A stretch of DNA of 64,000 nucleotides from Candidatus Desulfopertinax cowenii (GCA_001899445.1 MPOA01000006.1:496001-560000), one strand, 5' to 3'; positions 1 to 64,000 are shown, counted from the stretch's first letter. Translations and numbers: made by a program. The notes: generated by a model from the letters alone, not told the origin.

Positions 1-909
<909 letters not shown>

Positions 910-1117
910 GGCCTGCTGCCAGCGCGTAAAGGTCCCGGTACGCGGGATAAATCCCGTAACCGACAAATCCGCCCCCCAAACCGTTGGAACGTTCGTGCAT
1001 GCAGGCGATAGACCTGCTGATGGCTTCACCGTTGAACCGGATCCCCTTCGTGCTAATGATCCCGGAGATCGCGCATCCCGAAGGGATCCTCACCATTCCT
1101 TCACGCACTGTCTTCAC
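910..1117 (-). pseudogene. Remnant of class II glutamine amidotransferase (GltB1-like subunit), truncated and frameshifted
   Basis: From a GTG at 1117 the frame reads like the N-terminus of the stand-alone amidotransferase subunit of archaeal-type glutamate synthase. It has the likely processed catalytic cysteine in RIPSGCAISGI, then MHERSNGLGGGF and GYGIYPAYRDLYAL. After about 60 residues similarity ends: the same frame runs into low-complexity Arg/Gly-rich text and stops at 764, while the downstream [4Fe-4S]/FMN gene occupies a different frame. Family members are usually about 350 residues, so roughly 300 codons are missing. The simplest reading is an internal deletion that joined the 5' end of this gene to the next gene out of frame. 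It is not expected to be active. Confidence 0.7.
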
Positions 1118-1253
1118 CTACTTTCCATGATTTCTTTCTGCTTACTTTTGCTTTGCAGTGACAGGTGTGCTTCCCGGTGCAACCCGGCCAAACTCATCCG
1201 GCCCGCCGTAACCGGGGAGGGGCACCCGCCTCGGAAGCAGCCCTGGTCGAAAC

Positions 1254-2597
1254 CTAGTAGTTGACCAGGTACCGGTCAACCTCCCAGGGCGTGATCTGGA
1301 TGCGGTACTCGTCCCACTCCTTCATCTTGGCCTCGATAAACTTCTGGAAGATGTGCTCCCCCAGGGCCTGACGCATCACTTGGTTGGCACGCAGCTCCTG
1401 GATTGCTTCCTCCAGGCTGGCGGGCAGGCTGGCGATGCCCCGCTCCAGCCGGTCACCCTCGGTGATGTCGTAGATATTGATTCTGGCCCGCGTCGGCGGG
1501 TCGATCTTGTTCTTGATCCCGTCCAGTCCGGCGGCCAGGTTCACCGCCAGGGCCAGATAAGGGTTGCAGGCCGGATCGGGGTTGCGCAGTTCCACGCGGG
1601 TGGAAAGACCGCGCTTGGCCGGGATCCGGATAAGCGCACTGCGGTTCCCTTCCGCCCAGGCCACGTACACCGGAGCCTCGTAACCCGGCACCAGCCGCTT
1701 GTAGGAATTGACCGTGGAGTTGGTGATGGCCGCCATAGCCCGGGCGTGTTTCAGGAGCCCGCCGATGTAGTACAGGGCGGTCTGACTCAGGCCCTCGGGC
1801 TGGTTGGGATCGTAAAAGGCATTCTCCGCGCCCCGGAACAAAGACTGGTTCACGTGCATTCCCGAACCGTTGATCCCGAAAACCGGCTTCGGCATGAAGG
1901 TAGCGTGCAAACCGTGGCGCTGCGCTAGCGTCCGGACCACGAATTTGAAGGTGACGATCTTGTCGGCGATGTCCAGGGCGTCCGAGTGCTTGAAGTCGAT
2001 CTCATGCTGTCCGGGGGCTACCTCGTGGTGCGAGGTCTCCATCTCGAAGCCCATTTCCTCAAGCGCCATCACCATCTCCCGGCGGGCGTTTTCGCCCTTG
2101 TCGACCGGAGACAGGTCAAAGTACCCGGCCTTGTCGTGGGTCTCCAGGAGCGGCTTCCCAGCGGCGTCCACGTGGAACAGGAAAAACTCCATTTCCGGCC
2201 CGGCTTGCATGGTGAAGCCCATCTGCCGGGCCTCCTCCAGCACCCGCCGCAGGCAGTTGCGCGGGCAGCCGGCGAACGGTGTACCGTCGGAATTGTATAC
2301 GTTGCAGATCAGGCGCGCCACTGCCCCGTCCCGGGGCCGCCACGGGAAAATGGTGAAAGTCCGCGGGTCCGGGCGGAGGTACATATCCGATTCCTCGATC
2401 CGGGCGAAACCGTGAATGGACGAACCGTCGAACATCAGTTCGCCGTCCAGGGCCTTTTCCAGCTGTTCCACCGGGATGGCGATGTTTTTCAGCACCCCCA
2501 TAATGTCGGTGAACTGCAACCGGATGAATTTTACGCCCAGGTGCCGGGCCTTTTCCAGAATCTCCTGTTTTACCGCCGCTTCCACTTTTGAATCCAT
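1254..2597 (-). CDS. glnA: Glutamine synthetase, type I
   Basis: About 447 residues, the normal length for GSI-alpha. It makes glutamine from glutamate, ammonia and ATP in the cytoplasm. All classical active-site blocks are intact: FDGSSIHGF (ammonium site Asp), GPEMEFFLF (two metal-binding Glu), [26 protein letters not shown] (n2 metal His), [12 protein letters not shown] (catalytic flap Glu), NRSALIRIP and RVELRNPD (last metal Glu). It lies downstream of an ANTAR regulator gene (stop 2745), with an intrinsic terminator hairpin at 2617-2645 in between, which suggests antitermination control. The start is not certain: ATG 2597 gives the family-typical N-terminus [11 protein letters not shown], but ATG 2609 and GTG 2630 are in frame and the GTG lies in the terminator. 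Confidence 0.95.
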
Positions 2598-2616
2598 CCT
2601 TTCACACATTTTATCT

Positions 2617-2645
2617 GCAAAACAAAACACGCCCCACCGGGGGCG
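2617..2645 (-). terminator. Leader intrinsic terminator in front of glnA (probable ANTAR-controlled attenuator)
   Basis: On the minus strand a perfect 6-bp GC stem CGCCCC-CGGT-GGGGCG (2630-2645) is followed by TGTTTTGTTTTG, about 20 nt before the glnA start. Immediately upstream, GGTGA-CAGTGC-TCACC forms a second hairpin with a six-base loop whose 3' arm runs up to the terminator stem. Such a pair fits a conditional terminator relieved by the ANTAR protein encoded just upstream. The loop does not match the published A-N-N-G-N-N hexaloop rule, so direct ANTAR recognition is inference. Confidence 0.65.
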
Positions 2646-2744
2646 GTGAGCACTGTCACCTCCCGGATCCAGGGCGCCGTTGCCGCTGTTTGATACCGCC
2701 TTGGTACCCCTTATTCACTTGCCGGCCGGTTCACCTGCCGGGAT

Positions 2745-3323
2745 TCAAACGTTATGGGCCAGAATGATGGCTTCGGCGACCGCGCGCATGGAGAGGCGTC
2801 GGTTCATGCTCTGCCGCTGGATGCGGCGGAACGCCTCGGCCTCGGTCAACCCCTGCGCACTCATTAAAAGCCCCTTGGCCCGTTCGACCACCTTCCTGGT
2901 TTCCAGGTCGTCCTTCAGTTTCATGATCTTTTTCTCTAATTCCATCACCTCCTCATAGTGGGCCATGGCCACCTCGGCCACTGTGAGCAGGCTCGTGACC
3001 TCCACCGGCTTCTCCAGGAACCCGGCCGCCCGGACCTCGCGCAGCCTGCCGAGCACATCCTGCCCGATCAGGTTGGACATCACAATCACGGGGGCCAGAC
3101 GGTCCTCGTGCACGATTCGGGCGAGTTCCAGACCATTCAGCCCCGGCAGCGCGCAGTCCGCGAACACCAGGTCGGGCTGCCGGTCACGGATCATTTTAAG
3201 GGCGGTGATCCCGTCTTCGACCTCCCCAATCACCAGAAAGTCGGCCTGGCTGAGCATCGCCCTGACGTTGGTTCGCCCGTGCGGGTCCGGGTCGGCCAGG
3301 ATCACCCGTTCCTGCTTTGCCAA
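2745..3323 (-). CDS. ANTAR-domain response regulator (NitR-like antiterminator)
   Basis: A 192-residue protein. The N-terminal receiver domain (about 1-120) keeps the phospho-acceptor in DLVFADCALPG and the conserved Lys in FLEKPVE. A coiled-coil linker MELEKKIMKLKDDLETRK leads into a C-terminal ANTAR RNA-binding domain with VVERAKGLLMSAQGLTEAEA. ANTAR proteins bind paired stem-loops in nascent mRNA and prevent termination. The TTG start at 3323 is set by GGGAGG eight bases upstream. The gene precedes glnA in the same direction, as the regulator NitR accompanies glnA in solventogenic clostridia. It has its own promoter (3444-3471) and a strong hairpin in its leader, which suggests autoregulation. 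Confidence 0.88.
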   Translation of the reverse strand: MAKQERVILADPDPHGRTNVRAMLSQADFLVIGEVEDGITALKMIRDRQPDLVFADCALPGLNGLELARIVHEDRLAPVIVMSNLIGQDVLGRLREVRAAGFLEKPVEVTSLLTVAEVAMAHYEEVMELEKKIMKLKDDLETRKVVERAKGLLMSAQGLTEAEAFRRIQRQSMNRRLSMRAVAEAIILAHNV

Positions 3324-3350
3324 ACCACTTACCTCCCGTTAAACATAAAA

Positions 3351-3389
3351 TGCCCCCGCAGGTTGTCTTTGGACAACCTGCCGGGGGCA
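3351..3389 (-). terminator. Strong leader terminator hairpin upstream of the ANTAR gene
   Basis: A 17-bp stem with a single bulged base: TGCCCCCG.. and CAGGTTGTC pair with GACAACCTG and ..CGGGGGCA around a short loop. On the minus strand it is followed by TTTTATGTTT. It lies between a good promoter (3444-3471) and the ANTAR start at 3323, so it sits in the regulator's own leader. It would also end transcripts from the glutamate synthase gene upstream (stop at 3493). Confidence 0.75.
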
Positions 3390-3443
3390 TCATCGCCGCC
3401 GTCGGATACTCCTTTGTACCCGGGCTATTTAACTTACCAAAGT

Positions 3444-3471
3444 ATTATATGCCTCGGGCTACAAGAATCAA
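3444..3471 (-). promoter_or_regulatory. Probable sigma-A promoter for the ANTAR-glnA operon
   Basis: The minus strand reads TTGATT (3471-3466), a 16-base spacer, then TATAAT (3449-3444). Transcription would start near 3437 and pass through the leader hairpin at 3351-3389 before the regulator gene. Confidence 0.6.
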
Positions 3472-3492
3472 TACTTTTGGAGAAAGTATACA

Positions 3493-5070
3493 TTATCCCA
3501 GTATTCTGTCGACTTCTTCGGCGTCGGCGTCCATCACGTATTTGAGCCCGGTAATCTTGGCCGCCTCCGGGGTCAGGGCCACCAGGTCGTCCCGGGTGAT
3601 GTAACGCAGGGCGAACTTGCGGGCGCCGCACATGAACTGGCGCAGCCCCTGGGCCAGCCGTTCGAAGTAGGTGTAGACGCCGATGGCGCCGACCGGCAGC
3701 CGGTCGAAATCGGAGCCCAGCCGGGCCTTCAGTTCCGTACCCAGAATGAACACCCGCTCCACCCGGTTGCCGTAGGCCTGGTACTCGGGCAGCACCCGGC
3801 CCCGCTTGATGGACTCGCCAACCGTCTTGGCGACCATGGCGGCCGCCAACGGGGAACGAGCCATACCGATGGCCTTGACGTAAGGCGCACTGAGGGCGAA
3901 GCCCTTGAACATGTGGTCCTCCAGCGTCAGCCCGCCGGCGATGCAGACCGGTGGGATGTAGGCGCCCTTGGCCGCCAGCCGGTCACAGTATTGGGTGAGG
4001 AGGGACTGGAGGTACAGGGTGGGAATGCCCCACTCGTTCATCATCCGCCACGGGCTCATGCCGGTACCGCCGCCGGCCCCGTCTACCGTCAACAGGTCCA
4101 GCTTGGCGTCGGACGCGAACTTGACGGCGCGGGCTAGGTCGGCCGGCCGGTAGGCGCCCGTCTTCAGGAAAATGTACTTGGCCCCCGCCCGGCGTAGGGC
4201 TTTGACCCGTTCGATAAAGGTCTCCCACTCGACCATCCCGATGCGGGAGTGGCGTTCAAACTCGCGAATCGCTCCCTCTTCGAAGGCTTCCCGTACGGCG
4301 GGATCCTCGGGGTCGGGCAGGACGATGTAACCCCGCTTTTTCAATTCCAATGCCCGCTCCAAGCTGCTGACCTTGACCTCGCCGCCAATATCCTTGGCGC
4401 CTTGGCCCCACTTGATTTCCACCACCTCGACGCCCAGCTTGTCAATACAGTATTCCTGTACGCCCAGCCGGGTGTCCTCGACGTTGGCCTGCACGCCGAT
4501 GAAGCCGGCGCCGTTGTACCAGTCCTGGAAGGCGCGCACGCGGGCCTCCATGTTGGGCGAGGATACGATCCGGCCGTTCTTTATCTCCACGTTGGGGTCC
4601 ATGGCACAGACGTTTTCCCCGATCACAATGCCGGCCCCGGCCAGGGCCACTCCGGCCGCCAGGTGTTCCCAGTTATTGGCGGCCACGTCGGTGGAACCCA
4701 TGGCCGGAACGACCACCGGAAAACGCAGGGGCAGGTCACCATTGGCGCCCAGGCTGGTGGTAAGGTCCACGGCGGGGAAAATGGCCTTGTCCGGATCCGG
4801 TTCGATACCCACCGCGCCCACGGCGGTGCCCATTATGTTCAGGTGCGAGTAATCCACGGAATATTTTTTCTGCCCGGCCGAGGTGGTCTTGCCGAAGGGC
4901 TTGGGATAAAGCAGTTCCTTGCCGCGCACCGCTGACCGCGCGATTTCGCAAAACCCGGGACAGCCGTCCAGGCAGGTCACACACATGCCGCTTTGCGGGC
5001 ATTTACTCTCTCCGGTGCGCAATTTCGTGGTGGTAGCTGCAGTGGCGTTAGTTCCACTATCCAGGTGCAT
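3493..5070 (-). CDS. FMN-binding glutamate synthase family protein (archaeal-type)
   Basis: A 525-residue protein with an N-terminal cysteine cluster (CPQSGMCVTCLDGCPGFC, about residues 24-41) likely to hold Fe-S, then the FMN/2-oxoglutarate domain of glutamate synthase. Typical blocks are VVEIKWGQGAKDIGGEV, LTVDGAGGGTGMSPW, CIAGGLTLEDHMFKGFALSA and the final KFALRYITRDDLVALT. It probably makes glutamate from 2-oxoglutarate with ammonia supplied by another subunit or by glutamine synthetase. The start is fixed by AAGGAGGAG ten bases before ATG 5070. It is the intact counterpart of the truncated gene at the left edge and sits between the two ANTAR/glutamine-synthetase pairs, so a joint role in ammonia assimilation is likely. 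The physiological electron donor cannot be seen. Confidence 0.88.
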   Translation of the reverse strand: MHLDSGTNATAATTTKLRTGESKCPQSGMCVTCLDGCPGFCEIARSAVRGKELLYPKPFGKTTSAGQKKYSVDYSHLNIMGTAVGAVGIEPDPDKAIFPAVDLTTSLGANGDLPLRFPVVVPAMGSTDVAANNWEHLAAGVALAGAGIVIGENVCAMDPNVEIKNGRIVSSPNMEARVRAFQDWYNGAGFIGVQANVEDTRLGVQEYCIDKLGVEVVEIKWGQGAKDIGGEVKVSSLERALELKKRGYIVLPDPEDPAVREAFEEGAIREFERHSRIGMVEWETFIERVKALRRAGAKYIFLKTGAYRPADLARAVKFASDAKLDLLTVDGAGGGTGMSPWRMMNEWGIPTLYLQSLLTQYCDRLAAKGAYIPPVCIAGGLTLEDHMFKGFALSAPYVKAIGMARSPLAAAMVAKTVGESIKRGRVLPEYQAYGNRVERVFILGTELKARLGSDFDRLPVGAIGVYTYFERLAQGLRQFMCGARKFALRYITRDDLVALTPEAAKITGLKYVMDADAEEVDRILG

Positions 5071-5329
5071 CTTGTTGAATCTCCTCCTTAGTTTTATTTC
5101 TCTAAGCTAGTTTTTACTAGCTTATATCCGTTCTCGTATCCGTTCGAGCGAGTGTATTTTCCCGCGGCTGGTGCTCCGCTTCTGCCGGAACATTGCCCCG
5201 GCGCACCCCCGGATCTATTCTGTCGGGGTGCCACAACTGGCTCGAGGTGCTTACACGTCTCTCTCTTCAAACTTAAAATCCCTGACTAAGACTCCTACTT
5301 CTGAGTTCTGAACTCTGGATTCTTAATTG
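5071..5329. other. Intergenic region with a small perfect palindrome
   Basis: No gene or tRNA is visible in these 259 bases. At 5104-5123 an 8-bp perfect inverted repeat AAGCTAGT-TTTT-ACTAGCTT lies just upstream of the glutamate synthase start (30-50 bases from the ATG), where an operator or small RNA hairpin could act. The rest shows no structure I could support. Confidence 0.4.
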
Positions 5330-6670
5330 CTAATACTGCGCCAGGTAAGTCGTGATCTCCCACGGGTGAACCGTAGCCAGGAAATCGGCCCACTCCCGCT
5401 CCTTCGCCGCGGCGTAACGCCGGTAGAGTTCTTCGCCCAGAGTGTCGCGGACCAAGGCGTCGGTCCCGAGGGCGGCCAGAGCCGCTTCCAGGTGCCGGGG
5501 TAAACCCATTTCCCGGGCCGTTTCCCGCAACGCGTCCAGATTCTGGTCCACCGTCCCGGGCACCGGTTCCGGCAGTTCCAGGCGGCGGTCCACCCCGTCC
5601 ATCCCGGCCGCCAGGATGCCGGCCAGGGCCAGGTACGGATTGGCCGTCGGGTCGGGGCTGCGCAAGGTCAACCGGCAGGGTCTTCCGCCGCTCCCGGGCA
5701 TCCGGAGCATGGTAGCGCGGCTGTCCTGGGACCAGGCGGCCAGCACCGGGTGAAAACCGTCCGGCACGAGGCGCTTGTAAGAGTTGACCAGCGGATTGGT
5801 CAGGGCGGTCAGGGCCGGGGCGTGGGCCAGCAACCCGGCAGCGAACCCGTGGGCCGTGGCACTCAATTGCCGCGGTTCGTTCGGGTCGTGAAACAGGTTT
5901 TCGTCTTCCCGCCACAGGGACACGTGCAGTTTCATTCCCGAACCGCTCCGTGCTCCCAGGGGCCGGGGCATGAACGAGGCGTGCAGGCCGTGCCTTTGGG
6001 CCACCGTTCGCACCACGAACTTGAAGGTGGCGATCCGGTCGGCCATTTCCAGGGCATCGCCCTCCACGAGCCCGATCTCGTGCTGGCCCGGGGAAACCTC
6101 GTGGTGGGAGGACCGGACGGGGATACCCATTTCCTGCAGGGTGAGCACCATGTCCCGCCGGGCGTTCTCGCCCAGGTCGACCGGAGTCAGGTCACAGTAG
6201 CCAGCCTGGTCGTGAGTTACGGTGGTGGGCCGGCCCTGATCCTCCACGTAAAAGAGGAAGAATTCAACCTCGGCCGCGACCCGGAAGTACCAGCCCCGTT
6301 TACCCAGGGTTTCGAGAACGTTTTTCAGAACGGTCCGGGAACAGGCCGGAAAGGGGGTGCCGTCCGGGTAAGCCGCCTGGCAAATCAGGCGGGCTACCGC
6401 ACCATCCCGGGGACGCCAGGGGAAAATCACAAAGGTTTCCGGATCGGGAACCAACAGGATCTCCCGTTCCCGGCTTCCGTAAAATCCCTCGATGATGGCG
6501 CTGTCAAAGGTCAACCGGCCGGCCAGCACGTAGTCGAGTTCCTCGACTGTGATGGCCGTGTTTTTGAAAGCGCCGGTGAAATCAGTCACCTGCAGTCGGA
6601 CGAATTTCACCCCGGCTTCCGTGGCCTGAGCCAGGGCCGCTCCCGCTCCGCCCTTGCGGCTTGTTTCCAC
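5330..6670 (-). CDS. Glutamine-synthetase-like protein with degenerate active site
   Basis: A 446-residue GSI homologue, collinear with the glnA product throughout. The GTG start at 6670 follows AAAGGAGG with nine bases between. It keeps the Asp of TFDSAIIEGF, both Glu of AAEVEFFLF, SHHEVSPGQHEI and the Arg of SRATMLRMP. Three residues considered essential in bacterial GS are replaced. The n2-metal His of GSGMH is Lys in GSGSGMKLHVSL. The flap Glu of GYEAP is lost (DGFHPVL). The metal-binding Glu of RVELR is Thr in RLTLRSPD. The loop Asn of NGSGM is Ser. Normal glutamine formation is therefore unlikely. It may be a regulatory pseudoenzyme, a subunit that mixes with GlnA, or a ligase of changed chemistry. 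It follows its own ANTAR gene and a leader terminator. Confidence 0.85.
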   Translation of the reverse strand: METSRKGGAGAALAQATEAGVKFVRLQVTDFTGAFKNTAITVEELDYVLAGRLTFDSAIIEGFYGSREREILLVPDPETFVIFPWRPRDGAVARLICQAAYPDGTPFPACSRTVLKNVLETLGKRGWYFRVAAEVEFFLFYVEDQGRPTTVTHDQAGYCDLTPVDLGENARRDMVLTLQEMGIPVRSSHHEVSPGQHEIGLVEGDALEMADRIATFKFVVRTVAQRHGLHASFMPRPLGARSGSGMKLHVSLWREDENLFHDPNEPRQLSATAHGFAAGLLAHAPALTALTNPLVNSYKRLVPDGFHPVLAAWSQDSRATMLRMPGSGGRPCRLTLRSPDPTANPYLALAGILAAGMDGVDRRLELPEPVPGTVDQNLDALRETAREMGLPRHLEAALAALGTDALVRDTLGEELYRRYAAAKEREWADFLATVHPWEITTYLAQY

Positions 6671-6693
6671 GACAGTCAACCTCCTTTCCCGGC

Positions 6694-6743
6694 AAAAGAC
6701 AAAACGCCCCAAGCAGACTCCAACCACGGAATCTGCCCGGGAC
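6694..6743 (-). terminator. Leader terminator/attenuator before the glnA paralogue
   Basis: On the minus strand a 12-bp stem (GTCCCGGGCAGA with TCTGCTTGGGGC, including G-U pairs; 6706-6743) extends by TTCC/GGAG to a six-base loop GTGGTT, followed by GTTTTGTCTTTT. It lies between a promoter (6784-6813) and the GTG start at 6670. The layout repeats that of glnA: ANTAR gene, terminator, synthetase gene. Confidence 0.7.
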
Positions 6744-6783
6744 GCCTTTGCCCCTGGTACAGTATTAGCAAATTTCAACTAAT

Positions 6784-6813
6784 ATTATAGTGATAGGGAT
6801 CGGCAAAAATCAA
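6784..6813 (-). promoter_or_regulatory. Probable promoter between ANTAR2 and the glnA paralogue
   Basis: The minus strand reads TTGATT (6813-6808), 18 bases, TATAAT (6789-6784). It would start a leader transcript that meets the hairpin at 6706-6743 before the coding region. A short AT-rich inverted repeat TATTAG..CTAATA lies just after it. Confidence 0.6.
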
Positions 6814-6816
6814 CTC

Positions 6817-7404
6817 CTATTTGTTGTTATTTTTTTCTCCTAAGGTCTTGATTATTTCCCGGGCCACCACCGCCAGCGGACGGGAGCTGTCCATGCTCAT
6901 CTTTTGCAGGTACTTGTAGGCCCCGCTCTCGCTCAGCCCCTTCTTGTCCGCCAGGAGTCCTTTTGCCCTTTCGACCAGTTTCCTAGTCTCCAGCGACTTC
7001 TTCAGACGGGCGTTTTCGCGTTCCAGGGCCAACAGGCGCTGAAAATTGGACAGCGCCACCTCCACCGCCAGGTTCAAGTCGTCGTCGTTAAAGGGGGATA
7101 AAAGGTAACTGAAAAGCCAACCGTTTCCGGCCTGGCGGGCAATGTCGTGGCAGTTTTGGGTGACAAACACGATCGGCGCTACCCGGTGCTCGTCAATAAC
7201 CTGGGCCACCCCCAGGCCGCTGTAATCCGGCAGACACGGATCCATAACAATCAGGTCGGGTTGGGTCTCAAAAGCAAGGCGCAGCACTTCTTTGGCTTCC
7301 CGGGCCTGACCGATTACCAGGTGACCGGCCTTGACGAGCTTGTTCCGCAGGTTCTTACTTTCTGCCGCGTTCTGAACGGCGATCAGTACGCGCAACTGCG
7401 GCAT
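6817..7404 (-). CDS. ANTAR-domain regulator with degenerate receiver
   Basis: A 195-residue protein with the layout of the first ANTAR regulator: receiver-like domain, coiled-coil linker ERENARLKKSLETRK, then ANTAR domain with LVERAKGLLADKKGLSES. The receiver looks unable to follow the normal phosphorylation cycle. The acidic pair expected after the first beta strand is replaced (VLIAVQNAAES), and the conserved Lys-Pro is Ser-Pro (SYLLSPFND), although the Asp of IVMDPCLPD remains. It may sense something else or act constitutively as an RNA-binding antiterminator. It lies upstream of the degenerate glnA paralogue, so both members of this second pair are altered. The start follows AGAAGGGG. Confidence 0.83.
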   Translation of the reverse strand: MPQLRVLIAVQNAAESKNLRNKLVKAGHLVIGQAREAKEVLRLAFETQPDLIVMDPCLPDYSGLGVAQVIDEHRVAPIVFVTQNCHDIARQAGNGWLFSYLLSPFNDDDLNLAVEVALSNFQRLLALERENARLKKSLETRKLVERAKGLLADKKGLSESGAYKYLQKMSMDSSRPLAVVAREIIKTLGEKNNNK

Positions 7405-7432
7405 CGCTTTACCCCTTCTGTTAACACTGGGG

Positions 7433-8344
7433 CTATTTTATCACGTCCGGGCCGTCCGGGGTAGTAAGGTGCGCCCCGTCACCAAGGGTTGCCTCCGCGG
7501 TGATCAGCGCCGCATACGCCGACCGGAGGGAAACGGTGACGGGACCCGGCACCCGGGCTCCAATAGGATGGCCATCCAACGCCGCCAGGGGCACCAACCC
7601 TACCACGGCATTGGTCAGAAAGGCTTCGTCCGCGAAAAGCAGATCATCCGCCGAAACGCTTTGCTCCTGTAATTTAAGGCCGAGACCCGGGGCCAACTCG
7701 GACACCACCTCCCGGGTGATTCCGGGTAGCAGTCCGTCAGACACGGGCGGGGTGATCACAACCCTCTCCCGGACCAGGAAGAGATTGCTGACACTCCCCT
7801 CGGTATAAACCCCGCGTTCGTTGACCAGGAGTGCTTCGTCGTAACCGGCCGCCCGCGCCTCCCGCCGCGCCAGGGTATGGCCCGCGCGGGAGGTGGTTTT
7901 CACCGAAAGCAGCAGGTCCCCGGAAAACACGGGCCGGGAACTGGTGCCGGCGGTCCAGGGCCGGGGCCGGGCCGTCTCCGACAGAGGGAAGGCCGTCACC
8001 ACCACCGTTGGTGGGGCGGCCGGTACTCCGGCGCCCGGAACGGACTCGTTCCCGGCGGTGACCGTCAGGCGGAGCCGCGCCGCGGTAAGCGCATTTGTTC
8101 TCAAGGTGGCGTAAACGGCGACTTGCAGGTCGCTGGCTTTGGGCACCGGTCCGATCCCCAACCGCCGGCAGCCTTCGGCCAAACGGTCCAGGTGCCGTTT
8201 TAGCCGGAACACTTTGCCGCCGCAGGCGCGCATGGTTTCAAACACCCCCCAACCAAGCAGGAAGCCGGCGTCCAAAGGGGAAATTCCGGCTTCCCCGAAG
8301 TTGACCAACCTGCCGTTGAGATAGAAGCGCACCCCGTTCACCAT
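7433..8344 (-). CDS. pabC: Aminotransferase class IV, probable aminodeoxychorismate lyase
   Basis: A 303-residue fold-type IV PLP enzyme. The PLP lysine is probably in LLSVKTTSRAG, followed by the family blocks GYDEALLVNERGVYTEGS and SNLFLV. Branched-chain and D-amino-acid aminotransferases share the fold, but the gene starts nine bases after the stop of pabB. This makes 4-amino-4-deoxychorismate lyase, which gives 4-aminobenzoate and pyruvate for folate, the likeliest role. The ATG start gives MVNGVRFYLNGRLVN, a typical family beginning. No pabA is visible next to the pair. Confidence 0.85.
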   Translation of the reverse strand: MVNGVRFYLNGRLVNFGEAGISPLDAGFLLGWGVFETMRACGGKVFRLKRHLDRLAEGCRRLGIGPVPKASDLQVAVYATLRTNALTAARLRLTVTAGNESVPGAGVPAAPPTVVVTAFPLSETARPRPWTAGTSSRPVFSGDLLLSVKTTSRAGHTLARREARAAGYDEALLVNERGVYTEGSVSNLFLVRERVVITPPVSDGLLPGITREVVSELAPGLGLKLQEQSVSADDLLFADEAFLTNAVVGLVPLAALDGHPIGARVPGPVTVSLRSAYAALITAEATLGDGAHLTTPDGPDVIK

Positions 8345-8353
8345 CCCCCACGG

Positions 8354-9799
8354 TTAGCCAGGCCATCCCAGGGCCGCAAAGAGGGCCCGCGCCTTGTCCA
8401 GTGTTTCCTGGTATTCGGCCTCCGGGTCAGAATCGGCCACGATTCCGCCGCCCGCGTGAAACCACGCGTGGGCGTTCCTTAGGATTATGGTCCGGATCGC
8501 AATGTTTAGATCAAGCCGGCCGTCAAAACTGAAATAGCCGATCGCCCCGGTGTATACTCCGCGGGGCACCGGCTCCAACTCCTCGATGATTTCCATGGCT
8601 CGGATCTTCGGCGCGCCGGTGATTGAGCCGCCCGGAAAGGTGGCCCGCAGCAACGCGGCAACGCCCGTCCCCGGCCGTAACACCGCCTCGACGGTGGAGA
8701 CCAGGTGCCACACGGTGGGAAAAGGCTCCAGCACCATCAGCTCCCGCACTTTTACCGAGGCCCTTTCCGCGACGCGGCTCAGGTCGTTGCGTTCAAGGTC
8801 GACAATCATGACGTGTTCCGCCCGGTCCTTTTCGCTGTCCAGCAGCTCGCGGGCCAGCCGGGAGTCCGCGTCCGGCGTTGCGCCGCGCGGGCGGGTGCCC
8901 TTGATCGGCCGGGTGTGCACCACTCCCGTGCGGGGGTCCAGGTGCAGGAAACGCTCGGGGGAAGCGCTGACCACCGCGAAATCCGGACCGTGGATCAGGG
9001 CCGCGAAAGGCGCCGGGTTGAGCCGGCGCAACTGGGCGAACAACTGGGGGGGCGTCCCCGTCCACGGTACCGAAAACCGCTGCGCCAGGTTGACCTGATA
9101 TACATCCCCGCGCGCGATGTATTCCTTTGCCCGGCGCACGGCCTCCAGGAAATCAGGCCGGGCCAGACTGGACCGAACCTGGTCCGGTCGAACCGGCAAA
9201 ACCCCTCCCGTCCGGGCCACGGGTGCGGTCTCCCGCCCGGAAGAGAGGAGCCGGCGCAGCTCGCGCATGCGGGCGGCGGCCCTGGCGGTACGCGCCCGAC
9301 CGCGGGCGGGCAGGCCGGTGGAGGTCAGGTAAAGTATTCCTTTCCGGCAGTCAAGGGCCAGCACCGCGTCGTAGAAGCCGATATACGCCAGCGGCAGACC
9401 CAAATCGTCAGGCCGGGCCGGCAGCCGCTCAATGAAGATCCGCAGATCGTAAGCCAGAAACCCGATGCCCCCCGCGGGCAAGGGCGCCGGCCCCGAACCG
9501 GCGGGCAGGGCGTACGTTTCCAGAATGTCCTGGATAACTCCCAGGGGTTCTCCTTGAAGCCTTTGGACCTTATCTCCGAAGATTAGGCGCTGACCGGCGG
9601 GCCGGCATTCCAGCACGGCAAAGGGCGCAAAGGCGGCAAAACACCACCGGCCGGCGGGGTACAAGTCCTCCTCCCGCAGCGCCCGGGAAAACGGGTCCCG
9701 ATTTCCGCTATCCAGAATCACCAGGCCGGGCAGGTTGGCCAGCCGGGCGTATAAAGCTTCCGGACCGGCGGGCCAGGGCATGGTTTCCGTCAACATCAA
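8354..9799 (-). CDS. pabB: Aminodeoxychorismate synthase component I
   Basis: A 481-residue chorismate-binding enzyme. The C-terminal half carries the family blocks FLHLDPRTGVVHTRPIKGTRP, SEKDRAEHVMIVDLERND, GSITGAPKIRAMEIIEELEP and YTGAIGYFSFDG. PIKGT with its lysine distinguishes PabB from anthranilate synthase (PIAGT). It aminates chorismate to 4-amino-4-deoxychorismate with ammonia from a PabA-type subunit not seen nearby. Two starts are possible: TTG 9799 (nine bases after GGGAGG) or the adjacent ATG 9796. It forms a two-gene operon with pabC. Confidence 0.9.
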   Translation of the reverse strand: MMLTETMPWPAGPEALYARLANLPGLVILDSGNRDPFSRALREEDLYPAGRWCFAAFAPFAVLECRPAGQRLIFGDKVQRLQGEPLGVIQDILETYALPAGSGPAPLPAGGIGFLAYDLRIFIERLPARPDDLGLPLAYIGFYDAVLALDCRKGILYLTSTGLPARGRARTARAAARMRELRRLLSSGRETAPVARTGGVLPVRPDQVRSSLARPDFLEAVRRAKEYIARGDVYQVNLAQRFSVPWTGTPPQLFAQLRRLNPAPFAALIHGPDFAVVSASPERFLHLDPRTGVVHTRPIKGTRPRGATPDADSRLARELLDSEKDRAEHVMIVDLERNDLSRVAERASVKVRELMVLEPFPTVWHLVSTVEAVLRPGTGVAALLRATFPGGSITGAPKIRAMEIIEELEPVPRGVYTGAIGYFSFDGRLDLNIAIRTIILRNAHAWFHAGGGIVADSDPEAEYQETLDKARALFAALGWPG

Positions 9800-9903
9800 A
9801 CAACAGGGCCTCCCTAATCTTTTTCAAAGAACGAGCGAAGCCGAGGAATAGCGGCAACCGACTGTTTGAGCGCCGCAAGAGCGGGCAAATCTTTCCGTAA
9901 AAT

Positions 9904-12126
9904 CTATTTGGCTCTCATCAGCCGCAGAAACCTGGGCACCAGCTGAGGATCGAACTGGGTACCAGCACACCTCTGGAGTTCCGCCGCGGCGGCCTCGGCC
10001 GGCATCGCCTTCCGGTAGAGCCGGTCGCTGGTCATGGCGTCCCAGGCGTCAACAATCGCCAGAATTCTGCACTCCAGCGGGATTTCCTCCCCCTTAAGGC
10101 CCAGGGGATAGCCTTCCCCGTTCCACCACTCCTGATGTTTCAGAATCAGGTCCGCGATCTGGGCCAACTGGTTCGTGGACTGGGCGATCCGGTGGCCGAT
10201 TTCGCAGTGGCGCTGCATTTCGGCGCGCTCTTCGGGCGTGAGCGGCCCGGACTTGAGCAGGATGCGGTCGGGGATCCCCACCTTGCCGACATCGTGAAAA
10301 TGGGCCAGCAGCGCCAAGTCGGCCAGGCTGCGGTCCGGCAGTTCCAGCGCGCGGCCAAAGTCGCTCACCATTTGCCGGAGGCGTTCGGCGTGTCCCTCGG
10401 TGAAAAAATCCCGCGCCTCTAACGCCGCCGCCAGCGCCTGCGTCACCGCGTTGTGGGTCGAAGTCTCGTTGAGCAGCTTCTCGCGGTACATGTTGTTGTC
10501 GGCTTCCTTGAAGAGTTCGGTCAGGTTCACGGCCGCCCCTTCCCCGGTGGTCAGGCCCAGGGAGATACTCAGGGGGAACACGTGTTGCCGGGTGGCGTTA
10601 AACCGGGCGACGTTCTTCCGGATCCGGTCCCGGGCCCGGCGGGCAGCCGCGGCCCCGGTCCGGGGCAAGAGCACGGCGAATTCGTCGCCCCCGATGCGGG
10701 CCACGCAGTCGCCAGGACGGAAGGATTCCCGGAGCGCCGCGGCCGCCGCCTGCAGAAATTCGTCCCCGACGGCGTGTCCCAGGGTGTCGTTGATCAGCTT
10801 CAGGCCGTTGAGGTCCCCGACGATCAGGCTCACCGGCCCGTACCGTTTTATGTCCAGCCGGCGCATTTCTTCCTCGAAATAAGCGCGGTTGTACAAACCG
10901 GTGAGGGGGTCGTGCAGACTGAAGTATTCCAGCCGTTCCTCCATCTTTTTGCGTTCGGTGATGTCCCAGGCAACGCCTTCGATGGCCACCAGGTTCCCGC
11001 CGGCATCATAAATGGGGACGTTGTGCTGTTCGACCCAGATCACCCGCCCGTCCCTGCGCACCCAGCGCAGCACCAGGGGCTCGGTGCCGTCGATTTTCCC
11101 GGAGACCAGGTCGGCCAACAGGTGTCGGTCGTCGGCATGCACCAGCTTGTAATCCAGGTGGGGATCTTGATAATACTCTTCGGGGGTGTAACCGATGATG
11201 GCGGTGGTCGCCGGGCTGACGTATTCGAATCTCCGCTCGGGTACCAACTGCAGGCGGTAAACGATGCCCCGGGCGTTTTCGGCCAGGAGGCGAAAGCGTT
11301 CCTCGCTCTTTCGGAGCGCCTCTTCCACGCGCTTGCGTTCGGTGATGTCGGTGAGCGAGCAGACACTCTGTTTCGTACCCGGAATAACCTGGATGTTGAG
11401 CAGTATATCCCGCACCTCGCCCCGGCGGTTTACAAAACGGAATTCGTATTCGGTCGGCGCCTTTCCGCCCGGGCATCTCCGTTCGTAATGATAGCCCCGC
11501 ATCCGCTCCCGGTCTTCGGGCACCACGAACTCGGTCCAGCTCTTCTTGCCCTCGATCTCCGCGCGGGGGTAGCCGGAAAGCGCCTCAAACCGGCGATTGG
11601 CCAGGGAAATAGTGCCATCCTCTTCCACTACAGCCATGGCCGTGCCGGTATTTTCGAAAGTGGTGCGGTAGCGGGCCTCCGAGCGCCGCAGCGCCTCCTC
11701 GGCTGCCTCGAGCGCGGTGACGTCGTGCGCCACGCATGCCGAGCCAACCACCTGTCCCGCAGCGTCAAAATGCGGCTCCCAGTTGGCGATCAGGGTCAGG
11801 TAACGACCGTCGCGGTGCCGGAAGCGGCACTTCAAGTTGAGTACCGGCTGGCCGTCTAGCAGGCGGGCCCGGACCGCGGCCAGCCGCTCCAGGTCGTCAG
11901 GGTGGCAGTACAGCCGCGAGTTCCGGCCCACCAGGTCTTCTGGATTGTGGCCGGTGATCGACTTGAAGCCCGGGCTGGCGTAAGTGAACCAGCCGGCCCG
12001 GTCGAGTATACAGAACAGAACGCAGGTGTTTTCCACCAGGAAGCGAAAATGGGCTTCGGGGTGGTGTTCCCGTTTTTGCCCCGTCTCAATCCGCTTTTCG
12101 ACCTCCTCCAGTTTCTCCCGGTGCAT
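9904..12126 (-). CDS. PAS-PAS-PAS-GGDEF-HD-GYP cyclic-di-GMP turnover protein
   Basis: About 740 residues without a transmembrane segment. Three PAS modules (about residues 20-140, 145-265, 270-395) end in the usual DVTALEAAEEALRRSEARY, DITERKRVEEALRKSEERF and DITERKKMEERL linkers. The GGDEF domain is intact (ARIGGDEFAVLLP), with an RPGD inhibitory-site motif five residues upstream, which suggests a product-inhibited diguanylate cyclase. The C-terminal HD-GYP domain has HFHDVGKVGIPD and HQEWWNGEGYPLGL, a c-di-GMP phosphodiesterase type. One protein could thus make and break c-di-GMP in response to PAS ligands. ATG 12126 follows GGGAGGCGGAGGA; an in-frame TTG lies 15 bases upstream. Confidence 0.92.
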   Translation of the reverse strand: MHREKLEEVEKRIETGQKREHHPEAHFRFLVENTCVLFCILDRAGWFTYASPGFKSITGHNPEDLVGRNSRLYCHPDDLERLAAVRARLLDGQPVLNLKCRFRHRDGRYLTLIANWEPHFDAAGQVVGSACVAHDVTALEAAEEALRRSEARYRTTFENTGTAMAVVEEDGTISLANRRFEALSGYPRAEIEGKKSWTEFVVPEDRERMRGYHYERRCPGGKAPTEYEFRFVNRRGEVRDILLNIQVIPGTKQSVCSLTDITERKRVEEALRKSEERFRLLAENARGIVYRLQLVPERRFEYVSPATTAIIGYTPEEYYQDPHLDYKLVHADDRHLLADLVSGKIDGTEPLVLRWVRRDGRVIWVEQHNVPIYDAGGNLVAIEGVAWDITERKKMEERLEYFSLHDPLTGLYNRAYFEEEMRRLDIKRYGPVSLIVGDLNGLKLINDTLGHAVGDEFLQAAAAALRESFRPGDCVARIGGDEFAVLLPRTGAAAARRARDRIRKNVARFNATRQHVFPLSISLGLTTGEGAAVNLTELFKEADNNMYREKLLNETSTHNAVTQALAAALEARDFFTEGHAERLRQMVSDFGRALELPDRSLADLALLAHFHDVGKVGIPDRILLKSGPLTPEERAEMQRHCEIGHRIAQSTNQLAQIADLILKHQEWWNGEGYPLGLKGEEIPLECRILAIVDAWDAMTSDRLYRKAMPAEAAAAELQRCAGTQFDPQLVPRFLRLMRAK

Positions 12127-12311
12127 TCCTCCGCCTCCCAAGATCCTAAATTGGCAGTAAATTCATCAGGATTTACCAAAAATCCTTCCGGTTCTACGTT
12201 TTCTACGTTAAATTAAAGTGACCTTTTGGGGGGAAACGGGCATAGGCCGCAAGCGGGATGGTCAGAATAAGGGGAGACAACTTCTCGGTCTTTTGTTAAG
12301 GAGGGATTCCG

Positions 12312-12584
12312 ATGCAGCAGTTTCAAACGCCCCAACAAGGAGGACAGCAGCAAACGGGCTTCGTCATGCCCGAACCGCCGGTGATGGTCAGCACCAAGGA
12401 CCACCTTTACCTTAAGGACGCCATGTCCTGGGAACTCGTGGCGATGAAGAAGTACCGTCACTTCGCCAACGAGTGCGCCGATCCCGAATTGAAGGCGGCC
12501 TTCGACCGCGCCGGCAGCATGCACCAGCGGCACTACCTAACGCTGTTAAACCACGTGCAGCCCCGCCAGGGCCAAACGTTTTAA
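12312..12584 (+). CDS. Small spore-coat-like protein (CotF-like family)
   Basis: A 90-residue protein: a Gln-rich N-terminus, then a helical segment STKDHLYLKDAMSWELVAMK followed by RHFANECADPELKAAFD and MHQRHYLTLLNHV. This ferritin-like two-helix pattern is seen in small CotF-like coat proteins and in the companion gene 30 bases downstream. The ATG start follows AAGGAGGG. It probably forms an operon with the next gene, expressed in the mother cell during sporulation. No sporulation promoter could be assigned with confidence. Confidence 0.65.
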   Translation: MQQFQTPQQGGQQQTGFVMPEPPVMVSTKDHLYLKDAMSWELVAMKKYRHFANECADPELKAAFDRAGSMHQRHYLTLLNHVQPRQGQTF

Positions 12585-12614
12585 ACCGTTTTATTTAAGG
12601 AGGAGGAAGCAGAA

Positions 12615-13013
12615 GTGCCTTACCAACAACACCCGCAACAGCCGCCGGGCGCCAACGTGGTGCAAAACCCGCCGTCCCCAACCGTGCCCCAGGTGAAGGG
12701 ACCCGAGATGAACGACCGGGACTACATCAACGACGTCCTGGCTACCGAAAAACACCTCACCGACAACTACAACGTATTCGCCCGCGAGGCCAGTCACCGG
12801 GCGCTGCACAACGACGTGATGAACATCCTGATCGAAACCCACCAAATGTCACGCGAGTTGTTCAACCTCATGTTTAAGAAAGGGTTTTACAAGCTGGAAA
12901 TGGAGGACGGTCAAAAACTACACCAGACTCACCAGCAGTTTGCGAACTACCAGACCCAGTTCCCCTACGGCCCGCCCCAGGGTTTCGGCCACCCGGGCCA
13001 GGGCGGAATGTAA
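12615..13013 (+). CDS. Spore coat protein, CotF family
   Basis: A 132-residue protein. After a Pro/Gln-rich head of about 35 residues it carries MNDRDYINDVLATEKHLTDN, YNVFAREASHRALHNDVMNI and HQMSRELFNLMFKKGFYKLE, the pattern of CotF-type coat proteins. It ends in a Gly/Pro/Gln tail. The GTG start follows AAGGAGGAGG. Role: structural component of the spore coat (family knowledge). The gene ends 27 bases before a hairpin terminator and faces the MFS gene convergently. Confidence 0.8.
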   Translation: MPYQQHPQQPPGANVVQNPPSPTVPQVKGPEMNDRDYINDVLATEKHLTDNYNVFAREASHRALHNDVMNILIETHQMSRELFNLMFKKGFYKLEMEDGQKLHQTHQQFANYQTQFPYGPPQGFGHPGQGGM

Positions 13014-13040
13014 ACAGGGATAACGGTGATTCGGCCTGCC

Positions 13041-13075
13041 GCCCCGGCTAAAATCATAAGCCGGGGCATTCTTGT
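13041..13075 (+). terminator. Terminator after the coat genes
   Basis: A perfect 9-bp stem GCCCCGGCT (13041-13049) and AGCCGGGGC (13059-13067), followed by ATTCTTGT. The U tract is weak. It may serve the convergent MFS gene as well. Confidence 0.6.
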
Positions 13076-13095
13076 CTGGAAGCGCCCGCCCGTTA

Positions 13096-14256
13096 CTACC
13101 GGGCCTCGGGAGCCAAATCCCGGCGGATGGTCACGACCAGCACCGCAAAAAACAGGATCAACAGCCCGGTCGCCGAAAAACCAGCCCCGTAACCGGCCAG
13201 GGTGATTACCGTGCCAAAGGTGAAGGAACCCAAGGTGATGCCCACGTCAATTCCGTTTTCGAAAAGGCCCAGCGAAGCCACCCGCAGTTCCCGGCCGGCC
13301 TCGTCGACCACCCAGGCCACCAGGATAGTGAGGGAGGCCGCGTAACCGATGCCGGCCGCCACGGCGGCCGCGACCATGGCGGTCCCGGGCGCCAACCCGC
13401 TCAAGGATATTATTCCCAAACCGAAAAGAATCAGGGCGGGCAGCAGCACAGCCTTACGGCCCAGTGAATCGGACAGGCGCCCAGCGATAACCCCGGACAA
13501 CAGCCCGCTCAAGGCGAACATAGTGAAAAACAGGCCGAAATTCTCGATGCCGACCCGCACCGCGTAAAGGGGCAGGAAGGTGAGCAGCACGCCGTAGGCC
13601 AACCCACAGGCCGTAGTCGACGCGAACAACATCCGCAACGAGCGCAAGGACAGCGCCCCCCGGAGACTGAAAAGTGCGGGTACTTCGGAACGAGCGTGGG
13701 CCGCCTCCCGAATGAACAATAGCGGGGTCAGGCCCGCGATCCCGGCAACCCCGATCAGGAGGAACAGCGTCTGGAAACCGTACTGTTCAATCACCCAGCC
13801 GGCCGCCGGAGGTGCGGTAACCAGGACAATGATAATGATCAGGCGCATCAGGCCCAGGGCGGTGCCGCGCCGCGCCTCCGGGCTGAGATCGGCAATCAGC
13901 GTATTCGCCGTCAACGGGTAGAGCGCCAGGCCGAACCCCTGCACCAGGCGAATCAGGGCCAGAACCGCCAGGGAGTCGGTCAGCAAGATGAGCAGGGGCG
14001 CAGTGACCAGGGCGGCGCCGCTCAGAAGCAGGCAGAACTTCCGCCCGTAACGGTCAACCCAGGAGACCAGGAGAAAGCGGGCGGCCACCGCCGACCCGGC
14101 CAGCAGGGCGTTGTGCCAGGCCGCCGTCAACTCGGTGCCCCCCAGCTCCAGGACGTAAAGGGGCATCACGATAAACGCCAGGTGTAGGTTGGCAAAGACC
14201 GCGAAAGACCCCGCAAACAACAACAGCAAACCGGGGTCCAGCCATTTCACTTTCAC
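13096..14256 (-). CDS. Major facilitator superfamily transporter
   Basis: About 386 residues with twelve predicted hydrophobic segments, no signal peptide and the MFS loop motif SWVDRYGRKFCLLLSG between helices 2 and 3. A second copy occurs as GRLSDSLGRKAVLLPA in the second half. The pattern fits drug/metabolite efflux-type permeases; the substrate cannot be told. GTG 14256 follows GGAGG by ten bases and begins just before the first membrane segment; an ATG at 14301 lacks a well-spaced ribosome site. No operon partner. Confidence 0.8.
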   Translation of the reverse strand: MKVKWLDPGLLLLFAGSFAVFANLHLAFIVMPLYVLELGGTELTAAWHNALLAGSAVAARFLLVSWVDRYGRKFCLLLSGAALVTAPLLILLTDSLAVLALIRLVQGFGLALYPLTANTLIADLSPEARRGTALGLMRLIIIIVLVTAPPAAGWVIEQYGFQTLFLLIGVAGIAGLTPLLFIREAAHARSEVPALFSLRGALSLRSLRMLFASTTACGLAYGVLLTFLPLYAVRVGIENFGLFFTMFALSGLLSGVIAGRLSDSLGRKAVLLPALILFGLGIISLSGLAPGTAMVAAAVAAGIGYAASLTILVAWVVDEAGRELRVASLGLFENGIDVGITLGSFTFGTVITLAGYGAGFSATGLLILFFAVLVVTIRRDLAPEAR

Positions 14257-14485
14257 GCCGCCTGCGCCTCCGTAATTACCGCTATTACCACCCGTGACCA
14301 TCCTTGGTTACATTGTACCCTAAAAGCCATAAAATCCTCGCCGTCGATGCGACGCAAGCAGGTAGTAGGTTATGAAGGAACTTTAAGCCCAAACATCCAA
14401 TTCAACAGCCGGGAAGCAAATTCCTGGTCAAGGCGTCCATATATTCTCGTCTTGGATTTAAAATACTTAAACAGGGCGGACCGGA

Positions 14486-15622
14486 CTAATTGCGCCGGAA
14501 CGTGAACCGGATCAGGTCTTTTTCGTGGGTAATATCTGTAACGGCCATGAACTGAAACCGGTCACCCAAGGAGAAAGAACCCTGCTTGTCCTCGGCCAGA
14601 AAGGGCAGGGCGGCGGCGTCGATCCGCAGCCCGTCCACCTCGACGGTGTCGGAACGGAAAACTACGCCCTTGCCCCCGGACACCGGCACCAAATAGCCCA
14701 AAACCAGGAAATCAATCTGCCCCCGGGGGTCGATACCGGCCAGCGTGATGCCTCCGGGGTCAATGTTGACCCGCAAGGCTACTCTTCCCTTGTCCCCGTC
14801 CCCGGCCGCCTGGCGCAGGGCGCGGTTGATAGTGGCGGAACGCACCTCGACCACCATGTTCCGCCCCTGGAAGTAGACCCGGTCGGGCTGGAGATCGCGG
14901 AGCAGGGCGATAGGCAATTGCCCAAGCAGGTCTTGCAGCGGTGTCAACGCTTGTTGCCATTTCCGTTCCAGGCCGGCCAGCCGTTCGGCCAGGTCAGCCG
15001 AGTGGGCCCGAACGTTCGCCAGGAATTCAGCCCGGCGCTGCTGGATTTGCTTCAGCTCCGCCAGCCGGAACCCAACCAGGCTTTCGGCGGTGCGAGCCTC
15101 GGCGGAAAGCACGGCCAGGTGGTACAAACGCTCCTGGATCGCAGCGTTCAGGGTCCGCACCTCGTTCAACAGCCCGTATTCGTACTCGATCAGCAGCTGT
15201 ACAAAATCCAGGCGGCGCAGGAAATCGGCCGTGCTATCGGCCTGGAGCAGCAGGGCCGCCAGGGGCAGCCGGCCCTCTTCGTACAGGTGGCGCGCCCAAA
15301 CCCCCAGGCGGGCCTGCATCTCTTCCAGGCGGACCCTGGCCGCGGCGAGCTTTCGCTCCTCCGCCGCGCGGGAGGCGGCCAGCTCGGCCAGTCTGCGTTC
15401 CACCCGCTCGCGGTCCTCCTGCAGGTTCATTATCTGCAGGTTCAAAGTCAGCAACTCCGTCGCCAGTTCCCGCTCCAGCGCCTGCAATTTGGCCGGACCA
15501 AGCTGGTCCAGGTCGCCGACGGCGGCCGCGGCGGACAATCCCAGCCCCAAGATGCCAGCCACCAGGCAGACCAGCAGAGCTCCGAAACAGAGCACACCTT
15601 TGAGAAACGGTTTCCACCGCAC
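14486..15622 (-). CDS. Secreted coiled-coil protein, function unknown
   Basis: A 378-residue protein. It has an N-terminal signal peptide or anchor (about residues 8-34), then about 190 residues of heptad-like coiled coil (LAELAASRAAEERKLAAARV and similar). This resembles the coiled-coil half of CwlO/EnvC-type cell-wall hydrolase regulators. The C-terminal 140 residues form an unrecognised, probably beta-rich domain without peptidase motifs. It ends the run sigI-rsgI-stalk protein-this gene, all on the same strand with short gaps, so it may be part of an envelope-stress or envelope-assembly set. I do not recognise the family. Confidence 0.65.
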   Translation of the reverse strand: MRWKPFLKGVLCFGALLVCLVAGILGLGLSAAAAVGDLDQLGPAKLQALERELATELLTLNLQIMNLQEDRERVERRLAELAASRAAEERKLAAARVRLEEMQARLGVWARHLYEEGRLPLAALLLQADSTADFLRRLDFVQLLIEYEYGLLNEVRTLNAAIQERLYHLAVLSAEARTAESLVGFRLAELKQIQQRRAEFLANVRAHSADLAERLAGLERKWQQALTPLQDLLGQLPIALLRDLQPDRVYFQGRNMVVEVRSATINRALRQAAGDGDKGRVALRVNIDPGGITLAGIDPRGQIDFLVLGYLVPVSGGKGVVFRSDTVEVDGLRIDAAALPFLAEDKQGSFSLGDRFQFMAVTDITHEKDLIRFTFRRN

Positions 15623-15699
15623 CCTGCGCCCGCTCCCGTCCGACGGTTTCCAAGCCGTCTTGTCTTACAGGTCAATTTCCCCAATTCTTTTTGGGGCTA

Positions 15700-16722
15700 T
15701 TAATTCTGTAAATCCGCAATGATCACCATGTTCGGCAGGTAATCAACATTGACGCCCAGATTCTCCGCCACGAAACGCAACGGCACCAGCGTGCGGCTCT
15801 GGATGATCGCGGGAGGTACGTCCAAGGTTACTTCTTCCCCGTTAACCAGCGCTACCTTACTGCCCACCTGGAGGACAACCCTGACTTTTCCATCATCGCC
15901 CTCCCGCTCGAAGGTGATCGTTCGCGCTTCAGGATTCCAAACAACCGTACCGTTCAGAACCTCGGCCAGTTTTCGGAACGGAATCAGGGTGCGATTGTCT
16001 TCCGTTCTAGGCGGTACGTCGAACGTTAATTGCCGCCCTTTGGCGAAAACCTTCAGGGAAGTGTCGCCGAACCCCTGGAATAGGGCGTTTAATTCCCGAT
16101 ACGCGTCAAGATCCGTGGGGCACAGCCGCAAGGCTTGGCGCAGGTGGTTTTCGGCCCGCTCCCCTTCCTTGAGCCGTACCAGGGCCCTGGCCAGTGACCG
16201 GACCAGCTTGGCCTTGTCCTTGGCCGCCAGGCTTTCGTCTTTACCGATCTCCTCCTGGAGAAGCTGAAGGTGCTGAATAACTGCCGCCCGGAGTTCCGGA
16301 TCGGCGTTGATCGTCTCCGCCCGTTCGGCAGCTACGCTTTCCAGTCCGTAAACGGCGTCCGGGACAGTGCCGCCGCGGGCCTCGATCAACAGTCCGAGTA
16401 CTTCCCGGGCCCGCTCGTTGGCCTTATTCCGGAGCATGTTCTGGTAGGCCCGCTCAAGCCCCTTAAGACTAGGGTGAACGGGATGGACCGGGTGATACAC
16501 CTGCGCGGAAACGGTGTCCCCGTTTTCACCGTTCTCGTCTTCAACTTCAGCATCATCCGCATCCAGGTTTTCAGCTTCCGCGGTCGGTAAAGACTGCATT
16601 TTCTTGGCCAGACCCGGCGGGACAAAGAATGCTTCAGCTTCCGCAGTGAACACCGGTCCTCCCAGACAGCCCAGGGTAAACAGACAAGCTACTAACAGGG
16701 CCAAGACTTTCCTTCTGATCAA
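15700..16722 (-). CDS. Secreted stalk-domain (copper amine oxidase N-terminal-like) protein
   Basis: A 340-residue protein with a signal peptide (residues 1-30, cleavage near AEA), an acidic linker, an all-helical TPR-like middle (about 80-215) and a C-terminal stalk domain pair: RTLIPFRKLAEVLNGTVVWN, then SRTLVPLRFVAENLGVNVDY. Such domains are common in extracellular proteins of clostridia, usually as wall- or substrate-binding modules without copper chemistry. It lies between rsgI and the coiled-coil gene on the same strand, 28 bases after rsgI. Confidence 0.75.
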   Translation of the reverse strand: MIRRKVLALLVACLFTLGCLGGPVFTAEAEAFFVPPGLAKKMQSLPTAEAENLDADDAEVEDENGENGDTVSAQVYHPVHPVHPSLKGLERAYQNMLRNKANERAREVLGLLIEARGGTVPDAVYGLESVAAERAETINADPELRAAVIQHLQLLQEEIGKDESLAAKDKAKLVRSLARALVRLKEGERAENHLRQALRLCPTDLDAYRELNALFQGFGDTSLKVFAKGRQLTFDVPPRTEDNRTLIPFRKLAEVLNGTVVWNPEARTITFEREGDDGKVRVVLQVGSKVALVNGEEVTLDVPPAIIQSRTLVPLRFVAENLGVNVDYLPNMVIIADLQN

Positions 16723-16750
16723 TTTTCGTCCCTCCTCAAGGTTTAATGGG

Positions 16751-17995
16751 TCAAGGTTTATCCGACGCTAAGTTTCCGTCTTCACCCCCCTTTCTCCCCA
16801 ACCACTCCGGCTTCATTTCCTTCCCTGAGTCTTTGTACCCGGCGGGGCGGCTTCGATCCCCGCGGAATTGCCCGGTTCCATCCGCGCCGCCGTTTTGGCG
16901 CAAGTCATCCGGCCTGGAACCGGATCCCTTGTGTGGCCCGGCCTGATTAAGCGGCGGGGATCCGACACCCGCATCCGCCGGGCGGGGTTTCGTTTTCGGT
17001 GCCGGCACGGAGCCGGCCTCCTTGCCCGCCGGGGCGCCCCGGGGCCCGACCGGAACCGGTACCGGCGGTTCGGGCTTCACCGGCCGGGTCCGGTTCTGCC
17101 CCGCTTCGTTCTTTTTCAGCAGGCCGGGAGACCCCAAACGCACTCTCGGCTTCTCAGTTTCACCGGGCTCATCCGGCGCTACCTCCCGTTCCGGACCCAC
17201 CCGGGCCCGCATGGTGGCCAAAGCAGCCACGGCCGCCCCGAAGTCCCGGCCCCGCAGGGCCAGCGCCTCCCGCAGTTTCCCGGCCCGCACGGCCTCGGCC
17301 GCGATATCCAGGCCTTGTTTACGGGCCTGTTCCCAGATCACGTAGTGCGCGGTCGACAGCGCCATCTCCCGGGCCCGCTCCCGGATTTCGGGGCCGCACT
17401 CCAGCACGTAAACCTCGGTCCGGCCGCCGGTCCCCTCCAGTTCGTGCCGCACAACCTCGAGAAGCCGGGCCTGTAACAGCGTGCCGTTCCCTGCTTTTTC
17501 TTCTTCCAGAACGGTGGTAACCACCAGGTGCCTGGTGTCGGAGCCCAGGTAGCCTTTCTCGTGCCAGGCGCGCACCAGCGCCGCGACCGCCTCGGTCACC
17601 GGGAGCCCCTCGAGTTCAAGGGTGCCTAGCGCCGCGGCCCCGCCGGCGTTCAGGGCCTCCACCGCGACCACCGCCAACTCCCGGTCCAGGGCCAGCTCTA
17701 CGCCGGGATTGACTTCAACGCTCACGTAGGCGTACACCGGGGGCGGGTCCGCAGCAAAACGGGGCAGGGCGAAAACCGAAATCAGCAACAGAACGGTCAG
17801 GGTGGCGGCCAAGGCGAACACGCGGGGTAGGGCACGGCGCTCCATCAGATCGGCGCCGGAAAACCGCACCTCCTGCCCGACCTCCATTCCCGGGCGTCTC
17901 CGGATTTCCACGAATTCGAAATCGCCGGTCAATACAACCGCCGAGCGGGATTTCACCCGACAGACCATACCCTTACCGTCCACCCTGCTCACCAC
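16751..17995 (-). CDS. rsgI: Anti-sigma-I factor RsgI family protein
   Basis: A 414-residue protein. The N-terminal RsgI domain (about 8-50, GMVCRVKSRSAVVLTGDFEF) is cytoplasmic and should bind SigI. One transmembrane helix (about 59-78) follows, then an extracytoplasmic domain with YVSVEVNPGVELALDRE, the RsgI hallmark. The tail (about 275-414) is a long Pro/Gly/Lys-rich disordered region without a carbohydrate-binding module, unlike cellulosome-type RsgI. It overlaps the end of sigI by 23 bases, the usual coupled arrangement. Start codons GTG 17995 and 17992 are both possible. Confidence 0.88.
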   Translation of the reverse strand: MVSRVDGKGMVCRVKSRSAVVLTGDFEFVEIRRRPGMEVGQEVRFSGADLMERRALPRVFALAATLTVLLLISVFALPRFAADPPPVYAYVSVEVNPGVELALDRELAVVAVEALNAGGAAALGTLELEGLPVTEAVAALVRAWHEKGYLGSDTRHLVVTTVLEEEKAGNGTLLQARLLEVVRHELEGTGGRTEVYVLECGPEIRERAREMALSTAHYVIWEQARKQGLDIAAEAVRAGKLREALALRGRDFGAAVAALATMRARVGPEREVAPDEPGETEKPRVRLGSPGLLKKNEAGQNRTRPVKPEPPVPVPVGPRGAPAGKEAGSVPAPKTKPRPADAGVGSPPLNQAGPHKGSGSRPDDLRQNGGADGTGQFRGDRSRPAGYKDSGKEMKPEWLGRKGGEDGNLASDKP

Positions 17996-18689
17996 CTTCC
18001 TCGATCCCCCGCACGTAATCCCGCAGCAGGGGGAAGTCCCCTCCCAGGATCAGGCACACTGCTATAATATATCTTCGGTGCCGTTGAACCGTTTTAGGGT
18101 TAAAAACCAGCTGCCGGAGAAGAATTTTGAAGGGGAGTTTTTTCTTTCGCTCCAGGCTGGCCCGCATTTCGGGGTCGGCCAGGATGCGGCGGGCAATGCC
18201 GACCGCAATCCGGCGGGAATCCCGGTGTTTGGGAGTTTCGCGGACCAGGTCCTCAAAACTGATCCCGTATTCGGCCAGGTGAGCGGTCAACCTCTGAATC
18301 TCTTCCCGCGCCTCATCCGCCGGAAAAGCGTTTTCCGGCCGGCCGGTCTCCCGCGGCAGTTCGGCGTACGGCACCTCGGCGGCGTGTCGGCGGGAAGCCC
18401 GGTAATGATCCACCAGCCGGCGTCTGATCACCTGCCGGGCGAAACCGTGGAAGGAAGCACCCCGGCTGGCGTCGTACCGGTCCACGGCTTCGTTGAAGGC
18501 GATAAGCGCCACGCTGTACTCATCGGTCGAGGTGAGGTCCGCTCTCTGAGCAGGTACAACCTGCGCCACGCACTTGACAATAAAATTGCGATGACCCGCG
18601 ATTAGCTCTTCGCGGGCGCTTCGGTTTCCCTTCCTAGCCTGCTCAAGGAGGACAAGGGTTTCCTTTTCGCTACCGGACACGCCGTCCAC
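17973..18689 (-). CDS. sigI: RNA polymerase sigma factor SigI
   Basis: About 238 residues. It shows the SigI region-2 pattern DEYSVALIAFNEAVDRYDAS followed by RGASFHGFARQVIRRRLVDHYR, and a SigI-type C-terminal helix-turn-helix (LPFKILLRQLVFNPKTVQRH). SigI controls heat or envelope genes in Bacillus and polysaccharide-responsive genes in clostridia, held inactive by RsgI. GTG 18689 is preferred because GGGGG lies seven bases upstream; TTG 18713 is an alternative. I did not find a convincing SigI-type promoter in the gap to vanW. Confidence 0.88.
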   Translation of the reverse strand: MDGVSGSEKETLVLLEQARKGNRSAREELIAGHRNFIVKCVAQVVPAQRADLTSTDEYSVALIAFNEAVDRYDASRGASFHGFARQVIRRRLVDHYRASRRHAAEVPYAELPRETGRPENAFPADEAREEIQRLTAHLAEYGISFEDLVRETPKHRDSRRIAVGIARRILADPEMRASLERKKKLPFKILLRQLVFNPKTVQRHRRYIIAVCLILGGDFPLLRDYVRGIEEGGEQGGR

Positions 18690-18790
18690 CGTCCAACCCC
18701 CGTTTCCCACCAATCAGCAATCCTGAAAATATCATCGGTAGGCTACCAGCCATACTAAATGTTAGCTGGAAAAACCCAAAAGAAAAAGAG

Positions 18791-19885
18791 TTAAAGCACG
18801 ATTTCCCAAAGGTTGACGTAAAGACGATGCACGGTGCCGCCCGCTTCGATCCGTACCGCATGGGCACGGTTGTTGCCGAATTTCAGGTCGGCCCGGCCGT
18901 AGGAAACGGTGGCGTCCCGGCCCAAGGGCGCATATTCCACCGGGAGACTGTGCGCGTGGCGTTCCACCACGGCCAATCCGGCATCCAGCACCGCGCCGTA
19001 CAACACGGTGGACGTGCGGCAAACGCCGCCGCCCCGCGCCGGCACGTACCGGCCCCCGCTGATCGCGTAACCCACCACGAAACCGCGCTTGGCCGTCCAT
19101 GGGCCGACGGTGGCGTTGTAAGAAAACACCTCTCCCGGCGGCACCACGACCCCGTCTAAGTACTCAGCGGCCTTGACCGCGTTCAACATGTTATTGTAGT
19201 TGTTGCCCCCGGGATTAAAGCGCACCTCGCAGGCCCCGATCCGGTACTGCACCGGCAGGGAAACCGCCTGGACGTCCCTGGCTAGGGCCGTTTTCAACAA
19301 AACGTCCGCCCCCGGGGCCAGGGAATAGACGTTACCGGTCACCGTCCGGAGTTCGGTGTCCACTCGGGACAGGAACACGCTAACCATGGCTCCGTTACCC
19401 GCGGGCAGAAGCCAGACCTGTTCCACTTCCGGCCCAGCCGGATTCCCGTCCGGGCCCCCGGCGGTGAAATCGACCGCTACCGCCCAGTAATCCAAGTCGT
19501 CCACCGCCTCCCCAACGAGCCAGGAAAGCTCCCCGGCCCGTACTAGGGTAAAGGACGGGCCGGAGTGTTCCGTAACCGACGGGTTCATAAAGGCCGCAAA
19601 CAGGGTACCCGGTACGAAGGTCACCCCGGCAAGCATCACCGCCGGCGCCTCAAGATGTATCTCCCGGCCGCCCAAGTGGGCCACTTCACTGCCCGGCACC
19701 ACCCGCAACAGTCGGCCGTCCCAAAGGTTGGCGGTAGCCGCTTTACCGTCCCAGCTCACCGGAATCCCCGCCTGTTCCAGTGCCGGCCGGAGCGGTATCA
19801 TCACGGCGGCACCGGCCGTGCCGCCCGCCGCCAGGAAAAAGATCAACATCAGCAACGGTACCAGTAACCATTTTTTCGTCCGCAT
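18791..19885 (-). CDS. VanW family secreted protein with stalk-like N-terminal domain
   Basis: About 364 residues: a signal peptide (LLVPLLMLIFFLAAGG), a stalk-like domain (IPLRPALEQAGIPVSWDGKA), a middle region, then the VanW domain. The latter shows NAVKAAEYLDGVVVPPGEVF, SYNATVGPWTAKRGF, GGGVCRTSTVLYGAVLDAGL and ERHAHSLPVEYAPLGRDATV. VanW domains occur in envelope proteins of Gram-positive anaerobes; the biochemical role is unknown. ATG 19885 follows GGGGGTGG. It lies upstream of sigI on the same strand with a 100-base gap, so membership in one envelope regulon is possible. Confidence 0.85.
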   Translation of the reverse strand: MRTKKWLLVPLLMLIFFLAAGGTAGAAVMIPLRPALEQAGIPVSWDGKAATANLWDGRLLRVVPGSEVAHLGGREIHLEAPAVMLAGVTFVPGTLFAAFMNPSVTEHSGPSFTLVRAGELSWLVGEAVDDLDYWAVAVDFTAGGPDGNPAGPEVEQVWLLPAGNGAMVSVFLSRVDTELRTVTGNVYSLAPGADVLLKTALARDVQAVSLPVQYRIGACEVRFNPGGNNYNNMLNAVKAAEYLDGVVVPPGEVFSYNATVGPWTAKRGFVVGYAISGGRYVPARGGGVCRTSTVLYGAVLDAGLAVVERHAHSLPVEYAPLGRDATVSYGRADLKFGNNRAHAVRIEAGGTVHRLYVNLWEIVL

Positions 19886-19999
19886 GAACCACCCCCGCTT
19901 TCTTGAATTGTGGCACCGGGTACACCGCATGCCCTATCATACATAGGTATGCAGCCGCGGAATGGATAGAACTGGAAATTAACGTAGGAGAAAAGAAAA

Positions 20000-20090
20000 T
20001 GCCCCGGGCGTTAGCGGGCAACACCCGGGGCAATGGGAGTGGTTGGTTATTGTTGTCGCGCTCCCGGAGCATACTAGACCCGGGAGGGTG
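20000..20090 (+). promoter_or_regulatory. Structured adhE leader with hairpin over the ribosome site
   Basis: First hairpin: GCCCCGGG and CCCGGGGC near 20000-20032. Second: CTCCCGG (20061-20067) pairs with CCGGGAG (20080-20086), covering the GGGAGGG that serves the GTG start at 20096. CACCC in the 3' arm of the first hairpin could instead pair with GGGTG at the edge of the second, so two exclusive folds are conceivable. No known riboswitch was recognised. Confidence 0.4.
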
Positions 20091-20095
20091 TCAAA

Positions 20096-22672
20096 GTGAC
20101 CGCACAAACGACCGAAGCAAGCGAACACATCGATCACCTGGTTTCCCGCGCCCGCACCGCGCTGGAACGGTTCCGGGAAATGGACCAGGCCCGGGTGGAC
20201 CGGGTCGTTCAGGCCGCCGCCCTGGCCGGACTGGACCGGCATATGGAGCTGGCCCGGATGGCAGTGGAGGAAACGGGCCGCGGGGTCTACGAAGACAAAA
20301 TCCTGAAGAATCTCTTTGCCCTCGAGTACGTTTTTCACAGCATCCGTCACCTGAAAACCGCGGGCGTGATCAACACCGACCCGGACACCGGATACCGGGA
20401 AATCGCCGAACCCGCCGGGGTAATCGCCGCCCTAGCTCCGCTGACCAACCCCACCTCCACCACCCTGTTCAAGGGTCTGATCGCGTTAAAGACCCGCAAC
20501 CCGGTAGTGTTCAGCTTTCACCCGGGCGCCCAGCAGTGCAGCGCGGCCGCGGCGCACGTCCTGCGGGAGGCCGCCGTGGCGGCCGGCGCTCCGCAAGACT
20601 GTATTCTTTGGATTGAACAGCCGTCGGTCGAAGCAGCCCGCGCCCTGATGCACCATCCCGGCGTGAACCTGATCCTGGCCACCGGCGGCACCGGCATGGT
20701 CCGGGCCGCGTACAGTACCGGTCGCCCGGCGCTGGGGGTGGGCCCGGGCAATGTGCCCTGCTACATCGAACGGACGGCGAAACTGGAGCGGGCGGTGACC
20801 GACCTGATCCTGAGCAAGACCTTCGACCACGGGATGATCTGCGCCTCGGAACAGGCGCTGATCGTGGACCGCGCCGTGGCCAGCCGGGTACGGGAACTGA
20901 TGCGGGAGGCGGGCTGTCGTTTCCTCGAAGGTGATGAGACTCGGCTGCTGGAAAAGATAGCCACCAACGACCACACCTGCTCCCTGAACCCGCAGGTGGT
21001 GGGCAAAAGCGCCGCCGAGATCGCCCGCCTGGCCGGGTTCGAAGTACCGGAGGACACCAAAATCCTGGTGGCCGGCCAGGACGGGGTCGGCCCCGCTTAC
21101 CCGCTGTCCCGGGAAAAGCTCAGCCCGATCCTGGCCTTTTACGTGGTCGATGGCGCGGAGGAGGGGATCGGCCGCGCCGCAGAGGTGGTCATGTACGAAG
21201 GTCTGGGCCACTCTGCGGTGATCCACTCCGAGAACCCGGAAATTATCGCTGCCTTCTCCGCCCGGGTGCCGGCCAGCCGGATCATCGTCAACGCCCCGGC
21301 CAGCCAGGGCGCCATCGGCGACCTTTACAACACCCTGATACCCTCGCTGACCCTGGGCTGCGGCTACACCGGCGGAAATTCCACCACCGACAACGTCAGT
21401 GCGGTGCACCTGCTGGACATCAAGCGGGTCGCCCCGCGGCGTCCGGAAACGGAGTGGTTCCGGGTACCGCCGGAGATCTATTTCGGACCCGGCGCCCTGG
21501 AACAGCTGGCCCGAGTGCCGGGCCTCAGCCGGGTGTTTCTGGTGACCGACGTCACCCTGTACCGCCTGGGTTACGTGGATCGGGTCCGCCGTCACCTGGA
21601 GCGGTGCGCCAAACCGGTAACGGTGAAGGTGTTCACGGACGTGGAACCGAACCCCTCCCTGGAAACGGTGGAGCGGGGCACCAGGGCTGTGCGCGCTTTC
21701 GAACCGGACACCATCGTTGCCGTGGGCGGTGGCTCGGTCCTTGACGCCGCCAAAGCCATGTGGCTTTTTTACGAATACCCGGAGGTCCGCTTCGATCACC
21801 TGAAGCTGAAGTTCCTGGACATCCGCAAGCGCACTTACGAGCTACCCGCGCGCCCGCGCCGCACACGCCTGGTAGCCATCCCGACCACCTCCGGGAGCGG
21901 CTCCGAGGTCACCGCCTTCACGGTAATCACCGACCGAGAACGGGACATCAAGTATCCGCTGGCCGACTACGCCCTGACCCCCGACTTGGCCATCGTCGAC
22001 GCTGACCTGGCCATGGGGCAACCTCCGGGCCTCACGGCGGACGCCGGGATGGACGTCCTGGGCCACGCCCTCGAGGCTTACGTTTCGGTACGGGCCTCCG
22101 ACTACACCGATCCCCTGGCCCTAAAGGCGATTGAGCTGGTGTTCGAGTACCTGCTCCGCGCCTACCGGAACCCGGACGACCACGAGGCCCGGGAAAAGAT
22201 GCATACCGCAGCCACCCTGGCCGGGATGGCGTTCACCAACGCCTTCCTGGGCATCAACCACAGCCTGGCGCACAAGCTGGGCGGCGAGTTCAACATCCCG
22301 CACGGCCGCGCCATCGCGGTGCTGATGCCCCACGTGATCCGCTACAACGCGCAGGTGCCGACCAAGTATACCAGCTACCCGAACTACGAGCACTACCGGG
22401 CCGCGGAAAGGTATCGCCAGGTCGCCCGGCACCTGGACCTGCCCGCCGACACCGCCGAAGAAGGCTTGTCCTCCCTGGTGAAGGCAATCCGCAACCTGAT
22501 GCGGGAGCTAGAAATGCCCCTGACCATCGCCGACTGCGGCGTCCCGCGGGACCGGTTCGAGGAACGGCTGCCCTTACTGGCCGAAAAGGCCTACGAAGAC
22601 CAGACCACGGTCACCAACCCCCGGCAGCCCCTGGTCTCGGAACTGATAGAAATATACCGCCAGGCATACTAA
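20096..22672 (+). CDS. adhE: Bifunctional acetaldehyde-CoA/alcohol dehydrogenase
   Basis: An 858-residue fusion. The N-terminal half (about 1-440) is a CoA-acylating aldehyde dehydrogenase with the catalytic Cys in KTFDHGMICASEQALIVD. The C-terminal half (about 460-858) is an iron-dependent alcohol dehydrogenase: VAVGGGSVLDAAKAMW for NAD binding, TTSGSGSEVTAFTVI, and metal-binding His in NHSLAHKLGGEFNIPHGRA. It interconverts acetyl-CoA and ethanol using NADH, a fermentative electron sink. The GTG start uses GGGAGGG, which lies in a leader hairpin. It is single-gene and on the opposite strand from the era block. Confidence 0.95.
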   Translation: MTAQTTEASEHIDHLVSRARTALERFREMDQARVDRVVQAAALAGLDRHMELARMAVEETGRGVYEDKILKNLFALEYVFHSIRHLKTAGVINTDPDTGYREIAEPAGVIAALAPLTNPTSTTLFKGLIALKTRNPVVFSFHPGAQQCSAAAAHVLREAAVAAGAPQDCILWIEQPSVEAARALMHHPGVNLILATGGTGMVRAAYSTGRPALGVGPGNVPCYIERTAKLERAVTDLILSKTFDHGMICASEQALIVDRAVASRVRELMREAGCRFLEGDETRLLEKIATNDHTCSLNPQVVGKSAAEIARLAGFEVPEDTKILVAGQDGVGPAYPLSREKLSPILAFYVVDGAEEGIGRAAEVVMYEGLGHSAVIHSENPEIIAAFSARVPASRIIVNAPASQGAIGDLYNTLIPSLTLGCGYTGGNSTTDNVSAVHLLDIKRVAPRRPETEWFRVPPEIYFGPGALEQLARVPGLSRVFLVTDVTLYRLGYVDRVRRHLERCAKPVTVKVFTDVEPNPSLETVERGTRAVRAFEPDTIVAVGGGSVLDAAKAMWLFYEYPEVRFDHLKLKFLDIRKRTYELPARPRRTRLVAIPTTSGSGSEVTAFTVITDRERDIKYPLADYALTPDLAIVDADLAMGQPPGLTADAGMDVLGHALEAYVSVRASDYTDPLALKAIELVFEYLLRAYRNPDDHEAREKMHTAATLAGMAFTNAFLGINHSLAHKLGGEFNIPHGRAIAVLMPHVIRYNAQVPTKYTSYPNYEHYRAAERYRQVARHLDLPADTAEEGLSSLVKAIRNLMRELEMPLTIADCGVPRDRFEERLPLLAEKAYEDQTTVTNPRQPLVSELIEIYRQAY

Positions 22673-22686
22673 AGGGGCCAGACCTC

Positions 22687-22921
22687 AAAAAAAACGCAAC
22701 GCACCAACAGTACCAACCGTTTCCCCGCAAACCGGGACAGTCTTCGGGAGGGCAAAAGATACTCGCTTGGGCGCTGAAACGCATCCCCGGACGGCACCGG
22801 TGCCGTAACACGCGCTTGCCCCGGTGAGCCACCGGGCGGGGCTTCTCCCAGACCGCCGGTCCCCGGAAACCGATCTTTTCTGCCCAGCACACAGGTGCGT
22901 TGCCCACTGCAACACACCTGG
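22687..22921 (-). ncRNA. Candidate structured non-coding RNA with intrinsic terminator
   Basis: This 315-base gap between convergent era and adhE is rich in nested complementarity. On the minus strand a 5' hairpin (CAGGTGTGTTGC with GCAACGCACCTG, 22892-22920) opens the element. Near the 3' end GGTGCGTTGC (22705-22696) is an exact complement of GCAACGCACC in that hairpin and is followed at once by eight T. Inside, AAAAGAT (22879-22873) can pair with ATCTTTT (22760-22754), flanked by GGGC/GCCC. Several local hairpins lie within, such as CCCGGTG-GCT-CACCGGG and ACGGCACCGGTGCCGT. The shape is a closed multibranch RNA of about 235 nt. It does not match 6S, SRP, tmRNA, RNase P or a riboswitch consensus that I know. 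Confidence 0.5.
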
Positions 22922-22987
22922 TATTCGCTCCCGTTATTGCCTAATCCTGCTAGGTCGCAGTAAATTTTACAAATAATCGCCGCCGAT

Positions 22988-23890
22988 CTATTCCTTCCGG
23001 AATCCCAGGCGGTGGAGCTGCCTTTCGTCCTGGCGCCACTTGCTCTTTACCTTCACCCAGAGTTCGAGGTACACCCGCGCGCCGAGCAAGTGCTCAATTT
23101 CCTCCCGGGCCAGCCGCCCGATGTTCTTCAGCATCCGGCCGCCCTCTCCGATCAGGATGGCCTTCTGCGAGTCACGCTCCACGAAAATGGTCGCCCGGAT
23201 CACGGTGACCCCTTTGTGGCCCGGGAAAACTTCGTCCACCACCACGACCACGCTGTGGGGCACTTCCTGTGACGTCAGGTGCAACACCTTCTCCCGCACC
23301 AGCTCGGCCAGGATCAGCGCTTCCGGCTGATCGGACACGGTGCCCTCCGGGTAGTAGCGCGGTCCGACCGGCAGATAACGCACCACCAGGTCCAGCAAAC
23401 GGTCCACGTTCTCGCCGGTCCGCGCCGACAGGGGCACGATTTCCACGAAATCAAGCTTGCTCCGCAGCTCGTCGATGAGCGGCAGGAGCTTGGGTTTGGC
23501 CACCAGGTCCACCTTGTTGATCACCAGAAAAACCGGCGTGCGCGCTTCGGCAAGCCGCTGCAGAATGAACTCGTCTCCCGAACCGAATTTCCGGTGCGCC
23601 TCAATCAGGAACAGAATCAGGTCGACGTCCTGTAACGTGCCCAGGGCAGTATCAACCATGAGCCGGCCCAGCCGGTGTTTAGGCTTGTGGATCCCGGGGG
23701 TGTCCACAAACACAATCTGGGCGTCATCCCGGGTGAGCACCGCCCGAATGCGGTGCCTGGTGGTCTGGGGCTTGTCGGAAATGATGGCCACCTTCTGGCC
23801 GACCAGGTTGTTGAGCAGGGTGGACTTTCCCACGTTGGGGCGCCCGATAATGGTGACAAATCCCGACCGGTGTTCAGGCGTGTGGTTCAT
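22988..23890 (-). CDS. era: GTPase Era
   Basis: A 300-residue protein. GTPase motifs: GRPNVGKST (about 17-25), DTPGIHKPKHRLG and NKVD. The C-terminal KH RNA-binding domain shows LIGEGGRMLKNIGRLAREEI. Era binds the 3' end of 16S rRNA in 30S maturation. It is the last gene of the yqfC-yqfD-phoH-pgpH-ybeY-cdd-era run, three bases after the cdd stop. Its 3' side holds the candidate RNA. Confidence 0.97.
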   Translation of the reverse strand: MNHTPEHRSGFVTIIGRPNVGKSTLLNNLVGQKVAIISDKPQTTRHRIRAVLTRDDAQIVFVDTPGIHKPKHRLGRLMVDTALGTLQDVDLILFLIEAHRKFGSGDEFILQRLAEARTPVFLVINKVDLVAKPKLLPLIDELRSKLDFVEIVPLSARTGENVDRLLDLVVRYLPVGPRYYPEGTVSDQPEALILAELVREKVLHLTSQEVPHSVVVVVDEVFPGHKGVTVIRATIFVERDSQKAILIGEGGRMLKNIGRLAREEIEHLLGARVYLELWVKVKSKWRQDERQLHRLGFRKE

Positions 23891-23893
23891 GTT

Positions 23894-24304
23894 TCATTCT
23901 CCCTCGCCCCGGGGGAACCGAAACGCTCCAGGGAGCAGTTCGGCCACCGTTTTCACCTCGAAATCGCCCCGCACGTCGGCCAGGAGCAGGCGCAAGGAGG
24001 GCGCGAATTCGGACAGCACCTGGAGGCAAGCACCGCAGGGCCGGCAGTAGCCCTCCCGGTCTGCGGCCACCGCCAGCGCCGCAAAGCCCCGTTCACCGCC
24101 AGCCACCGCCGCAAAAACGGCTACCCGTTCGGCGCACACCGTCAGGCCGTATGAACCGTTTTCCACGTTGCACCCGGTGAACACCCGGCCCCCGGTGGTC
24201 AACAGGGCCGCCCCCACCCGGTACCGGGAGTAAGGCGCGTACGCGTTCCCCCGGGCCGCCAGGGCCAGTCCAACCAGTTCGGCATCGGAGCACGCGGCCG
24301 CCAC
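23894..24304 (-). CDS. cdd: Cytidine deaminase
   Basis: 136 residues, the usual length of tetrameric cytidine deaminases. The zinc site has all three Cys: one in LTVCAERVAVF and two in CRPCGACLQVL; substrate-binding residues lie in CNVENGSYGL. It deaminates cytidine and deoxycytidine in pyrimidine salvage. The start is GTG 24304, four bases after the ybeY stop, which suggests translational coupling; the frame continues upstream only as out-of-frame ybeY sequence. The diacylglycerol kinase gene often found between ybeY and cdd is absent. Confidence 0.95.
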   Translation of the reverse strand: MAAACSDAELVGLALAARGNAYAPYSRYRVGAALLTTGGRVFTGCNVENGSYGLTVCAERVAVFAAVAGGERGFAALAVAADREGYCRPCGACLQVLSEFAPSLRLLLADVRGDFEVKTVAELLPGAFRFPRGEGE

Positions 24305-24308
24305 CGCG

Positions 24309-24767
24309 CTACGCCCCCACCCGGCGGAGCACGTCGTCCTCCCGTTCCCGCATCCGCTGCGCGTCCGGGTCGTTTTCGTGGTCGTAGCCCAGGAGATGAA
24401 GGGTTCCGTGAACGGCCAACCGGGCGACCTCCCGGGGCAAGTCGTGCCCGTACTCGGCGGCCTGGCGCCCGGCCGCGGGCAGCGAGATGACCACGTCACC
24501 CAGGACGAACACTCCCGACTCATCCCCGGCGTCCGCGGGTTCCTCCTCGCGCATCGGGAAGGCCAGCACGTCCGTGGGCCGATCCTGGCCGCGGAAACGC
24601 CGGTTCAGTTCCTGGATGTACTCGTCGTCCACCAGGGCCACGCCCAACTCGACCCGCGCCCCGGTCTCTTCCGCGTCCAGGGCAGACTCCACCACCCTTT
24701 GCACCAGGGACAACAGTTTATCGTCCACCGCCACGGTTTCTTGCAAATTGCTGATGACGATGGCCAT
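24309..24767 (-). CDS. ybeY: Endoribonuclease YbeY, rRNA maturation factor
   Basis: 152 residues from ATG 24767, which follows AAAGGAGG. The zinc-binding motif HGTLHLLGYDH is intact, with the preceding GDVVISLP. YbeY acts in 16S rRNA 3'-end processing and ribosome quality control. The gene overlaps the end of pgpH by about 50 bases and is closely followed by cdd. Confidence 0.95.
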   Translation of the reverse strand: MAIVISNLQETVAVDDKLLSLVQRVVESALDAEETGARVELGVALVDDEYIQELNRRFRGQDRPTDVLAFPMREEEPADAGDESGVFVLGDVVISLPAAGRQAAEYGHDLPREVARLAVHGTLHLLGYDHENDPDAQRMREREDDVLRRVGA

Positions 24768-26904
24768 TCCGGGCCTTCCTCCTTTCGATCTCCTTGGCGT
24801 CAGGATACTCAATTCGGTTGTGAAAAATACCGGTAAACACCCGGGCAAAGGCGGCCCCGATCAGTTCGAGATCCCGGAAAGTCAGGTCGCACTCGTCCAA
24901 CTGCCCGTCCGCCAGCTTGTCCTTGATCACCTTGCGGATCAGCCCCCCCACCTGGCCCGGCGTCGGGTTGGAAGCCGAACGTACCGCGGCTTCCACGGTA
25001 TCGGCCAGCATGATCAGAGCGGCTTCCTTGGTCTGGGGCTTGGGACCTTCGTAACGGAAGTCCTCCTCCCGCACCAGGTTTTTCTCATCCTGCTGCAGCG
25101 CCTTCTGGTAAAAGAAAGTGATCAGGCCAGTGCCGTGGTGCTGTTCGATGATGTCAATGATCGCCTGCGGTAGCTTGTGCTCCCAGGCGAATTCCACGCC
25201 GTCCTTGACGTGCGCGGTCAGGACCAGCGTGGACAGGCCAGGGGTAATCTTATTGTGCGGGTTTTTACTGATTAGCTGGTTTTCAATGAAAAAATAAGGA
25301 CGTCTGATCTTACCGACGTCGTGGTAATAGGCGCCCACCCGCACCAGGATCGGGTCCGCACCAACCGCCTCGGCCCCGGCCTCGGCCAGGTTGGCCACCA
25401 GGATGCTGTGGTGGTAGGTCCCGGGGGCGTCCAGCAGGAGACGCTTCAACAACGGTTGGTTGGGATTAGCCAGTTCCAGCAGCTTCACCGCCGAAGTAAT
25501 CCGGAAGGAACTTTCCAGGAAAGGCAGCGCCCCGTTGGCCAGGACCGAGGACAACAGGCCGTTAGCCGTGCCCAGAATCAGGCTGGAGGTCAAAAGCAGG
25601 CCCGGCGAAGTATCCGTCAACAGGCCGACCGTGAGAATGGCCACGATGTTCGCCCCGGCAACGTATACCCCAGCCCGTACCAGGTCGGTCCGCTGGCTGA
25701 GCTTGGACACACTGAACACCCCGGCCATGCCGCCCAGGAGCCCGACCAGGGCAAAGCGCAAGTCGTTGCCGGTCATGACCCCCACTAGGCCGGCCAGTAC
25801 CGTCACCACGATCAGGGCCAGCCGGAAGTCCAGGAGAATGGCCACCAGCATCCCGGCCGCCGCCACCGGCACCGCGTAGCCCAGCAGGCTGCCGAACTCC
25901 GGCCACTGGGTAACCTGAACGGCGATCATCACCTTGCCGATAACCATGACGGTCAACACAATGATGCCCAGCATGTACAGGTGGCCCACATTGCCGTAGA
26001 TTTCCCGGTGCTGCTTCCGGATGTAGTGCAGGACGATTACCGTCAGGAGCACAATCAACAGCACCGTACCGAGAATGGCCTTGAAGGGCACGGGGCGGTG
26101 CAGTTCCCCGGCGGCCTCCAGTTTCACCAGATGCTGGGTGGTGACGATCTCGCCCTCACCGATGATCTTCTGGCCCTTCTTCAGGGTCACCAGCACCGGG
26201 CTCACCTGGTCCATGGCCGCTTGCCGCAGCTGCTCGGTACGCTGGGCGTTGTAAAAGGCATTCGGCCGCAGCAGGGTGTTGATCAGGTTCCGGCCCAGAA
26301 GCTCCCAGGGCCGGCTCCACCCGGCGTCGCGGATTTCCTCGATTAGGGCATGCTTCGCTTCCTCCAGGTTCTCCTCGGACACTCCCTGGCCCTGTTCCAT
26401 GGCGCGGGTAACCATCAGCGTCAGTTCCTTTTCCAACGCCGCCGTGCTAGCCGGATTCCCCTCCGCCAGCGCGGCCAGTACATCCGACGGCAGCGGGAAC
26501 GGCAGAAACTCGTCCATGGCCTCGACTTTACCCGCCAGATCCAGGGTGTCGTTCTGCTGGATCTCCCGAATCAGGGACATGGTTTCGGAAATGTCCTGCC
26601 GCACGGCTACCGTTACTTGGGGATCGAAGTCGTACTGCTTGGCCACCATCCGGGCGGCCTGCTGGCGCGCCTCCTCGGTCTTGGCCCGGTCCTCAAAGGT
26701 GATGGTTTCGCGCGCGTTGATGGTGCGGGGGGAAACCTGCCCCACCTGCAGGCGCACCTGCTGGGGAAAGAAATCGACGCACACGATCAGCGTTAGAAAC
26801 AACAGGAAAAACAGGACCGCGCTGGTCCGGCGGACCTTCTGGCTGCGAAAAACGGTGGACAAACCCCGCCCGGCTTGGGCCACCAGCTCACGCAAGACCC
26901 ACAC
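24718..26904 (-). CDS. pgpH: 7TM-HD cyclic-di-AMP phosphodiesterase, PgpH/YqfF family
   Basis: About 728 residues. One N-terminal membrane helix is followed by an extracytoplasmic 7TMR-HDED domain (about residues 60-280), seven membrane helices (about 285-480) and a cytoplasmic HD domain with HHSILVANLAEAG, YYHDVGKIRRPYFF and EQHHGTGLI. In Listeria the family cleaves c-di-AMP to pApA. GTG 26904 follows AGAGGAG and starts seven bases after the phoH stop. A c-di-AMP riboswitch is present at 53065-53215 in the same window, which supports a c-di-AMP role for this protein. Confidence 0.92.
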   Translation of the reverse strand: MWVLRELVAQAGRGLSTVFRSQKVRRTSAVLFFLLFLTLIVCVDFFPQQVRLQVGQVSPRTINARETITFEDRAKTEEARQQAARMVAKQYDFDPQVTVAVRQDISETMSLIREIQQNDTLDLAGKVEAMDEFLPFPLPSDVLAALAEGNPASTAALEKELTLMVTRAMEQGQGVSEENLEEAKHALIEEIRDAGWSRPWELLGRNLINTLLRPNAFYNAQRTEQLRQAAMDQVSPVLVTLKKGQKIIGEGEIVTTQHLVKLEAAGELHRPVPFKAILGTVLLIVLLTVIVLHYIRKQHREIYGNVGHLYMLGIIVLTVMVIGKVMIAVQVTQWPEFGSLLGYAVPVAAAGMLVAILLDFRLALIVVTVLAGLVGVMTGNDLRFALVGLLGGMAGVFSVSKLSQRTDLVRAGVYVAGANIVAILTVGLLTDTSPGLLLTSSLILGTANGLLSSVLANGALPFLESSFRITSAVKLLELANPNQPLLKRLLLDAPGTYHHSILVANLAEAGAEAVGADPILVRVGAYYHDVGKIRRPYFFIENQLISKNPHNKITPGLSTLVLTAHVKDGVEFAWEHKLPQAIIDIIEQHHGTGLITFFYQKALQQDEKNLVREEDFRYEGPKPQTKEAALIMLADTVEAAVRSASNPTPGQVGGLIRKVIKDKLADGQLDECDLTFRDLELIGAAFARVFTGIFHNRIEYPDAKEIERRKARNGHRHQQFARNRGGGR

Positions 26905-26911
26905 TTTGTGG

Positions 26912-27883
26912 TCACTCCTCTTTCGATCCCCCCGCCCGCTCGTAAGCTTCGACAATCTTGATCACCAGCGCGTGCCGGACGGTGTCGGCTCCGGTAAGAT
27001 AAACAAATCCGATCCCGTCAATCCCTGAAAGGATTTGTTCCGCCTCGATCAAGCCGGAGGCCTGTCCCCGGGGCAGATCCACCTGGGTGATATCCCCGGT
27101 CACCACCGCCTGGGAACCGAAGCCCAGGCGGGTCAGGAACATCTTCATCTGCTCCGGCGTGGTGTTCTGAGCCTCGTCCAGGATGATGAACGCATCCTCC
27201 AGGGTCCGGCCCCGCATGTAGGCCAGGGGAGCGATTTCAATTATGTGCCGCTCGAGATAGCGCCGGGTGTTTTCCACGCCCAGCACGTCAAACAGGCTGT
27301 CGTAGAGGGGGCGCAGGTACGGGTCGACCTTCTCCTGCAGATCCCCCGGTAAAAAACCGAGCTTCTCACCGGCCTCCACGGCCGGCCGGGTTAGGATCAA
27401 ACGGCTAACTTCCTTGTTGCGCAATGCCCGTACCGCCATCACCACCGCCAGGTAGGTTTTCCCGGTCCCGGCCGGGCCGATGGCGAACACCACGTCTTTT
27501 TCGGACATGGCCCGGACGTACTGCTGCTGCCCCAGGGTCTTCGGCCGTACCGGCTTGCCCCGGGGCGTGGTCAGGATCACTTCGCGGGCCAGCGCGGCTA
27601 ACCCGGCCTGCTGGCCGACACGCACGCTATTGATGATATATTTCACGTCGGCAGGCGTCAAGTCGCGCCGTTCCAGGTAGAAGGCCTCCAACTGCCGGAT
27701 GACCTCCTGCCCCTCGGTCACTTGCTCCTCGGTGCCGAACAGAATCAGGTCCCCGTTCCGCATTACCACGCGCACACCCACCTCGTCCTCCAAAATGGCC
27801 AGGTGTTCGTCGTAATTACCCATTATGGCCGCCGCCACCCGGGGATCGTGCACCACCATTCTCTTTTCAACCAGTTTCGCCAA
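26912..27883 (-). CDS. phoH: PhoH family ATPase
   Basis: A 323-residue protein. The P-loop GPAGTGKTYLAVV and Walker B FIILDEAQNTTPEQMKMFLT are intact, with an N-terminal RNA-binding-like extension (ILEDEVGVRVVMRNG). PhoH-like ATPases are often linked to ybeY and thought to act in RNA metabolism. A TTG start at 27883 is used, twelve bases after AGGAGG. It lies between yqfD and pgpH as in other Firmicutes. Confidence 0.93.
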   Translation of the reverse strand: MAKLVEKRMVVHDPRVAAAIMGNYDEHLAILEDEVGVRVVMRNGDLILFGTEEQVTEGQEVIRQLEAFYLERRDLTPADVKYIINSVRVGQQAGLAALAREVILTTPRGKPVRPKTLGQQQYVRAMSEKDVVFAIGPAGTGKTYLAVVMAVRALRNKEVSRLILTRPAVEAGEKLGFLPGDLQEKVDPYLRPLYDSLFDVLGVENTRRYLERHIIEIAPLAYMRGRTLEDAFIILDEAQNTTPEQMKMFLTRLGFGSQAVVTGDITQVDLPRGQASGLIEAEQILSGIDGIGFVYLTGADTVRHALVIKIVEAYERAGGSKEE

Positions 27884-27928
27884 TAAGCGCCATGACCTCC
27901 TCTATGAACTAATATGAATTATTTACAG

Positions 27929-29152
27929 TCATTCGGTCCGCGGTTTCTCCACGCCGATGTCCTCCAGGGTTTCCACGGTGATCTGCATCCGTACCAGGTG
28001 TTCCCCGGGGCCCGTAGGCACCAGTTCAACCCTTTCGTTCAGCACTTTCGCTTCCACCGGAATCCGCTCCTGCAGGATTTCCCGGGCCCGTTGTTCGGCC
28101 AGACGCAGGGCATCCAACTGGGTGTGGCGCACCAAGCGGTTCCTAGTTTCCCGGTAAACCGTGGTTACTATTTCGACGGGCAGGGAATAATTCCTCCAAC
28201 CCGGGACTGCCCGTACGGTTTCCGAAACCTCATAGTTTCTATACGGCTCCCGCTTGGGGCCCAACCCGGCAATCTCCCGTCCCCAGACCCGGAGCGCCAT
28301 CCGTCTCGCTTCCCGGCCGGTCGGTTCGGGCACCTTCTCCACCAGCGGCGCCTCGCCGTAGGCCTCGTACCACACCCGGGCCTTGACGATCCCCCGGGCC
28401 CGCACCAGCCGGGGTTCAACGTTCAGGATCGCCCCCTTGGAATCAAGGGCCTCGGGCGGCCAGATCTCCCCGGAAATCAAGAGCTGTCCCGGAAACACCG
28501 TCTCTCCCTCCCGGACCACCGCCTGGCCGCTTAAGACCAGCACCTCCTGCACCAGGCCGGCCTTGGCCGCCAGGATATCGGAAGGCCGGTCGTCGGTGTC
28601 CGGAGGCGGCAGTTTCTTTTCGGCCACCGTGAGCAGGGCCCTGGCCCCCTTGACCTCCAGCCCCACCCAGGCGATTTCCGGGATTTTGTCCTTGACCTTG
28701 TCCTCCACCGCGAACACCTCGAACCGCCACTTGGCCGCCCCGCGGTAGAGCCCGGCCTCGCGGGCCGCGGCGAGAATCTCCCGGTCTTCTATCTTAACAT
28801 TTCCGTCAACGTCTATAAACCAAATGAAGGACGACAGGAAATACAGGGCGGCCAGGAAAAGCGCGGCCCCGAAGGTCAGTGTTTTCCGGCGCCGCGCCCG
28901 CCCGAGGAGAAAAGGAAACCCCATCCGGCTGTTGATCCGGAAACGGCTGCCTGTGTCCCGGGCAACGTGGCGTAGGGGTTTCACCCCGGAAAGACGGGTC
29001 TTAACGAGGATCCGGTCGGCGTCCAACCGCCTGATATCCCAGAAGTAGATGCCCCTGCGGGCCGCCAGGTTAATGAATTTCTCCAGGGTCCGCCCGCTGA
29101 CCACCATGGTCACGTAGCCGAATAGGTAGGCCAGGATTTTGAGGACGAACAT
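27929..29152 (-). CDS. yqfD: Sporulation protein YqfD
   Basis: About 407 residues from ATG 29152, eight bases after GGGAGG. A basic N-terminal domain is followed by one membrane helix (TFGAALFLAALYFLSSFIWF), then an extracytoplasmic region with the family pattern GLYRGAAKW and IPEIAWVGLEVKGARA. YqfD is needed for efficient sporulation, probably in the engulfment membrane; the molecular role is unknown. It follows yqfC by 49 bases in a typical pair. Confidence 0.92.
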   Translation of the reverse strand: MFVLKILAYLFGYVTMVVSGRTLEKFINLAARRGIYFWDIRRLDADRILVKTRLSGVKPLRHVARDTGSRFRINSRMGFPFLLGRARRRKTLTFGAALFLAALYFLSSFIWFIDVDGNVKIEDREILAAAREAGLYRGAAKWRFEVFAVEDKVKDKIPEIAWVGLEVKGARALLTVAEKKLPPPDTDDRPSDILAAKAGLVQEVLVLSGQAVVREGETVFPGQLLISGEIWPPEALDSKGAILNVEPRLVRARGIVKARVWYEAYGEAPLVEKVPEPTGREARRMALRVWGREIAGLGPKREPYRNYEVSETVRAVPGWRNYSLPVEIVTTVYRETRNRLVRHTQLDALRLAEQRAREILQERIPVEAKVLNERVELVPTGPGEHLVRMQITVETLEDIGVEKPRTE

Positions 29153-29201
29153 TATGGAAACCTCCCGGGCCAAAATTCAGTTAAGGAAAACAAAAGTTCA
29201 T

Positions 29202-29483
29202 CTAAGTGAAGCATAGACTTTCGATCTGGCCCTCGATACACAGTTCGTCCGGGAGAATATTACGCAGCACCAGCTCACGTCCCCGCACGGCGACTTCCCC
29301 GGCAGGCACCAACACCCGCACGGACTCGGTGGTATACTCCACGATTCCACGGTGGTTCTCTATGACCACGTGTACGTTCCCCACCAGAATGATCTTTGGC
29401 AGGTCCAGGGCAACCTCGCCCGGGATTTCCAGGACCTCGGCCATGGTCCGCCGCAACTTATTCCGAACGTTCCGCCAGCCCAA
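29202..29483 (-). CDS. yqfC: Sporulation protein YqfC
   Basis: A 93-residue protein with the YqfC pattern LEIPGEVALDLPKIILVGNV, then IENHRGIVEYTTESVRV and RILP-like ILPDELCIEGQI. It partners YqfD in sporulation. The start is TTG 29483, seven bases after GGGGAGG; that ribosome site is buried in a hairpin (29491-29521), suggesting translational control. Upstream of it the usual rpsU-yqeY neighbours are displaced by the accessory module 29595-37162. Confidence 0.9.
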   Translation of the reverse strand: MGWRNVRNKLRRTMAEVLEIPGEVALDLPKIILVGNVHVVIENHRGIVEYTTESVRVLVPAGEVAVRGRELVLRNILPDELCIEGQIESLCFT

Positions 29484-29490
29484 ATTAAAA

Positions 29491-29521
29491 CCTCCCCACG
29501 CTCAAACTTATGCCGGGGAGG
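29491..29521 (-). promoter_or_regulatory. Hairpin masking the yqfC ribosome-binding site
   Basis: On the minus strand CCTCCCC (29521-29515) is an exact complement of GGGGAGG (29497-29491), the Shine-Dalgarno of yqfC, with a 17-base loop. Flanking AA/TT can extend the stem. No T tract follows, so it is more like a translation-blocking hairpin than a terminator. Confidence 0.5.
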
Positions 29522-29594
29522 GTTACATATTCGGGCAACAAGTTTCCCGCGGGCAACGCAACGGCTACAAGCCACGAATGGTCCCCTTCATCCT

Positions 29595-31070
29595 TCATCC
29601 TTCCGCGAAATTATTGTCCTCCACTGCTCTTAAAAATACCAGGGTAGCCACGTACCGGCCACCATCATCGTACACCGCGGCGATTTCACAAGTCACCTCG
29701 TTCAAGTCGAGCGCTACCCGGTTGAGGGACCTAGACCCGACATTGTCGATGATAGCCGTAGCCAACCGCGAATCGACCTCGCTGATGTGCCGGCCCTTTT
29801 CCAGGGAGCCGAGATAATAGTTGGCGAGCATGTTGGCCAGCATTATTTCGTGGTTTTTGTCTACCACCACCAGTCCGCTCCGGTCGACCTCAACGAGTTT
29901 GGCGAGGATGTTGCCGCCGATCTTTTCCTGGTCGTGGTTCAAAGTGATCACCACGAGGGAACCGAGCAGTTTCCCTTCCTTGAAGATGGGCGAGCAGACA
30001 AGTTCCAGCAATTGGCCCGAACTTTTAAAGATCGTTTTTCTACTTTCACCGTGAACTATGTCCGGCACCGGTCCAAAGATTTCCTGGAACTCAAGGTCCT
30101 TCAAAGTGCTTTTTTGATCGGCGAAAAACTTGTGCGCCGCCTCATTTGCAAAAACAATCTTGCCCGCCTGGTTGCAAATGACAACTCCTTCCTTCAGGTG
30201 GTTGAAGACGGCAAAGTTGATATCTTCAAAGTAGGCATTGATGCTGCTGTACCACAAATTAACCATGAATTTGTAGAGCGCAAATTCGTAAACACAGAAA
30301 CACAACACAAAAAGCAGGCCCATAAGGATGATTACCCGGTAAGCTTCAAAGGGGTTGTCCTTCTGGAAAAAGCAAATCTGCCAGGAGCTGTGCTTGATAC
30401 TAGCGGTATCAACCCGGTAGGGCAAGTCATCGCGAAAACTGCTTTGCCAGGCGGAAAAACCCTTAGCTTTTTCCGGATCGAAGGGCCAGACCACCGGGTG
30501 ATGTCCCCCGTCCAGCAGGGCGACCTGAAAGTCTTCACCCGCAAACAGCTGGGTCAATTCCCAGAAGAATTCGCCAGCTTTAAAATCAATCAGCAAGACG
30601 CCTTGCAGCTGGGTTGCTGTTTTGCGCACCGGGGTTCCGACCCTGACCTTCAAGTCCTCCCCCCCCGTAACCAACGTTTCCCCCACCAGCGCCCGCGTAA
30701 AGGCCGGAGAATGGGCGATCGGAAAATCCACCCCGTCGGTGGTTGAATCAATAAGGCGGCCGTCCGTGTCCACCAGGTAAACCGCGGTTATTCTCGCATC
30801 CCGACCGGCAATCTCTTGCAGCACGGCACCGGTAGGGCTGTCCCCCCGCTCCAACTTGCGGGCCGCGCCCTCGGCGAAGGAGGCGATGTCGTGGGTAAAG
30901 ATTTGGGCCTTGCTTAAAGCGGCCTGCTGGAGGCTGTGCTCATATTCGGTCATTGCTTTTGTGATCAGGCGAAACTCCACGATGGAAAAACCAGTAATCA
31001 CGATCAATAAAACGATGATGACGCAAAAAGACGGAACGCTTCGGTTTTCGGGGGGTTTAAACACGACCAT
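29595..31070 (-). CDS. Membrane Cache/PAS sensor protein without catalytic output domain
   Basis: A 491-residue protein. Helix 1 is at about 14-35; an extracytoplasmic Cache-like domain (about 36-235, with ITAVYLVDTDGRLIDSTTDG) and a second helix follow (RVIILMGLLFVLCFCVYEFAL). Two cytoplasmic PAS domains come next: KEGVVICNQAGKIVFANEAA and DRSGLVVVDKNHEIMLANML. No kinase, GGDEF, methyl-accepting or DNA-binding domain follows. It lies 12 bases downstream of the response regulator gene, so it probably modulates the adjacent NarX-like kinase by protein contact. Confidence 0.75.
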   Translation of the reverse strand: MVVFKPPENRSVPSFCVIIVLLIVITGFSIVEFRLITKAMTEYEHSLQQAALSKAQIFTHDIASFAEGAARKLERGDSPTGAVLQEIAGRDARITAVYLVDTDGRLIDSTTDGVDFPIAHSPAFTRALVGETLVTGGEDLKVRVGTPVRKTATQLQGVLLIDFKAGEFFWELTQLFAGEDFQVALLDGGHHPVVWPFDPEKAKGFSAWQSSFRDDLPYRVDTASIKHSSWQICFFQKDNPFEAYRVIILMGLLFVLCFCVYEFALYKFMVNLWYSSINAYFEDINFAVFNHLKEGVVICNQAGKIVFANEAAHKFFADQKSTLKDLEFQEIFGPVPDIVHGESRKTIFKSSGQLLELVCSPIFKEGKLLGSLVVITLNHDQEKIGGNILAKLVEVDRSGLVVVDKNHEIMLANMLANYYLGSLEKGRHISEVDSRLATAIIDNVGSRSLNRVALDLNEVTCEIAAVYDDGGRYVATLVFLRAVEDNNFAEG

Positions 31071-31082
31071 AACACCCTTCCG

Positions 31083-31697
31083 TCATTTAAGCAGGCCCTT
31101 TTTTGCCGCTGAAGCAAGGGCTTCTTCAATGGTTTTAACTCCCAACTTGGCACAGATCCCCTGGATCCTTCTCCGCAGGGTGGAAAGACTGATATGCACC
31201 CGGTTGGCTACCGATTTCTGGTTCTCTCCGGTGGCGAGCAACTGCAAAATTTGCAACTCCATTTCGGTGAGTTCGGTATCACGATTCATGAAGAACAGCT
31301 TGCTGCTCAAACCGGGATACAGGTAACGGCCGGTCTTCATCACGATATTAATGGCGGACTTGATTTCGCCAAAGGAGGCGTACTTGGGAATGAAACCGTG
31401 CACCCCGTGTTTCATAGCCTTTCTGACAAACAGGGGATCATCATAGATGGTTAGCGCCAGGTATTTGAGCCCGGGCCGGCGGGCGCCGATCTCCCGGGGC
31501 AGTTGCAGCCCGTCTCCATCGGGGAGCCCGATGTCCAGCAGGACAAGGTTGATGTCCGCCGGCAGGTTTTCCACCGCCTCTCGGTAGGTACCCGCTTCGG
31601 CCACCACCGTCATGTTGGCCTCCAGTTCGATAAGTCGTTTCAACCCTTCCCGAACGATCTGGTGATCTTCCACTAGCATGATCTTAATTTTGGGCAC
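31083..31697 (-). CDS. NarL/FixJ-type response regulator
   Basis: A 204-residue protein. Receiver domain: MLVEDHQIVREG, phospho-acceptor in LVLLDIGLPDGDG and the usual Thr in YLALTIYDD; a Lys is retained in GFIPKYAS. C-terminal LuxR-type helix-turn-helix: TEMELQILQLLATGENQKSV, NRVHISLSTLRRRIQGICAK. Its start overlaps the end of the kinase gene by 14 bases, so the two form a two-component pair. The divergent transporter operon beginning at 33724 is the obvious target (inference). Confidence 0.9.
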   Translation of the reverse strand: MPKIKIMLVEDHQIVREGLKRLIELEANMTVVAEAGTYREAVENLPADINLVLLDIGLPDGDGLQLPREIGARRPGLKYLALTIYDDPLFVRKAMKHGVHGFIPKYASFGEIKSAINIVMKTGRYLYPGLSSKLFFMNRDTELTEMELQILQLLATGENQKSVANRVHISLSTLRRRIQGICAKLGVKTIEEALASAAKKGLLK

Positions 31698-33300
31698 TGG
31701 ATGTCTCCTCCCAGTTGATGGGAATGGTAAGGGTCACCACGAAGCCGCCAGCAGCATAACCGTACGCCAGGTTACCGCCCAGCAGCTTCGCGCGCTCCTT
31801 CATGCCCCATAAGCCTTTCCCTTCGACCGGTTTCTCTCCGGGTGGGCCGTTATCTTTAACTTCGATTTTCAGGGTCCCACCCCGGACCGCAAAATGAATT
31901 TCTACCTTGGAGGCCGCGGAATATTTGATTACGTTGGTCAGGGCCTCTTGCACAATCCTATAGATGGCGATTTCCTCCCATGTTTCAAGCTTGAGGGTGT
32001 GGGATTCGTAATAAATGCGCGTCTCGATTCCGTACGCTTTTTCGAAATAGGAAACGTACGACTCCAGGGCCGGGATTAACCCCATTTTATCGACCAGGTA
32101 CGGGTGGATCTCGTTCATGATATTGCGCATGTCCACGGCTGCGTGCTGGCAGTGGGTTCGGAGCTGTTCCAGGTCTTTACGGATGGCGTCGGCGCCGCCG
32201 GGGGCCAAATCATTGCTTTGCCGCAACAGGTGGTCCAAAGCGCGAATCATAGTTGCCATGTACCGGCCCATCCAATCGTGAATCTCGATGGAGAGCCTTT
32301 TGCGTTCGGTTTCGATGCTTTCAAAAAAGAAACGTTTGTTTTCAGGGCGCTCTCCCGCCGAAAAGATCATCGCCGCGCCGGTCAGCATATTCAAGGTGAA
32401 TAAGGGATAGTAATCGACGGTTAAGCAGGTTTTTCGCCCGGCATAAGTATAGGATGTTTGATGATCGATCAACCGTTGCTGGTGAAGGATGACGTGGAAA
32501 AGCGGTTCGAACACATTCTGTAAATGTGGGAAGTGTCCCAACGCTTCGTTCAGGGACTTGTTGAGGACTGCGTCCGCAGCCACTTCCAGCAGCTTTTCTG
32601 CCGCCGCGTTGATTTTTTTTACTACTCCTCTCCGGTCGGTTATAATCACGGCGTTACGCCAGTTGTCCGTCAGGTACTTTACATGCGAATACTGTACGAA
32701 CAGGGGCAGCGCCACCCCGAGCAAACCGGTCACCAACAAAGCCAACGACAAAAGGGCCAGCGAAAACAGGAGCAGCCGGTCCCTGCTTTCCAGGATCGCA
32801 ATTGCCGCCGCCGCCTGCTCTACCTCGTGTTCCAAGGCGGTGATGACGAGCGCGGTTTTATCCCTCAGCTCGGTGGCCAGATATTCGTGTTCCGACTGCA
32901 GGGCAGCGGCAGCCTTACTTCCGGCCGCCGGTTCTGCATGGGCGAGCTCTCTTTCCACGAAGAAAAGGTAGTGCCTGTTGGCCGCAATCAAATCCGCCAC
33001 CTTGTTTTTCGTGGGGAGATCCACGGCATAGTACAGATCCAACTTATCCCGGATCGTTTCCGAGCTGTAACGCCGGAAATCGTCCAGGTGGCGCTGGTCA
33101 GCATGGCGCATGTAGTTCTCCACGCTGGCTAGCGAGCGCTCCACGTTCAGGGATAGCTGGTAGCCCGCGGCAAGATGCGCCGAGTGGCGAGCCAGGTCGC
33201 TAATTTTTTTAGGTGCAAGATAAGCCCTACCAGCTAACAGTAGCGCCAGGATGACCAACAGCACGGTCAGGGCGATGCTGATCCAGATGTAGGTTTTCAT
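31684..33300 (-). CDS. NarX/DesK-type sensor histidine kinase
   Basis: About 538 residues from ATG 33300, chosen because the first membrane helix (WISIALTVLLVILALLLAG) begins directly after it. An extracytoplasmic all-helical domain of about 150 residues resembling four-helix-bundle sensors lies between helices 1 and 2. A PAS domain (VIITDRRGVVKKINAAAEKL) follows. The HisKA_3 dimerisation domain has the phospho-His in SIEIHDWMGRYMATMI; the ATPase domain shows IVQEALTNVIKYSAASKVEI and GKGLWGMKERAKLLGG. The signal is unknown. A longer form from ATG 33381 is possible but lacks a ribosome site. Confidence 0.88.
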   Translation of the reverse strand: MKTYIWISIALTVLLVILALLLAGRAYLAPKKISDLARHSAHLAAGYQLSLNVERSLASVENYMRHADQRHLDDFRRYSSETIRDKLDLYYAVDLPTKNKVADLIAANRHYLFFVERELAHAEPAAGSKAAAALQSEHEYLATELRDKTALVITALEHEVEQAAAAIAILESRDRLLLFSLALLSLALLVTGLLGVALPLFVQYSHVKYLTDNWRNAVIITDRRGVVKKINAAAEKLLEVAADAVLNKSLNEALGHFPHLQNVFEPLFHVILHQQRLIDHQTSYTYAGRKTCLTVDYYPLFTLNMLTGAAMIFSAGERPENKRFFFESIETERKRLSIEIHDWMGRYMATMIRALDHLLRQSNDLAPGGADAIRKDLEQLRTHCQHAAVDMRNIMNEIHPYLVDKMGLIPALESYVSYFEKAYGIETRIYYESHTLKLETWEEIAIYRIVQEALTNVIKYSAASKVEIHFAVRGGTLKIEVKDNGPPGEKPVEGKGLWGMKERAKLLGGNLAYGYAAGGFVVTLTIPINWEETSSAQN

Positions 33301-33608
33301 TTGGTGCCCGACGTCACTCCCCAAAACGAACAGTTTATTTTGAATCGCTGTCCCTCGTTGGCGCCCCTCGTTAATGAGCATTTCGCCAGGCAGCGCCGGT
33401 TTCCTTTGTGGATCATTTTGACTCGTTTGCTTTGCCAGATTGAGCTAAAAGTGTCAGGTGGAAGAATTTGTTGCTTTACCTGGCGGGCCAAAAAATTCAA
33501 CTTGCGCTGTAAAGGTTGGTCGCCAAAAATTAAGGATGATAAAACTTATAAGTAAGGAAGGGGAAGTGTCTTAAGCGAATTGTTTTAATTTAGGAATAGG
33601 AGGTGGAA
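33301..33608. other. Divergent intergenic region of the accessory module
   Basis: This 308-base part of the kinase-transporter gap shows no convincing gene. An 84-codon frame reading 33301-33555 is not supported by a ribosome site or a recognisable sequence. The last 100 bases are clearly more AT-rich than the surroundings, as expected for the regulatory region of the divergent operon. I found no confident -35/-10 pair. Confidence 0.4.
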
Positions 33609-33686
33609 ATGCGCGCTTATTTGTTGAAGATTTTAAGGTTTGACGGTGGAGCGCAGGGCGTGATTTTTGTGTTTGGGAGTATTTAA
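33609..33686 (+). CDS. Possible 25-codon leader peptide or small membrane peptide
   Basis: ATG 33609 is preceded by AGGAGG at a good distance and opens a 25-codon frame (MRAYLLKILRFDGG and so on, ending VIFVFGSI). It closes 37 bases before the transporter start at 33724. The second half is hydrophobic. It could be a leader peptide or a tiny membrane protein. Nothing but the ribosome site and position supports it. Confidence 0.35.
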   Translation: MRAYLLKILRFDGGAQGVIFVFGSI

Positions 33687-33723
33687 GTTTATTAAGTAGT
33701 TTAAGTAAGGAGGGGGAACCTCG

Positions 33724-35496
33724 GTGAGCGAAAAGTCCAATAGCGAAGTCGTAGTAGAAGAAAAACGCCAGCCCGAATTGGTGCGGATGTTTAAGACCGA
33801 GGATTATTGGGCAATTTGGCTGGGTGCCTTGTTACTTATATTCGCTCTGATCATGGCTTTTGCCAACCCGCCGGACCCGGCGAAATTTGCCGAATACCGG
33901 GCCATTATGCAGCAGGAGGCGGAGCGGGCACCTTTTAAGACCATCGCCTATCACGAGGCCGAAATGGCGAAGGAAAAAATGCGGGCCCGCAACGAGGAAC
34001 CCTTCAAGACGCTTTATGCCTTTACGAACCGGCCAAAAGGTTGGGACACCAATCCCATTTCCGCGCTCTACTTGAGCGAGAGTGAGGCCGCGGCTATCAG
34101 GGAGGCAAACAAGGAAAGGTACGCGCAGGCGCAAGAAGCGACTGCTGCGGCCCGGGCGGCGGCGGAAGAGGCCGAGGCCGCGGCGGCGGTTGCCGGGTTC
34201 AAGGACAGCGCCTTGAATGAGCGGGCCAAGGAGGCGATCGCGGCGTGGCAGGCTGCCCTGGCCGCCGAAGCCAAGGCCAAGAAGGCGGCTACCACCCAGG
34301 CCTACAACCTTATCCCCGGTCTGGTGGTCCTGATGATTGCCATCGCCCTCTTTTTCTCCATTGGTTTGCGCTTCATGGGCCACAACGTCCGGCGATACCT
34401 GGTCGCTTTTCCAGTGGTGTTTGCGCTCGCGGTACTAGCCTATGTTTTGGCCAACCAGGCCACTATGAAAGCGCTGGGCCTGTCATACGTGCTCTTCGCC
34501 CTGGTCCTGGGCCTTTTGATCGCCAATACCATTGGAACCCCCAACTGGTTGAAACCGGCGGTCCAGACCGAATACTACATTAAAACCGGCCTGGTGTTGT
34601 TGGGTGCGGGCATCATGATCGGCAAAATTGCCCTCATCGGCATTCCAGGGATCTTTGTAACCTGGGTGGTTACCCCCATTGTGCTTATAGCCACTTTCTG
34701 GTTCGGACAGAATATCCTCAAAATACCGTCTAAAGAGCTGAACATTACCGTTTCGTCCGACATGTCGGTCTCTGGTGTTTCGGCGGCCATCGCCACGGCC
34801 GCGGCCTGCCGGGCCAAGAAAGAGGAGCTGACCCTGGCCATCGGCATGTCTATGGTCTTCGTGGCCATTATGATCTTTGCGATCCCGGCAGTTGCCAATG
34901 CGCTCAACATGCACCATGTGTTGGCCGGGGCTTGGATTGGCGGCACCGTTGACAATACCGGGTCGGTCGTCGCCGCCGGCGAGTTGATCGGGCCGGTCGC
35001 GATGTACGTGGCGGCCACCATCAAGATGATCCAGAACGTCATGATCGGAGTCATTGCCTTCGGCGTGGCCGCCTACTGGGCCCTGAAGGTAGAGCGCGAG
35101 CGCTCCGGCGTGGCTGGGCAGCAGGTCGATCTCCGCTTCGGGTCGGCCTTGCGCGAGATCTGGGATCGTTTCCCCCGGTTCATCCTCGGCTTTCTCGGGG
35201 CTTCGATCGTGTTTTCCATCCTCTATACCACCATGGGGCATGACTGGAGCAAGGTGATGATTGATAACGGCGTGCTGGCCTGGGCGAACAGGTTCCGGGG
35301 CTGGTTCTTTGCCCTGGCCTTTGTGAGCATCGGCCTGGCGACCAATTTCCGCGAGCTGGCCGTGCATCTCAAGGGTGGGAAACCGGTCATCCTTTACGTG
35401 TGCGGGCAGTCCTTCAACCTGGTGCTGACCCTGCTCATGGCTTACCTGATGTTCTTCGTCGTGTTCCCCGGCATCACGGAGCAAATTGTCCCGTAA
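33724..35496 (+). CDS. UPF0324/YeiH-type putative sulfate exporter family transporter with extracytoplasmic coiled-coil insert
   Basis: A 590-residue protein, far longer than the common 330-350-residue YeiH type. After helix 1 (about 29-50) comes a soluble insert of about 145 residues ending in an Ala/Glu-rich coiled coil (QAQEATAAARAAAEEAEAAA), likely outside the membrane. The conserved transporter core follows, with YIKTGLVLLGAGIMIGK, SSDMSVSGVSAAIATAAACR and GGTVDNTGSVVAAGELIGP. The family is annotated as putative sulfate exporters, but the substrate is not proven. The GTG start follows AAGGAGGGGG. It heads a four-gene operon divergent from a two-component system. Confidence 0.85.
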   Translation: MSEKSNSEVVVEEKRQPELVRMFKTEDYWAIWLGALLLIFALIMAFANPPDPAKFAEYRAIMQQEAERAPFKTIAYHEAEMAKEKMRARNEEPFKTLYAFTNRPKGWDTNPISALYLSESEAAAIREANKERYAQAQEATAAARAAAEEAEAAAAVAGFKDSALNERAKEAIAAWQAALAAEAKAKKAATTQAYNLIPGLVVLMIAIALFFSIGLRFMGHNVRRYLVAFPVVFALAVLAYVLANQATMKALGLSYVLFALVLGLLIANTIGTPNWLKPAVQTEYYIKTGLVLLGAGIMIGKIALIGIPGIFVTWVVTPIVLIATFWFGQNILKIPSKELNITVSSDMSVSGVSAAIATAAACRAKKEELTLAIGMSMVFVAIMIFAIPAVANALNMHHVLAGAWIGGTVDNTGSVVAAGELIGPVAMYVAATIKMIQNVMIGVIAFGVAAYWALKVERERSGVAGQQVDLRFGSALREIWDRFPRFILGFLGASIVFSILYTTMGHDWSKVMIDNGVLAWANRFRGWFFALAFVSIGLATNFRELAVHLKGGKPVILYVCGQSFNLVLTLLMAYLMFFVVFPGITEQIVP

Positions 35497-35524
35497 GCAT
35501 GTAACTGGAGCGGAGGCAATAAGA

Positions 35525-35797
35525 GTGTTTAGGCGGATGAGTGTACCAGGTGGGCGCAAGCGCCCGCCTGGCAACTTTTTTCAGCGTTGGCTGGCGTTTA
35601 TCATCGGAGTGCTTCTCCTGGCGGGACTTGTTTTCACCGCTCCGGTGCTGGAGCGCCTACCGGGGCTTGGGCCCAGGATTGAAGCCCTGCGCGAAAGCGG
35701 CGTGGAGACCGGTGCTTTCTGGTGGGCTGACGTGCCCGAAGTTAGCGAGGCCGAGCGCTACATCCGGCAATCCCGCGACCTTGCCCCCGGAAATTAA
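35525..35797 (+). CDS. Small single-span membrane protein of unknown function
   Basis: 90 residues from GTG 35525, eight bases after GCGGAGG. A basic N-terminus (MFRRMSVPGGRKRPPG) precedes one membrane helix (LAFIIGVLLLAGLVFTAPVL). An external tail of about 45 residues with acidic and Trp residues (GAFWWADVPEVSEAERYI) follows. It begins 28 bases after the transporter stop, so it is probably co-translated and could be an accessory subunit. No family recognised. Confidence 0.65.
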   Translation: MFRRMSVPGGRKRPPGNFFQRWLAFIIGVLLLAGLVFTAPVLERLPGLGPRIEALRESGVETGAFWWADVPEVSEAERYIRQSRDLAPGN

Positions 35798-35844
35798 ACA
35801 CAGTCTATTAGCTCTGGCTTGATTGCGGGGAGGTGATCGCAAAC

Positions 35845-36441
35845 GTGTCGAAAAACCGGAAATATGCCGCCATCCTCGCCTATGAAGAACAATTTGCCAA
35901 AATCGTAGCCCTCCAGATCAGGGCCAGCCGTCCCAAACCCGTTTGGCATTTTTTCGTGCCCTTTATGATGGTCTTTGAATACTTAGCCGCCAAGAAGGAA
36001 ATTGGTCTGTTTGTCAGAAATTTTTTATTCGGGAGAAAACTGGCTCTTAACGCGGCCCGGGACACGATAGACGGCAAAGACCGGCAAAACAAGCCGGCGG
36101 AAATGGGGTTGCAGATTAGGGAATGGCTGTCAGCAAACGCCCTTTATTCCCCGCACATGCATCAAAAACAAATCGCGCTGGCCGATCTTCTTTTCAAACA
36201 CTACTCCCTTTTGTTTAAGGCCGAAGGCAAAGGTCATGCTTCTCTGGTCAGGAACGCCTACGTAAACCGGGTTGATTACGAATCTTTCCTGCAAAAACTT
36301 TCCGCTACGGAAAATGAAATAGACCGCCTTACGCTCCAGATGAGGGGTGAGTCAGCCGAACTGGAGTCCCAGATTTCCGTCAAACAAAAGGGTATTGCCG
36401 CTTTGAGGGCGAAAGACACCAACCAGATCTTTAGGCGGTGA
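35845..36441 (+). CDS. Unknown protein, paralogue 1 of a tandem pair linked to the transporter
   Basis: 198 residues from GTG 35845, ten bases after GGGGAGGT. The N-terminus KYAAILAYEEQFAKIVALQI is similar to that of the next gene. A hydrophobic stretch (VWHFFVPFMMVFEYLAAKK) may touch or enter the membrane. The rest is helical, with HYSLLFKAEGKGH and a C-terminal coiled coil. No catalytic motif is seen. Its fixed place after the transporter suggests a role in assembly or regulation of transport, but the function is unknown. Confidence 0.65.
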   Translation: MSKNRKYAAILAYEEQFAKIVALQIRASRPKPVWHFFVPFMMVFEYLAAKKEIGLFVRNFLFGRKLALNAARDTIDGKDRQNKPAEMGLQIREWLSANALYSPHMHQKQIALADLLFKHYSLLFKAEGKGHASLVRNAYVNRVDYESFLQKLSATENEIDRLTLQMRGESAELESQISVKQKGIAALRAKDTNQIFRR

Positions 36442-36454
36442 GGAGGCAAAGTCA

Positions 36455-37162
36455 TTGGCGTCCCTAGATGCCAGGTACCAGCTGATCATTTCCTATGAAC
36501 AGTGCTTCGCCAAAACGGTGGCCGCCAAAATTGTGGATCGGCCGGAACTTTCTCCCTGGATGATCCTGATTCCGATCATTTTCGTGCACTACCTTCACCA
36601 GCACCAGCGGTTTCGGGCGGCCGTGGACATCACCAGTAAAGAATTCATGTTTACCAAGCAAACGGCGCTTGACGCCGCTTGGCAGATGGTTCGGAACGGC
36701 GCGTCCAAGGAAGAGACCCTGGGCGAAGTGGCCGCAAAAGTGGCGGAAGATGACGCGGCGCGCCTTTCCGGGCGGGGGGCCGATTACGCCGAAAAAGCGC
36801 AAGCGATTCGCCGCGCGCAATTAAAGGAAATCGAATTGCTGATCGATCATTATGTCCGGCTTTTCAAGGCTGGAGAAGTCGGGCCTGCTGATTTACCCAC
36901 ACCACCGGGCCGAAGCCGAAAAAGAAGGCCGCTTTCCGGAAAAAACAAATACTGGGCCCTGTTGAAAAAAGCTTACCGGACCCGCACGGACTACACTCGG
37001 TTCCTTGAGCAACTGCAGCGGGCCGAAAAAGAAGTGAACCTGGCGGCAAAACGTGCTTTTAGCCAAACGGAAGGTTTTTCGGAGACCATTTCCAAGCTGG
37101 AAGCCACCACTGCTGCTTTGAGAAAGAAAGAACTGGAAGCCGTCTTCTCGTTAAAATTATAA
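36455..37162 (+). CDS. Unknown protein, paralogue 2 of a tandem pair linked to the transporter
   Basis: 235 residues from TTG 36455, eight bases after GAGGAGG and 13 bases after the preceding stop. It matches paralogue 1 in order and spacing of features: YQLIISYEQCFAKTVAAKI, a hydrophobic segment WMILIPIIFVHYL, HYVRLFKAGEVG, YRTRTDYTRFLEQL and a final coiled coil. It has an extra basic Pro-rich insert (PPGRSRKRRPLSGKN). The pair probably arose by tandem duplication and may form a heteromer. No function can be assigned. Confidence 0.65.
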   Translation: MASLDARYQLIISYEQCFAKTVAAKIVDRPELSPWMILIPIIFVHYLHQHQRFRAAVDITSKEFMFTKQTALDAAWQMVRNGASKEETLGEVAAKVAEDDAARLSGRGADYAEKAQAIRRAQLKEIELLIDHYVRLFKAGEVGPADLPTPPGRSRKRRPLSGKNKYWALLKKAYRTRTDYTRFLEQLQRAEKEVNLAAKRAFSQTEGFSETISKLEATTAALRKKELEAVFSLKL

Positions 37163-37188
37163 AGTGGGAACCACTTCGAGGTTCCCAC
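37150..37188 (-). terminator. Terminator between convergent rpsU and the accessory operon
   Basis: A perfect 9-bp stem GTGGGAACC (37164-37172) and GGTTCCCAC (37180-37188). On the minus strand, in the direction of rpsU, it is followed by TTTATAATTTTAA; on the plus strand the stem also follows the stop at 37162, so it may act both ways. Confidence 0.7.
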
Positions 37189-37230
37189 CAGGTCCCGTTG
37201 TTATTCTAATTGTACGTCCGCGCATTTATG

Positions 37231-37410
37231 CTAAAATGGGCGTTTCCGCCTGCGCGCCGCTTCGGACTTCTTCTTCCGCCTCACGCTGGGTTTTTCGTAA
37301 TGTTCATGTTTTCTGGCTTCGGAAAAAACCCCGGCCCGCTGACACGTTCTCTTGAAACGGCGTAAGGCGCTGTCCAGGGTCTCGTTCTTTCCAACTCGGA
37401 CTTCGGCCAC
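37231..37410 (-). CDS. rpsU: 30S ribosomal protein S21
   Basis: 59 residues: [19 protein letters not shown], then [20 protein letters not shown] and a basic tail, the full S21 pattern. GTG 37410 gives the family N-terminus and has GGGGGGAGGG six bases upstream; an in-frame ATG at 37416 lies directly against that site. S21 is a small-subunit protein near the mRNA platform. It has its own terminator at 37150-37188. Confidence 0.95.
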
Positions 37411-37484
37411 CAGCATCCCTCCCCCCACCGATCCGGCGTCTGAGGCTTACCATGTTGTGCGTTAGCACTCCTCTGAAAATTGTT

Positions 37485-37835
37485 CTATCCAGGAGGCCAA
37501 TTCAGCTTCCGCCCGGCAAGGAGATGGTAGTGCACGTGAAAGACAACCTGCCCCCCGCCTTCCTGGCAGTTGGCCACCAGCCGGAAACCCCGCCCTTCCA
37601 GGCCAAGGTCCCGCGCCACCTGCACGGCGGCCTTCTGGAGCCGCCCCAGAATTTGTTCGTCGCCCTCCTGCAACTCGAACAAGGTGGCAATGTGCTTCTT
37701 GGGAATAAACAGGATATGTACCGGGGCCACGGGGTTGGCATCCTTAAAGGCCAGAATGTGATCATCCTCGTAAACCACGCTGGCCGGGATTTCCCGGTTC
37801 ACGATCCGGCAGAATATGCATCCTTGCAAACTCAT
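37485..37835 (-). CDS. HIT family nucleotide-binding protein (HinT-like)
   Basis: 116 residues from ATG 37835. It carries the HIT signature HVHYHLLAG (H-x-H-x-H-x-x), an N-terminal CIFCRIVNREIPASVVYED and FIPKKHIATLFEL. HinT proteins hydrolyse adenosine phosphoramidates. In many Firmicutes the gene sits between mtaB and rpsU, as here. The start overlaps no other gene in this choice; the longer frame would overlap mtaB. Confidence 0.92.
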   Translation of the reverse strand: MSLQGCIFCRIVNREIPASVVYEDDHILAFKDANPVAPVHILFIPKKHIATLFELQEGDEQILGRLQKAAVQVARDLGLEGRGFRLVANCQEGGGQVVFHVHYHLLAGRKLNWPPG

Positions 37836-37878
37836 CACCCCCCCCAAGGAGGTCACCAACAGTAGTCTATTTGACATG

Positions 37879-39195
37879 TCAGTCGGGGAATCCTGCCTCA
37901 TTATTAATTATTCCCCTTAAATTCCCCTGTTGAGTATCCTGAACGTACACTTTTATCACCCGGCCCACAAGTTCCGGCCCGCCCGAAAAAACGGTCTTCA
38001 GGTAATTTCTGGTGTAGCCCGCGGCCTGCCCGTCGGCGGCCGACTCCACCAGCACTTCGACCGTCCGCCCCCGGTAGCGGGAGGCAAACCGGCCGCGCAA
38101 CTCGCGGTCCAGCGCCAGCATCTCCTTGCTCCGTTCCCGTTTAACCCGGTAAGAGACCTGTCCCGGAAAACCGGCGGCCGGGGTCCGAGAGCGGCGGGAA
38201 AAGATGAACACGTGGAGACCGGCAAAGCCCAGACGGCGCACGAAACCAAGGCTTTCACCGTGTTCCGTGTCGGTTTCACCGGGAAAACCGACCAGCACGT
38301 CGGTGGTGACCGCCACTTCCGGTACCTGCGCCCGGATCATCTCCACCAGGGAAGCAAACTCCGCGATGGAATAACGCCGCCCCATGCGCTTGAGGACCGG
38401 GTCGCTTCCGCTCTGTAGCGGCAGGTGGAAGTGGGGGCAGCACACCGGATTTGCCGCTACCACCTCGACCAGTTCCCGGGTGATCTCATTCGGCTCCACC
38501 GAGCTCAGGCGCAGCCGTCGGAGCCCCGGGATCTGGGCCAGGCGGTTTACCAGTCCCGCCAGGTTGGCCTCTCCCAGGTCACGCCCGTAGGCACCCAGAT
38601 TGGTCCCGGTGAGCACCAGCTCCCGGTAGCCCTTGTCAACCACTTTCCGGGCCAGTTCCAGTACCCGTTCCGGGGGTCGCGAACGCAGGGGGCCGCGAGC
38701 ATGCGGCACGATGCAGTAGGTGCAGAAATCTCGGCAACCCTCCTGCACCTTGAGGAAAGCCCGGGTCCGCCCACCCAGACCGACCTCTCCCGGCAATTCC
38801 TCAAACGCCCGGACCTCTTCGACGTCTTCCACCGCCAGCACCGGACGCCGGCCAGCGGACGCCTCCTCGACCAGGTCTACAATCCTATCCCGGCCCGCCG
38901 TCCCGATCACCAGGTTCACCCCAGGGATGGCGGCCACTTCGTCCGCTGCCACCTGGGCGTAACAGCCGGTCACCACCACCAGGGCATCCGGGTTGGTCCG
39001 CACCGCCCGGCGGATCAACTGGCGCGACTTGCGGTCCCCGACGTGCGTCACCGTGCAGGTGTTCACCACATACACGTCGGCCCGCTCCTGGAAAGGCACG
39101 ACCCGGTAACCGCGCTCGCGGAAGAGTGCGGCCAGCCCCTGGGTTTCGTACTGGTTTACCTTGCAGCCCAGCGTGTAAAAAGCAACCGTCTTCAT
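37879..39195 (-). CDS. mtaB: tRNA t6A37 methylthiotransferase MtaB
   Basis: A 438-residue protein. The UPF0004 domain begins TLGCKVNQYETQGLAALF and has a Cys in VVNTCTVT and VTGCYAQVAADE for one [4Fe-4S] cluster. The radical-SAM cysteines are in EGCRDFCTYCIVPHARG. A C-terminal TRAM-like RNA-binding segment follows. It adds a methylthio group to t6A at position 37 of ANN-decoding tRNAs. ATG 39195 follows GGAGAGG at ten bases. A repeat array separates it from rsmE. Confidence 0.95.
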   Translation of the reverse strand: MKTVAFYTLGCKVNQYETQGLAALFRERGYRVVPFQERADVYVVNTCTVTHVGDRKSRQLIRRAVRTNPDALVVVTGCYAQVAADEVAAIPGVNLVIGTAGRDRIVDLVEEASAGRRPVLAVEDVEEVRAFEELPGEVGLGGRTRAFLKVQEGCRDFCTYCIVPHARGPLRSRPPERVLELARKVVDKGYRELVLTGTNLGAYGRDLGEANLAGLVNRLAQIPGLRRLRLSSVEPNEITRELVEVVAANPVCCPHFHLPLQSGSDPVLKRMGRRYSIAEFASLVEMIRAQVPEVAVTTDVLVGFPGETDTEHGESLGFVRRLGFAGLHVFIFSRRSRTPAAGFPGQVSYRVKRERSKEMLALDRELRGRFASRYRGRTVEVLVESAADGQAAGYTRNYLKTVFSGGPELVGRVIKVYVQDTQQGNLRGIINNEAGFPD

Positions 39196-39245
39196 GTTAT
39201 GCTATCCTCTCCATGCCCGGGCGCCCGGCATAGTCTCCTTAGTTT

Positions 39246-39393
39246 TAGCACTCCCAAATCCAGAGTGCCAGAAAAGGGGACAGGCTACTTTTTTAGCACT
39301 CTAAAGAACAGTCTGCCAGAAAAGTAGCCTGTCCCCTTTTCTGGCACTCTAAAGGGGAATCTGCTAAAAAAGTAGCCTGTCCCCTTTTCACCC
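39246..39393. repeat. Composite palindromic repeat array, copy 1 (REP-like)
   Basis: Three 31-bp units at 39267-39297, 39315-39345 and 39363-39393, exactly 48 bp apart. Each has an inverted-repeat arm (GCCAGAAAAG or GCTAAAAAAG type) around a core GGGGACAGGCTA or its complement TAGCCTGTCCCC. The 17-bp spacers share ACTCTAAAG at one end and ..TCT at the other. Read on the minus strand the order is two forward units and one inverted unit, identical to the copy at 55112-55238. The last unit supplies the rsmE stop codon. A non-autonomous mobile unit is the likeliest nature; no transposase is nearby. Confidence 0.85.
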
Positions 39394-40137
39394 GAGGTCG
39401 CCCCATTCGTAAAGAACCAGGGCGGCGGCGATCAGCCCGGCGGTATCGGTCCTTAACAGGCGCGGACCCAGGGAAACCGACACCGCGCCGCGGGCGGCAG
39501 CCGCGGCGGCCTCCCCCTCCGTGAAGCCGCCCTCGGGCCCGATGAAAACGAAAACATCCTCTGCGGGTGGTCGAGAACGAAGCACGTCCTTCAACGCCAC
39601 CTGCCGCTCCCTCTCCCAGAAAAAGAGCGGCAGGGCCGCCTCCGGCACCAAATCCAAGGCTTCTTTGAACCCGATCACCGGATGGACCTCCGGCACCCGC
39701 GGGCGCCAGCACTGCTCCGCCGCCTCGGTGGCGATCCGCTGCCACCGTTCCCGGCGCCGACCGGCCTTTTGGGGTTCCAGATTCACTACCACCCGTTCCG
39801 AAGTGACGGGGACGATCCGCGCTACCCCGATCTCGGTGGCCTTCTGTACCACCGTATCCATGCGGTCGCCCTTGGCCAGGGCCTGCACCAAAGTAACCCG
39901 CACCCCCGGTTCGGCCGGCGCCCCTACCTCGCCGGTCACCACGGCCCGCACCCGCTCCCGGCCGGTCTCCCGGACCTCGGCCCGGAACATCCGGCCGGAA
40001 CCGTCCAGGAGCAGCACCTCGGCCCCCGGGCTCAGCCGCAGCACCCGGGTCAGGTGGTGAGCGTCCGGCCCTGTGATCCAGGCCACATTTTGCGCCTCCC
40101 ACTGGGCGGAAGGCACGAAGAATCGCGGCGTCCTCAA
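39388..40137 (-). CDS. rsmE: 16S rRNA (m3U1498) methyltransferase RsmE
   Basis: 249 residues. SPOUT-class methyltransferase with TLVQALAKGDRMDTVVQKAT, EIGVARIVPVTSERVV, the AdoMet-knot sequence FVFIGPEGGFTEGE and SLGPRLLRTDTA. It methylates U1498 of 16S rRNA. The TTG start at 40137 overlaps the prmA stop in the sequence TTGA, with GGGGGTGAGGG just upstream. Its stop lies inside a palindromic repeat unit, so the C-terminus has been set by the repeat. Confidence 0.93.
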   Translation of the reverse strand: MRTPRFFVPSAQWEAQNVAWITGPDAHHLTRVLRLSPGAEVLLLDGSGRMFRAEVRETGRERVRAVVTGEVGAPAEPGVRVTLVQALAKGDRMDTVVQKATEIGVARIVPVTSERVVVNLEPQKAGRRRERWQRIATEAAEQCWRPRVPEVHPVIGFKEALDLVPEAALPLFFWERERQVALKDVLRSRPPAEDVFVFIGPEGGFTEGEAAAAAARGAVSVSLGPRLLRTDTAGLIAAALVLYEWGDLG

Positions 40138-40997
40138 ACCCTCACCCCCACCAGGGCCACCCATTCCCTTTCGGCCAGGTATTCTTCAATCCGAAAATCG
40201 TTGGCCAGAAGCGCGCGGCGTACCATTTCCTCCCGGCGATCCAGGATCCCGCTTAGGATGAACCGCCCGCCCGGCTCCAGGGCCGTGGCGGCTGCCGGGC
40301 ACAAAACGGTAAGCACTTCGGCCAGGATGTTCGCCACCACCAGGTCGGCTGGTTCCGAGAGGTCATCCAAGAGGTTACCCTCTCGCACCCGCACCCGGCC
40401 CGCCAGGTTATTCCGGGCCACGTTTTCGCGGGCCGTGCGGACCGCCACCGGGTCTTCGTCCACCGCCCAGACCGTCCCGGCGCCCAAAAGCGCCGCCGCG
40501 ATGGCCAGGATTCCCGAGCCGGTGCCCACGTCCAGCACGACCATTCCCGGCCGCACGTACCGTTCCAGCAACTGCAGGCACATGGCCGTGGTGGGATGGG
40601 TGCCGCAGCCAAAAGCCAGGCCGGGGTCCATTTCGATGACCAGGTCTTCCGGGCCGGGTTGGAAGCTTTCCCAGGTAGGCTTCACCACCAGCCGTTCGCC
40701 GATCCGCAGGGGTTTGTACTCCTTTCGCCAGGAGACCGACCAGTCCTCGGCGCTGATCCGGCGCACGTCTAGGCGCACCTCTCGCCCCAGGATGTTCTCC
40801 ACCCGGCGGCGCAGTTCACTCACCGTCCGGTCCGGCCGGGTTTGCACCGGAAAGTAACCCCGCACGACGGACATCCCCAAACGGGGAGAAGCGGGTTCTT
40901 CGACCCCGCTCCCCATCTCGAAAAACACGTTCGCCACCGCATCTCGAAACTGGTCGGGCGTATGGACGTCGATCTTGAGCCAGTACAAAATATCCAT
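40134..40997 (-). CDS. prmA: Ribosomal protein L11 methyltransferase
   Basis: About 287 residues. The AdoMet-binding motif is VVLDVGTGSGILAIAAALLG, with the PrmA-type DPGLAFGCGTHPTTAMCLQL and VVANILAEVL. It trimethylates ribosomal protein L11. The start is ATG 40997 or ATG 41003, two codons apart. It lies 16 bases downstream of dnaJ and is translationally coupled to rsmE, the standard clostridial order. Confidence 0.94.
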   Translation of the reverse strand: MDILYWLKIDVHTPDQFRDAVANVFFEMGSGVEEPASPRLGMSVVRGYFPVQTRPDRTVSELRRRVENILGREVRLDVRRISAEDWSVSWRKEYKPLRIGERLVVKPTWESFQPGPEDLVIEMDPGLAFGCGTHPTTAMCLQLLERYVRPGMVVLDVGTGSGILAIAAALLGAGTVWAVDEDPVAVRTARENVARNNLAGRVRVREGNLLDDLSEPADLVVANILAEVLTVLCPAAATALEPGGRFILSGILDRREEMVRRALLANDFRIEEYLAEREWVALVGVRV

Positions 40998-41013
40998 CCT
41001 CATGCCTAAAATT

Positions 41014-42138
41014 CTAGCCCATAAAGGCGTCCTTGATTTTCTTGAAAAAGCCTTTCTCCTCGGCGTACAGCTTGCTGCTCGCCTGCCGCCCGAACTCGCG
41101 CAGCAATTCCTTTTGCTTTTCGTTCAGGCGGGTGGGCGTGACCACCCGCACCTGGACCAGTTGGTCCCCGCGGCCGCCCCCGTTCAGGTAGGGGATGCCG
41201 CGGCCCCGAAGCCGGAAGATGGTGCCGGTTTGCGTGCCTTCCGGAATCCGGATGGTGGTTTTGCCGTCCAGCGTCGGCACATCCACCTCGTCGCCCAGGG
41301 CAGCCTGGACAAAAGAAATCGGCAGCTCACACAGCACGTTGTTCCCCTCGCGCTCGAAAAACTCGTCCGGGGTCACGTAGATATACACGTACAGGTCGCC
41401 CGGGGGAGCACCCCGGTACCCGGCCTCGCCCTCGCCGACCAGGCGGAGGCGGAAATCGTCACTGACGCCGGCGGGTATCTTCACCGTCAGCAAACGCATG
41501 CGCCGGACCCGGCCCGCACCCCGGCATTCTGAGCACGGGGTTTGAATGATCCGCCCCTCCCCGCGGCAGCGCTCACAGGGCCGGGTCTGGATGAAACGCC
41601 CGAAGGGCGTCTGCTGAGTGACGCTGACCTGCCCGCGGCCCCGGCACATAGGACAGGTTGCCGGGTGGGTACCCGGCGCCGCGCCGGAGCCGTCGCACTG
41701 CGGACACAGCTCAGTCCGCGGCACTCGGATTTCTTTTTCGGTCCCGAAGGCGGCCTCGCGGAAGTCGAGTTTCAAGTCGTAACGTAGGTCCTGTCCCTTC
41801 CGGGGCCCATGCGGCGCGCCCCCGCCAAAGAACATCTCGAAAATATCACCGAAACCGCCAAAGCCACCGAACCCGGCCTGACGGAAAATGTCCTCGAAGT
41901 CGAAACCACGGCCTTCGGGCCCGGCGTGGCCGTACCGGTCGTACTGGGCACGCCGTTCGGGGTCGCCCAGCACGGCCGCCGCCTCGGCGATCTCCTTGAA
42001 TTTCTCGGCCGCCCGCGGATCGTCCTTGTTGGCATCCGGATGGTACTTGCGCGCCAGCTTGCGGTAGGCCTTCTTTATTTCCTCCGGGGAGGCATCCCGC
42101 GATACCCCTAGCACTTCATAGTAGTCCCGTTTGCGCAT
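41014..42138 (-). CDS. dnaJ: Chaperone protein DnaJ
   Basis: About 374 residues. J domain with [20 protein letters not shown] and the HPD motif in [11 protein letters not shown] Gly/Phe-rich region and four CxxCxGxG-type zinc motifs follow ([32 protein letters not shown]), then the C-terminal substrate domain. It delivers substrates to DnaK. ATG 42138 gives the conserved [14 protein letters not shown] 42150 is four codons upstream. It is in the hrcA-chaperonin-grpE-dnaK-dnaJ operon. Confidence 0.96.
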
Positions 42139-42194
42139 TAACCTCACCATGGCCGAACTAAAATTTTGCAGGGGAATTAATCCCCTGCTCCATT

Positions 42195-44018
42195 CTACTT
42201 AACCTCGTAGTCGGCGTCCACCGTTTTATCCGGGCCATCCTTGCCCTTGCTGCCATCCCCCGGCGGCGCCTGCTGTCCCGCCTGGGCCTGCTGCTGATAC
42301 ATGGCCGTGGTCAGCATATAGAGCGGTCCCGAAAGCTCCTCGGTTTTCTTCTTGATCAACTCCACGTCCTGGCCTTCCAGGGCCTTCCGCAGTTCCTCCA
42401 TGGCCTTCTCCAGTTCCTGCACCTGGCTCGGGTCGGCCTTCTCGCGGTGCTCTTTCAGGAGCTTATCCGCCTGGTAGAGCAGCGCGTCGGCGTTGTTGCG
42501 CGTCTCGACCTCTCCCTTGCGCTTCCGGTCTTCCTCGGCGTACTTTTCGGCCTCCTTGACCATCCGCTGGATCTCTTCCTCGCTCAAGCCCGTGGACCCG
42601 GTGATCGTGATGCTCTGGGACTTGCCGGTCCCCAGGTCCTTGGCCGAAACGTTGACGATCCCGTTCACGTCAATGTCGAAGGTTACCTCGATCTGCGGCA
42701 CACCCCGCGGCGCCGGCGGAATGTCCATCAGGTGGAACCGGCCCAGGGACTTGTTGTGGGCGGCCATCGAGCGCTCACCCTGCAGGACGTGGACCTCCAC
42801 CGAGGGCTGGTTGTCGGTAGCCGTGGTAAAGATCTGGCTCTTGGACGTCGGGATGGTGGTGTTCCGCTCGATGATTTTGGTAAATACCCCACCCAGCGTC
42901 TCAATCCCCAGAGACAGCGGCGTCACGTCCAGGAGCACGATATCCTGGACCTCCCCCGCCAGTACCCCGGCCTGGATGGCCGCACCGATGGCGACGCACT
43001 CGTCTGGGTTGATCCCCTTGTGCGGCTCCTTGTCCAGGAAGCGCTTTACAGCTTCCTGGATGCATGGCATCCGGGTAGCGCCGCCCACCAGGAGAACCTT
43101 ATCAATGTCCTTGGGTTCCAGGCCGGCATCCGCCAGGGCCTGGCGGGTGGGCCCCATGGTCATCTCGACCAGATCAGCCACCAGCCCCTCGAACTTCGCC
43201 CGACTCAGGTTCATGTCCAGGTGCTTCGGGCCCTCGGCGTCCGCGGTGATGAACGGCAGGTTGATGTTGGTATTCACCACGGACGAAAGCTCAATCTTGG
43301 CCTTCTCGGCGGCCTCCTTTAGCCGCTGCATAGCCATTCGGTCCTTGCTCAGGTCAATGCCGGTCTCCCGCTTGAACTCAGCCACCAACCAGTCGATGAT
43401 CCGCTGGTCAAAGTCGTCGCCGCCCAGCCGGTTGTTGCCGCTGGTCGCCTTGACCTCGAAGACACCGTCCCCCAGTTCCAGGATAGATACGTCGAAGGTG
43501 CCGCCGCCTAGATCGAACACCAGAATGGTCTGGTCCTCTTCCTTGTCCAGGCCGTAGGCCAGCGCCGCCGCCGTGGGCTCGTTGATGATCCGCTCCACCT
43601 TCAGCCCCGCGATGCGCCCGGCGTCCTTGGTCGCCTGCCGCTGGGCATCGCTGAAGTAGGCCGGTACGGTGATCACCGCCCGCTCCACCTTGGTGCCCAG
43701 GTAGGCCTCGGCGTCCGTCTTCAGCTTCTGCAGGATCATGGCCGAGATCTCCTGCGGGGTGTACTCCTTGCCCTCGATATTCACCTTGTAGTCGGTACCC
43801 ATATGCCGCTTAATCGAAGTCACGGTCCGATCCGGGTTGCTGATCGCCTGCCGCTTGGCAACCTGGCCTACTAGCCGTTCCCCGGTTTTGGAAAAACCAA
43901 CCACCGAGGGAGTGGTCCGTCCGCCTTCCGCGTTCGGGATGACGACCGCTTCTCCGCCCTCCATCACGGCTACGCACGAGTTCGTGGTCCCCAGATCGAT
44001 GCCGATAATCTTGCTCAT
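42195..44018 (-). CDS. dnaK: Chaperone protein DnaK (Hsp70)
   Basis: 607 residues. N-terminal ATPase begins [20 protein letters not shown] and includes [20 protein letters not shown] and [15 protein letters not shown]. The substrate-binding half contains [20 protein letters not shown] and a helical lid. The tail is Gln/Pro/Gly-rich and ends DADYEVK. ATP-driven folding of nascent and damaged proteins. It starts at the stop of grpE. Heat-shock control is through the CIRCE element at 47306-47332. Confidence 0.98.
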
Positions 44019-44633
44019 TTATTCTCCCTCCTCGTTCTCCTCGTTGGCTGCCGGTTTGGCCACTTTTACCAGCGCCGGACGGATCACTTTGCCCTTAAAA
44101 TAGTACCCCGGGCGGAGTTCCTCGATTATGGTGTTTTCGGGCACTTCCCCGGATTCCACCCGGGCCACGGCTTCGTGGAGGTTGGGATCGAACTCCTCCC
44201 CCGTACCGGGGATGCGCTCCAGCCCCTGCTGGGCCAGGATTTCCCCCAGTTGCCGGTGGATCATCCGGATTCCCGTCAGAAAATCCTCCAGGCTATCGCC
44301 CGGTTTCGCCAGCGCGCGCTCGAAGTTATCCAGCACCGGCAGCATCGCGGCCACAATTTCCTCGGCCGCCTGCCGGAACCATTCCTCCCGCTCCTGGCGG
44401 GTGCGCCGGCGGAAGTTTTCGAAATCCGCCCGCAGCCGGAGCAGTTGCTGATAATATTCCTCGGCCCGGGCCGACTCAACGGCCAATTGCGCTCCAAGAT
44501 CCTGCTGCCCCTCATCCGAAACGGCCTCCGCGGCCGGCTGGGCTGGTTCGGGTTCACCTTCGGCCGGCGCGAGCGGGTCCTGGGCCGGTTCCGGTTCCGG
44601 GTCAGGCACCTGTTTCTTGTGCTTGTCACTCAT
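44019..44633 (-). CDS. grpE: Nucleotide exchange factor GrpE
   Basis: 204 residues: a disordered Glu/Pro-rich head of about 50 residues, a long helix (LRLRADFENFRRRTRQEREE) and the family C-terminus TGEEFDPNLHEAVARVES and YYFKGKVIRPALVKVAK. It releases ADP from DnaK. Its start overlaps the end of the chaperonin gene by eight bases, and its stop abuts dnaK, so all three are translated together. Confidence 0.95.
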   Translation of the reverse strand: MSDKHKKQVPDPEPEPAQDPLAPAEGEPEPAQPAAEAVSDEGQQDLGAQLAVESARAEEYYQQLLRLRADFENFRRRTRQEREEWFRQAAEEIVAAMLPVLDNFERALAKPGDSLEDFLTGIRMIHRQLGEILAQQGLERIPGTGEEFDPNLHEAVARVESGEVPENTIIEELRPGYYFKGKVIRPALVKVAKPAANEENEEGE

Positions 44634-46197
44634 CGGCCTTCAACCCCTTACCGTCTTTGTAATCCTCCCGTTTCTTGATGATGGTATCAATCCGCAGTAT
44701 GGCCTCGGCCACCTCGCCAGCGGCCTTCAGGGCGTAGATCTTCACGGGAGCCGGGTCCAGGACCCCGGCCGCCTCCATATCCTCCACTTCGCCGCTGTCA
44801 CAGTTGATCCCCAGGCTGTTCTTGCCACTGGCCGCCTGGGCGGCATTCGCGTCGCCGATCTTCTCCAGCGGGTTGAAACCGGCGTTGGCTACGATCTGGG
44901 CCAGCGGACGCCGCAGGGCTTCCACCACACAGTCCACACCGTAGGCGGACATTCCCTTCACGCCCGCCCGGATTTTCTCAACCTCCCGGGCGGCCCACAG
45001 TTCCAGGGAACCGCCCCCGGGCACCACGCCACCCCGGATGGCCGCCTGCACCGCGCCCGCCGCGTCCTTGGCGATCCGCTCGCGCTCGCCGACCACTTCC
45101 TCGGTGGCTGCGCCGACCAAGACGGTGGCCATGGGCTTGCCCCGCCCGTCACGGATCCGGACCCGTTCCAGCTTCTCGTCGTGGCACACGCTACCGGCCC
45201 GGCCCAGGAACCGCGCCAGGTCTTCGGGACTCTTTTTCAGTCCGGTCCGTTTGATCATCCGCGCCCCGGTATGCTCGGCGGCCTTCCGCAATTCCCGGTT
45301 CAGCACCCGTTGGACTACCATGATCCCGGCGTCGGTCAGGATCTCTTCGGCGGCGGCGGCCACCCCGCGGTCCACCAGCACGAGCCCGACCCCTAATTCC
45401 ACCAGTTTTTGCACGTTTGCCCGGAACTCGTCCTGTAGCTGCAGGTAACGGGAAAATCCGGCTTCGGTGGCCAGCGCTTCGTCCTCCACGTTCTCGGGCT
45501 CCAGGGCGTCGTCAATGATGAGGACCTTGACCTCCCCCGAGAGCTCACGGGGCATCTGGCGGTTCAGCGGTTCCTTGTTAACGATGACCCCCATGAATAC
45601 TTCATTTTCGGCACCCTCCACCGCCAGGACCGTGTCGGCCAGCTTGAAGTTCGGCTCCGCAAGCTTTTCCGTTCCGACCAGCGCGGCCGCCCGGACCACC
45701 AGGGCGGCGATGTCGGCGTGCTCGCGGCCGGCCACCAGCGCCACCTGGTGCACCCGCGGATCGTCCAGGTCGGTCACCGGGCGGGCCTCGGCGCGGACCA
45801 ACTCCAGTGCCCGGCGCAGTCCCAGGCGCAGGCCCTCAATCACCCGGGCGACCGGTACGCCCCGGGAAACCAGTTCAACCCCGGTGCTCACCATCTGCCC
45901 CGCCATCACGGTGGCCGTGGTAGTGCCGTCGCCCACCTCTTCCTCCTGGGCCTTCGCGATGTTGATCAGCATCCGGGCCGCCGGGTGATCGGCCTCCATG
46001 CGCGCGAGGATGGTGACGCCATCGTTGGTGATCACCACTTCGCCGAACTTGTCAACCAACATGGTGTCCAGGCCCTTTGGACCTAGGGTGCCCTCCACGG
46101 CGGAGGCAATGGCCCGGACGGCGTTGGCGTTAGTCATCAGGGCCGCCAGGCGCTCGTTCACCTCGGCGCCCTGGGCGGCCTGCTGCTTAAGGCTCAA
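44626..46197 (-). CDS. Archaeal-like (group III) chaperonin, thermosome type
   Basis: A 523-residue chaperonin of CCT/thermosome type, not GroEL. Hallmarks: GTLGPKGLDTMLVDKFGEVV, ITNDGVTILARM (58-68), EVGDGTTTATVMAG (88-100), the apical VFMGVIVNKEPLNRQMP region and the C-terminal ATP-binding VLDPAPVKIYAL. No GroES-dependent features are seen; the helical protrusion should act as a built-in lid. Group III chaperonins were described in a few bacteria such as Carboxydothermus, located in the dnaK operon as here. It sits between hrcA and grpE, and a HrcA/CIRCE-controlled heat-shock role follows. Transfer from archaea is the accepted origin. Confidence 0.93.
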   Translation of the reverse strand: MSLKQQAAQGAEVNERLAALMTNANAVRAIASAVEGTLGPKGLDTMLVDKFGEVVITNDGVTILARMEADHPAARMLINIAKAQEEEVGDGTTTATVMAGQMVSTGVELVSRGVPVARVIEGLRLGLRRALELVRAEARPVTDLDDPRVHQVALVAGREHADIAALVVRAAALVGTEKLAEPNFKLADTVLAVEGAENEVFMGVIVNKEPLNRQMPRELSGEVKVLIIDDALEPENVEDEALATEAGFSRYLQLQDEFRANVQKLVELGVGLVLVDRGVAAAAEEILTDAGIMVVQRVLNRELRKAAEHTGARMIKRTGLKKSPEDLARFLGRAGSVCHDEKLERVRIRDGRGKPMATVLVGAATEEVVGERERIAKDAAGAVQAAIRGGVVPGGGSLELWAAREVEKIRAGVKGMSAYGVDCVVEALRRPLAQIVANAGFNPLEKIGDANAAQAASGKNSLGINCDSGEVEDMEAAGVLDPAPVKIYALKAAGEVAEAILRIDTIIKKREDYKDGKGLKADE

Positions 46198-46261
46198 GAA
46201 ACTACCTCCCTGGTTCCTGACTCTTGAGTTTCGAATCCTGGTGTTTAATTATTGTTTATTA

Positions 46262-47290
46262 TTATTTATATAGCAGTTTATCTAAAACCTGGGAAAGATT
46301 CCAGGTCAAGTATTCCAGCAACCCGGTAACCCGGGCGTACTGCATCCGGCTCGGTCCCAATACGGCCAGGGTGCCCTCCACGCCCCCGCCGAATATGTAC
46401 TTGCTGCTGACCAGACTACAACCCCGAATGATATCGCATTTGAACTCGTCACCGATCCGGATGGTGATGCCCTCGTCCTGATCCGTCAGCAGGCTGGAAA
46501 GGAGTTCTTCCTGTTCAAGCAGGCTGAGCAGGGTTTTCACCTTTTCCGCGCTGCGAAACTCAGGCTGATTAAGGATGTTGATCACCCCGCCCAGGTAAAT
46601 CTTTTCCTCCTCTGACGTTTCGCTGTCCTCGATGAGTTCCATGATGTATTCCACCAGGGCCTTGAACCGCAAAAGCTCCATGTAGATCTCGCGGATCAGC
46701 GTGATTTTGATGTCCGCCAGCTTGTGCCCCTTGATCTTCGCGTTCAGCACCCCGGAGATGGTATCCAGATCCTCCGGGGAAACGTTTTCGGGCAGATCTA
46801 TAATCCGGGCGTGTACCTTTTCCGGCTCGGTCACCACCAACACCATGGCCTTGCCGGCCTCCAGGGCAACCAGCTGGACGTGCCTGATGGGCCCCGGCGA
46901 CGACCGCGGCGTGGAAACCAGGGCGGCGTAGTTGGTCAGCTGGCTCAAGAGCTGTCCGGTGCACTCGATGACTTCCGAGATGCTCTTCACCTTGGCCTGG
47001 TAATTAGCGGAGATCAGTTGCTTTTCTTCCTCACCCGGCGCCTCCGGTTGCATCAGGTGATCCACGTAGTACCGGTAGCCCTGCTCGGACGGAATCCGCC
47101 CGGCGGAAGTGTACGGCTGTTCCAGATAACCCAACTCATCCAGGTCGGCCATTTCGTTGCGGATGGTCGCCGGGCTGATTCCCAGGTTGTACTTGCGGGC
47201 AATGGTCCGGGATCCAACCGGCTCGGCGGTGGCGATGTAGTCCTGAATCACCGCCCAAAGGATTTTCTTTTTCCGCTCGTCGATGGTCAC
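46262..47290 (-). CDS. hrcA: Heat-inducible transcription repressor HrcA
   Basis: 342 residues. N-terminal winged helix: ILWAVIQDYIATAEPVGSRT, IARKYNLGISPATIRNEMAD, LDELGYLEQPYTSAGRIPSE. A GAF-like middle domain and a C-terminal region with GSRMQYARV-like PSRMQYARVTGLLEYL follow. It represses chaperone operons by binding CIRCE and is kept active by GroEL in other bacteria. Here it heads the operon, and its own CIRCE (47306-47332) lies 16 bases upstream of the start, so it autoregulates. Confidence 0.96.
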   Translation of the reverse strand: MTIDERKKKILWAVIQDYIATAEPVGSRTIARKYNLGISPATIRNEMADLDELGYLEQPYTSAGRIPSEQGYRYYVDHLMQPEAPGEEEKQLISANYQAKVKSISEVIECTGQLLSQLTNYAALVSTPRSSPGPIRHVQLVALEAGKAMVLVVTEPEKVHARIIDLPENVSPEDLDTISGVLNAKIKGHKLADIKITLIREIYMELLRFKALVEYIMELIEDSETSEEEKIYLGGVINILNQPEFRSAEKVKTLLSLLEQEELLSSLLTDQDEGITIRIGDEFKCDIIRGCSLVSSKYIFGGGVEGTLAVLGPSRMQYARVTGLLEYLTWNLSQVLDKLLYK

Positions 47291-47305
47291 CTTCCCACCC
47301 CCTTG

Positions 47306-47332
47306 TTAGCACTCTCACGGGCTGAGTGCTAA
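47306..47332 (-). promoter_or_regulatory. CIRCE operator
   Basis: A perfect CIRCE: TTAGCACTC, nine bases, GAGTGCTAA. It lies between the -10 box (47344-47349) and the hrcA start (47290), the standard HrcA-binding position. It controls hrcA, the chaperonin, grpE, dnaK and dnaJ. Confidence 0.97.
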
Positions 47333-47343
47333 TCCCAACCAAA

Positions 47344-47372
47344 AAGATAACACTCACCCCTATATTTGTCAA
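47344..47372 (-). promoter_or_regulatory. Strong sigma-A promoter of the heat-shock operon
   Basis: The minus strand reads TTGACA (47372-47367), 17 bases, TATCTT (47349-47344). The CIRCE operator begins 11 bases downstream of the -10 box, covering the transcription start. Confidence 0.9.
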
Positions 47373-47438
47373 GAACGAAAGGCCCCTGTCCTAAAGATCG
47401 TCAAACGCCGCCGGAGGCGAACGTTCGACTCCAAAAAC

Positions 47439-48635
47439 CTATAGGAATTCCTCAAAAACTACGTTGGCCACCGGGAGGCCGCGCTCGGTCAGGCGCAGGC
47501 AGCCGTCCCGTTCCTCGAGGAGCCCCTGGTCTTGCAGCCGGGCGATTTCGACCCCGTACACGGTGTCCAGGTCCCGGCCGAAGCGCCGCCGGAACCGTTC
47601 CCGTTCCACGCCGCGCCGCAGGCGCAGGCCCAGGAACATGGTTTCCGCCATTTCGGTCCGCAAATCCATTTTCTCGGATTCGGCCACCGGCAGTCCGCCC
47701 GCGTCCAGGTGGGCGGCGTAGGTCGCCGGGTCCCGCTCGTTCGCCCAGCGCCAGCCCTGCCAACAGGAGTGGGCAGCCGGGCCGAAACCCAGGTACGGCT
47801 CGTTACGCCAGTAAATCAGGTTGTGCCGGCAGGCGTGACCTGGCCGGGCAAAATTCGCGATCTCGTATTGTTCGTAACCGGCACAGGTGAGCACCTCCCG
47901 GGTGGCGTGGAACATCTCGAGCACCCGGTCTTCCGGGGCGGGAACCACTTCTCCCCGTTCCACGCGCCCGTAAAGCGCCGTCCCCGGTGTAATCTCCAGG
48001 CTGTAGGCCGCGATGTGCTCGGGTTCCAGGACCAGCGCCGCTTCCAGCGTCCGCCGCCAATCGTCCGTCGTCTGGCCCGGAATCCCGCTGATCAGGTCCA
48101 GGTTGAGGCTTTCAAACCCGGCCCGGCGCGCCAGGCGCACGGCCTCCCGCACGTCGTCCAGGCGGTGTCCCCGCCCCAGGACGGCCAGCAACGCGTCCTG
48201 GGCAGCCTGCATGCCGATGCTGATCCGGTTGATCCCGGACCGCCGCAGCCGCTCCAGGTCCGACCGGTGCACCGTTTCCGGGTTGGCCTCCACCGTGGCT
48301 TCCAGTCCCGGGGGCCAGTGAAAAGAACGCCGAATGGCATCCAGGATTTCCACCAGCGCCTCCACCGGCAGAACAGTCGGCGTGCCCCCACCGACGTACA
48401 GGCTGGCCGCCATAGGCGGTGCCCCTGCCGCCGCCCCCCGCCGGGCAATTTCGGTTTTTACCGCCCGCACGTAGCCGTCCATGTCGGCCGCAGCCGCCGG
48501 GTAGGAAACAAAGTCGCAGTAGGCACACTTGCGCCGGCAAAACGGCACGTGGAGATAGACTCCGACTTTCATCTTATTTCGCGCGTAACCGGCTGCCGTC
48601 GGTCCGCGGTCATCAGGGTAGATTCCGATCTCCAT
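47439..48635 (-). CDS. hemW: Radical SAM heme chaperone HemW
   Basis: About 398 residues. The radical-SAM cysteines are in HVPFCRRKCAYCDFVSY; VGGGTPTVLP and LNLDLISGIPGQT follow, with the HemW-type end YLGFGPAAHSCWQGWRWANE. HemW inserts heme into target enzymes and lacks coproporphyrinogen oxidase activity. The start could be ATG 48635 (with an upstream GGGGG and AGG) or ATG 48572, the conserved MKVGVYLHVPF. It follows lepA by four bases. Confidence 0.92.
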   Translation of the reverse strand: MEIGIYPDDRGPTAAGYARNKMKVGVYLHVPFCRRKCAYCDFVSYPAAAADMDGYVRAVKTEIARRGAAAGAPPMAASLYVGGGTPTVLPVEALVEILDAIRRSFHWPPGLEATVEANPETVHRSDLERLRRSGINRISIGMQAAQDALLAVLGRGHRLDDVREAVRLARRAGFESLNLDLISGIPGQTTDDWRRTLEAALVLEPEHIAAYSLEITPGTALYGRVERGEVVPAPEDRVLEMFHATREVLTCAGYEQYEIANFARPGHACRHNLIYWRNEPYLGFGPAAHSCWQGWRWANERDPATYAAHLDAGGLPVAESEKMDLRTEMAETMFLGLRLRRGVERERFRRRFGRDLDTVYGVEIARLQDQGLLEERDGCLRLTERGLPVANVVFEEFL

Positions 48636-48639
48636 TGGC

Positions 48640-50448
48640 CTATTTTCCCCCGATGCTGAGGACGGACATAAAAGCCTCCTGGGGAATATTCACGCTCCCC
48701 ACCTGCTTCATCCGCTTCTTGCCCTCCTTTTGCCGCTCCAGGAGTTTGCGCTTGCGGGTAACGTCACCGCCGTAGCACTTGTCCAGAACGTTCTTGCGCA
48801 GGGCCCGGATGCTTTCCCGGGCGATCACTCTCTGCCCGATAGCAGCCTGGATCACGATTTCAAACGCATGGCGGGGGATCAGGTCCCGCAACTGCTCGAC
48901 GATTAGCTTGGAACGCTCGTAGGCCTTGTCGCGGTGCACAATGATGGACAGGGCGTCCAGCCGTTCCCCGGCCACCAGGATGTCCACCCGCACCAGCCTG
49001 GCCTCCCGGTAACCCAGGTAATCATAGTCTAGGGACGCGTACCCGCGGGTGGAAGATTTCAGCCGGTCAAAAAAGTCGTAAATGATTTCCGAAAGCGGCA
49101 TTTCGTAGGTGATCAGCACCCGCTGGGGGCCAATGTACTCCAGATTGCGAAACACGCCCCGCCGGCCCTGGCAAAGCTCCATCACCGGACCAATGTACTC
49201 CTGCGGCAGCATGCTGGAGGCCAACACAAAAGGCTCCTCCATCTTTTCGATCTCCCCGGCGGGCGGCAGTTGGGACGGGTTCTGGATCTCGTAAACTTCG
49301 CCGTTCGTTTTGGTCACCCGGTACACCACGCTGGGCGCGGTGGTAATCAACTCCAACCCGTATTCCCGCTCCAGCCGTTCCTGGATGATCTCCATGTGTA
49401 ATAACCCCAGGAAGCCGCAGCGGAAACCGAAACCCAGGGCCATGGAGGTTTCGGGCTCGTAAACCAGGGAAGCGTCGTTCAGGGAAAGCCGGTCCAGCGC
49501 GTCCCGCAATCTCCCAAACTCGGTCCCGTCCACCGGGTAAAGCCCGCAGAACACCATGGGCTTGGCCTTCCGGTATCCCGGCAGCGGTTCCGGCGCCGGG
49601 CGGCGGGCGTTGGTTATGGTATCGCCTACCCGGCAGTCCTTGACGTTTTTGATCCCGGCGGCGACAAAACCTACTTCCCCGGCCCGCAGTTCGTTCACCG
49701 CCACTAGCGCCGGGGTGAAAATGCCCAGTTCGCTCACTTCAAACTCGCCGCCGGCGGCCATCATCCGGATCGACATTCCCGGCGCAAGCCGTCCCTCCAT
49801 GACCCGGACGTAAGCGATGACTCCTTTGTAGGAGTCGTAGTGGGAGTCGAAAATCAGGGCGCGCAGCGGCGCGTCGGGTGCGCCCCCGGGCGGGGAGATA
49901 TCCCGCACGATCCGCTCCAGGATCTCGTCCACGCCGTGGCCCAGCTTGGCCGAAGCCAGGACGGCGGCTGCCCCATCCAGACCGATGACGTCCTCCAGTT
50001 CCCGCCGAACTCGATCCGGGTCGGCACTCGGCAGGTCGATCTTGTTGATCACCGGAATGATCGCCAGGTCGTGCTCCAAGGCCAGGTACACGTTGGCCAG
50101 GGTCTGGGCCTCGATGCCCTGACTGGCGTCGACCACCAGGAGCGCTCCCTCGCATGCCGCCAGGCTCCGGGAAACCTCGTACGAAAAGTCCACATGGCCG
50201 GGTGTGTCGATCAGGTTGAGCTGATACTCCCGGCCGTCCCGGGCTCGGTAGGCGAGCCGTACCGCCTGGAGCTTGATGGTAATTCCCCGCTCCCGCTCCA
50301 AGTCCATCTGGTCCAACACCTGTTCCTGCACCTTACGCCCGGTGAGCGCCCCGGTATATTCAAGGAGGCGGTCGGCCAGGGTGGACTTGCCGTGGTCGAT
50401 GTGCGCGATAATGCAAAAATTACGGATGTATTCCTGCTTTGACTGCAT
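48640..50448 (-). CDS. lepA: Elongation factor 4 (LepA)
   Basis: 602 residues from ATG 50448. GTPase motifs [24 protein letters not shown] and [13 protein letters not shown]-like domains, and the LepA-specific C-terminus with [21 protein letters not shown] ribosomal GTPase that helps stalled or stressed ribosomes. It lies between the betaine uptake locus and hemW, as in most clostridia after spoIIP. Confidence 0.97.
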
Positions 50449-50544
50449 ATTCCCTAACACCCCAATCAATTATAGCAGGCAACACACCCAAAATGAAGGT
50501 ACGGCACGCGCGCCAAGAAGCAGGAAACCGGGACGGCACCGTTG

Positions 50545-50808
50545 TCAGTACCCGTCTGAACGGGGCAGCGGCGTGGATCGAGGCGCGGACCAGGCGGGAA
50601 AGTCGCGCGGCCAGGCCAGCACCAGGTCCACCCCCAGCAGGCTGCAGTGCAGCAGCTCATCGTCCAGGCGCTGAAACTCCACCGCCCGGATCGGCTGCGG
50701 CGGATCTAGATACTGGTTCAGGTAGTACAGGCAGGTCTGGGTGCCCCAGGCCAGGGCGACCAGAGCGAGACCCAGCGCCAGGAACACCCATAGTCTTGAA
50801 ACACCCAC
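50545..50808 (-). CDS. Small membrane-anchored protein of unknown function
   Basis: 87 residues from GTG 50808, seven bases after ACGGAGG. One N-terminal helix (LWVFLALGLALVALAWG) and a soluble tail with VEFQRLDDELLHCSLLGVDL. No recognised family. It lies between the permease gene (91 bases upstream) and lepA (96 bases downstream), so an operon link with either is unclear. Confidence 0.6.
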   Translation of the reverse strand: MGVSRLWVFLALGLALVALAWGTQTCLYYLNQYLDPPQPIRAVEFQRLDDELLHCSLLGVDLVLAWPRDFPAWSAPRSTPLPRSDGY

Positions 50809-50899
50809 TAAAACACCTCCGTAAGCGAAAAGGGTGTGCACCACACCCCGTGTTTCTGCTTTATTTAACATTATGCCCGTCCCCGCTCTCCACAAACCA

Positions 50900-51763
50900 T
50901 CAGGCGGACCAGTCCGCGGGCTGGCGCTTTTGCCCGAAGCCCTGCAGGATGCGGTCGATGATAATGGCCAGGATCACGATACTCAGCCCGGCCTCAAAAC
51001 CCCGTCCGACGTTTATCTGTTGGAGCGAGATCAATACCGGCTCACCCAGCCCCTGCGCGCCGATCATAGAGGCCAGCACCACCATGGCCAGGGCCATCAT
51101 CGTGGTCTGATTGACCCCCGACATTATGCTGGGCATGGCGAGCTGAATTTGGATCTTGAACAGGATCTGCATATTCGTGGAACCGAAGGCCCGCCCGGCC
51201 TCGACCACGTCGTCCGGCACCTGGCGTATGCCCAGGTTGGTGAGGCGGATGACGGGCGGGATGGCGTAGATGATGGTGGCAAAGAGCGCTGGTACCTTGC
51301 CCAGGCCGAAGAACATCAGCGCCGGAATCAGGTACACGAAACTGGGCATGGTCTGCATGGCGTCCAGTACCGGCTTAATACACCCCTCAACCGTCCGGTT
51401 CCAGGCCATCCAGATCCCCACCGGAATACCCAGCACCAGGCTGATAAACACCGCCCCGGCAACGAGGGCCAGAGTCTGCATCGCCCGGTCCCACAGCCCC
51501 AGGCAGCCGATAAACAGCATAAGTGCCCCCAGGATGAGGCCGAACCGCAACCGGCCGGTCGCCCGCCAACCCAGGCCGATGATCAGCGCGATGATCAGCC
51601 ACCAGGGGAGCCAGAGCAGGAACCCCTCAAGCTGCATCAGTAACCATAAAACACCTGTTTTTATAGCGTCAAAGAAGCCCTCGAAGGTAGTCCACAACCA
51701 GTCCACACCGTCGTTGATGTGGTCCTCAATACTAAACTGCATAAACTCGGGAAATCTATTCAT
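50900..51763 (-). CDS. Glycine betaine/proline-type ABC transporter permease
   Basis: 287 residues with six or so membrane helices and the binding-protein-dependent permease loop VVEAGRAFGSTNMQILFKIQ, preceded by IPALMFFGLGKVPALFATII. Closest in type to ProW/OpuAB, which import glycine betaine or related osmolytes. It is downstream of the binding-protein gene and shares the c-di-AMP-controlled transcript, subject to a hairpin at 51884-51913. No ATPase gene is present in this window, so the third subunit must be encoded elsewhere. Confidence 0.88.
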   Translation of the reverse strand: MNRFPEFMQFSIEDHINDGVDWLWTTFEGFFDAIKTGVLWLLMQLEGFLLWLPWWLIIALIIGLGWRATGRLRFGLILGALMLFIGCLGLWDRAMQTLALVAGAVFISLVLGIPVGIWMAWNRTVEGCIKPVLDAMQTMPSFVYLIPALMFFGLGKVPALFATIIYAIPPVIRLTNLGIRQVPDDVVEAGRAFGSTNMQILFKIQIQLAMPSIMSGVNQTTMMALAMVVLASMIGAQGLGEPVLISLQQINVGRGFEAGLSIVILAIIIDRILQGFGQKRQPADWSA

Positions 51764-51883
51764 TAATCAAACCTGGCGGCCTGCTGGGTTCGGCGCCCGG
51801 TGCACACACCTCACTTCTCAAAATACGACTTTTGCGAGCGGACTTTTACGCCAAGTCGGACCCATGCCCGGCGTACTAACAAC

Positions 51884-51913
51884 GCTGACCCGACGGCAGC
51901 CCATCGGGTCAGC
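51884..51913 (-). terminator. Hairpin between binding-protein and permease genes
   Basis: A perfect 10-bp stem GCTGACCCGA (51884-51893) and TCGGGTCAGC (51904-51913), ten-base loop. On the minus strand it is followed by GTTGTTAG, a poor U tract. It may stabilise the upstream message or reduce permease expression, giving more binding protein than permease. Confidence 0.5.
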
Positions 51914-51934
51914 GGTTTTACCTCGGTAAGACAA

Positions 51935-52936
51935 CTAAAGCGCGGCCCGCACCTTTTCGGCGACGTTCTCCGGCACCCACTGCGTCCAGACCTCTTCCCG
52001 CTCCCGTAGGAACCACAGCGCGGCCGCCTCGTGATCCAAGCCCTCGCTTTCCATGTGGGCCAACACCTCGCTGATCAGGTCACTGTTGGTCTGGTAGTTA
52101 CGCAAGAACTCGACGATCTCCGGGGCGCGCTCGGGAAGGTCCTTGTGCACGAGGATGTTCACGTTCACCGCCGGAAAAGCGCAGGCGTAGCCGTTCTCCC
52201 ACTGTTTCTCGTTGTAGGCCGGCTCCTCGATCTGGGTCAGGTCCAGCTTGCCGAAAACCCATGTGGGCCCCCAATAGTAGCCAAACCACGGCTCACCCTT
52301 CTCGTAAGCCGCCACCAGGGAACCGGTCAGCGCCGTGCCCGAGCCGGGCCGGAAAATGTTGTAATACTCGTTCAGGCCGTAGGTCTCAAACTTTTCGGTC
52401 AGGATCTTGTCCGCTTCCCACCCGGGAACACCGCCGTAAAAGCGTCCCTTGGCAGGATCCTCCGGGTCCTGGAACAGTTCCCAGTAACGCGGCAGGTCTT
52501 CTATCGTCCGCAGGTCCGGCGCCATGGGTTCAATGCCCCGCTCCGGATCCCCCTCGATTACGTAGGTCGGGACAAACATCCCCTGGAAGTTGTCGTTAAA
52601 GTTCGTGCCCAAGTCAATGACATCACCTGCGGCGATGGCCTCGTCGTAAGCCTCCTGCTGGTTTTCAACCCAAATCTCCATGGAAACGTCAATATCGCCC
52701 CGCCTGAGGCCCATAAACAGGGGAATCGTTTCGCCGAACGTGGCGTCAGTCTTGTAACCGTACCCGTTTTCGATGATGAACTGGGCAATACGATTGTTAA
52801 CCAGCGCACTGTCCCAGTTCAAATCGGCAAACATAATCGTTCCCTTGTCCGTATCCGCGGTACAACCGACGCCCGCCACAAGCAGGGCAACGATCAACAA
52901 CGGCAGCAAAAACAAAGAAAAACGTTTCTGAACCAA
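51935..52936 (-). CDS. Glycine betaine/choline-type ABC transporter substrate-binding lipoprotein
   Basis: 333 residues. A signal peptide with lipobox LVAGVGC (lipid-bearing Cys 25) anchors it outside the membrane. The OpuAC-type fold is seen in IMFADLNWDSALVNNRIAQF, EIWVENQQEAYDEAIAAGDV and GYYWGPTWVFGKLDL, with Trp/Tyr residues typical for cation-pi binding of quaternary amines. The TTG start at 52936 is nine bases after AAGGAGG. The long leader carries a c-di-AMP riboswitch, which agrees with an osmolyte substrate. Confidence 0.9.
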   Translation of the reverse strand: MVQKRFSLFLLPLLIVALLVAGVGCTADTDKGTIMFADLNWDSALVNNRIAQFIIENGYGYKTDATFGETIPLFMGLRRGDIDVSMEIWVENQQEAYDEAIAAGDVIDLGTNFNDNFQGMFVPTYVIEGDPERGIEPMAPDLRTIEDLPRYWELFQDPEDPAKGRFYGGVPGWEADKILTEKFETYGLNEYYNIFRPGSGTALTGSLVAAYEKGEPWFGYYWGPTWVFGKLDLTQIEEPAYNEKQWENGYACAFPAVNVNILVHKDLPERAPEIVEFLRNYQTNSDLISEVLAHMESEGLDHEAAALWFLREREEVWTQWVPENVAEKVRAAL

Positions 52937-53064
52937 AGGTCCTGCCTCCTTAAGTCATTATGTACTTTAGGTATTTCTATTTCAATTAACTAACCTAACC
53001 GAGATGCAAGACTAATGATGATCCACGTGCGGCACACCACCTCTCGGCAGGCCCGCTGAAAACA

Positions 53065-53215
53065 AAAAACCCTTCCTCCCTCAACGCTTACGGGGTTAGC
53101 TGACGGGCTCGGACCGAAGGATAGCCCTACGCGCTTGCGCGATTAGCCCCAAAAAAGTGGGTCCCCCGCTTCTCCCGCGGCGCGGAAGAAACTCAGCGAG
53201 CACACGCAGACAATT
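53065..53215 (-). ncRNA. c-di-AMP (ydaO/yuaA-type) riboswitch with terminator
   Basis: On the minus strand the leader contains the conserved ydaO blocks: GCGGGGGACCCACTTTTTTG, GGGGCTAATCGCGCAAGCGC, GTAGGGCTATCCTTCGGTCC, GAGCCCGTCAGCTAACCCCG and TAAGCGTTGAGGGAGG, then TTTTTTGTTTTC (53074-53063) as terminator tail. These riboswitches bind c-di-AMP and turn off osmolyte and potassium uptake genes. It lies between promoter 53234-53263 and the substrate-binding-protein gene starting at 52936, leaving about 130 bases after the terminator. Recognition is from sequence pattern only. Confidence 0.88.
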
Positions 53216-53233
53216 ATAATGGTTGTCTATTTA

Positions 53234-53263
53234 ATTATAAGGTATTTTAGGGTGGATTGGCAA
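53234..53263 (-). promoter_or_regulatory. Promoter of the riboswitch-controlled uptake operon
   Basis: The minus strand reads TTGCCA (53263-53258), 18 bases, TATAAT (53239-53234), immediately upstream of the riboswitch. A second TATAAT-like box occurs at about 53214-53219. Confidence 0.7.
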
Positions 53264-53288
53264 ATTTAAAGTCGAAAAGCGGCGAAAG

Positions 53289-54296
53289 CTACCGGGGCGG
53301 TTCGTCCGCGGTTTCGTCCCTCAGGACGGCGGCCAGGATATCGGCCAGGAGTTCGGCAGTACGCAGGGCCTCGGCGGTATGGTTCGCCACGCCGCCAACC
53401 TCCACCAGCAGCGCCCCGGGATGCAGGAACTGGTTGTAGCGTCCCTCCTTCACGATCACCCCCACACACAGCCCGGGATACAGTTCCTGGGCCTTGGCGG
53501 CTATGGCCCGGGCGAGACTGTAGTTCTGCCGCCAGTTCGGAAACGGCTGACGCGCGTCGGAACCGGCCACCAGGAGAAAGGTGGCCACGTCCTGCTCCCC
53601 GATTTCAGTCAGCGCATAGCTCCGGTGCTTCAGACTGTCCCGGTGGATATCTAAGAGCAGCTTCAGGTCCGGGTATTCCTCCACCATCCGGCGGACGGTT
53701 TTTTCGGATTCCAGGTAGGAACGGCTGTACGGTACGTCGTGCACCTTTTCGAAATGAACGACCCCGATGCCGTACCTTTCCTCCAGCGCCCGTTTCAGCA
53801 CCCGTCCGACCTCCACCACCGCGCCGGGCCGGCCGTCGAACCGTTCCACCCCGTCAGTCAGGGGGTACGTTTCTCCCGTGTGGGTATGATAGATACCCAC
53901 TTCGATCCGGCCGGGCTGCTCCGGAACGGACTCAAGCCCCCCTCCTCCCACGGCTTCAACCACGGGCGGTGCCAGCACGGGCACCGGAGGGCGTGGAGCG
54001 CTGGGCCTGGGCCTGGGCATGGGCATGGACACCTGGGACCCAAGCAACTGCCGGGGATTGCCCAGCTCGACCCGAGCCACCCGGCCGAGCAGGCCGGCCA
54101 TCTTTTCCACCGGATTGTCTGGCGTCACGCCCAACCACCCGGGCAGGACGGCATTCACCACCCGCTGCGGGTCGCGCAGGCTCCACTCCAACGCCGCCCC
54201 GGTGCCGACCCGGGCCAGATGCTGGATGCCGGGCAGAAACACCCAGGCGCACACCAGGAAAAAAGAAAACAGGAACACACCGAGTGCCGGGCGCAA
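53289..54296 (-). CDS. spoIIP: Stage II sporulation protein P
   Basis: 335 residues. An N-terminal anchor (GVFLFSFFLVCAWVFLPGI), a Pro-rich linker, then the SpoIIP catalytic domain: VGIYHTHTGETYPLTDG, LKLLLDIHRDSLKHRSYALT, FLLVAGSDARQPFPNWRQNY and HPGALLVEVGGVANHTAEAL. It is the amidase/endopeptidase of the engulfment complex with SpoIID and SpoIIM. The start is TTG 54296. The gpr protease gene that often lies next to it is absent here. Confidence 0.95.
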   Translation of the reverse strand: MRPALGVFLFSFFLVCAWVFLPGIQHLARVGTGAALEWSLRDPQRVVNAVLPGWLGVTPDNPVEKMAGLLGRVARVELGNPRQLLGSQVSMPMPRPRPSAPRPPVPVLAPPVVEAVGGGGLESVPEQPGRIEVGIYHTHTGETYPLTDGVERFDGRPGAVVEVGRVLKRALEERYGIGVVHFEKVHDVPYSRSYLESEKTVRRMVEEYPDLKLLLDIHRDSLKHRSYALTEIGEQDVATFLLVAGSDARQPFPNWRQNYSLARAIAAKAQELYPGLCVGVIVKEGRYNQFLHPGALLVEVGGVANHTAEALRTAELLADILAAVLRDETADEPPR

Positions 54297-54353
54297 AACA
54301 AGTCCCCCCCCTCGGAAATGTTTACGCCCCGAAGGGGGGGAATAGAATACGTT

Positions 54354-54713
54354 CTAGCGCAGGACCGTGGGTACAAAAGCGTCGATAAGACCGATGATGA
54401 AAGCCGCGATCAAGGCCCCGATAATGCTGACCGTCAATAGGCCCGGAATAATGAACTGGGCCACATAAATCACCACGGCCGCCACTGCGAAACCGACCAG
54501 TCCCCGGCTCTGCGGAGAGATCCGGTCACCCAGCAACGTCTCGGCCAACCAACCCAGGATGGCGATCACGGCCGCGGCAATCAGCGCGCCCACAAATCCA
54601 CCGGCCAGCACGAATCCCGGAGCCAGCCAACTCACTACCAGCAGGACGATCGCCGACACCAGGAAACGGATGATCAACCCGATCCACTGGGTGCGAACCC
54701 TCTGCTCTGCCAT
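54354..54713 (-). CDS. Phage-holin-family-like small membrane protein
   Basis: 119 residues from ATG 54713, after AAGGGATG. Four hydrophobic helices fill almost the whole protein (IIRFLVSAIVLLVVSWLAPG, GALIAAAVIAILGWLAETLL, VGFAVAAVVIYVAQFIIPGL, ALIAAFIIGLIDAF). This matches the 4-TM family often labelled phage holin family, which is widespread in spore formers outside prophages. There are no phage genes around it. It stands between rpsT and spoIIP, close to both. Confidence 0.75.
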   Translation of the reverse strand: MAEQRVRTQWIGLIIRFLVSAIVLLVVSWLAPGFVLAGGFVGALIAAAVIAILGWLAETLLGDRISPQSRGLVGFAVAAVVIYVAQFIIPGLLTVSIIGALIAAFIIGLIDAFVPTVLR

Positions 54714-54837
54714 ATTTTCACATCCCTTCCCAAAACTAATTATAGTTTGGCCAATCCGGGAAAGGTTATACATCGGCGAGGTTTAGCTTGTATTTTGTGG
54801 TTTTGAATGTTAAAATCGAACGGTAGGAGGTGAGAGA

Positions 54838-55104
54838 GTGGCGCACACCCGTTCAGCTAAAAAGCGGATTGAGACCATCCGCAAGCGTACCGAACGCAAC
54901 CGGAGGATCAAGTCTTCCCTCAAAACGGCCATCCGGCGTTTCGAGGAAGCGCTGAGGGAGGGAGACCAGGAACAGGCCCGCCACAGGTTGCACAAGGCGC
55001 TTGTTTCTATCGATAAGGCAGTGACCAAAGGTATCCTGCACCGGAATACCGCGGCGCGCCGCAAGTCCTGCTTGACCAGGAAGTTTAACGCTACCGCCAG
55101 CTAA
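54838..55104 (+). CDS. rpsT: 30S ribosomal protein S20
   Basis: 88 residues: AHTRSAKKRIETIRKRTERN, RIKSSLKTAIRRFEEAL and RKSCLTRKFNATAS, the full S20 pattern. The GTG start follows TAGGAGG. S20 binds 16S rRNA. It is on the plus strand, divergent from the holin-like gene and convergent with holA, with a repeat array directly after its stop. Confidence 0.97.
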   Translation: MAHTRSAKKRIETIRKRTERNRRIKSSLKTAIRRFEEALREGDQEQARHRLHKALVSIDKAVTKGILHRNTAARRKSCLTRKFNATAS

Positions 55105-55105
55105 A

Positions 55106-55240
55106 AAAGAGGCTAAAAAAGGGGACAGGCTACTTTTTTAGCAGACCTCCACTTAGAGTGCCAGAAAAGGGGACAGGCTACTTTTCTGGCAGACTATCCT
55201 TTAGAGTGCTAAAAAAGTAGCCTGTCCCCTTTTCTGGCGG
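55106..55240. repeat. Composite palindromic repeat array, copy 2 (REP-like)
   Basis: Three 31-bp units at 55112-55142, 55160-55190 and 55208-55238, again exactly 48 bp apart. Unit 1 has arms GCTAAAAAAG/CTTTTTTAGC, unit 2 GCCAGAAAAG/CTTTTCTGGC, unit 3 is inverted and mixed. The arms change together between units 1 and 2, so the palindrome is conserved while its sequence varies. Spacers read AGAC, five to six variable bases, then TTAGAGT. It is the same composite as copy 1 in opposite orientation and lies between convergent rpsT and holA. Confidence 0.87.
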
Positions 55241-55258
55241 TCTTTTTTGTTTCGATGG

Positions 55259-56272
55259 TCAATTGCTTTTGGCGGCGAGGAAAAGCAGGAAGTTGGCCAG
55301 GGCCGGAAAAAAGTCCTGGCGCCCGGTCTTAACGGCGGCATCGATCTCCAGGAGCCCCGCCAGGGCGGCCGCCAGCCGCTCTCGGTCAAAGTTTCTCGCC
55401 TGGGCCAAGGCTTTCCGGACCACAAACGGCTTGGTATTGAGCCGGGCCGCGATTTCGGACACCGGGAGCCCCGAAGCGGCCAGGTCGGAAGCCCACAACA
55501 GCAGGCGAAACTGCCGCGCCAGCATGGCCAGGATCGCGAACGGGGGCTCCCCGGCGGCCATGAGTCGCCGGATGCCGTCCAGGGCGTCCTCAAACCGCTT
55601 TTCACCCACGGCGTCCACCACCCGAAAGATGGTCTCCTGGCGCAGCGGGGGCGCCACGGCGGCCACATCCCGCTCCGTCACCCGCTCCCGGTCACCCACA
55701 AAGGTGAGCAGCTTAGCCAACTCGGTGGCCACCCCCTGCAGGCCAGCCGGCCGCGCGGAAAGGAACTGTTCCATGGCCTCCCGGGTGAAAACTTTCCCGG
55801 CCCGTTTCGCCTCCCGGCTAACCCAGCGGGCGGTGTCCGCCCGGGACAGGGGCGTAAAATCAATCGCCCGGCCGCGTCTGGCCACCAGCTGGAAGAGCCT
55901 CCGCCTCCGATCCACCGGGCCAGCCTTCTGCAGCACCAGGCAGGTTGAGGGCGAGGGTGCCTCCAGGTACGTTTCCAGGGCCCGGGTGCCGCCCTCCGGG
56001 ACCCGGTCGAAGTAGGGCGCGTTTTTGACCACCACCAGCCGGTAAACGGCCAGCACCGGGGCCAGCCGGGCCGCCCCGGCGACCTCGTCGGGCGGGATCT
56101 CCTCCCCGTCCAGTTCGGAGAGGTTGAACGCTTCGGCCCCCGGCGGAAGCAGGGCCGCCCTCAGAAACGCGATCGCCCGGTGGTGCAGGAAAACCTCATC
56201 CCCGTAAAACAGGTAAACGGGCCGCACCCGCCCCTGTTCAATCTCCCGCACGAAGTCCCGGTAGTACTGCAT
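55259..56272 (-). CDS. holA: DNA polymerase III delta subunit
   Basis: 337 residues, typical length. Pattern: RVRPVYLFYGDEVFLHHRAI near the start, FNLSELDGEEIPPDEV, VVVKNAPYFDR, then the DnaA/clamp-loader lid region with TIFRVVDAVGEKRFEDALDG and a C-terminal collar domain. It opens the beta clamp within the clamp loader. In Firmicutes it normally follows comEC; here the S-layer/regulator block and two small genes stand between them. Confidence 0.94.
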   Translation of the reverse strand: MQYYRDFVREIEQGRVRPVYLFYGDEVFLHHRAIAFLRAALLPPGAEAFNLSELDGEEIPPDEVAGAARLAPVLAVYRLVVVKNAPYFDRVPEGGTRALETYLEAPSPSTCLVLQKAGPVDRRRRLFQLVARRGRAIDFTPLSRADTARWVSREAKRAGKVFTREAMEQFLSARPAGLQGVATELAKLLTFVGDRERVTERDVAAVAPPLRQETIFRVVDAVGEKRFEDALDGIRRLMAAGEPPFAILAMLARQFRLLLWASDLAASGLPVSEIAARLNTKPFVVRKALAQARNFDRERLAAALAGLLEIDAAVKTGRQDFFPALANFLLFLAAKSN

Positions 56273-56587
56273 TTAAGACTCCAGCTTTTCTTCTACCGCC
56301 CGGACCTTGCCCGCCATGGTGGCGGCCTTGTCCCGGCGGTCGTCAATCTTCACGGTGGTCACCACGCGCACCGCCCCTGCACCGAACGGCACTTCGTGCA
56401 GCCGCCGCACCAGGGAGAGCAGTTCGTCCAGTTCTCCCTCCAGGATGGTGCCCATCGGGGTCAGTTGGTAGGCAACACCTGCATCCTTTACCACCTCCAG
56501 GCACTTTGCCACGTACCGGCTCACGCTGGGCGAACCGGTACCGAGCGGCACCACCGAGACTTCCATAATCACCGCCAAAGTCTTCAC
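56273..56587 (-). CDS. MTH1187/YkoF-like thiamine-binding family protein
   Basis: 104 residues. Pattern VIMEVSVVPLGTGSPSVSRY, AYQLTPMGTILEGELDELLS and VTTVKIDDRRDKAATMAGKV, the small ferredoxin-fold family MTH1187, thought to bind thiamine or a related ligand. The GTG start at 56587 overlaps nothing; ATG 56566 is possible. Its stop abuts holA and its start is seven bases after the csaA-like stop, forming a three-gene run. Confidence 0.85.
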   Translation of the reverse strand: MKTLAVIMEVSVVPLGTGSPSVSRYVAKCLEVVKDAGVAYQLTPMGTILEGELDELLSLVRRLHEVPFGAGAVRVVTTVKIDDRRDKAATMAGKVRAVEEKLES

Positions 56588-56594
56588 CCCCCTG

Positions 56595-56924
56595 CTAAGA
56601 GATCCGGAGTCCGTTGGGCACCGGCTCATCCACGTTCAGGAGCACCACGTCGTCCTCCCCTACCATCACCCCCAGCACCAGAACCTCAGACTTGAAACCG
56701 GCCACCCGCAGGGGCGGAAAATTGGTCACGGCCAGGATCTGCCGCCCGACCAGGGTCTCGGGCCGGTAACGCTTGGTAATCCGGGCGCTGGACTGCTTCA
56801 CCCCCAATTCGCCGAAGTCAATCCAAAGCTTAATAGCGGGATTTCTGGCTTCCGGAAAGGGCTCCGCCCTCAACACCGTGCCCGTCCGGATGTGCACCTT
56901 TTCAAAATCGGCATACGTAATCAA
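56595..56924 (-). CDS. CsaA-like tRNA-binding-domain protein
   Basis: 109 residues: ITYADFEKVHIRTGTVLRAE, ARNPAIKLWIDFGELGVKQS and ILAVTNFPPLRVAGFKSEVL, the OB-fold of CsaA and the C-terminal domain of methionyl-tRNA synthetase. CsaA is an export-related chaperone in Bacillus. The start is TTG 56924, after an AGGGGG; an ATG 51 bases upstream is less likely as its N-terminus does not fit the family. Confidence 0.85.
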   Translation of the reverse strand: MITYADFEKVHIRTGTVLRAEPFPEARNPAIKLWIDFGELGVKQSSARITKRYRPETLVGRQILAVTNFPPLRVAGFKSEVLVLGVMVGEDDVVLLNVDEPVPNGLRIS

Positions 56925-57055
56925 ATCTCTGTTCCCCCTTTTTGGAGCCCCGAGCACCCAGCCGGTGTATTCCATTCTACCAATAACCAGCAGAAACGGT
57001 CCATAAATTTTTAACCGGGTTTCAAGCCGGTTCGCCGGAAAGCCCGCAAGAAGCG

Positions 57056-57084
57056 AAGCGGGCGCCTTCTCAAGGCGCCCGCTT
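57056..57084. terminator. Strong palindrome downstream of the S-layer gene
   Basis: A perfect 13-bp stem AAGCGGGCGCCTT (57056-57068) and AAGGCGCCCGCTT (57072-57084) with a three-base loop, 24 bases past the stop of the S-layer-homology gene. TTTT overlaps the end of the stem on the plus strand; on the minus strand CGCTTCTTGC follows. Transcript end or stabiliser. Confidence 0.6.
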
Positions 57085-57107
57085 TTCCGCCAGCTTAGGC
57101 TCTTAGA

Positions 57108-60100
57108 CTAAATAATCTCGGCGCTTCGGAGCATGCGCCCGAGCACCGTCACCGCAGCCGCCCGGGTGGTTTCCCTCAGCGGCGCGAAGCTGCCGTCGGG
57201 GTTCCCCTTAATGATTCCCGCCGCGACCGCGCCAGCAACGCCGTCCCGCGCCCAGGAAGCGATCTCGGCCCGGTCGGTGAAAGGCGCCAGCAGGACCGCG
57301 GTCTCGCCCGGTTCTGCGGCCGCGCCGCCGGCACCAGCGTGCGCCAGCGCCCGCAGCATCAGCACCGCCATCTCCTGGCGGGTGAGCGTGCGGTGCGGGT
57401 CGAACTTACCCGCGCCGATCCCTTTGAGCAAGCCTTCCCGGTAGGCCGCCTCGACCACCCCGTAGTACCATTTACCGGGCGCTACGTCGGTAAAGGTGGG
57501 AGCCGCGGGGTGGTACTCGCTGATTCCCAGAGCGCGCAGCACCAGCGCCGCGAACTCGGCCCTGGTAACGGCCCGTTCGGGCTCGAAATCGGTGGCCGAG
57601 ACGCCCCTGGCAATCCCGCGCGCCGCCGCGAAAAGGATGTCCCGCTCCGCCCAGTGGGTCGCGATGTCGGTGAACCCGCCGGTGAACTCCAGGACCGCGT
57701 ACTCGCTCAGGCGGCTCAAGTCCACCGCCACCCGGCCGTCTCCGACCGTGCCGCCGAGGCAGGTCAGGCTGCCGTCCTCGTTGAGGCGGTAGACGAAAAG
57801 GCCGGCCTCGTCGCCCACCGCGGCGGGATCGTAAGCCAGGACCAGGGTGACGCGCGCGGACAGGGCGGCGTCCGCTCCGCCAGCCTGGATCTCGACGTCG
57901 ACCACCGGTCCGGCAACCTGGACCCCGGGCGGCAGGACCGGCGGGGCGGTCACGGGCGTGACGCTTACCGTAACCTCCTGGCCAGCCGGCAGGCTCCCGG
58001 CCGGGATTTCCAGGTCGGCCCACGGGGAGTCGATGGTCAGCTCGGCTTCGCCGGCGGCCAGCGCCTCAACAGCCGCCCCCGGCAGAGTCACGTTCACCGG
58101 GTCTTCCACCGCACTCAGGGCGAGGGTGATTTCGGTCTCCCCGGCGTCCAGTTGCACCTGCACCGCGCTCTCCGGAACGGTGACGTTGATCTCGCCGTCG
58201 GCCGCGGTGAGCTCTACTTCGTCTTGGCCGATGGTGCCCGGGGTCGCCGGCTCCTGCGGTTCCGCGCCGGCGTCATCGTCGTCCTCGTCGTCCTCAACCG
58301 GTCGGGACTCGGTCGTGAAGCTGAAGCTGTAGGCCTCCGACGAGTTGCCGGCGGCGTCCCGCACCGCCCCGGCCGGGATGGTTACCGTGTAGGTAACGCT
58401 GTAAGCCAGGTCGTTTACCGGATCGATGGTGAGCGAGCTCCCGCTGAAGCTTGTGGTTATCTCGACCGAATTGCCAGCCGTATCCTTCAACGCAATGCCT
58501 TGACCGCCATCCCCCGCCTGCACCTCCTCGCTGAAGGTGACGGTGATGGTTTTGTTGCGGGGTACGCCCGTGACGCCATCCGCCGGATCGGTAGTCGTCA
58601 CCGTCGGCGTGGTATCCTGCCTGACGGTGAAAGTGGTGAAGTGCTTGACCGGCATGACCAGGGTGCCGTCCTCAAGAAGCTCCAAGTTCTCAAGGTCGAT
58701 GTATTCGCTGATGTCGCTCACCGGCTGGCCGGCATTGTCTGTTACCGCCACCTCTACGTAGTTTTCTACATCTGCATAGACGCCGTCCGGAATGCTTAGC
58801 TTGGCTTTGGCCCCGAAAAACCGGATCGTGGCCTGCTTGTCGGCCAGAAAGTCCAGTGCCTCCGGCGCGGTATTCACCATGGCGGAAAAACCGTCCGGGG
58901 TAGGGGTTATTGCCAGGAATTCGTTTAGAACGGCGATCTTTGGCACACCGTTAGCGTCGAGGGCCAGAATGTTTATCGGACTTTCGGCGGTGGGCGGGAA
59001 GCTGATGCTGCCCAGACCAGGCACGGTGAACACCAGATCTTTGCTCGCGTTGATCGCCCGTAGATCGAGCTGCGGGGTATTGAAAGCTGGCGTAACTTGT
59101 ACCGGCTCAGGCGGGGAAAGGTTGACCAGGACGAAATCAGCCAAGGGAGGTGTCCCGCTTCTGCTGAGGAGGGCCGCCCCGATCACTTCTTCGCCGGCGT
59201 ATACCTGCACGGCGACGGGAAGCAGATCGTTATCATTATCATTCAGGATCGGGGTGGAGAACGTCCAGGCTGAGGCTGAATCATCCCAAGTCCCCGGCAG
59301 GATCTCCCCGCCGTAAACGGTGCCGGTGGCGCTAAACTGACCCGCCTGATCCAGTTGGCCGAAGCCTACGCTAACCTGCAGGCTGGATGGCAGGCCGCTG
59401 ATGGTAAAGGAAAGCGTATCGCTCTCGTCTGCTTCTTCCCGATAATAGTATACTTGGTCGACATCCCCGTCCGTTACGGTTACGGTAAATGTGGCCGGTG
59501 TAATTTCTATTTGTTGTTGAACTTCATTGCGGTTCCCTGCCTTATCGCTGGCCCAGACCGTCAAGGTGTAGGTGCCAGCCTCATCAACAGTAAACTCGAC
59601 AGGCTCGCCTTGCCAGGCTTGATCGTGAAATGCTTGATATACCGAGCCAACAGAGAATTCTACCGTCTGAATACCGGAGGCGTAGCCGTTACTGGAGACG
59701 TCGTAAGCCACGGCCACTACGGTAAAGGGCTGCCCGGCAATTGGGTCGGCCGGATTCACCGACTGGATGGCCACGTAGGGCCCGGTGGCGTCGTAGTTGA
59801 AATCAAAGACGCCCTCGTCGGCATAAGGCTCGCCGTATGTGTTGTAGGCCACCGTATGGAGCTCGTAGGCTCCCTCGGGAAGACCCGTGTCCACGCTGAC
59901 GCTCCAGTCGTAAACCCCGCCTCCAACTGTGAGGTCAGCCACCGTCCAAGCGCTGCACGCCTCCCCATTTTGGTAAACCGCGGCGTAGACGGCAGTCACC
60001 ACGCCGCCGGAAACGGTGCCGCTGAATGAAAAGGGCTGCTGGTTAAGATAGCCGTTCGCTTGATCGCACCCCCAGGTCAGTCCGCTCGCCCCGGCCGGCC

Positions 60101-60179
60101 CGGGCAATGCCGCCAGCAAGGCGAAAGCCAGGACCACCGCCAGCAAGCGCCGCCCGGGCCTCTTTTTTCCAGTACGCAC
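57108..60179 (-). CDS. S-layer-homology domain protein with Ig-like domains
   Basis: 1,023 residues. Signal peptide (1-31). The first half holds bacterial Ig-like modules (for instance GTYTLTVWASDKAGNRNEV). A Big_5-type domain follows at about 540-640 (DPADGVTGVPRNKTITVTFS), then an acidic linker (PVEDDEDDDDAG) and a beta-rich region. Three C-terminal SLH repeats (about 855-1015) show ITRAEFAAL-type sequences such as VTRAEFAALVLRALG and LTRQEMAVLMLRALAHAG. SLH domains bind pyruvylated wall polymers, so this is a cell-surface protein. It is the last of a minus-strand block with a small protein and a large regulator. Confidence 0.9.
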   Translation of the reverse strand: MRTGKKRPGRRLLAVVLAFALLAALPGPAGASGLTWGCDQANGYLNQQPFSFSGTVSGGVVTAVYAAVYQNGEACSAWTVADLTVGGGVYDWSVSVDTGLPEGAYELHTVAYNTYGEPYADEGVFDFNYDATGPYVAIQSVNPADPIAGQPFTVVAVAYDVSSNGYASGIQTVEFSVGSVYQAFHDQAWQGEPVEFTVDEAGTYTLTVWASDKAGNRNEVQQQIEITPATFTVTVTDGDVDQVYYYREEADESDTLSFTISGLPSSLQVSVGFGQLDQAGQFSATGTVYGGEILPGTWDDSASAWTFSTPILNDNDNDLLPVAVQVYAGEEVIGAALLSRSGTPPLADFVLVNLSPPEPVQVTPAFNTPQLDLRAINASKDLVFTVPGLGSISFPPTAESPINILALDANGVPKIAVLNEFLAITPTPDGFSAMVNTAPEALDFLADKQATIRFFGAKAKLSIPDGVYADVENYVEVAVTDNAGQPVSDISEYIDLENLELLEDGTLVMPVKHFTTFTVRQDTTPTVTTTDPADGVTGVPRNKTITVTFSEEVQAGDGGQGIALKDTAGNSVEITTSFSGSSLTIDPVNDLAYSVTYTVTIPAGAVRDAAGNSSEAYSFSFTTESRPVEDDEDDDDAGAEPQEPATPGTIGQDEVELTAADGEINVTVPESAVQVQLDAGETEITLALSAVEDPVNVTLPGAAVEALAAGEAELTIDSPWADLEIPAGSLPAGQEVTVSVTPVTAPPVLPPGVQVAGPVVDVEIQAGGADAALSARVTLVLAYDPAAVGDEAGLFVYRLNEDGSLTCLGGTVGDGRVAVDLSRLSEYAVLEFTGGFTDIATHWAERDILFAAARGIARGVSATDFEPERAVTRAEFAALVLRALGISEYHPAAPTFTDVAPGKWYYGVVEAAYREGLLKGIGAGKFDPHRTLTRQEMAVLMLRALAHAGAGGAAAEPGETAVLLAPFTDRAEIASWARDGVAGAVAAGIIKGNPDGSFAPLRETTRAAAVTVLGRMLRSAEII

Positions 60180-60195
60180 TAAATCTCACCTCGCT

Positions 60196-60441
60196 TCAAG
60201 CTTTTTTCGGTTCGTCTTCCGCCGCGAGCTCTCCGGCGCCGGCCGGATCCCCGGCCGGCCGGTTTTCTTCCCCGAGCAGGCGGCGCAAGACCCCGGGCAA
60301 AGCGTCCCAGCCGGCAAAAACCGCTCTCCGCCCGGACTGGATATGCTCCACCTGGCCGCGCCATTCACCGGCCCCGGCTTCCCACCAGACGCGCACCACG
60401 AAGGAGACCGCCGCTCCGCCGCCGCCTTTGATCCCCCTCAC
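60196..60441 (-). CDS. Small protein of unknown function linked to the regulator
   Basis: 81 residues with a compact beta-like core: SFVVRVWWEAGAGEWRGQVE, HIQSGRRAVFAGWDALPGVL and RRLLGEE. I recall similar short proteins near large regulators in other bacteria, but cannot give a function. It starts 190 bases after the regulator gene ends and stops 17 bases before the S-layer gene, so it is likely co-transcribed with the latter. The exact start is uncertain. Confidence 0.6.
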   Translation of the reverse strand: MRGIKGGGGAAVSFVVRVWWEAGAGEWRGQVEHIQSGRRAVFAGWDALPGVLRRLLGEENRPAGDPAGAGELAAEDEPKKA

Positions 60442-60581
60442 CCCCTTTCCGCTCGCGTTTTACGAACCCTCAGCCCGAAGCATAAACCAAGCTCTTCAAT
60501 GAAAAGTCAACGAAAGATCAACCGGCCCCCAAAAGATCAAAAAAATAACCGGCCGGTTTTGCCTCCCCAGCCGCCGAAACA

Positions 60582-60608
60582 AATCCGCCCGGACAAGATC
60601 CGGGCGGA
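60582..60608 (-). terminator. Terminator after the regulator gene
   Basis: A perfect 11-bp stem ATCCGCCCGGA (60582-60592) and TCCGGGCGGAT (60598-60608), five-base loop. On the minus strand it is followed by TTGTTTCGG. It lies about 22 bases after the regulator stop at 60631. Confidence 0.65.
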
Positions 60609-60630
60609 TGGACTTTGCGCCGCCGGGCGC

Positions 60631-62235
60631 TCAAGTTTCCGCCAGCAGCTTGCGCGTCGCCGCCGCGGGTTCGACCCCGAACTCCTCCCGTAGCATGGCG
60701 CAGCAACGCCGGTACTGCTCCACCGCCTCGGCCCGGTACCCGCCGCGCAGCAGGCACTGGATCAACCGGCGGTGCAGCTCCTCCCGGTAGGGTTCCCGCC
60801 GCACCGCTTCCCGGAGGACCGCCGCCGCGCCGTGATAATCACCCGCGCGCTCCAGAAGCGCCGCCAGATCCTGCTGGGCCTGCAGCCAGACTTCCCGCAG
60901 GCGCTCCCGCTCCGGCACCAGCCAGTCGTCGTAGGGATATTCCTCGAGGAAGTCTCCCCGGTAGAGGGCGGCCGCCTCCCGGTAGGCGGTAACCGCCTGT
61001 TCCCGGCGCCCAGCGGCCCGCTCGCGGTGCGCCCGCTCCACCACCGCGAGGACGGTCTCCAGGTAGCCGCGCTGCAACCCTTGACGCGCGGCCCAGCGCA
61101 GCACCGGGAGAACATAATCCCGCTCCCGGCGGAAAAAGAAGCGGTAGTCGTTAGCCCGCACCAGCCGCAGGCCCTCCGCCACCAACGCCGCCAGTTCTTC
61201 ATCTTCAGCACCGGCCTCCGCCGGGCGGGGTGACCCCTGCCGCTGCTGTAACATCACCCCGGCCAGGTAGAAGTGCACCCGGGCCAGCTCGTAGTCGGCC
61301 CGCCAGCGCGCGAAGATGGCCCGCGCCTCCTGGAAATAGGTCCGGGCCCGGGCCAAACTTCCGGCAACCCAGTTCACCAGCCCCATATTCATCCGCGCCT
61401 GGCCGCCAAAATAGCGCACCCCGGTTTCGTCCGCCAGGCGCAGCGCCGCGTCGGCGTGGAGCCGCGCCGCGTCCAGGTTGCCCTGTCGCCGGTAGAGGCC
61501 GCTCAGGCTGTGCTGCGCGCCGGCCTCCAACTGCGCAAGATCAAGCTGCCGCGCCAGAAAGATCACATCATGGTGGGTTTCCAGGGCCAGTTCGTATTCG
61601 CCCTTATCCCGTTGCACCTGGGCCCGGGCAAAAAGGGCAAAGGCCCGGCCGCGGGCAAACCCTAAGGCGTCTGCCTCCCGCAGCGCTTCCGTGCTGGCCC
61701 GCTCGGCTTTTTCGTGTTCCCCGGTAATCCGGTAGATTATTGCCGTATTAATCAGCGCCAGCAGCGCCTCATGGCGGTTGCCGGCCTGAACCCACATCTC
61801 CCGGGAGGCCTGAAAGGCTCGCAGGGCCTGGCGCAGATCCTGTTGCGGGTGATAAATAAAAAACTGGTACTCCTGCGCCAGCAGGCGCACCTGGCCGGCC
61901 GTAAAACCGGTGGTCTTGAAAAGCGCGGCGGCCCGGTCGGCCCAGGCCGCCGCCTCGGTCCACCTTTCCTGCAACAGAAAAGCCTGCGCCAGCACCCTGC
62001 AGATCTCGCCCCGCAGCTGGTTCCCGGCCGGTCCCGCACTGTCATTTTCCAGGTACGCCAGGGCCCGCTGCGCATGTTCGGCGCCCTGTGCTCCCTGCCC
62101 GCAGTCGTTAGCTACCGAAGCCAGGGCCAAGGCACTTCGCGCCGCGCCCGGCCGGTCTCCCTGCCGGGAAAATCCGGCTTCAGCCCGCACCAGGCTGTCG
62201 ATGGCGGCCGGCCGGAAACCGGCGGCGGCCTCGGC
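60631..62235 (-). CDS. C-terminal part of a MalT/BTAD-type regulator (separated by frameshift)
   Basis: This frame continues the regulator begun at 63550. The sequence AEAAAGFRPAAIDSLVRAEA connects directly to the end of the N-terminal part if one G is dropped near 62235. TPR-like repeats fill residues up to about 380 of this part. A BTAD/SARP-type C-terminal domain follows, with GDFLEEYPYDDWLVPERERL, GAAAVLREAVRREPYREELH, RLIQCLLRGGYRAEAVEQYR and EFGVEPAAATRKL. The frame can open further upstream (TTG near 62328), but that stretch reads as out-of-frame text. No separate ribosome site is seen. Confidence 0.8.
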   Translation of the reverse strand, partial: AEAAAGFRPAAIDSLVRAEAGFSRQGDRPGAARSALALASVANDCGQGAQGAEHAQRALAYLENDSAGPAGNQLRGEICRVLAQAFLLQERWTEAAAWADRAAALFKTTGFTAGQVRLLAQEYQFFIYHPQQDLRQALRAFQASREMWVQAGNRHEALLALINTAIIYRITGEHEKAERASTEALREADALGFARGRAFALFARAQVQRDKGEYELALETHHDVIFLARQLDLAQLEAGAQHSLSGLYRRQGNLDAARLHADAALRLADETGVRYFGGQARMNMGLVNWVAGSLARARTYFQEARAIFARWRADYELARVHFYLAGVMLQQRQGSPRPAEAGAEDEELAALVAEGLRLVRANDYRFFFRRERDYVLPVLRWAARQGLQRGYLETVLAVVERAHRERAAGRREQAVTAYREAAALYRGDFLEEYPYDDWLVPERERLREVWLQAQQDLAALLERAGDYHGAAAVLREAVRREPYREELHRRLIQCLLRGGYRAEAVEQYRRCCAMLREEFGVEPAAATRKLLAET

Positions 62236-63550
62236 CCAGGCCGCGGTAAAAGAGCAACTGGGGTGAGGCCTGAACCACCTTTTCCGGCAGCTTTTGCAGC
62301 CACCGGCGCAAGACAGCGTAGTTCCCACCCTCGAGGAGGACCGGGGCCAACTCGAGGAGCAAGGAAACCAGCCGGGGAACGTCGCCGGCCTGGAAAAGGT
62401 GGGCTACCGCCTGCGCGCGGTCGCCCCGCCGGAGGTAGGCCGAAGCCGCCCGCGCGTGTAATTCCCGCAGGCCATCATCCCCCAAGCGGGTCTTTAAACA
62501 CCGGTGCAGATAGTCGCGCAACAGTTGATGGTAGCGATAAGCCCGGCCACCCCCGAGGGCCGATACGAACAGGTTATTCTCCGCCAACGCCGCGAGGTGC
62601 CGGGCGGCCTCCCTACCCCCGGTCAAGGCCTCACAGATCTCCGGCTCCGGAAAATCAAGAATACAGGTCTTTTCCAGGAAGGCCTGCTGCTCAGCCGGCA
62701 GCCCACGCATTACCTCCTCTTTCAGGTATTCGTCGATGTAGGCGACAAAGCCGGCCGCCGGCGCCTCCGAAAATAGACTCTCACCTTCATCCTGCGCCGG
62801 ACCGCTGCCCAGCGGCCGGGGAGACTCCCCGGTTGGCGGCAGCACCCCGCTAAGAGCGGCGTAACGGAACAGGGCCAGGCCCGCCGCCCATCCTTCGGTT
62901 CGTTGCAGTACGCGGTCCAGGGCTTCCTCGCCCAGCGCCAGCTCCCGCAAGAAGTCGGCCGCTTCGGACCGCGTGAAGCGGAGATCCTCGGCCGTGATTT
63001 CGGCCAGCCAGCCGCGGGCCCGGTAGCGGGCGAGCGGTAAGGGAGGTGGGGTCCGCGAAGTAATAAACAAGCGCACCTTCGGGGGCAGGTAAGGCACCAG
63101 GCGCTCGATTAAGCGGTTAACAAACTCGCTATGTTGGACCAGGTGATAATCTTCAAAAATTAGGAGCACCCGTTCTGGTAAAAGGTTGACTGCCTTAACA
63201 AACGCGGCGAGAAAGTCCTGGATGCTCTCGCCGCCGAAACCGGCAGAAACCAACCGGCTCGCCAAGGGTTCCACCGGCCACCTGGCGCCCAAACCGCGCC
63301 ACCCCTCTTCAAGGTGCCGGATGAAGGTCACCGGCTCGGCGTCCTCACCATCGAGCTGGTACCACAGATAAGGCAGGCGGGCGACTTGGACGTAGGAACT
63401 GACCAGACTGGTTTTGCCGTAGCCAGCGCCCGCTTGAACCAGGATCAGCCGTGCCCCGCCAGCGGCTTCGATCTTTGCCAAGAGCCGCCGCCGCAACATG
63501 CTTAGCGACACCTGCGGCGCCATTAACTTAGTCAGGATGACGCTGGCCAT
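62180..63550 (-). CDS. N-terminal part of a MalT/BTAD-type ATP-dependent regulator (frameshifted)
   Basis: 456 residues, of which about the first 440 are normal. The STAND/MalT-type ATPase begins VILTKLMAPQVSLSMLRRRL. The P-loop is QAGAGYGKTSLVSSY; PYLWYQLDGEDAEPVTFIRH and VLLIFEDYHLVQHSEFV (Walker B) follow, then the MalT-like RLFITSRTPPPLPLARYR. TPR-like helices come after. Near 62235 the frame slips into Arg/Gly-rich text and ends at 62180, whereas the next frame continues the domain. Joined, the protein would be about 970 residues, normal for this regulator class. Sequencing error, true mutation or slippage cannot be told apart here. Confidence 0.82.
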   Translation of the reverse strand: MASVILTKLMAPQVSLSMLRRRLLAKIEAAGGARLILVQAGAGYGKTSLVSSYVQVARLPYLWYQLDGEDAEPVTFIRHLEEGWRGLGARWPVEPLASRLVSAGFGGESIQDFLAAFVKAVNLLPERVLLIFEDYHLVQHSEFVNRLIERLVPYLPPKVRLFITSRTPPPLPLARYRARGWLAEITAEDLRFTRSEAADFLRELALGEEALDRVLQRTEGWAAGLALFRYAALSGVLPPTGESPRPLGSGPAQDEGESLFSEAPAAGFVAYIDEYLKEEVMRGLPAEQQAFLEKTCILDFPEPEICEALTGGREAARHLAALAENNLFVSALGGGRAYRYHQLLRDYLHRCLKTRLGDDGLRELHARAASAYLRRGDRAQAVAHLFQAGDVPRLVSLLLELAPVLLEGGNYAVLRRWLQKLPEKVVQASPQLLFYRGLGRGRRRFPAGRHRQPGAG

Positions 63551-63613
63551 CGGAGATCACCACGCCCAACCAGCAAAATTTAGGCTTTATTAAAGCCCCA
63601 ATTTATAAATTTA

Positions 63614-64000
63614 TTAAGCGGCCGGGTCAAGGGTTTCGCGCTCGCGGCCGGTTTCGAGGTGCAAACGGCGGCCGTCGGTCCGGATGATCACCGCGCCGTC
63701 CAGGTCGGTCCGATAGATCTTGGCGCCCACTTCCCGGAGAATCGCCAGCGTATCCGGGTGGGGGTGCCCGAACCGGTTGTTATGGCCGGCCGAAATCACC
63801 GCCACCTTGGGCCGGACGGCGCGGAAAAAGTCGGGGACGAAGGCGGCGCTGCCGTGATGCGGCACTTTCAGCACGTCCACCTGCAGGTTCTCCCGCAGCA
63901 CCAGGCGCGCCTGGGCCTCCTGCGCGACATCACCGGCGAACAAGAAGCTCCGCGCGCCGTAATCCAGCCGCAGCACCACCGAGTTGTTGTTCAGGTCGCT
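63614..64000 (-). CDS. comEC: ComEC/Rec2 C-terminal metallo-beta-lactamase-like domain (5' part off the right edge)
   Basis: 129 residues open to the window edge. The pattern SDLNNNSVVLRLDYGARSFL, FAGDVAQEAQARLV, LKVPHHGSAAFVPDFF and VISAGHNNRFGHPHPDTLAI is the C-terminal domain of the DNA-uptake channel ComEC. The neighbourhood agrees: comEC normally precedes holA and rpsT in Firmicutes, and here these lie further downstream on the same side. A short stand-alone hydrolase cannot be excluded without the upstream half. Confidence 0.85.
   Translation of the reverse strand, partial: SDLNNNSVVLRLDYGARSFLFAGDVAQEAQARLVLRENLQVDVLKVPHHGSAAFVPDFFRAVRPKVAVISAGHNNRFGHPHPDTLAILREVGAKIYRTDLDGAVIIRTDGRRLHLETGRERETLDPAA

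Follow-up and report, generated by a model that had tools for sequence, protein, structure and literature searches.

A putative two-component-controlled UPF0324 transporter module for sulfur oxyanions at the yqfC–rpsU site of Candidatus Desulfopertinax cowenii

What does a compact block of sensor and transporter genes do between yqfC and rpsU in Candidatus Desulfopertinax cowenii, and which anion would its large membrane protein carry? The stretch of DNA analyzed here (the window, 64,000 nucleotides) comes from a genome of 1.78 Mb in 6 contigs that is 99.96% complete. In the initial annotation, the block was read as a module that may sense and move a sulfur oxyanion or another anion.

Gene content and insertion site

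All seven genes of the proposed module are present where they had been placed, and they form a unit of 7.6 kb. The minus-strand block consists, in this order, of the kinase, the response regulator, and the Cache/PAS protein. The plus-strand block consists of the UPF0324 transporter, the small single-span protein, and two NF038143 paralogues. The two blocks are divergent, with 342 bp between the kinase and transporter genes. The genes and their borders are as follows.

29202–29483, minus strand: yqfC, host gene outside the module, left border of the insertion
29595–31070, minus strand: Cache/PAS membrane sensor lacking an output domain, 491 amino acids, third triad member (dCache_1, E = 8e-8, below the cut-off; PAS_8 above the cut-off)
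31083–31697, minus strand: NarL/UhpA-class response regulator, 204 amino acids (Response_reg, E = 3e-21; GerE, E = 2.5e-7)
31684–33381, minus strand: HisKA_3 sensor histidine kinase, 565 amino acids (HisKA_3, HATPase_c, PAS)
33724–35496, plus strand: long-type UPF0324 transporter, 590 amino acids (PF03601, E = 1.4e-43, 149.4 bits against a gathering score of 24.5)
35525–35797, plus strand: small single-span protein, 90 amino acids (one transmembrane segment; no Pfam or NCBIfam match)
35833–36441, plus strand: NF038143 "HYxxLL" protein, copy 1, 202 amino acids, all-α (168.4 bits, cut-off 50)
36455–37162, plus strand: NF038143 "HYxxLL" protein, copy 2, 235 amino acids (173.6 bits, cut-off 50)
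37231–37428, minus strand: rpsU, host gene outside the module, right border of the insertion

The gap between yqfC and rpsU is ~7.75 kb in the window, whereas it is 110 bp in a relative of the same genus (G002) and 156, 153, and 157 bp in three others (G004, G006, and G007, respectively). The insertion is therefore real, and the claim that the module breaks a conserved gene order is upheld. The congener G001 has a gap of 2.28 kb, in which the genes for a 452-residue UPF0324 protein and a small single-span protein lie in convergent orientation. The yqfC–rpsU site is thus home to UPF0324-type transporter genes in two congeners.

The long-type transporter and its small partner

The PF03601 match confirms the UPF0324 assignment of the large transporter in the divergent operon. 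The protein carries an N-terminal extension of ~190 residues before a YeiH-like core. In the AlphaFold2 model (pLDDT 89), TM1 is accompanied by a helical domain of ~150 residues (about residues 50–190) and the helical YeiH-like membrane core. The score for the YeiH subfamily TIGR00698 (63.9 bits) does not reach its cut-off of 232.6 bits. The fold search gave weak similarity to NhaP, NHA2, and CitS (best E = 0.02, TM-score below 0.4), which agrees with a published comment on the resemblance of YeiH to a Na+/H+ antiporter (PMC12880088). Sequence searches of solved structures turned up no credible relative, either of the transporter or of NF038143.

The scan of genome contigs for the long-type transporter yielded 80 loci, which by their titles belong mostly to Desulfobacterota and other sulfate reducers. 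A few are labelled Clostridium, Cetobacterium, spirochaetes, or others, and some are metagenome-assembled genomes (MAGs) labelled as groups not known for sulfate reduction. In the maximum-likelihood tree, all long-type transporters, including that of the window, fall in one clade (support 99/97), and the transporters of the other loci that carry the sensing genes described below fall in separate clades of about 360–390 and 440–490 residues. Mrp antiporter genes adjoin the long transporter in four family members (G003, G004, G005, and G007).

The small single-span protein had been noted in the initial annotation, and no family match was found for it in Pfam or NCBIfam. Its ORF starts at 35525 or at an in-frame ATG at 35537; a start at 35526 was rejected because it is out of frame. 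The predicted topology is a short cytosolic N terminus and an exofacial C terminus of ~50 residues. A homologue lies directly downstream of the long-type transporter in 78 of 80 loci, a count that includes the window and only loci with room to show the small protein. It is an undescribed and almost invariable partner of the long-type transporter. From the charges around TM1 and TM2, the helical domain of the transporter and the C terminus of the small protein are both inferred to face outside the membrane.

NF038143 proteins

The two distal genes had been described as paralogues of unknown class. Their function is still unknown, but their class is not; NCBIfam assigns both to NF038143, a family that is catalogued but has no known function. 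The two copies are 26% identical. Copy 1 was modeled by AlphaFold2 with a pLDDT of 95.5, and its fold search gave no confident match in the PDB. NF038143 genes occur within 0.75 kb after the long-type transporter in 25 of 81 loci, and another member of the phylum (L052) has one behind the transporter and the small protein. The family is rare in the phylum (8/399 genomes), and in G001 and G004 it does not adjoin the transporter. The genome-contig scan with the first NF038143 protein alone gave no match, whereas the whole-genome searches did find members. Our literature search found no paper naming NF038143, and its link to the long-type transporter and the small protein is observed here.

The sensing triad

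The description of the kinase and regulator as a two-component pair of the NarX/NarL-like class agrees with their domains, since HisKA_3 and HATPase_c in the kinase and Response_reg and GerE in the regulator all match above the Pfam gathering scores. The NCBIfam equivalog cut-offs of NarX and NarL (578 and 250 bits) are not reached (58.3 and 75.3 bits). In the kinase, transmembrane segments 32–50 and 203–221 flank a predicted extracytoplasmic region, and the PAS domain follows. The Cache/PAS protein has two predicted transmembrane segments (15–33 and 246–264) and, as initially proposed, no output domain; its PAS domain is above the cut-off, and the dCache_1 match is weak (32.5 bits over residues 64–187 against a cut-off of 45 bits).

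Full-length relatives of the kinase were found at 50–57% in G450, G465, and G021 and at 33–41% in many other genomes. Those of the Cache/PAS protein (34–41%) occur in 22 order-level genomes, beside the kinase and UPF0324, so that the triad adjoins UPF0324 transporters in 22/22 order-level relatives with a full-length Cache relative. In seven family members searched, no full-length relatives of the kinase or the Cache/PAS protein were found. Twenty triad regions were fetched; all have one or more UPF0324 genes divergent from the kinase–regulator–Cache genes in the same order, and a regulator relative of 203–230 residues is at the equivalent position in 20/20. The kinase, regulator, and Cache/PAS protein are a fixed triad beside UPF0324 transporters. 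Co-occurrence elsewhere, whose absence the initial annotation had named as a refutation of its proposal, was found for transporter and small protein, for transporter and NF038143, and for triad and UPF0324, and the proposal is not refuted.

As a separate observation, a second UPF0324 gene often lies behind the first in the fetched loci, and UspA-like proteins are often present.

All seven genes together were seen in no genome but that of the window, since in other genomes the triad goes with different UPF0324 clades and the long transporter lacks the triad. In the window genome, the triad is combined with a transporter clade unused by other triad loci. In place of the triad, the long-type unit of Desulfobacterota is often accompanied by a divergent heme-Cache kinase and a sigma-54 regulator. 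All three kinases scanned beside this unit have the Tll0287 heme-Cache domain, and most kinases neighboring the long-type unit have a CxxCH motif. According to a preprint (PMC12889525), Tll0287/sCache_heme is a c-heme, NO-binding sensor domain. The long-type unit is therefore accompanied by different divergent two-component systems depending on the lineage.

Candidate operator

The palindrome RTGAACnnTTTGGTTCAY was found by motif search in 21/21 kinase–transporter intergenic regions, with an LLR of 315 versus at most 206 in shuffles. The window has a degenerate copy of this palindrome of the triad loci.

33440–33457, no strand assigned: candidate operator TTGAGCTAAAAGTGTCAG

With the profile built without the window, this site scored 12.2 bits and ranked third in the 64 kb; within the intergenic region, the best motif site lies where it would be expected. 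The same profile gave the palindrome as the top site of the 10–18 kb locus in the 20 relatives used to build it, a check made on the very loci from which the profile came. No palindrome site above the threshold was found in the close relative L193 or in L194, whose sequence begins inside the kinase gene. The symmetric profile did not single out the window site, which is not unique in the 64 kb, and the operator claim is therefore kept weak for the window. Without binding data, the predicted operator is strongly supported for the triad loci and only suggestive for the window.

These results bear on whether the triad and the transporter operon are merely unrelated neighbors that share one site by chance, without a regulatory link. 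The window's operator copy is weak, the clade of its transporter is unused by other triad loci, and the family members G002–G007 have the long transporter without the triad, all of which speaks for such a view. However, the triad stands beside UPF0324 in the same divergent order in 22/22 other genomes, the best intergenic motif site is where it is expected, and many long-type loci independently have a divergent kinase–regulator pair. We regard a chance arrangement as improbable. For co-regulation of the module genes, the only support is indirect and comes from the divergent arrangement and the palindrome common to the loci, and there are no transcription data.

Links to sulfur metabolism and the substrate

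The label "putative sulfate exporter" of UPF0324 rests on annotation only, and the literature searches, whether for COG2855, for a "sulfate exporter family," or for UPF0324 in sulfate reduction, found nothing useful. Matches of aprA and dsrA exceed the cut-offs in 24/24 genomes with a Cache relative, including that of the window (one match is partial). Among 60 relatives, the presence of UPF0324 is associated with that of aprA (40/41 versus 8/19, Fisher p = 2e-6), in a test without kinship correction and in an order where aprA is common. Direct linkage was observed in two loci. In an Omnitrophota MAG contig (L074), aprB, aprA, two ORFs, qmoA, qmoB, qmoC, the transporter, the small protein, and a DsrM-like gene lie in this order on one strand, with 34 bp from qmoC to the transporter. 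In a Cetobacterium contig (L109), the end of asrC (anaerobic sulfite reductase subunit C, TIGR02912, E = 3.5e-60) is followed after 132 bp by the transporter, the small protein, and NF038143. Such apr/qmo or asr linkage is limited to 2/80 loci, and in the apr and dsr neighborhoods of the window genome itself (L189 and L190), read by eye, no recognizable transporter is beside these genes. In Salmonella, resistance to sulfite depends mainly on YeiH (PMC12880088). The apr–qmo operon, the asrC linkage, the aprA/dsrA association, and the biology of YeiH together lead us to infer sulfite or sulfate as the substrate, and the suggestion of a sulfur oxyanion fits these data.

The sulfur links could instead reflect only a shared anaerobic lifestyle, with the transporter moving another anion such as an organic acid, bicarbonate, or an organosulfonate. 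The nearest named regulators are MadR, MctR, and UhpA, with MctS and UhpB, several of which control organic-anion transport, though all matches are far below the equivalog cut-offs; CitS is among the weak fold matches; and a Clostridium saudiense unit adjoins glycerol dehydrogenase. Set against these points, the apr–qmo and asrC linkages, YeiH, and the aprA association make this reading unlikely.

A further question is whether the protein imports sulfate. Besides aprA and dsrAB, the window genome carries only one UPF0324 gene, and it has no match to SulP (PF00916), DASS (PF00939), or PiT/CysP (PF01384), the only three families covered by the inventory. Eight aprA- and dsrA-containing genomes lack these families (G000, the window genome, and G002, G006, G007, G023, G033, G050, and G058), and UPF0324 is present in 7/8; the exception, G058, also lacks UPF0324. 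These absences favor uptake. Marietou et al. (2018; PMC5840216) noted the absence of SulP, DASS, and CysP from some sulfate reducers, suggested uncharacterized further families, and stated that no study had yet identified the sulfate-uptake proteins of sulfate reducers; UPF0324 is not named there. Instead of exporting sulfite or conferring tolerance to it, the transporter could be the organism's main dissimilatory sulfate importer, which would act by ion symport and be switched on by the triad under sulfate or energy limitation. The completeness of the genome and the Mrp Na+/H+ antiporter genes beside the transporter in relatives are also consistent with import. On the other hand, sulfate uptake by TSUP or ABC transporters is not excluded, because these and CysZ were outside the inventory, and every one of the 44 sulfate reducers surveyed has TSUP (PMC5840216). 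G058 manages without any of the four families, the characterized homologue YeiH acts in sulfite resistance, and the Cetobacterium locus is tied to a sulfite reductase. We therefore consider the importer possible but doubtful. The YeiH and asrC evidence favors sulfite handling, and sulfite, moved in either direction, has a modest lead over sulfate import as the substrate reading.

Proposed mechanism

Here, we propose that the module is a two-component-controlled sulfur-oxyanion transporter complex, most likely for sulfite and secondly for sulfate, that serves dissimilatory sulfate reduction. In the absence of transport, expression, or binding data, we hold this to be probable, without high confidence. 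The gene content, the insertion, the conserved associations with their divergent order, the common palindrome, and the inventory of three transporter families are directly observed, whereas the substrate, the direction of transport, the signal, the regulator's binding to the palindrome, the complex, and the roles of the accessory proteins are inferred. The kinase and the Cache/PAS protein would read an extracytoplasmic signal. The NarL-type regulator would then bind palindromes between the divergent genes and thereby determine how strongly the transporter operon is expressed. Transport of the anion itself may fall to the UPF0324 core, probably by an alternating-access mechanism of the NhaA/CitS type. 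The extra helical domain of the transporter and the C terminus of the small protein, both presumed to be outward-facing, probably belong to one complex. The soluble helical NF038143 proteins may be accessory proteins on the cytoplasmic side, and they are likely dispensable because they are absent from many loci.

Comparison with known systems

The NarX/NarL, UhpB/UhpA, and MctS/MctR systems likewise consist of a HisKA_3 kinase with a membrane sensor and a LuxR-type response regulator. In UhpABC, there is also a third membrane protein, and the target is a transporter. The window pair differs in scoring far below the equivalog cut-offs, in having a Cache/PAS sensor as the third protein, and in its UPF0324 target. 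In the YeiE–YeiH system of Salmonella and E. coli (PMC12880088), a regulator also adjoins a UPF0324-type membrane protein, which protects against sulfite. However, YeiE is LysR-type, and YeiH has nine predicted transmembrane helices without the N-terminal extension. SulP, DASS, CysP, and CysZ of sulfate reducers (PMC5840216) share the candidate role of the window transporter, whereas UPF0324 is not named in that paper and SulP, DASS, and PiT/CysP are missing here. The sCache_heme (DUF3365/Tll0287) kinases (PMC12889525) resemble the window kinase as divergent sensor kinases beside the same long-type unit in Desulfobacterota, but they are c-type heme binders partnered with sigma-54 regulators, whereas the kinase of the window lacks this domain and is paired with a NarL-class regulator. 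The module does not represent a new superfamily of transporters, but it is a new variant that is regulated and has a previously undescribed small partner.

As a broader and tentative idea, UPF0324 with its small single-span subunit may be an unrecognized class of dissimilatory sulfate/sulfite carriers, the main route of sulfate uptake in sulfate reducers without SulP, DASS, and CysP, with dedicated sensor systems that have been repeatedly exchanged. The NF038143 family, for which no function is known, and the Cache/PAS protein are now tied to a UPF0324 transporter. The module offers a concrete transporter candidate with a small partner, a dedicated regulator, and a predicted operator in a genome without the three usual families, and the question of sulfate/sulfite transport therefore becomes testable.

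Genes neighboring the transporter and the triad in other genomes

The transporter of a contig labeled Rhodospirillales (L063:9995-11761) shares 70% identity with that of the window and is nearer to it than most Firmicutes transporters are, reflecting either a mis-binned contig or horizontal transfer. A contig labeled Omnitrophota (L074:1243-12703) carries aprBA, qmoABC, UPF0324, small protein, and DsrM-like genes in one run.

Recurrent neighbors were located in the following database contigs (L).

Tll0287 heme-Cache histidine kinases with CxxCH, Desulfobacterota: L070:7258-9738, L136:7267-9684, L090:6017-7990
UspA-like proteins, assigned by eye: L170:2301-2765, L172:1270-1755, L177:10662-11117
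Radical SAM proteins near transporter or NF038143 genes: L069:8638-9681, L070:13523-14587, L127:2705-3775, L040:6342-7496
Long transporter with Mrp-type genes, family relatives: L043:9538-16387, L047:5224-12059, L046:1-6412, L049:10243-11806

The heme-Cache kinases adjoin sigma-54 regulators and the long transporter. The UspA-like proteins are repeated neighbors of the triad and of UPF0324 genes, and the single member scanned gave no Pfam match. Radical SAM proteins occur at about a dozen loci; the only one scanned was of the SPASM type.

In family relatives, Mrp-type Na+/H+ antiporter genes follow the long transporter, and in two of these genomes (G003 and G005) the NF038143 pair comes next. 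This arrangement hints that the long transporter is sodium-coupled.
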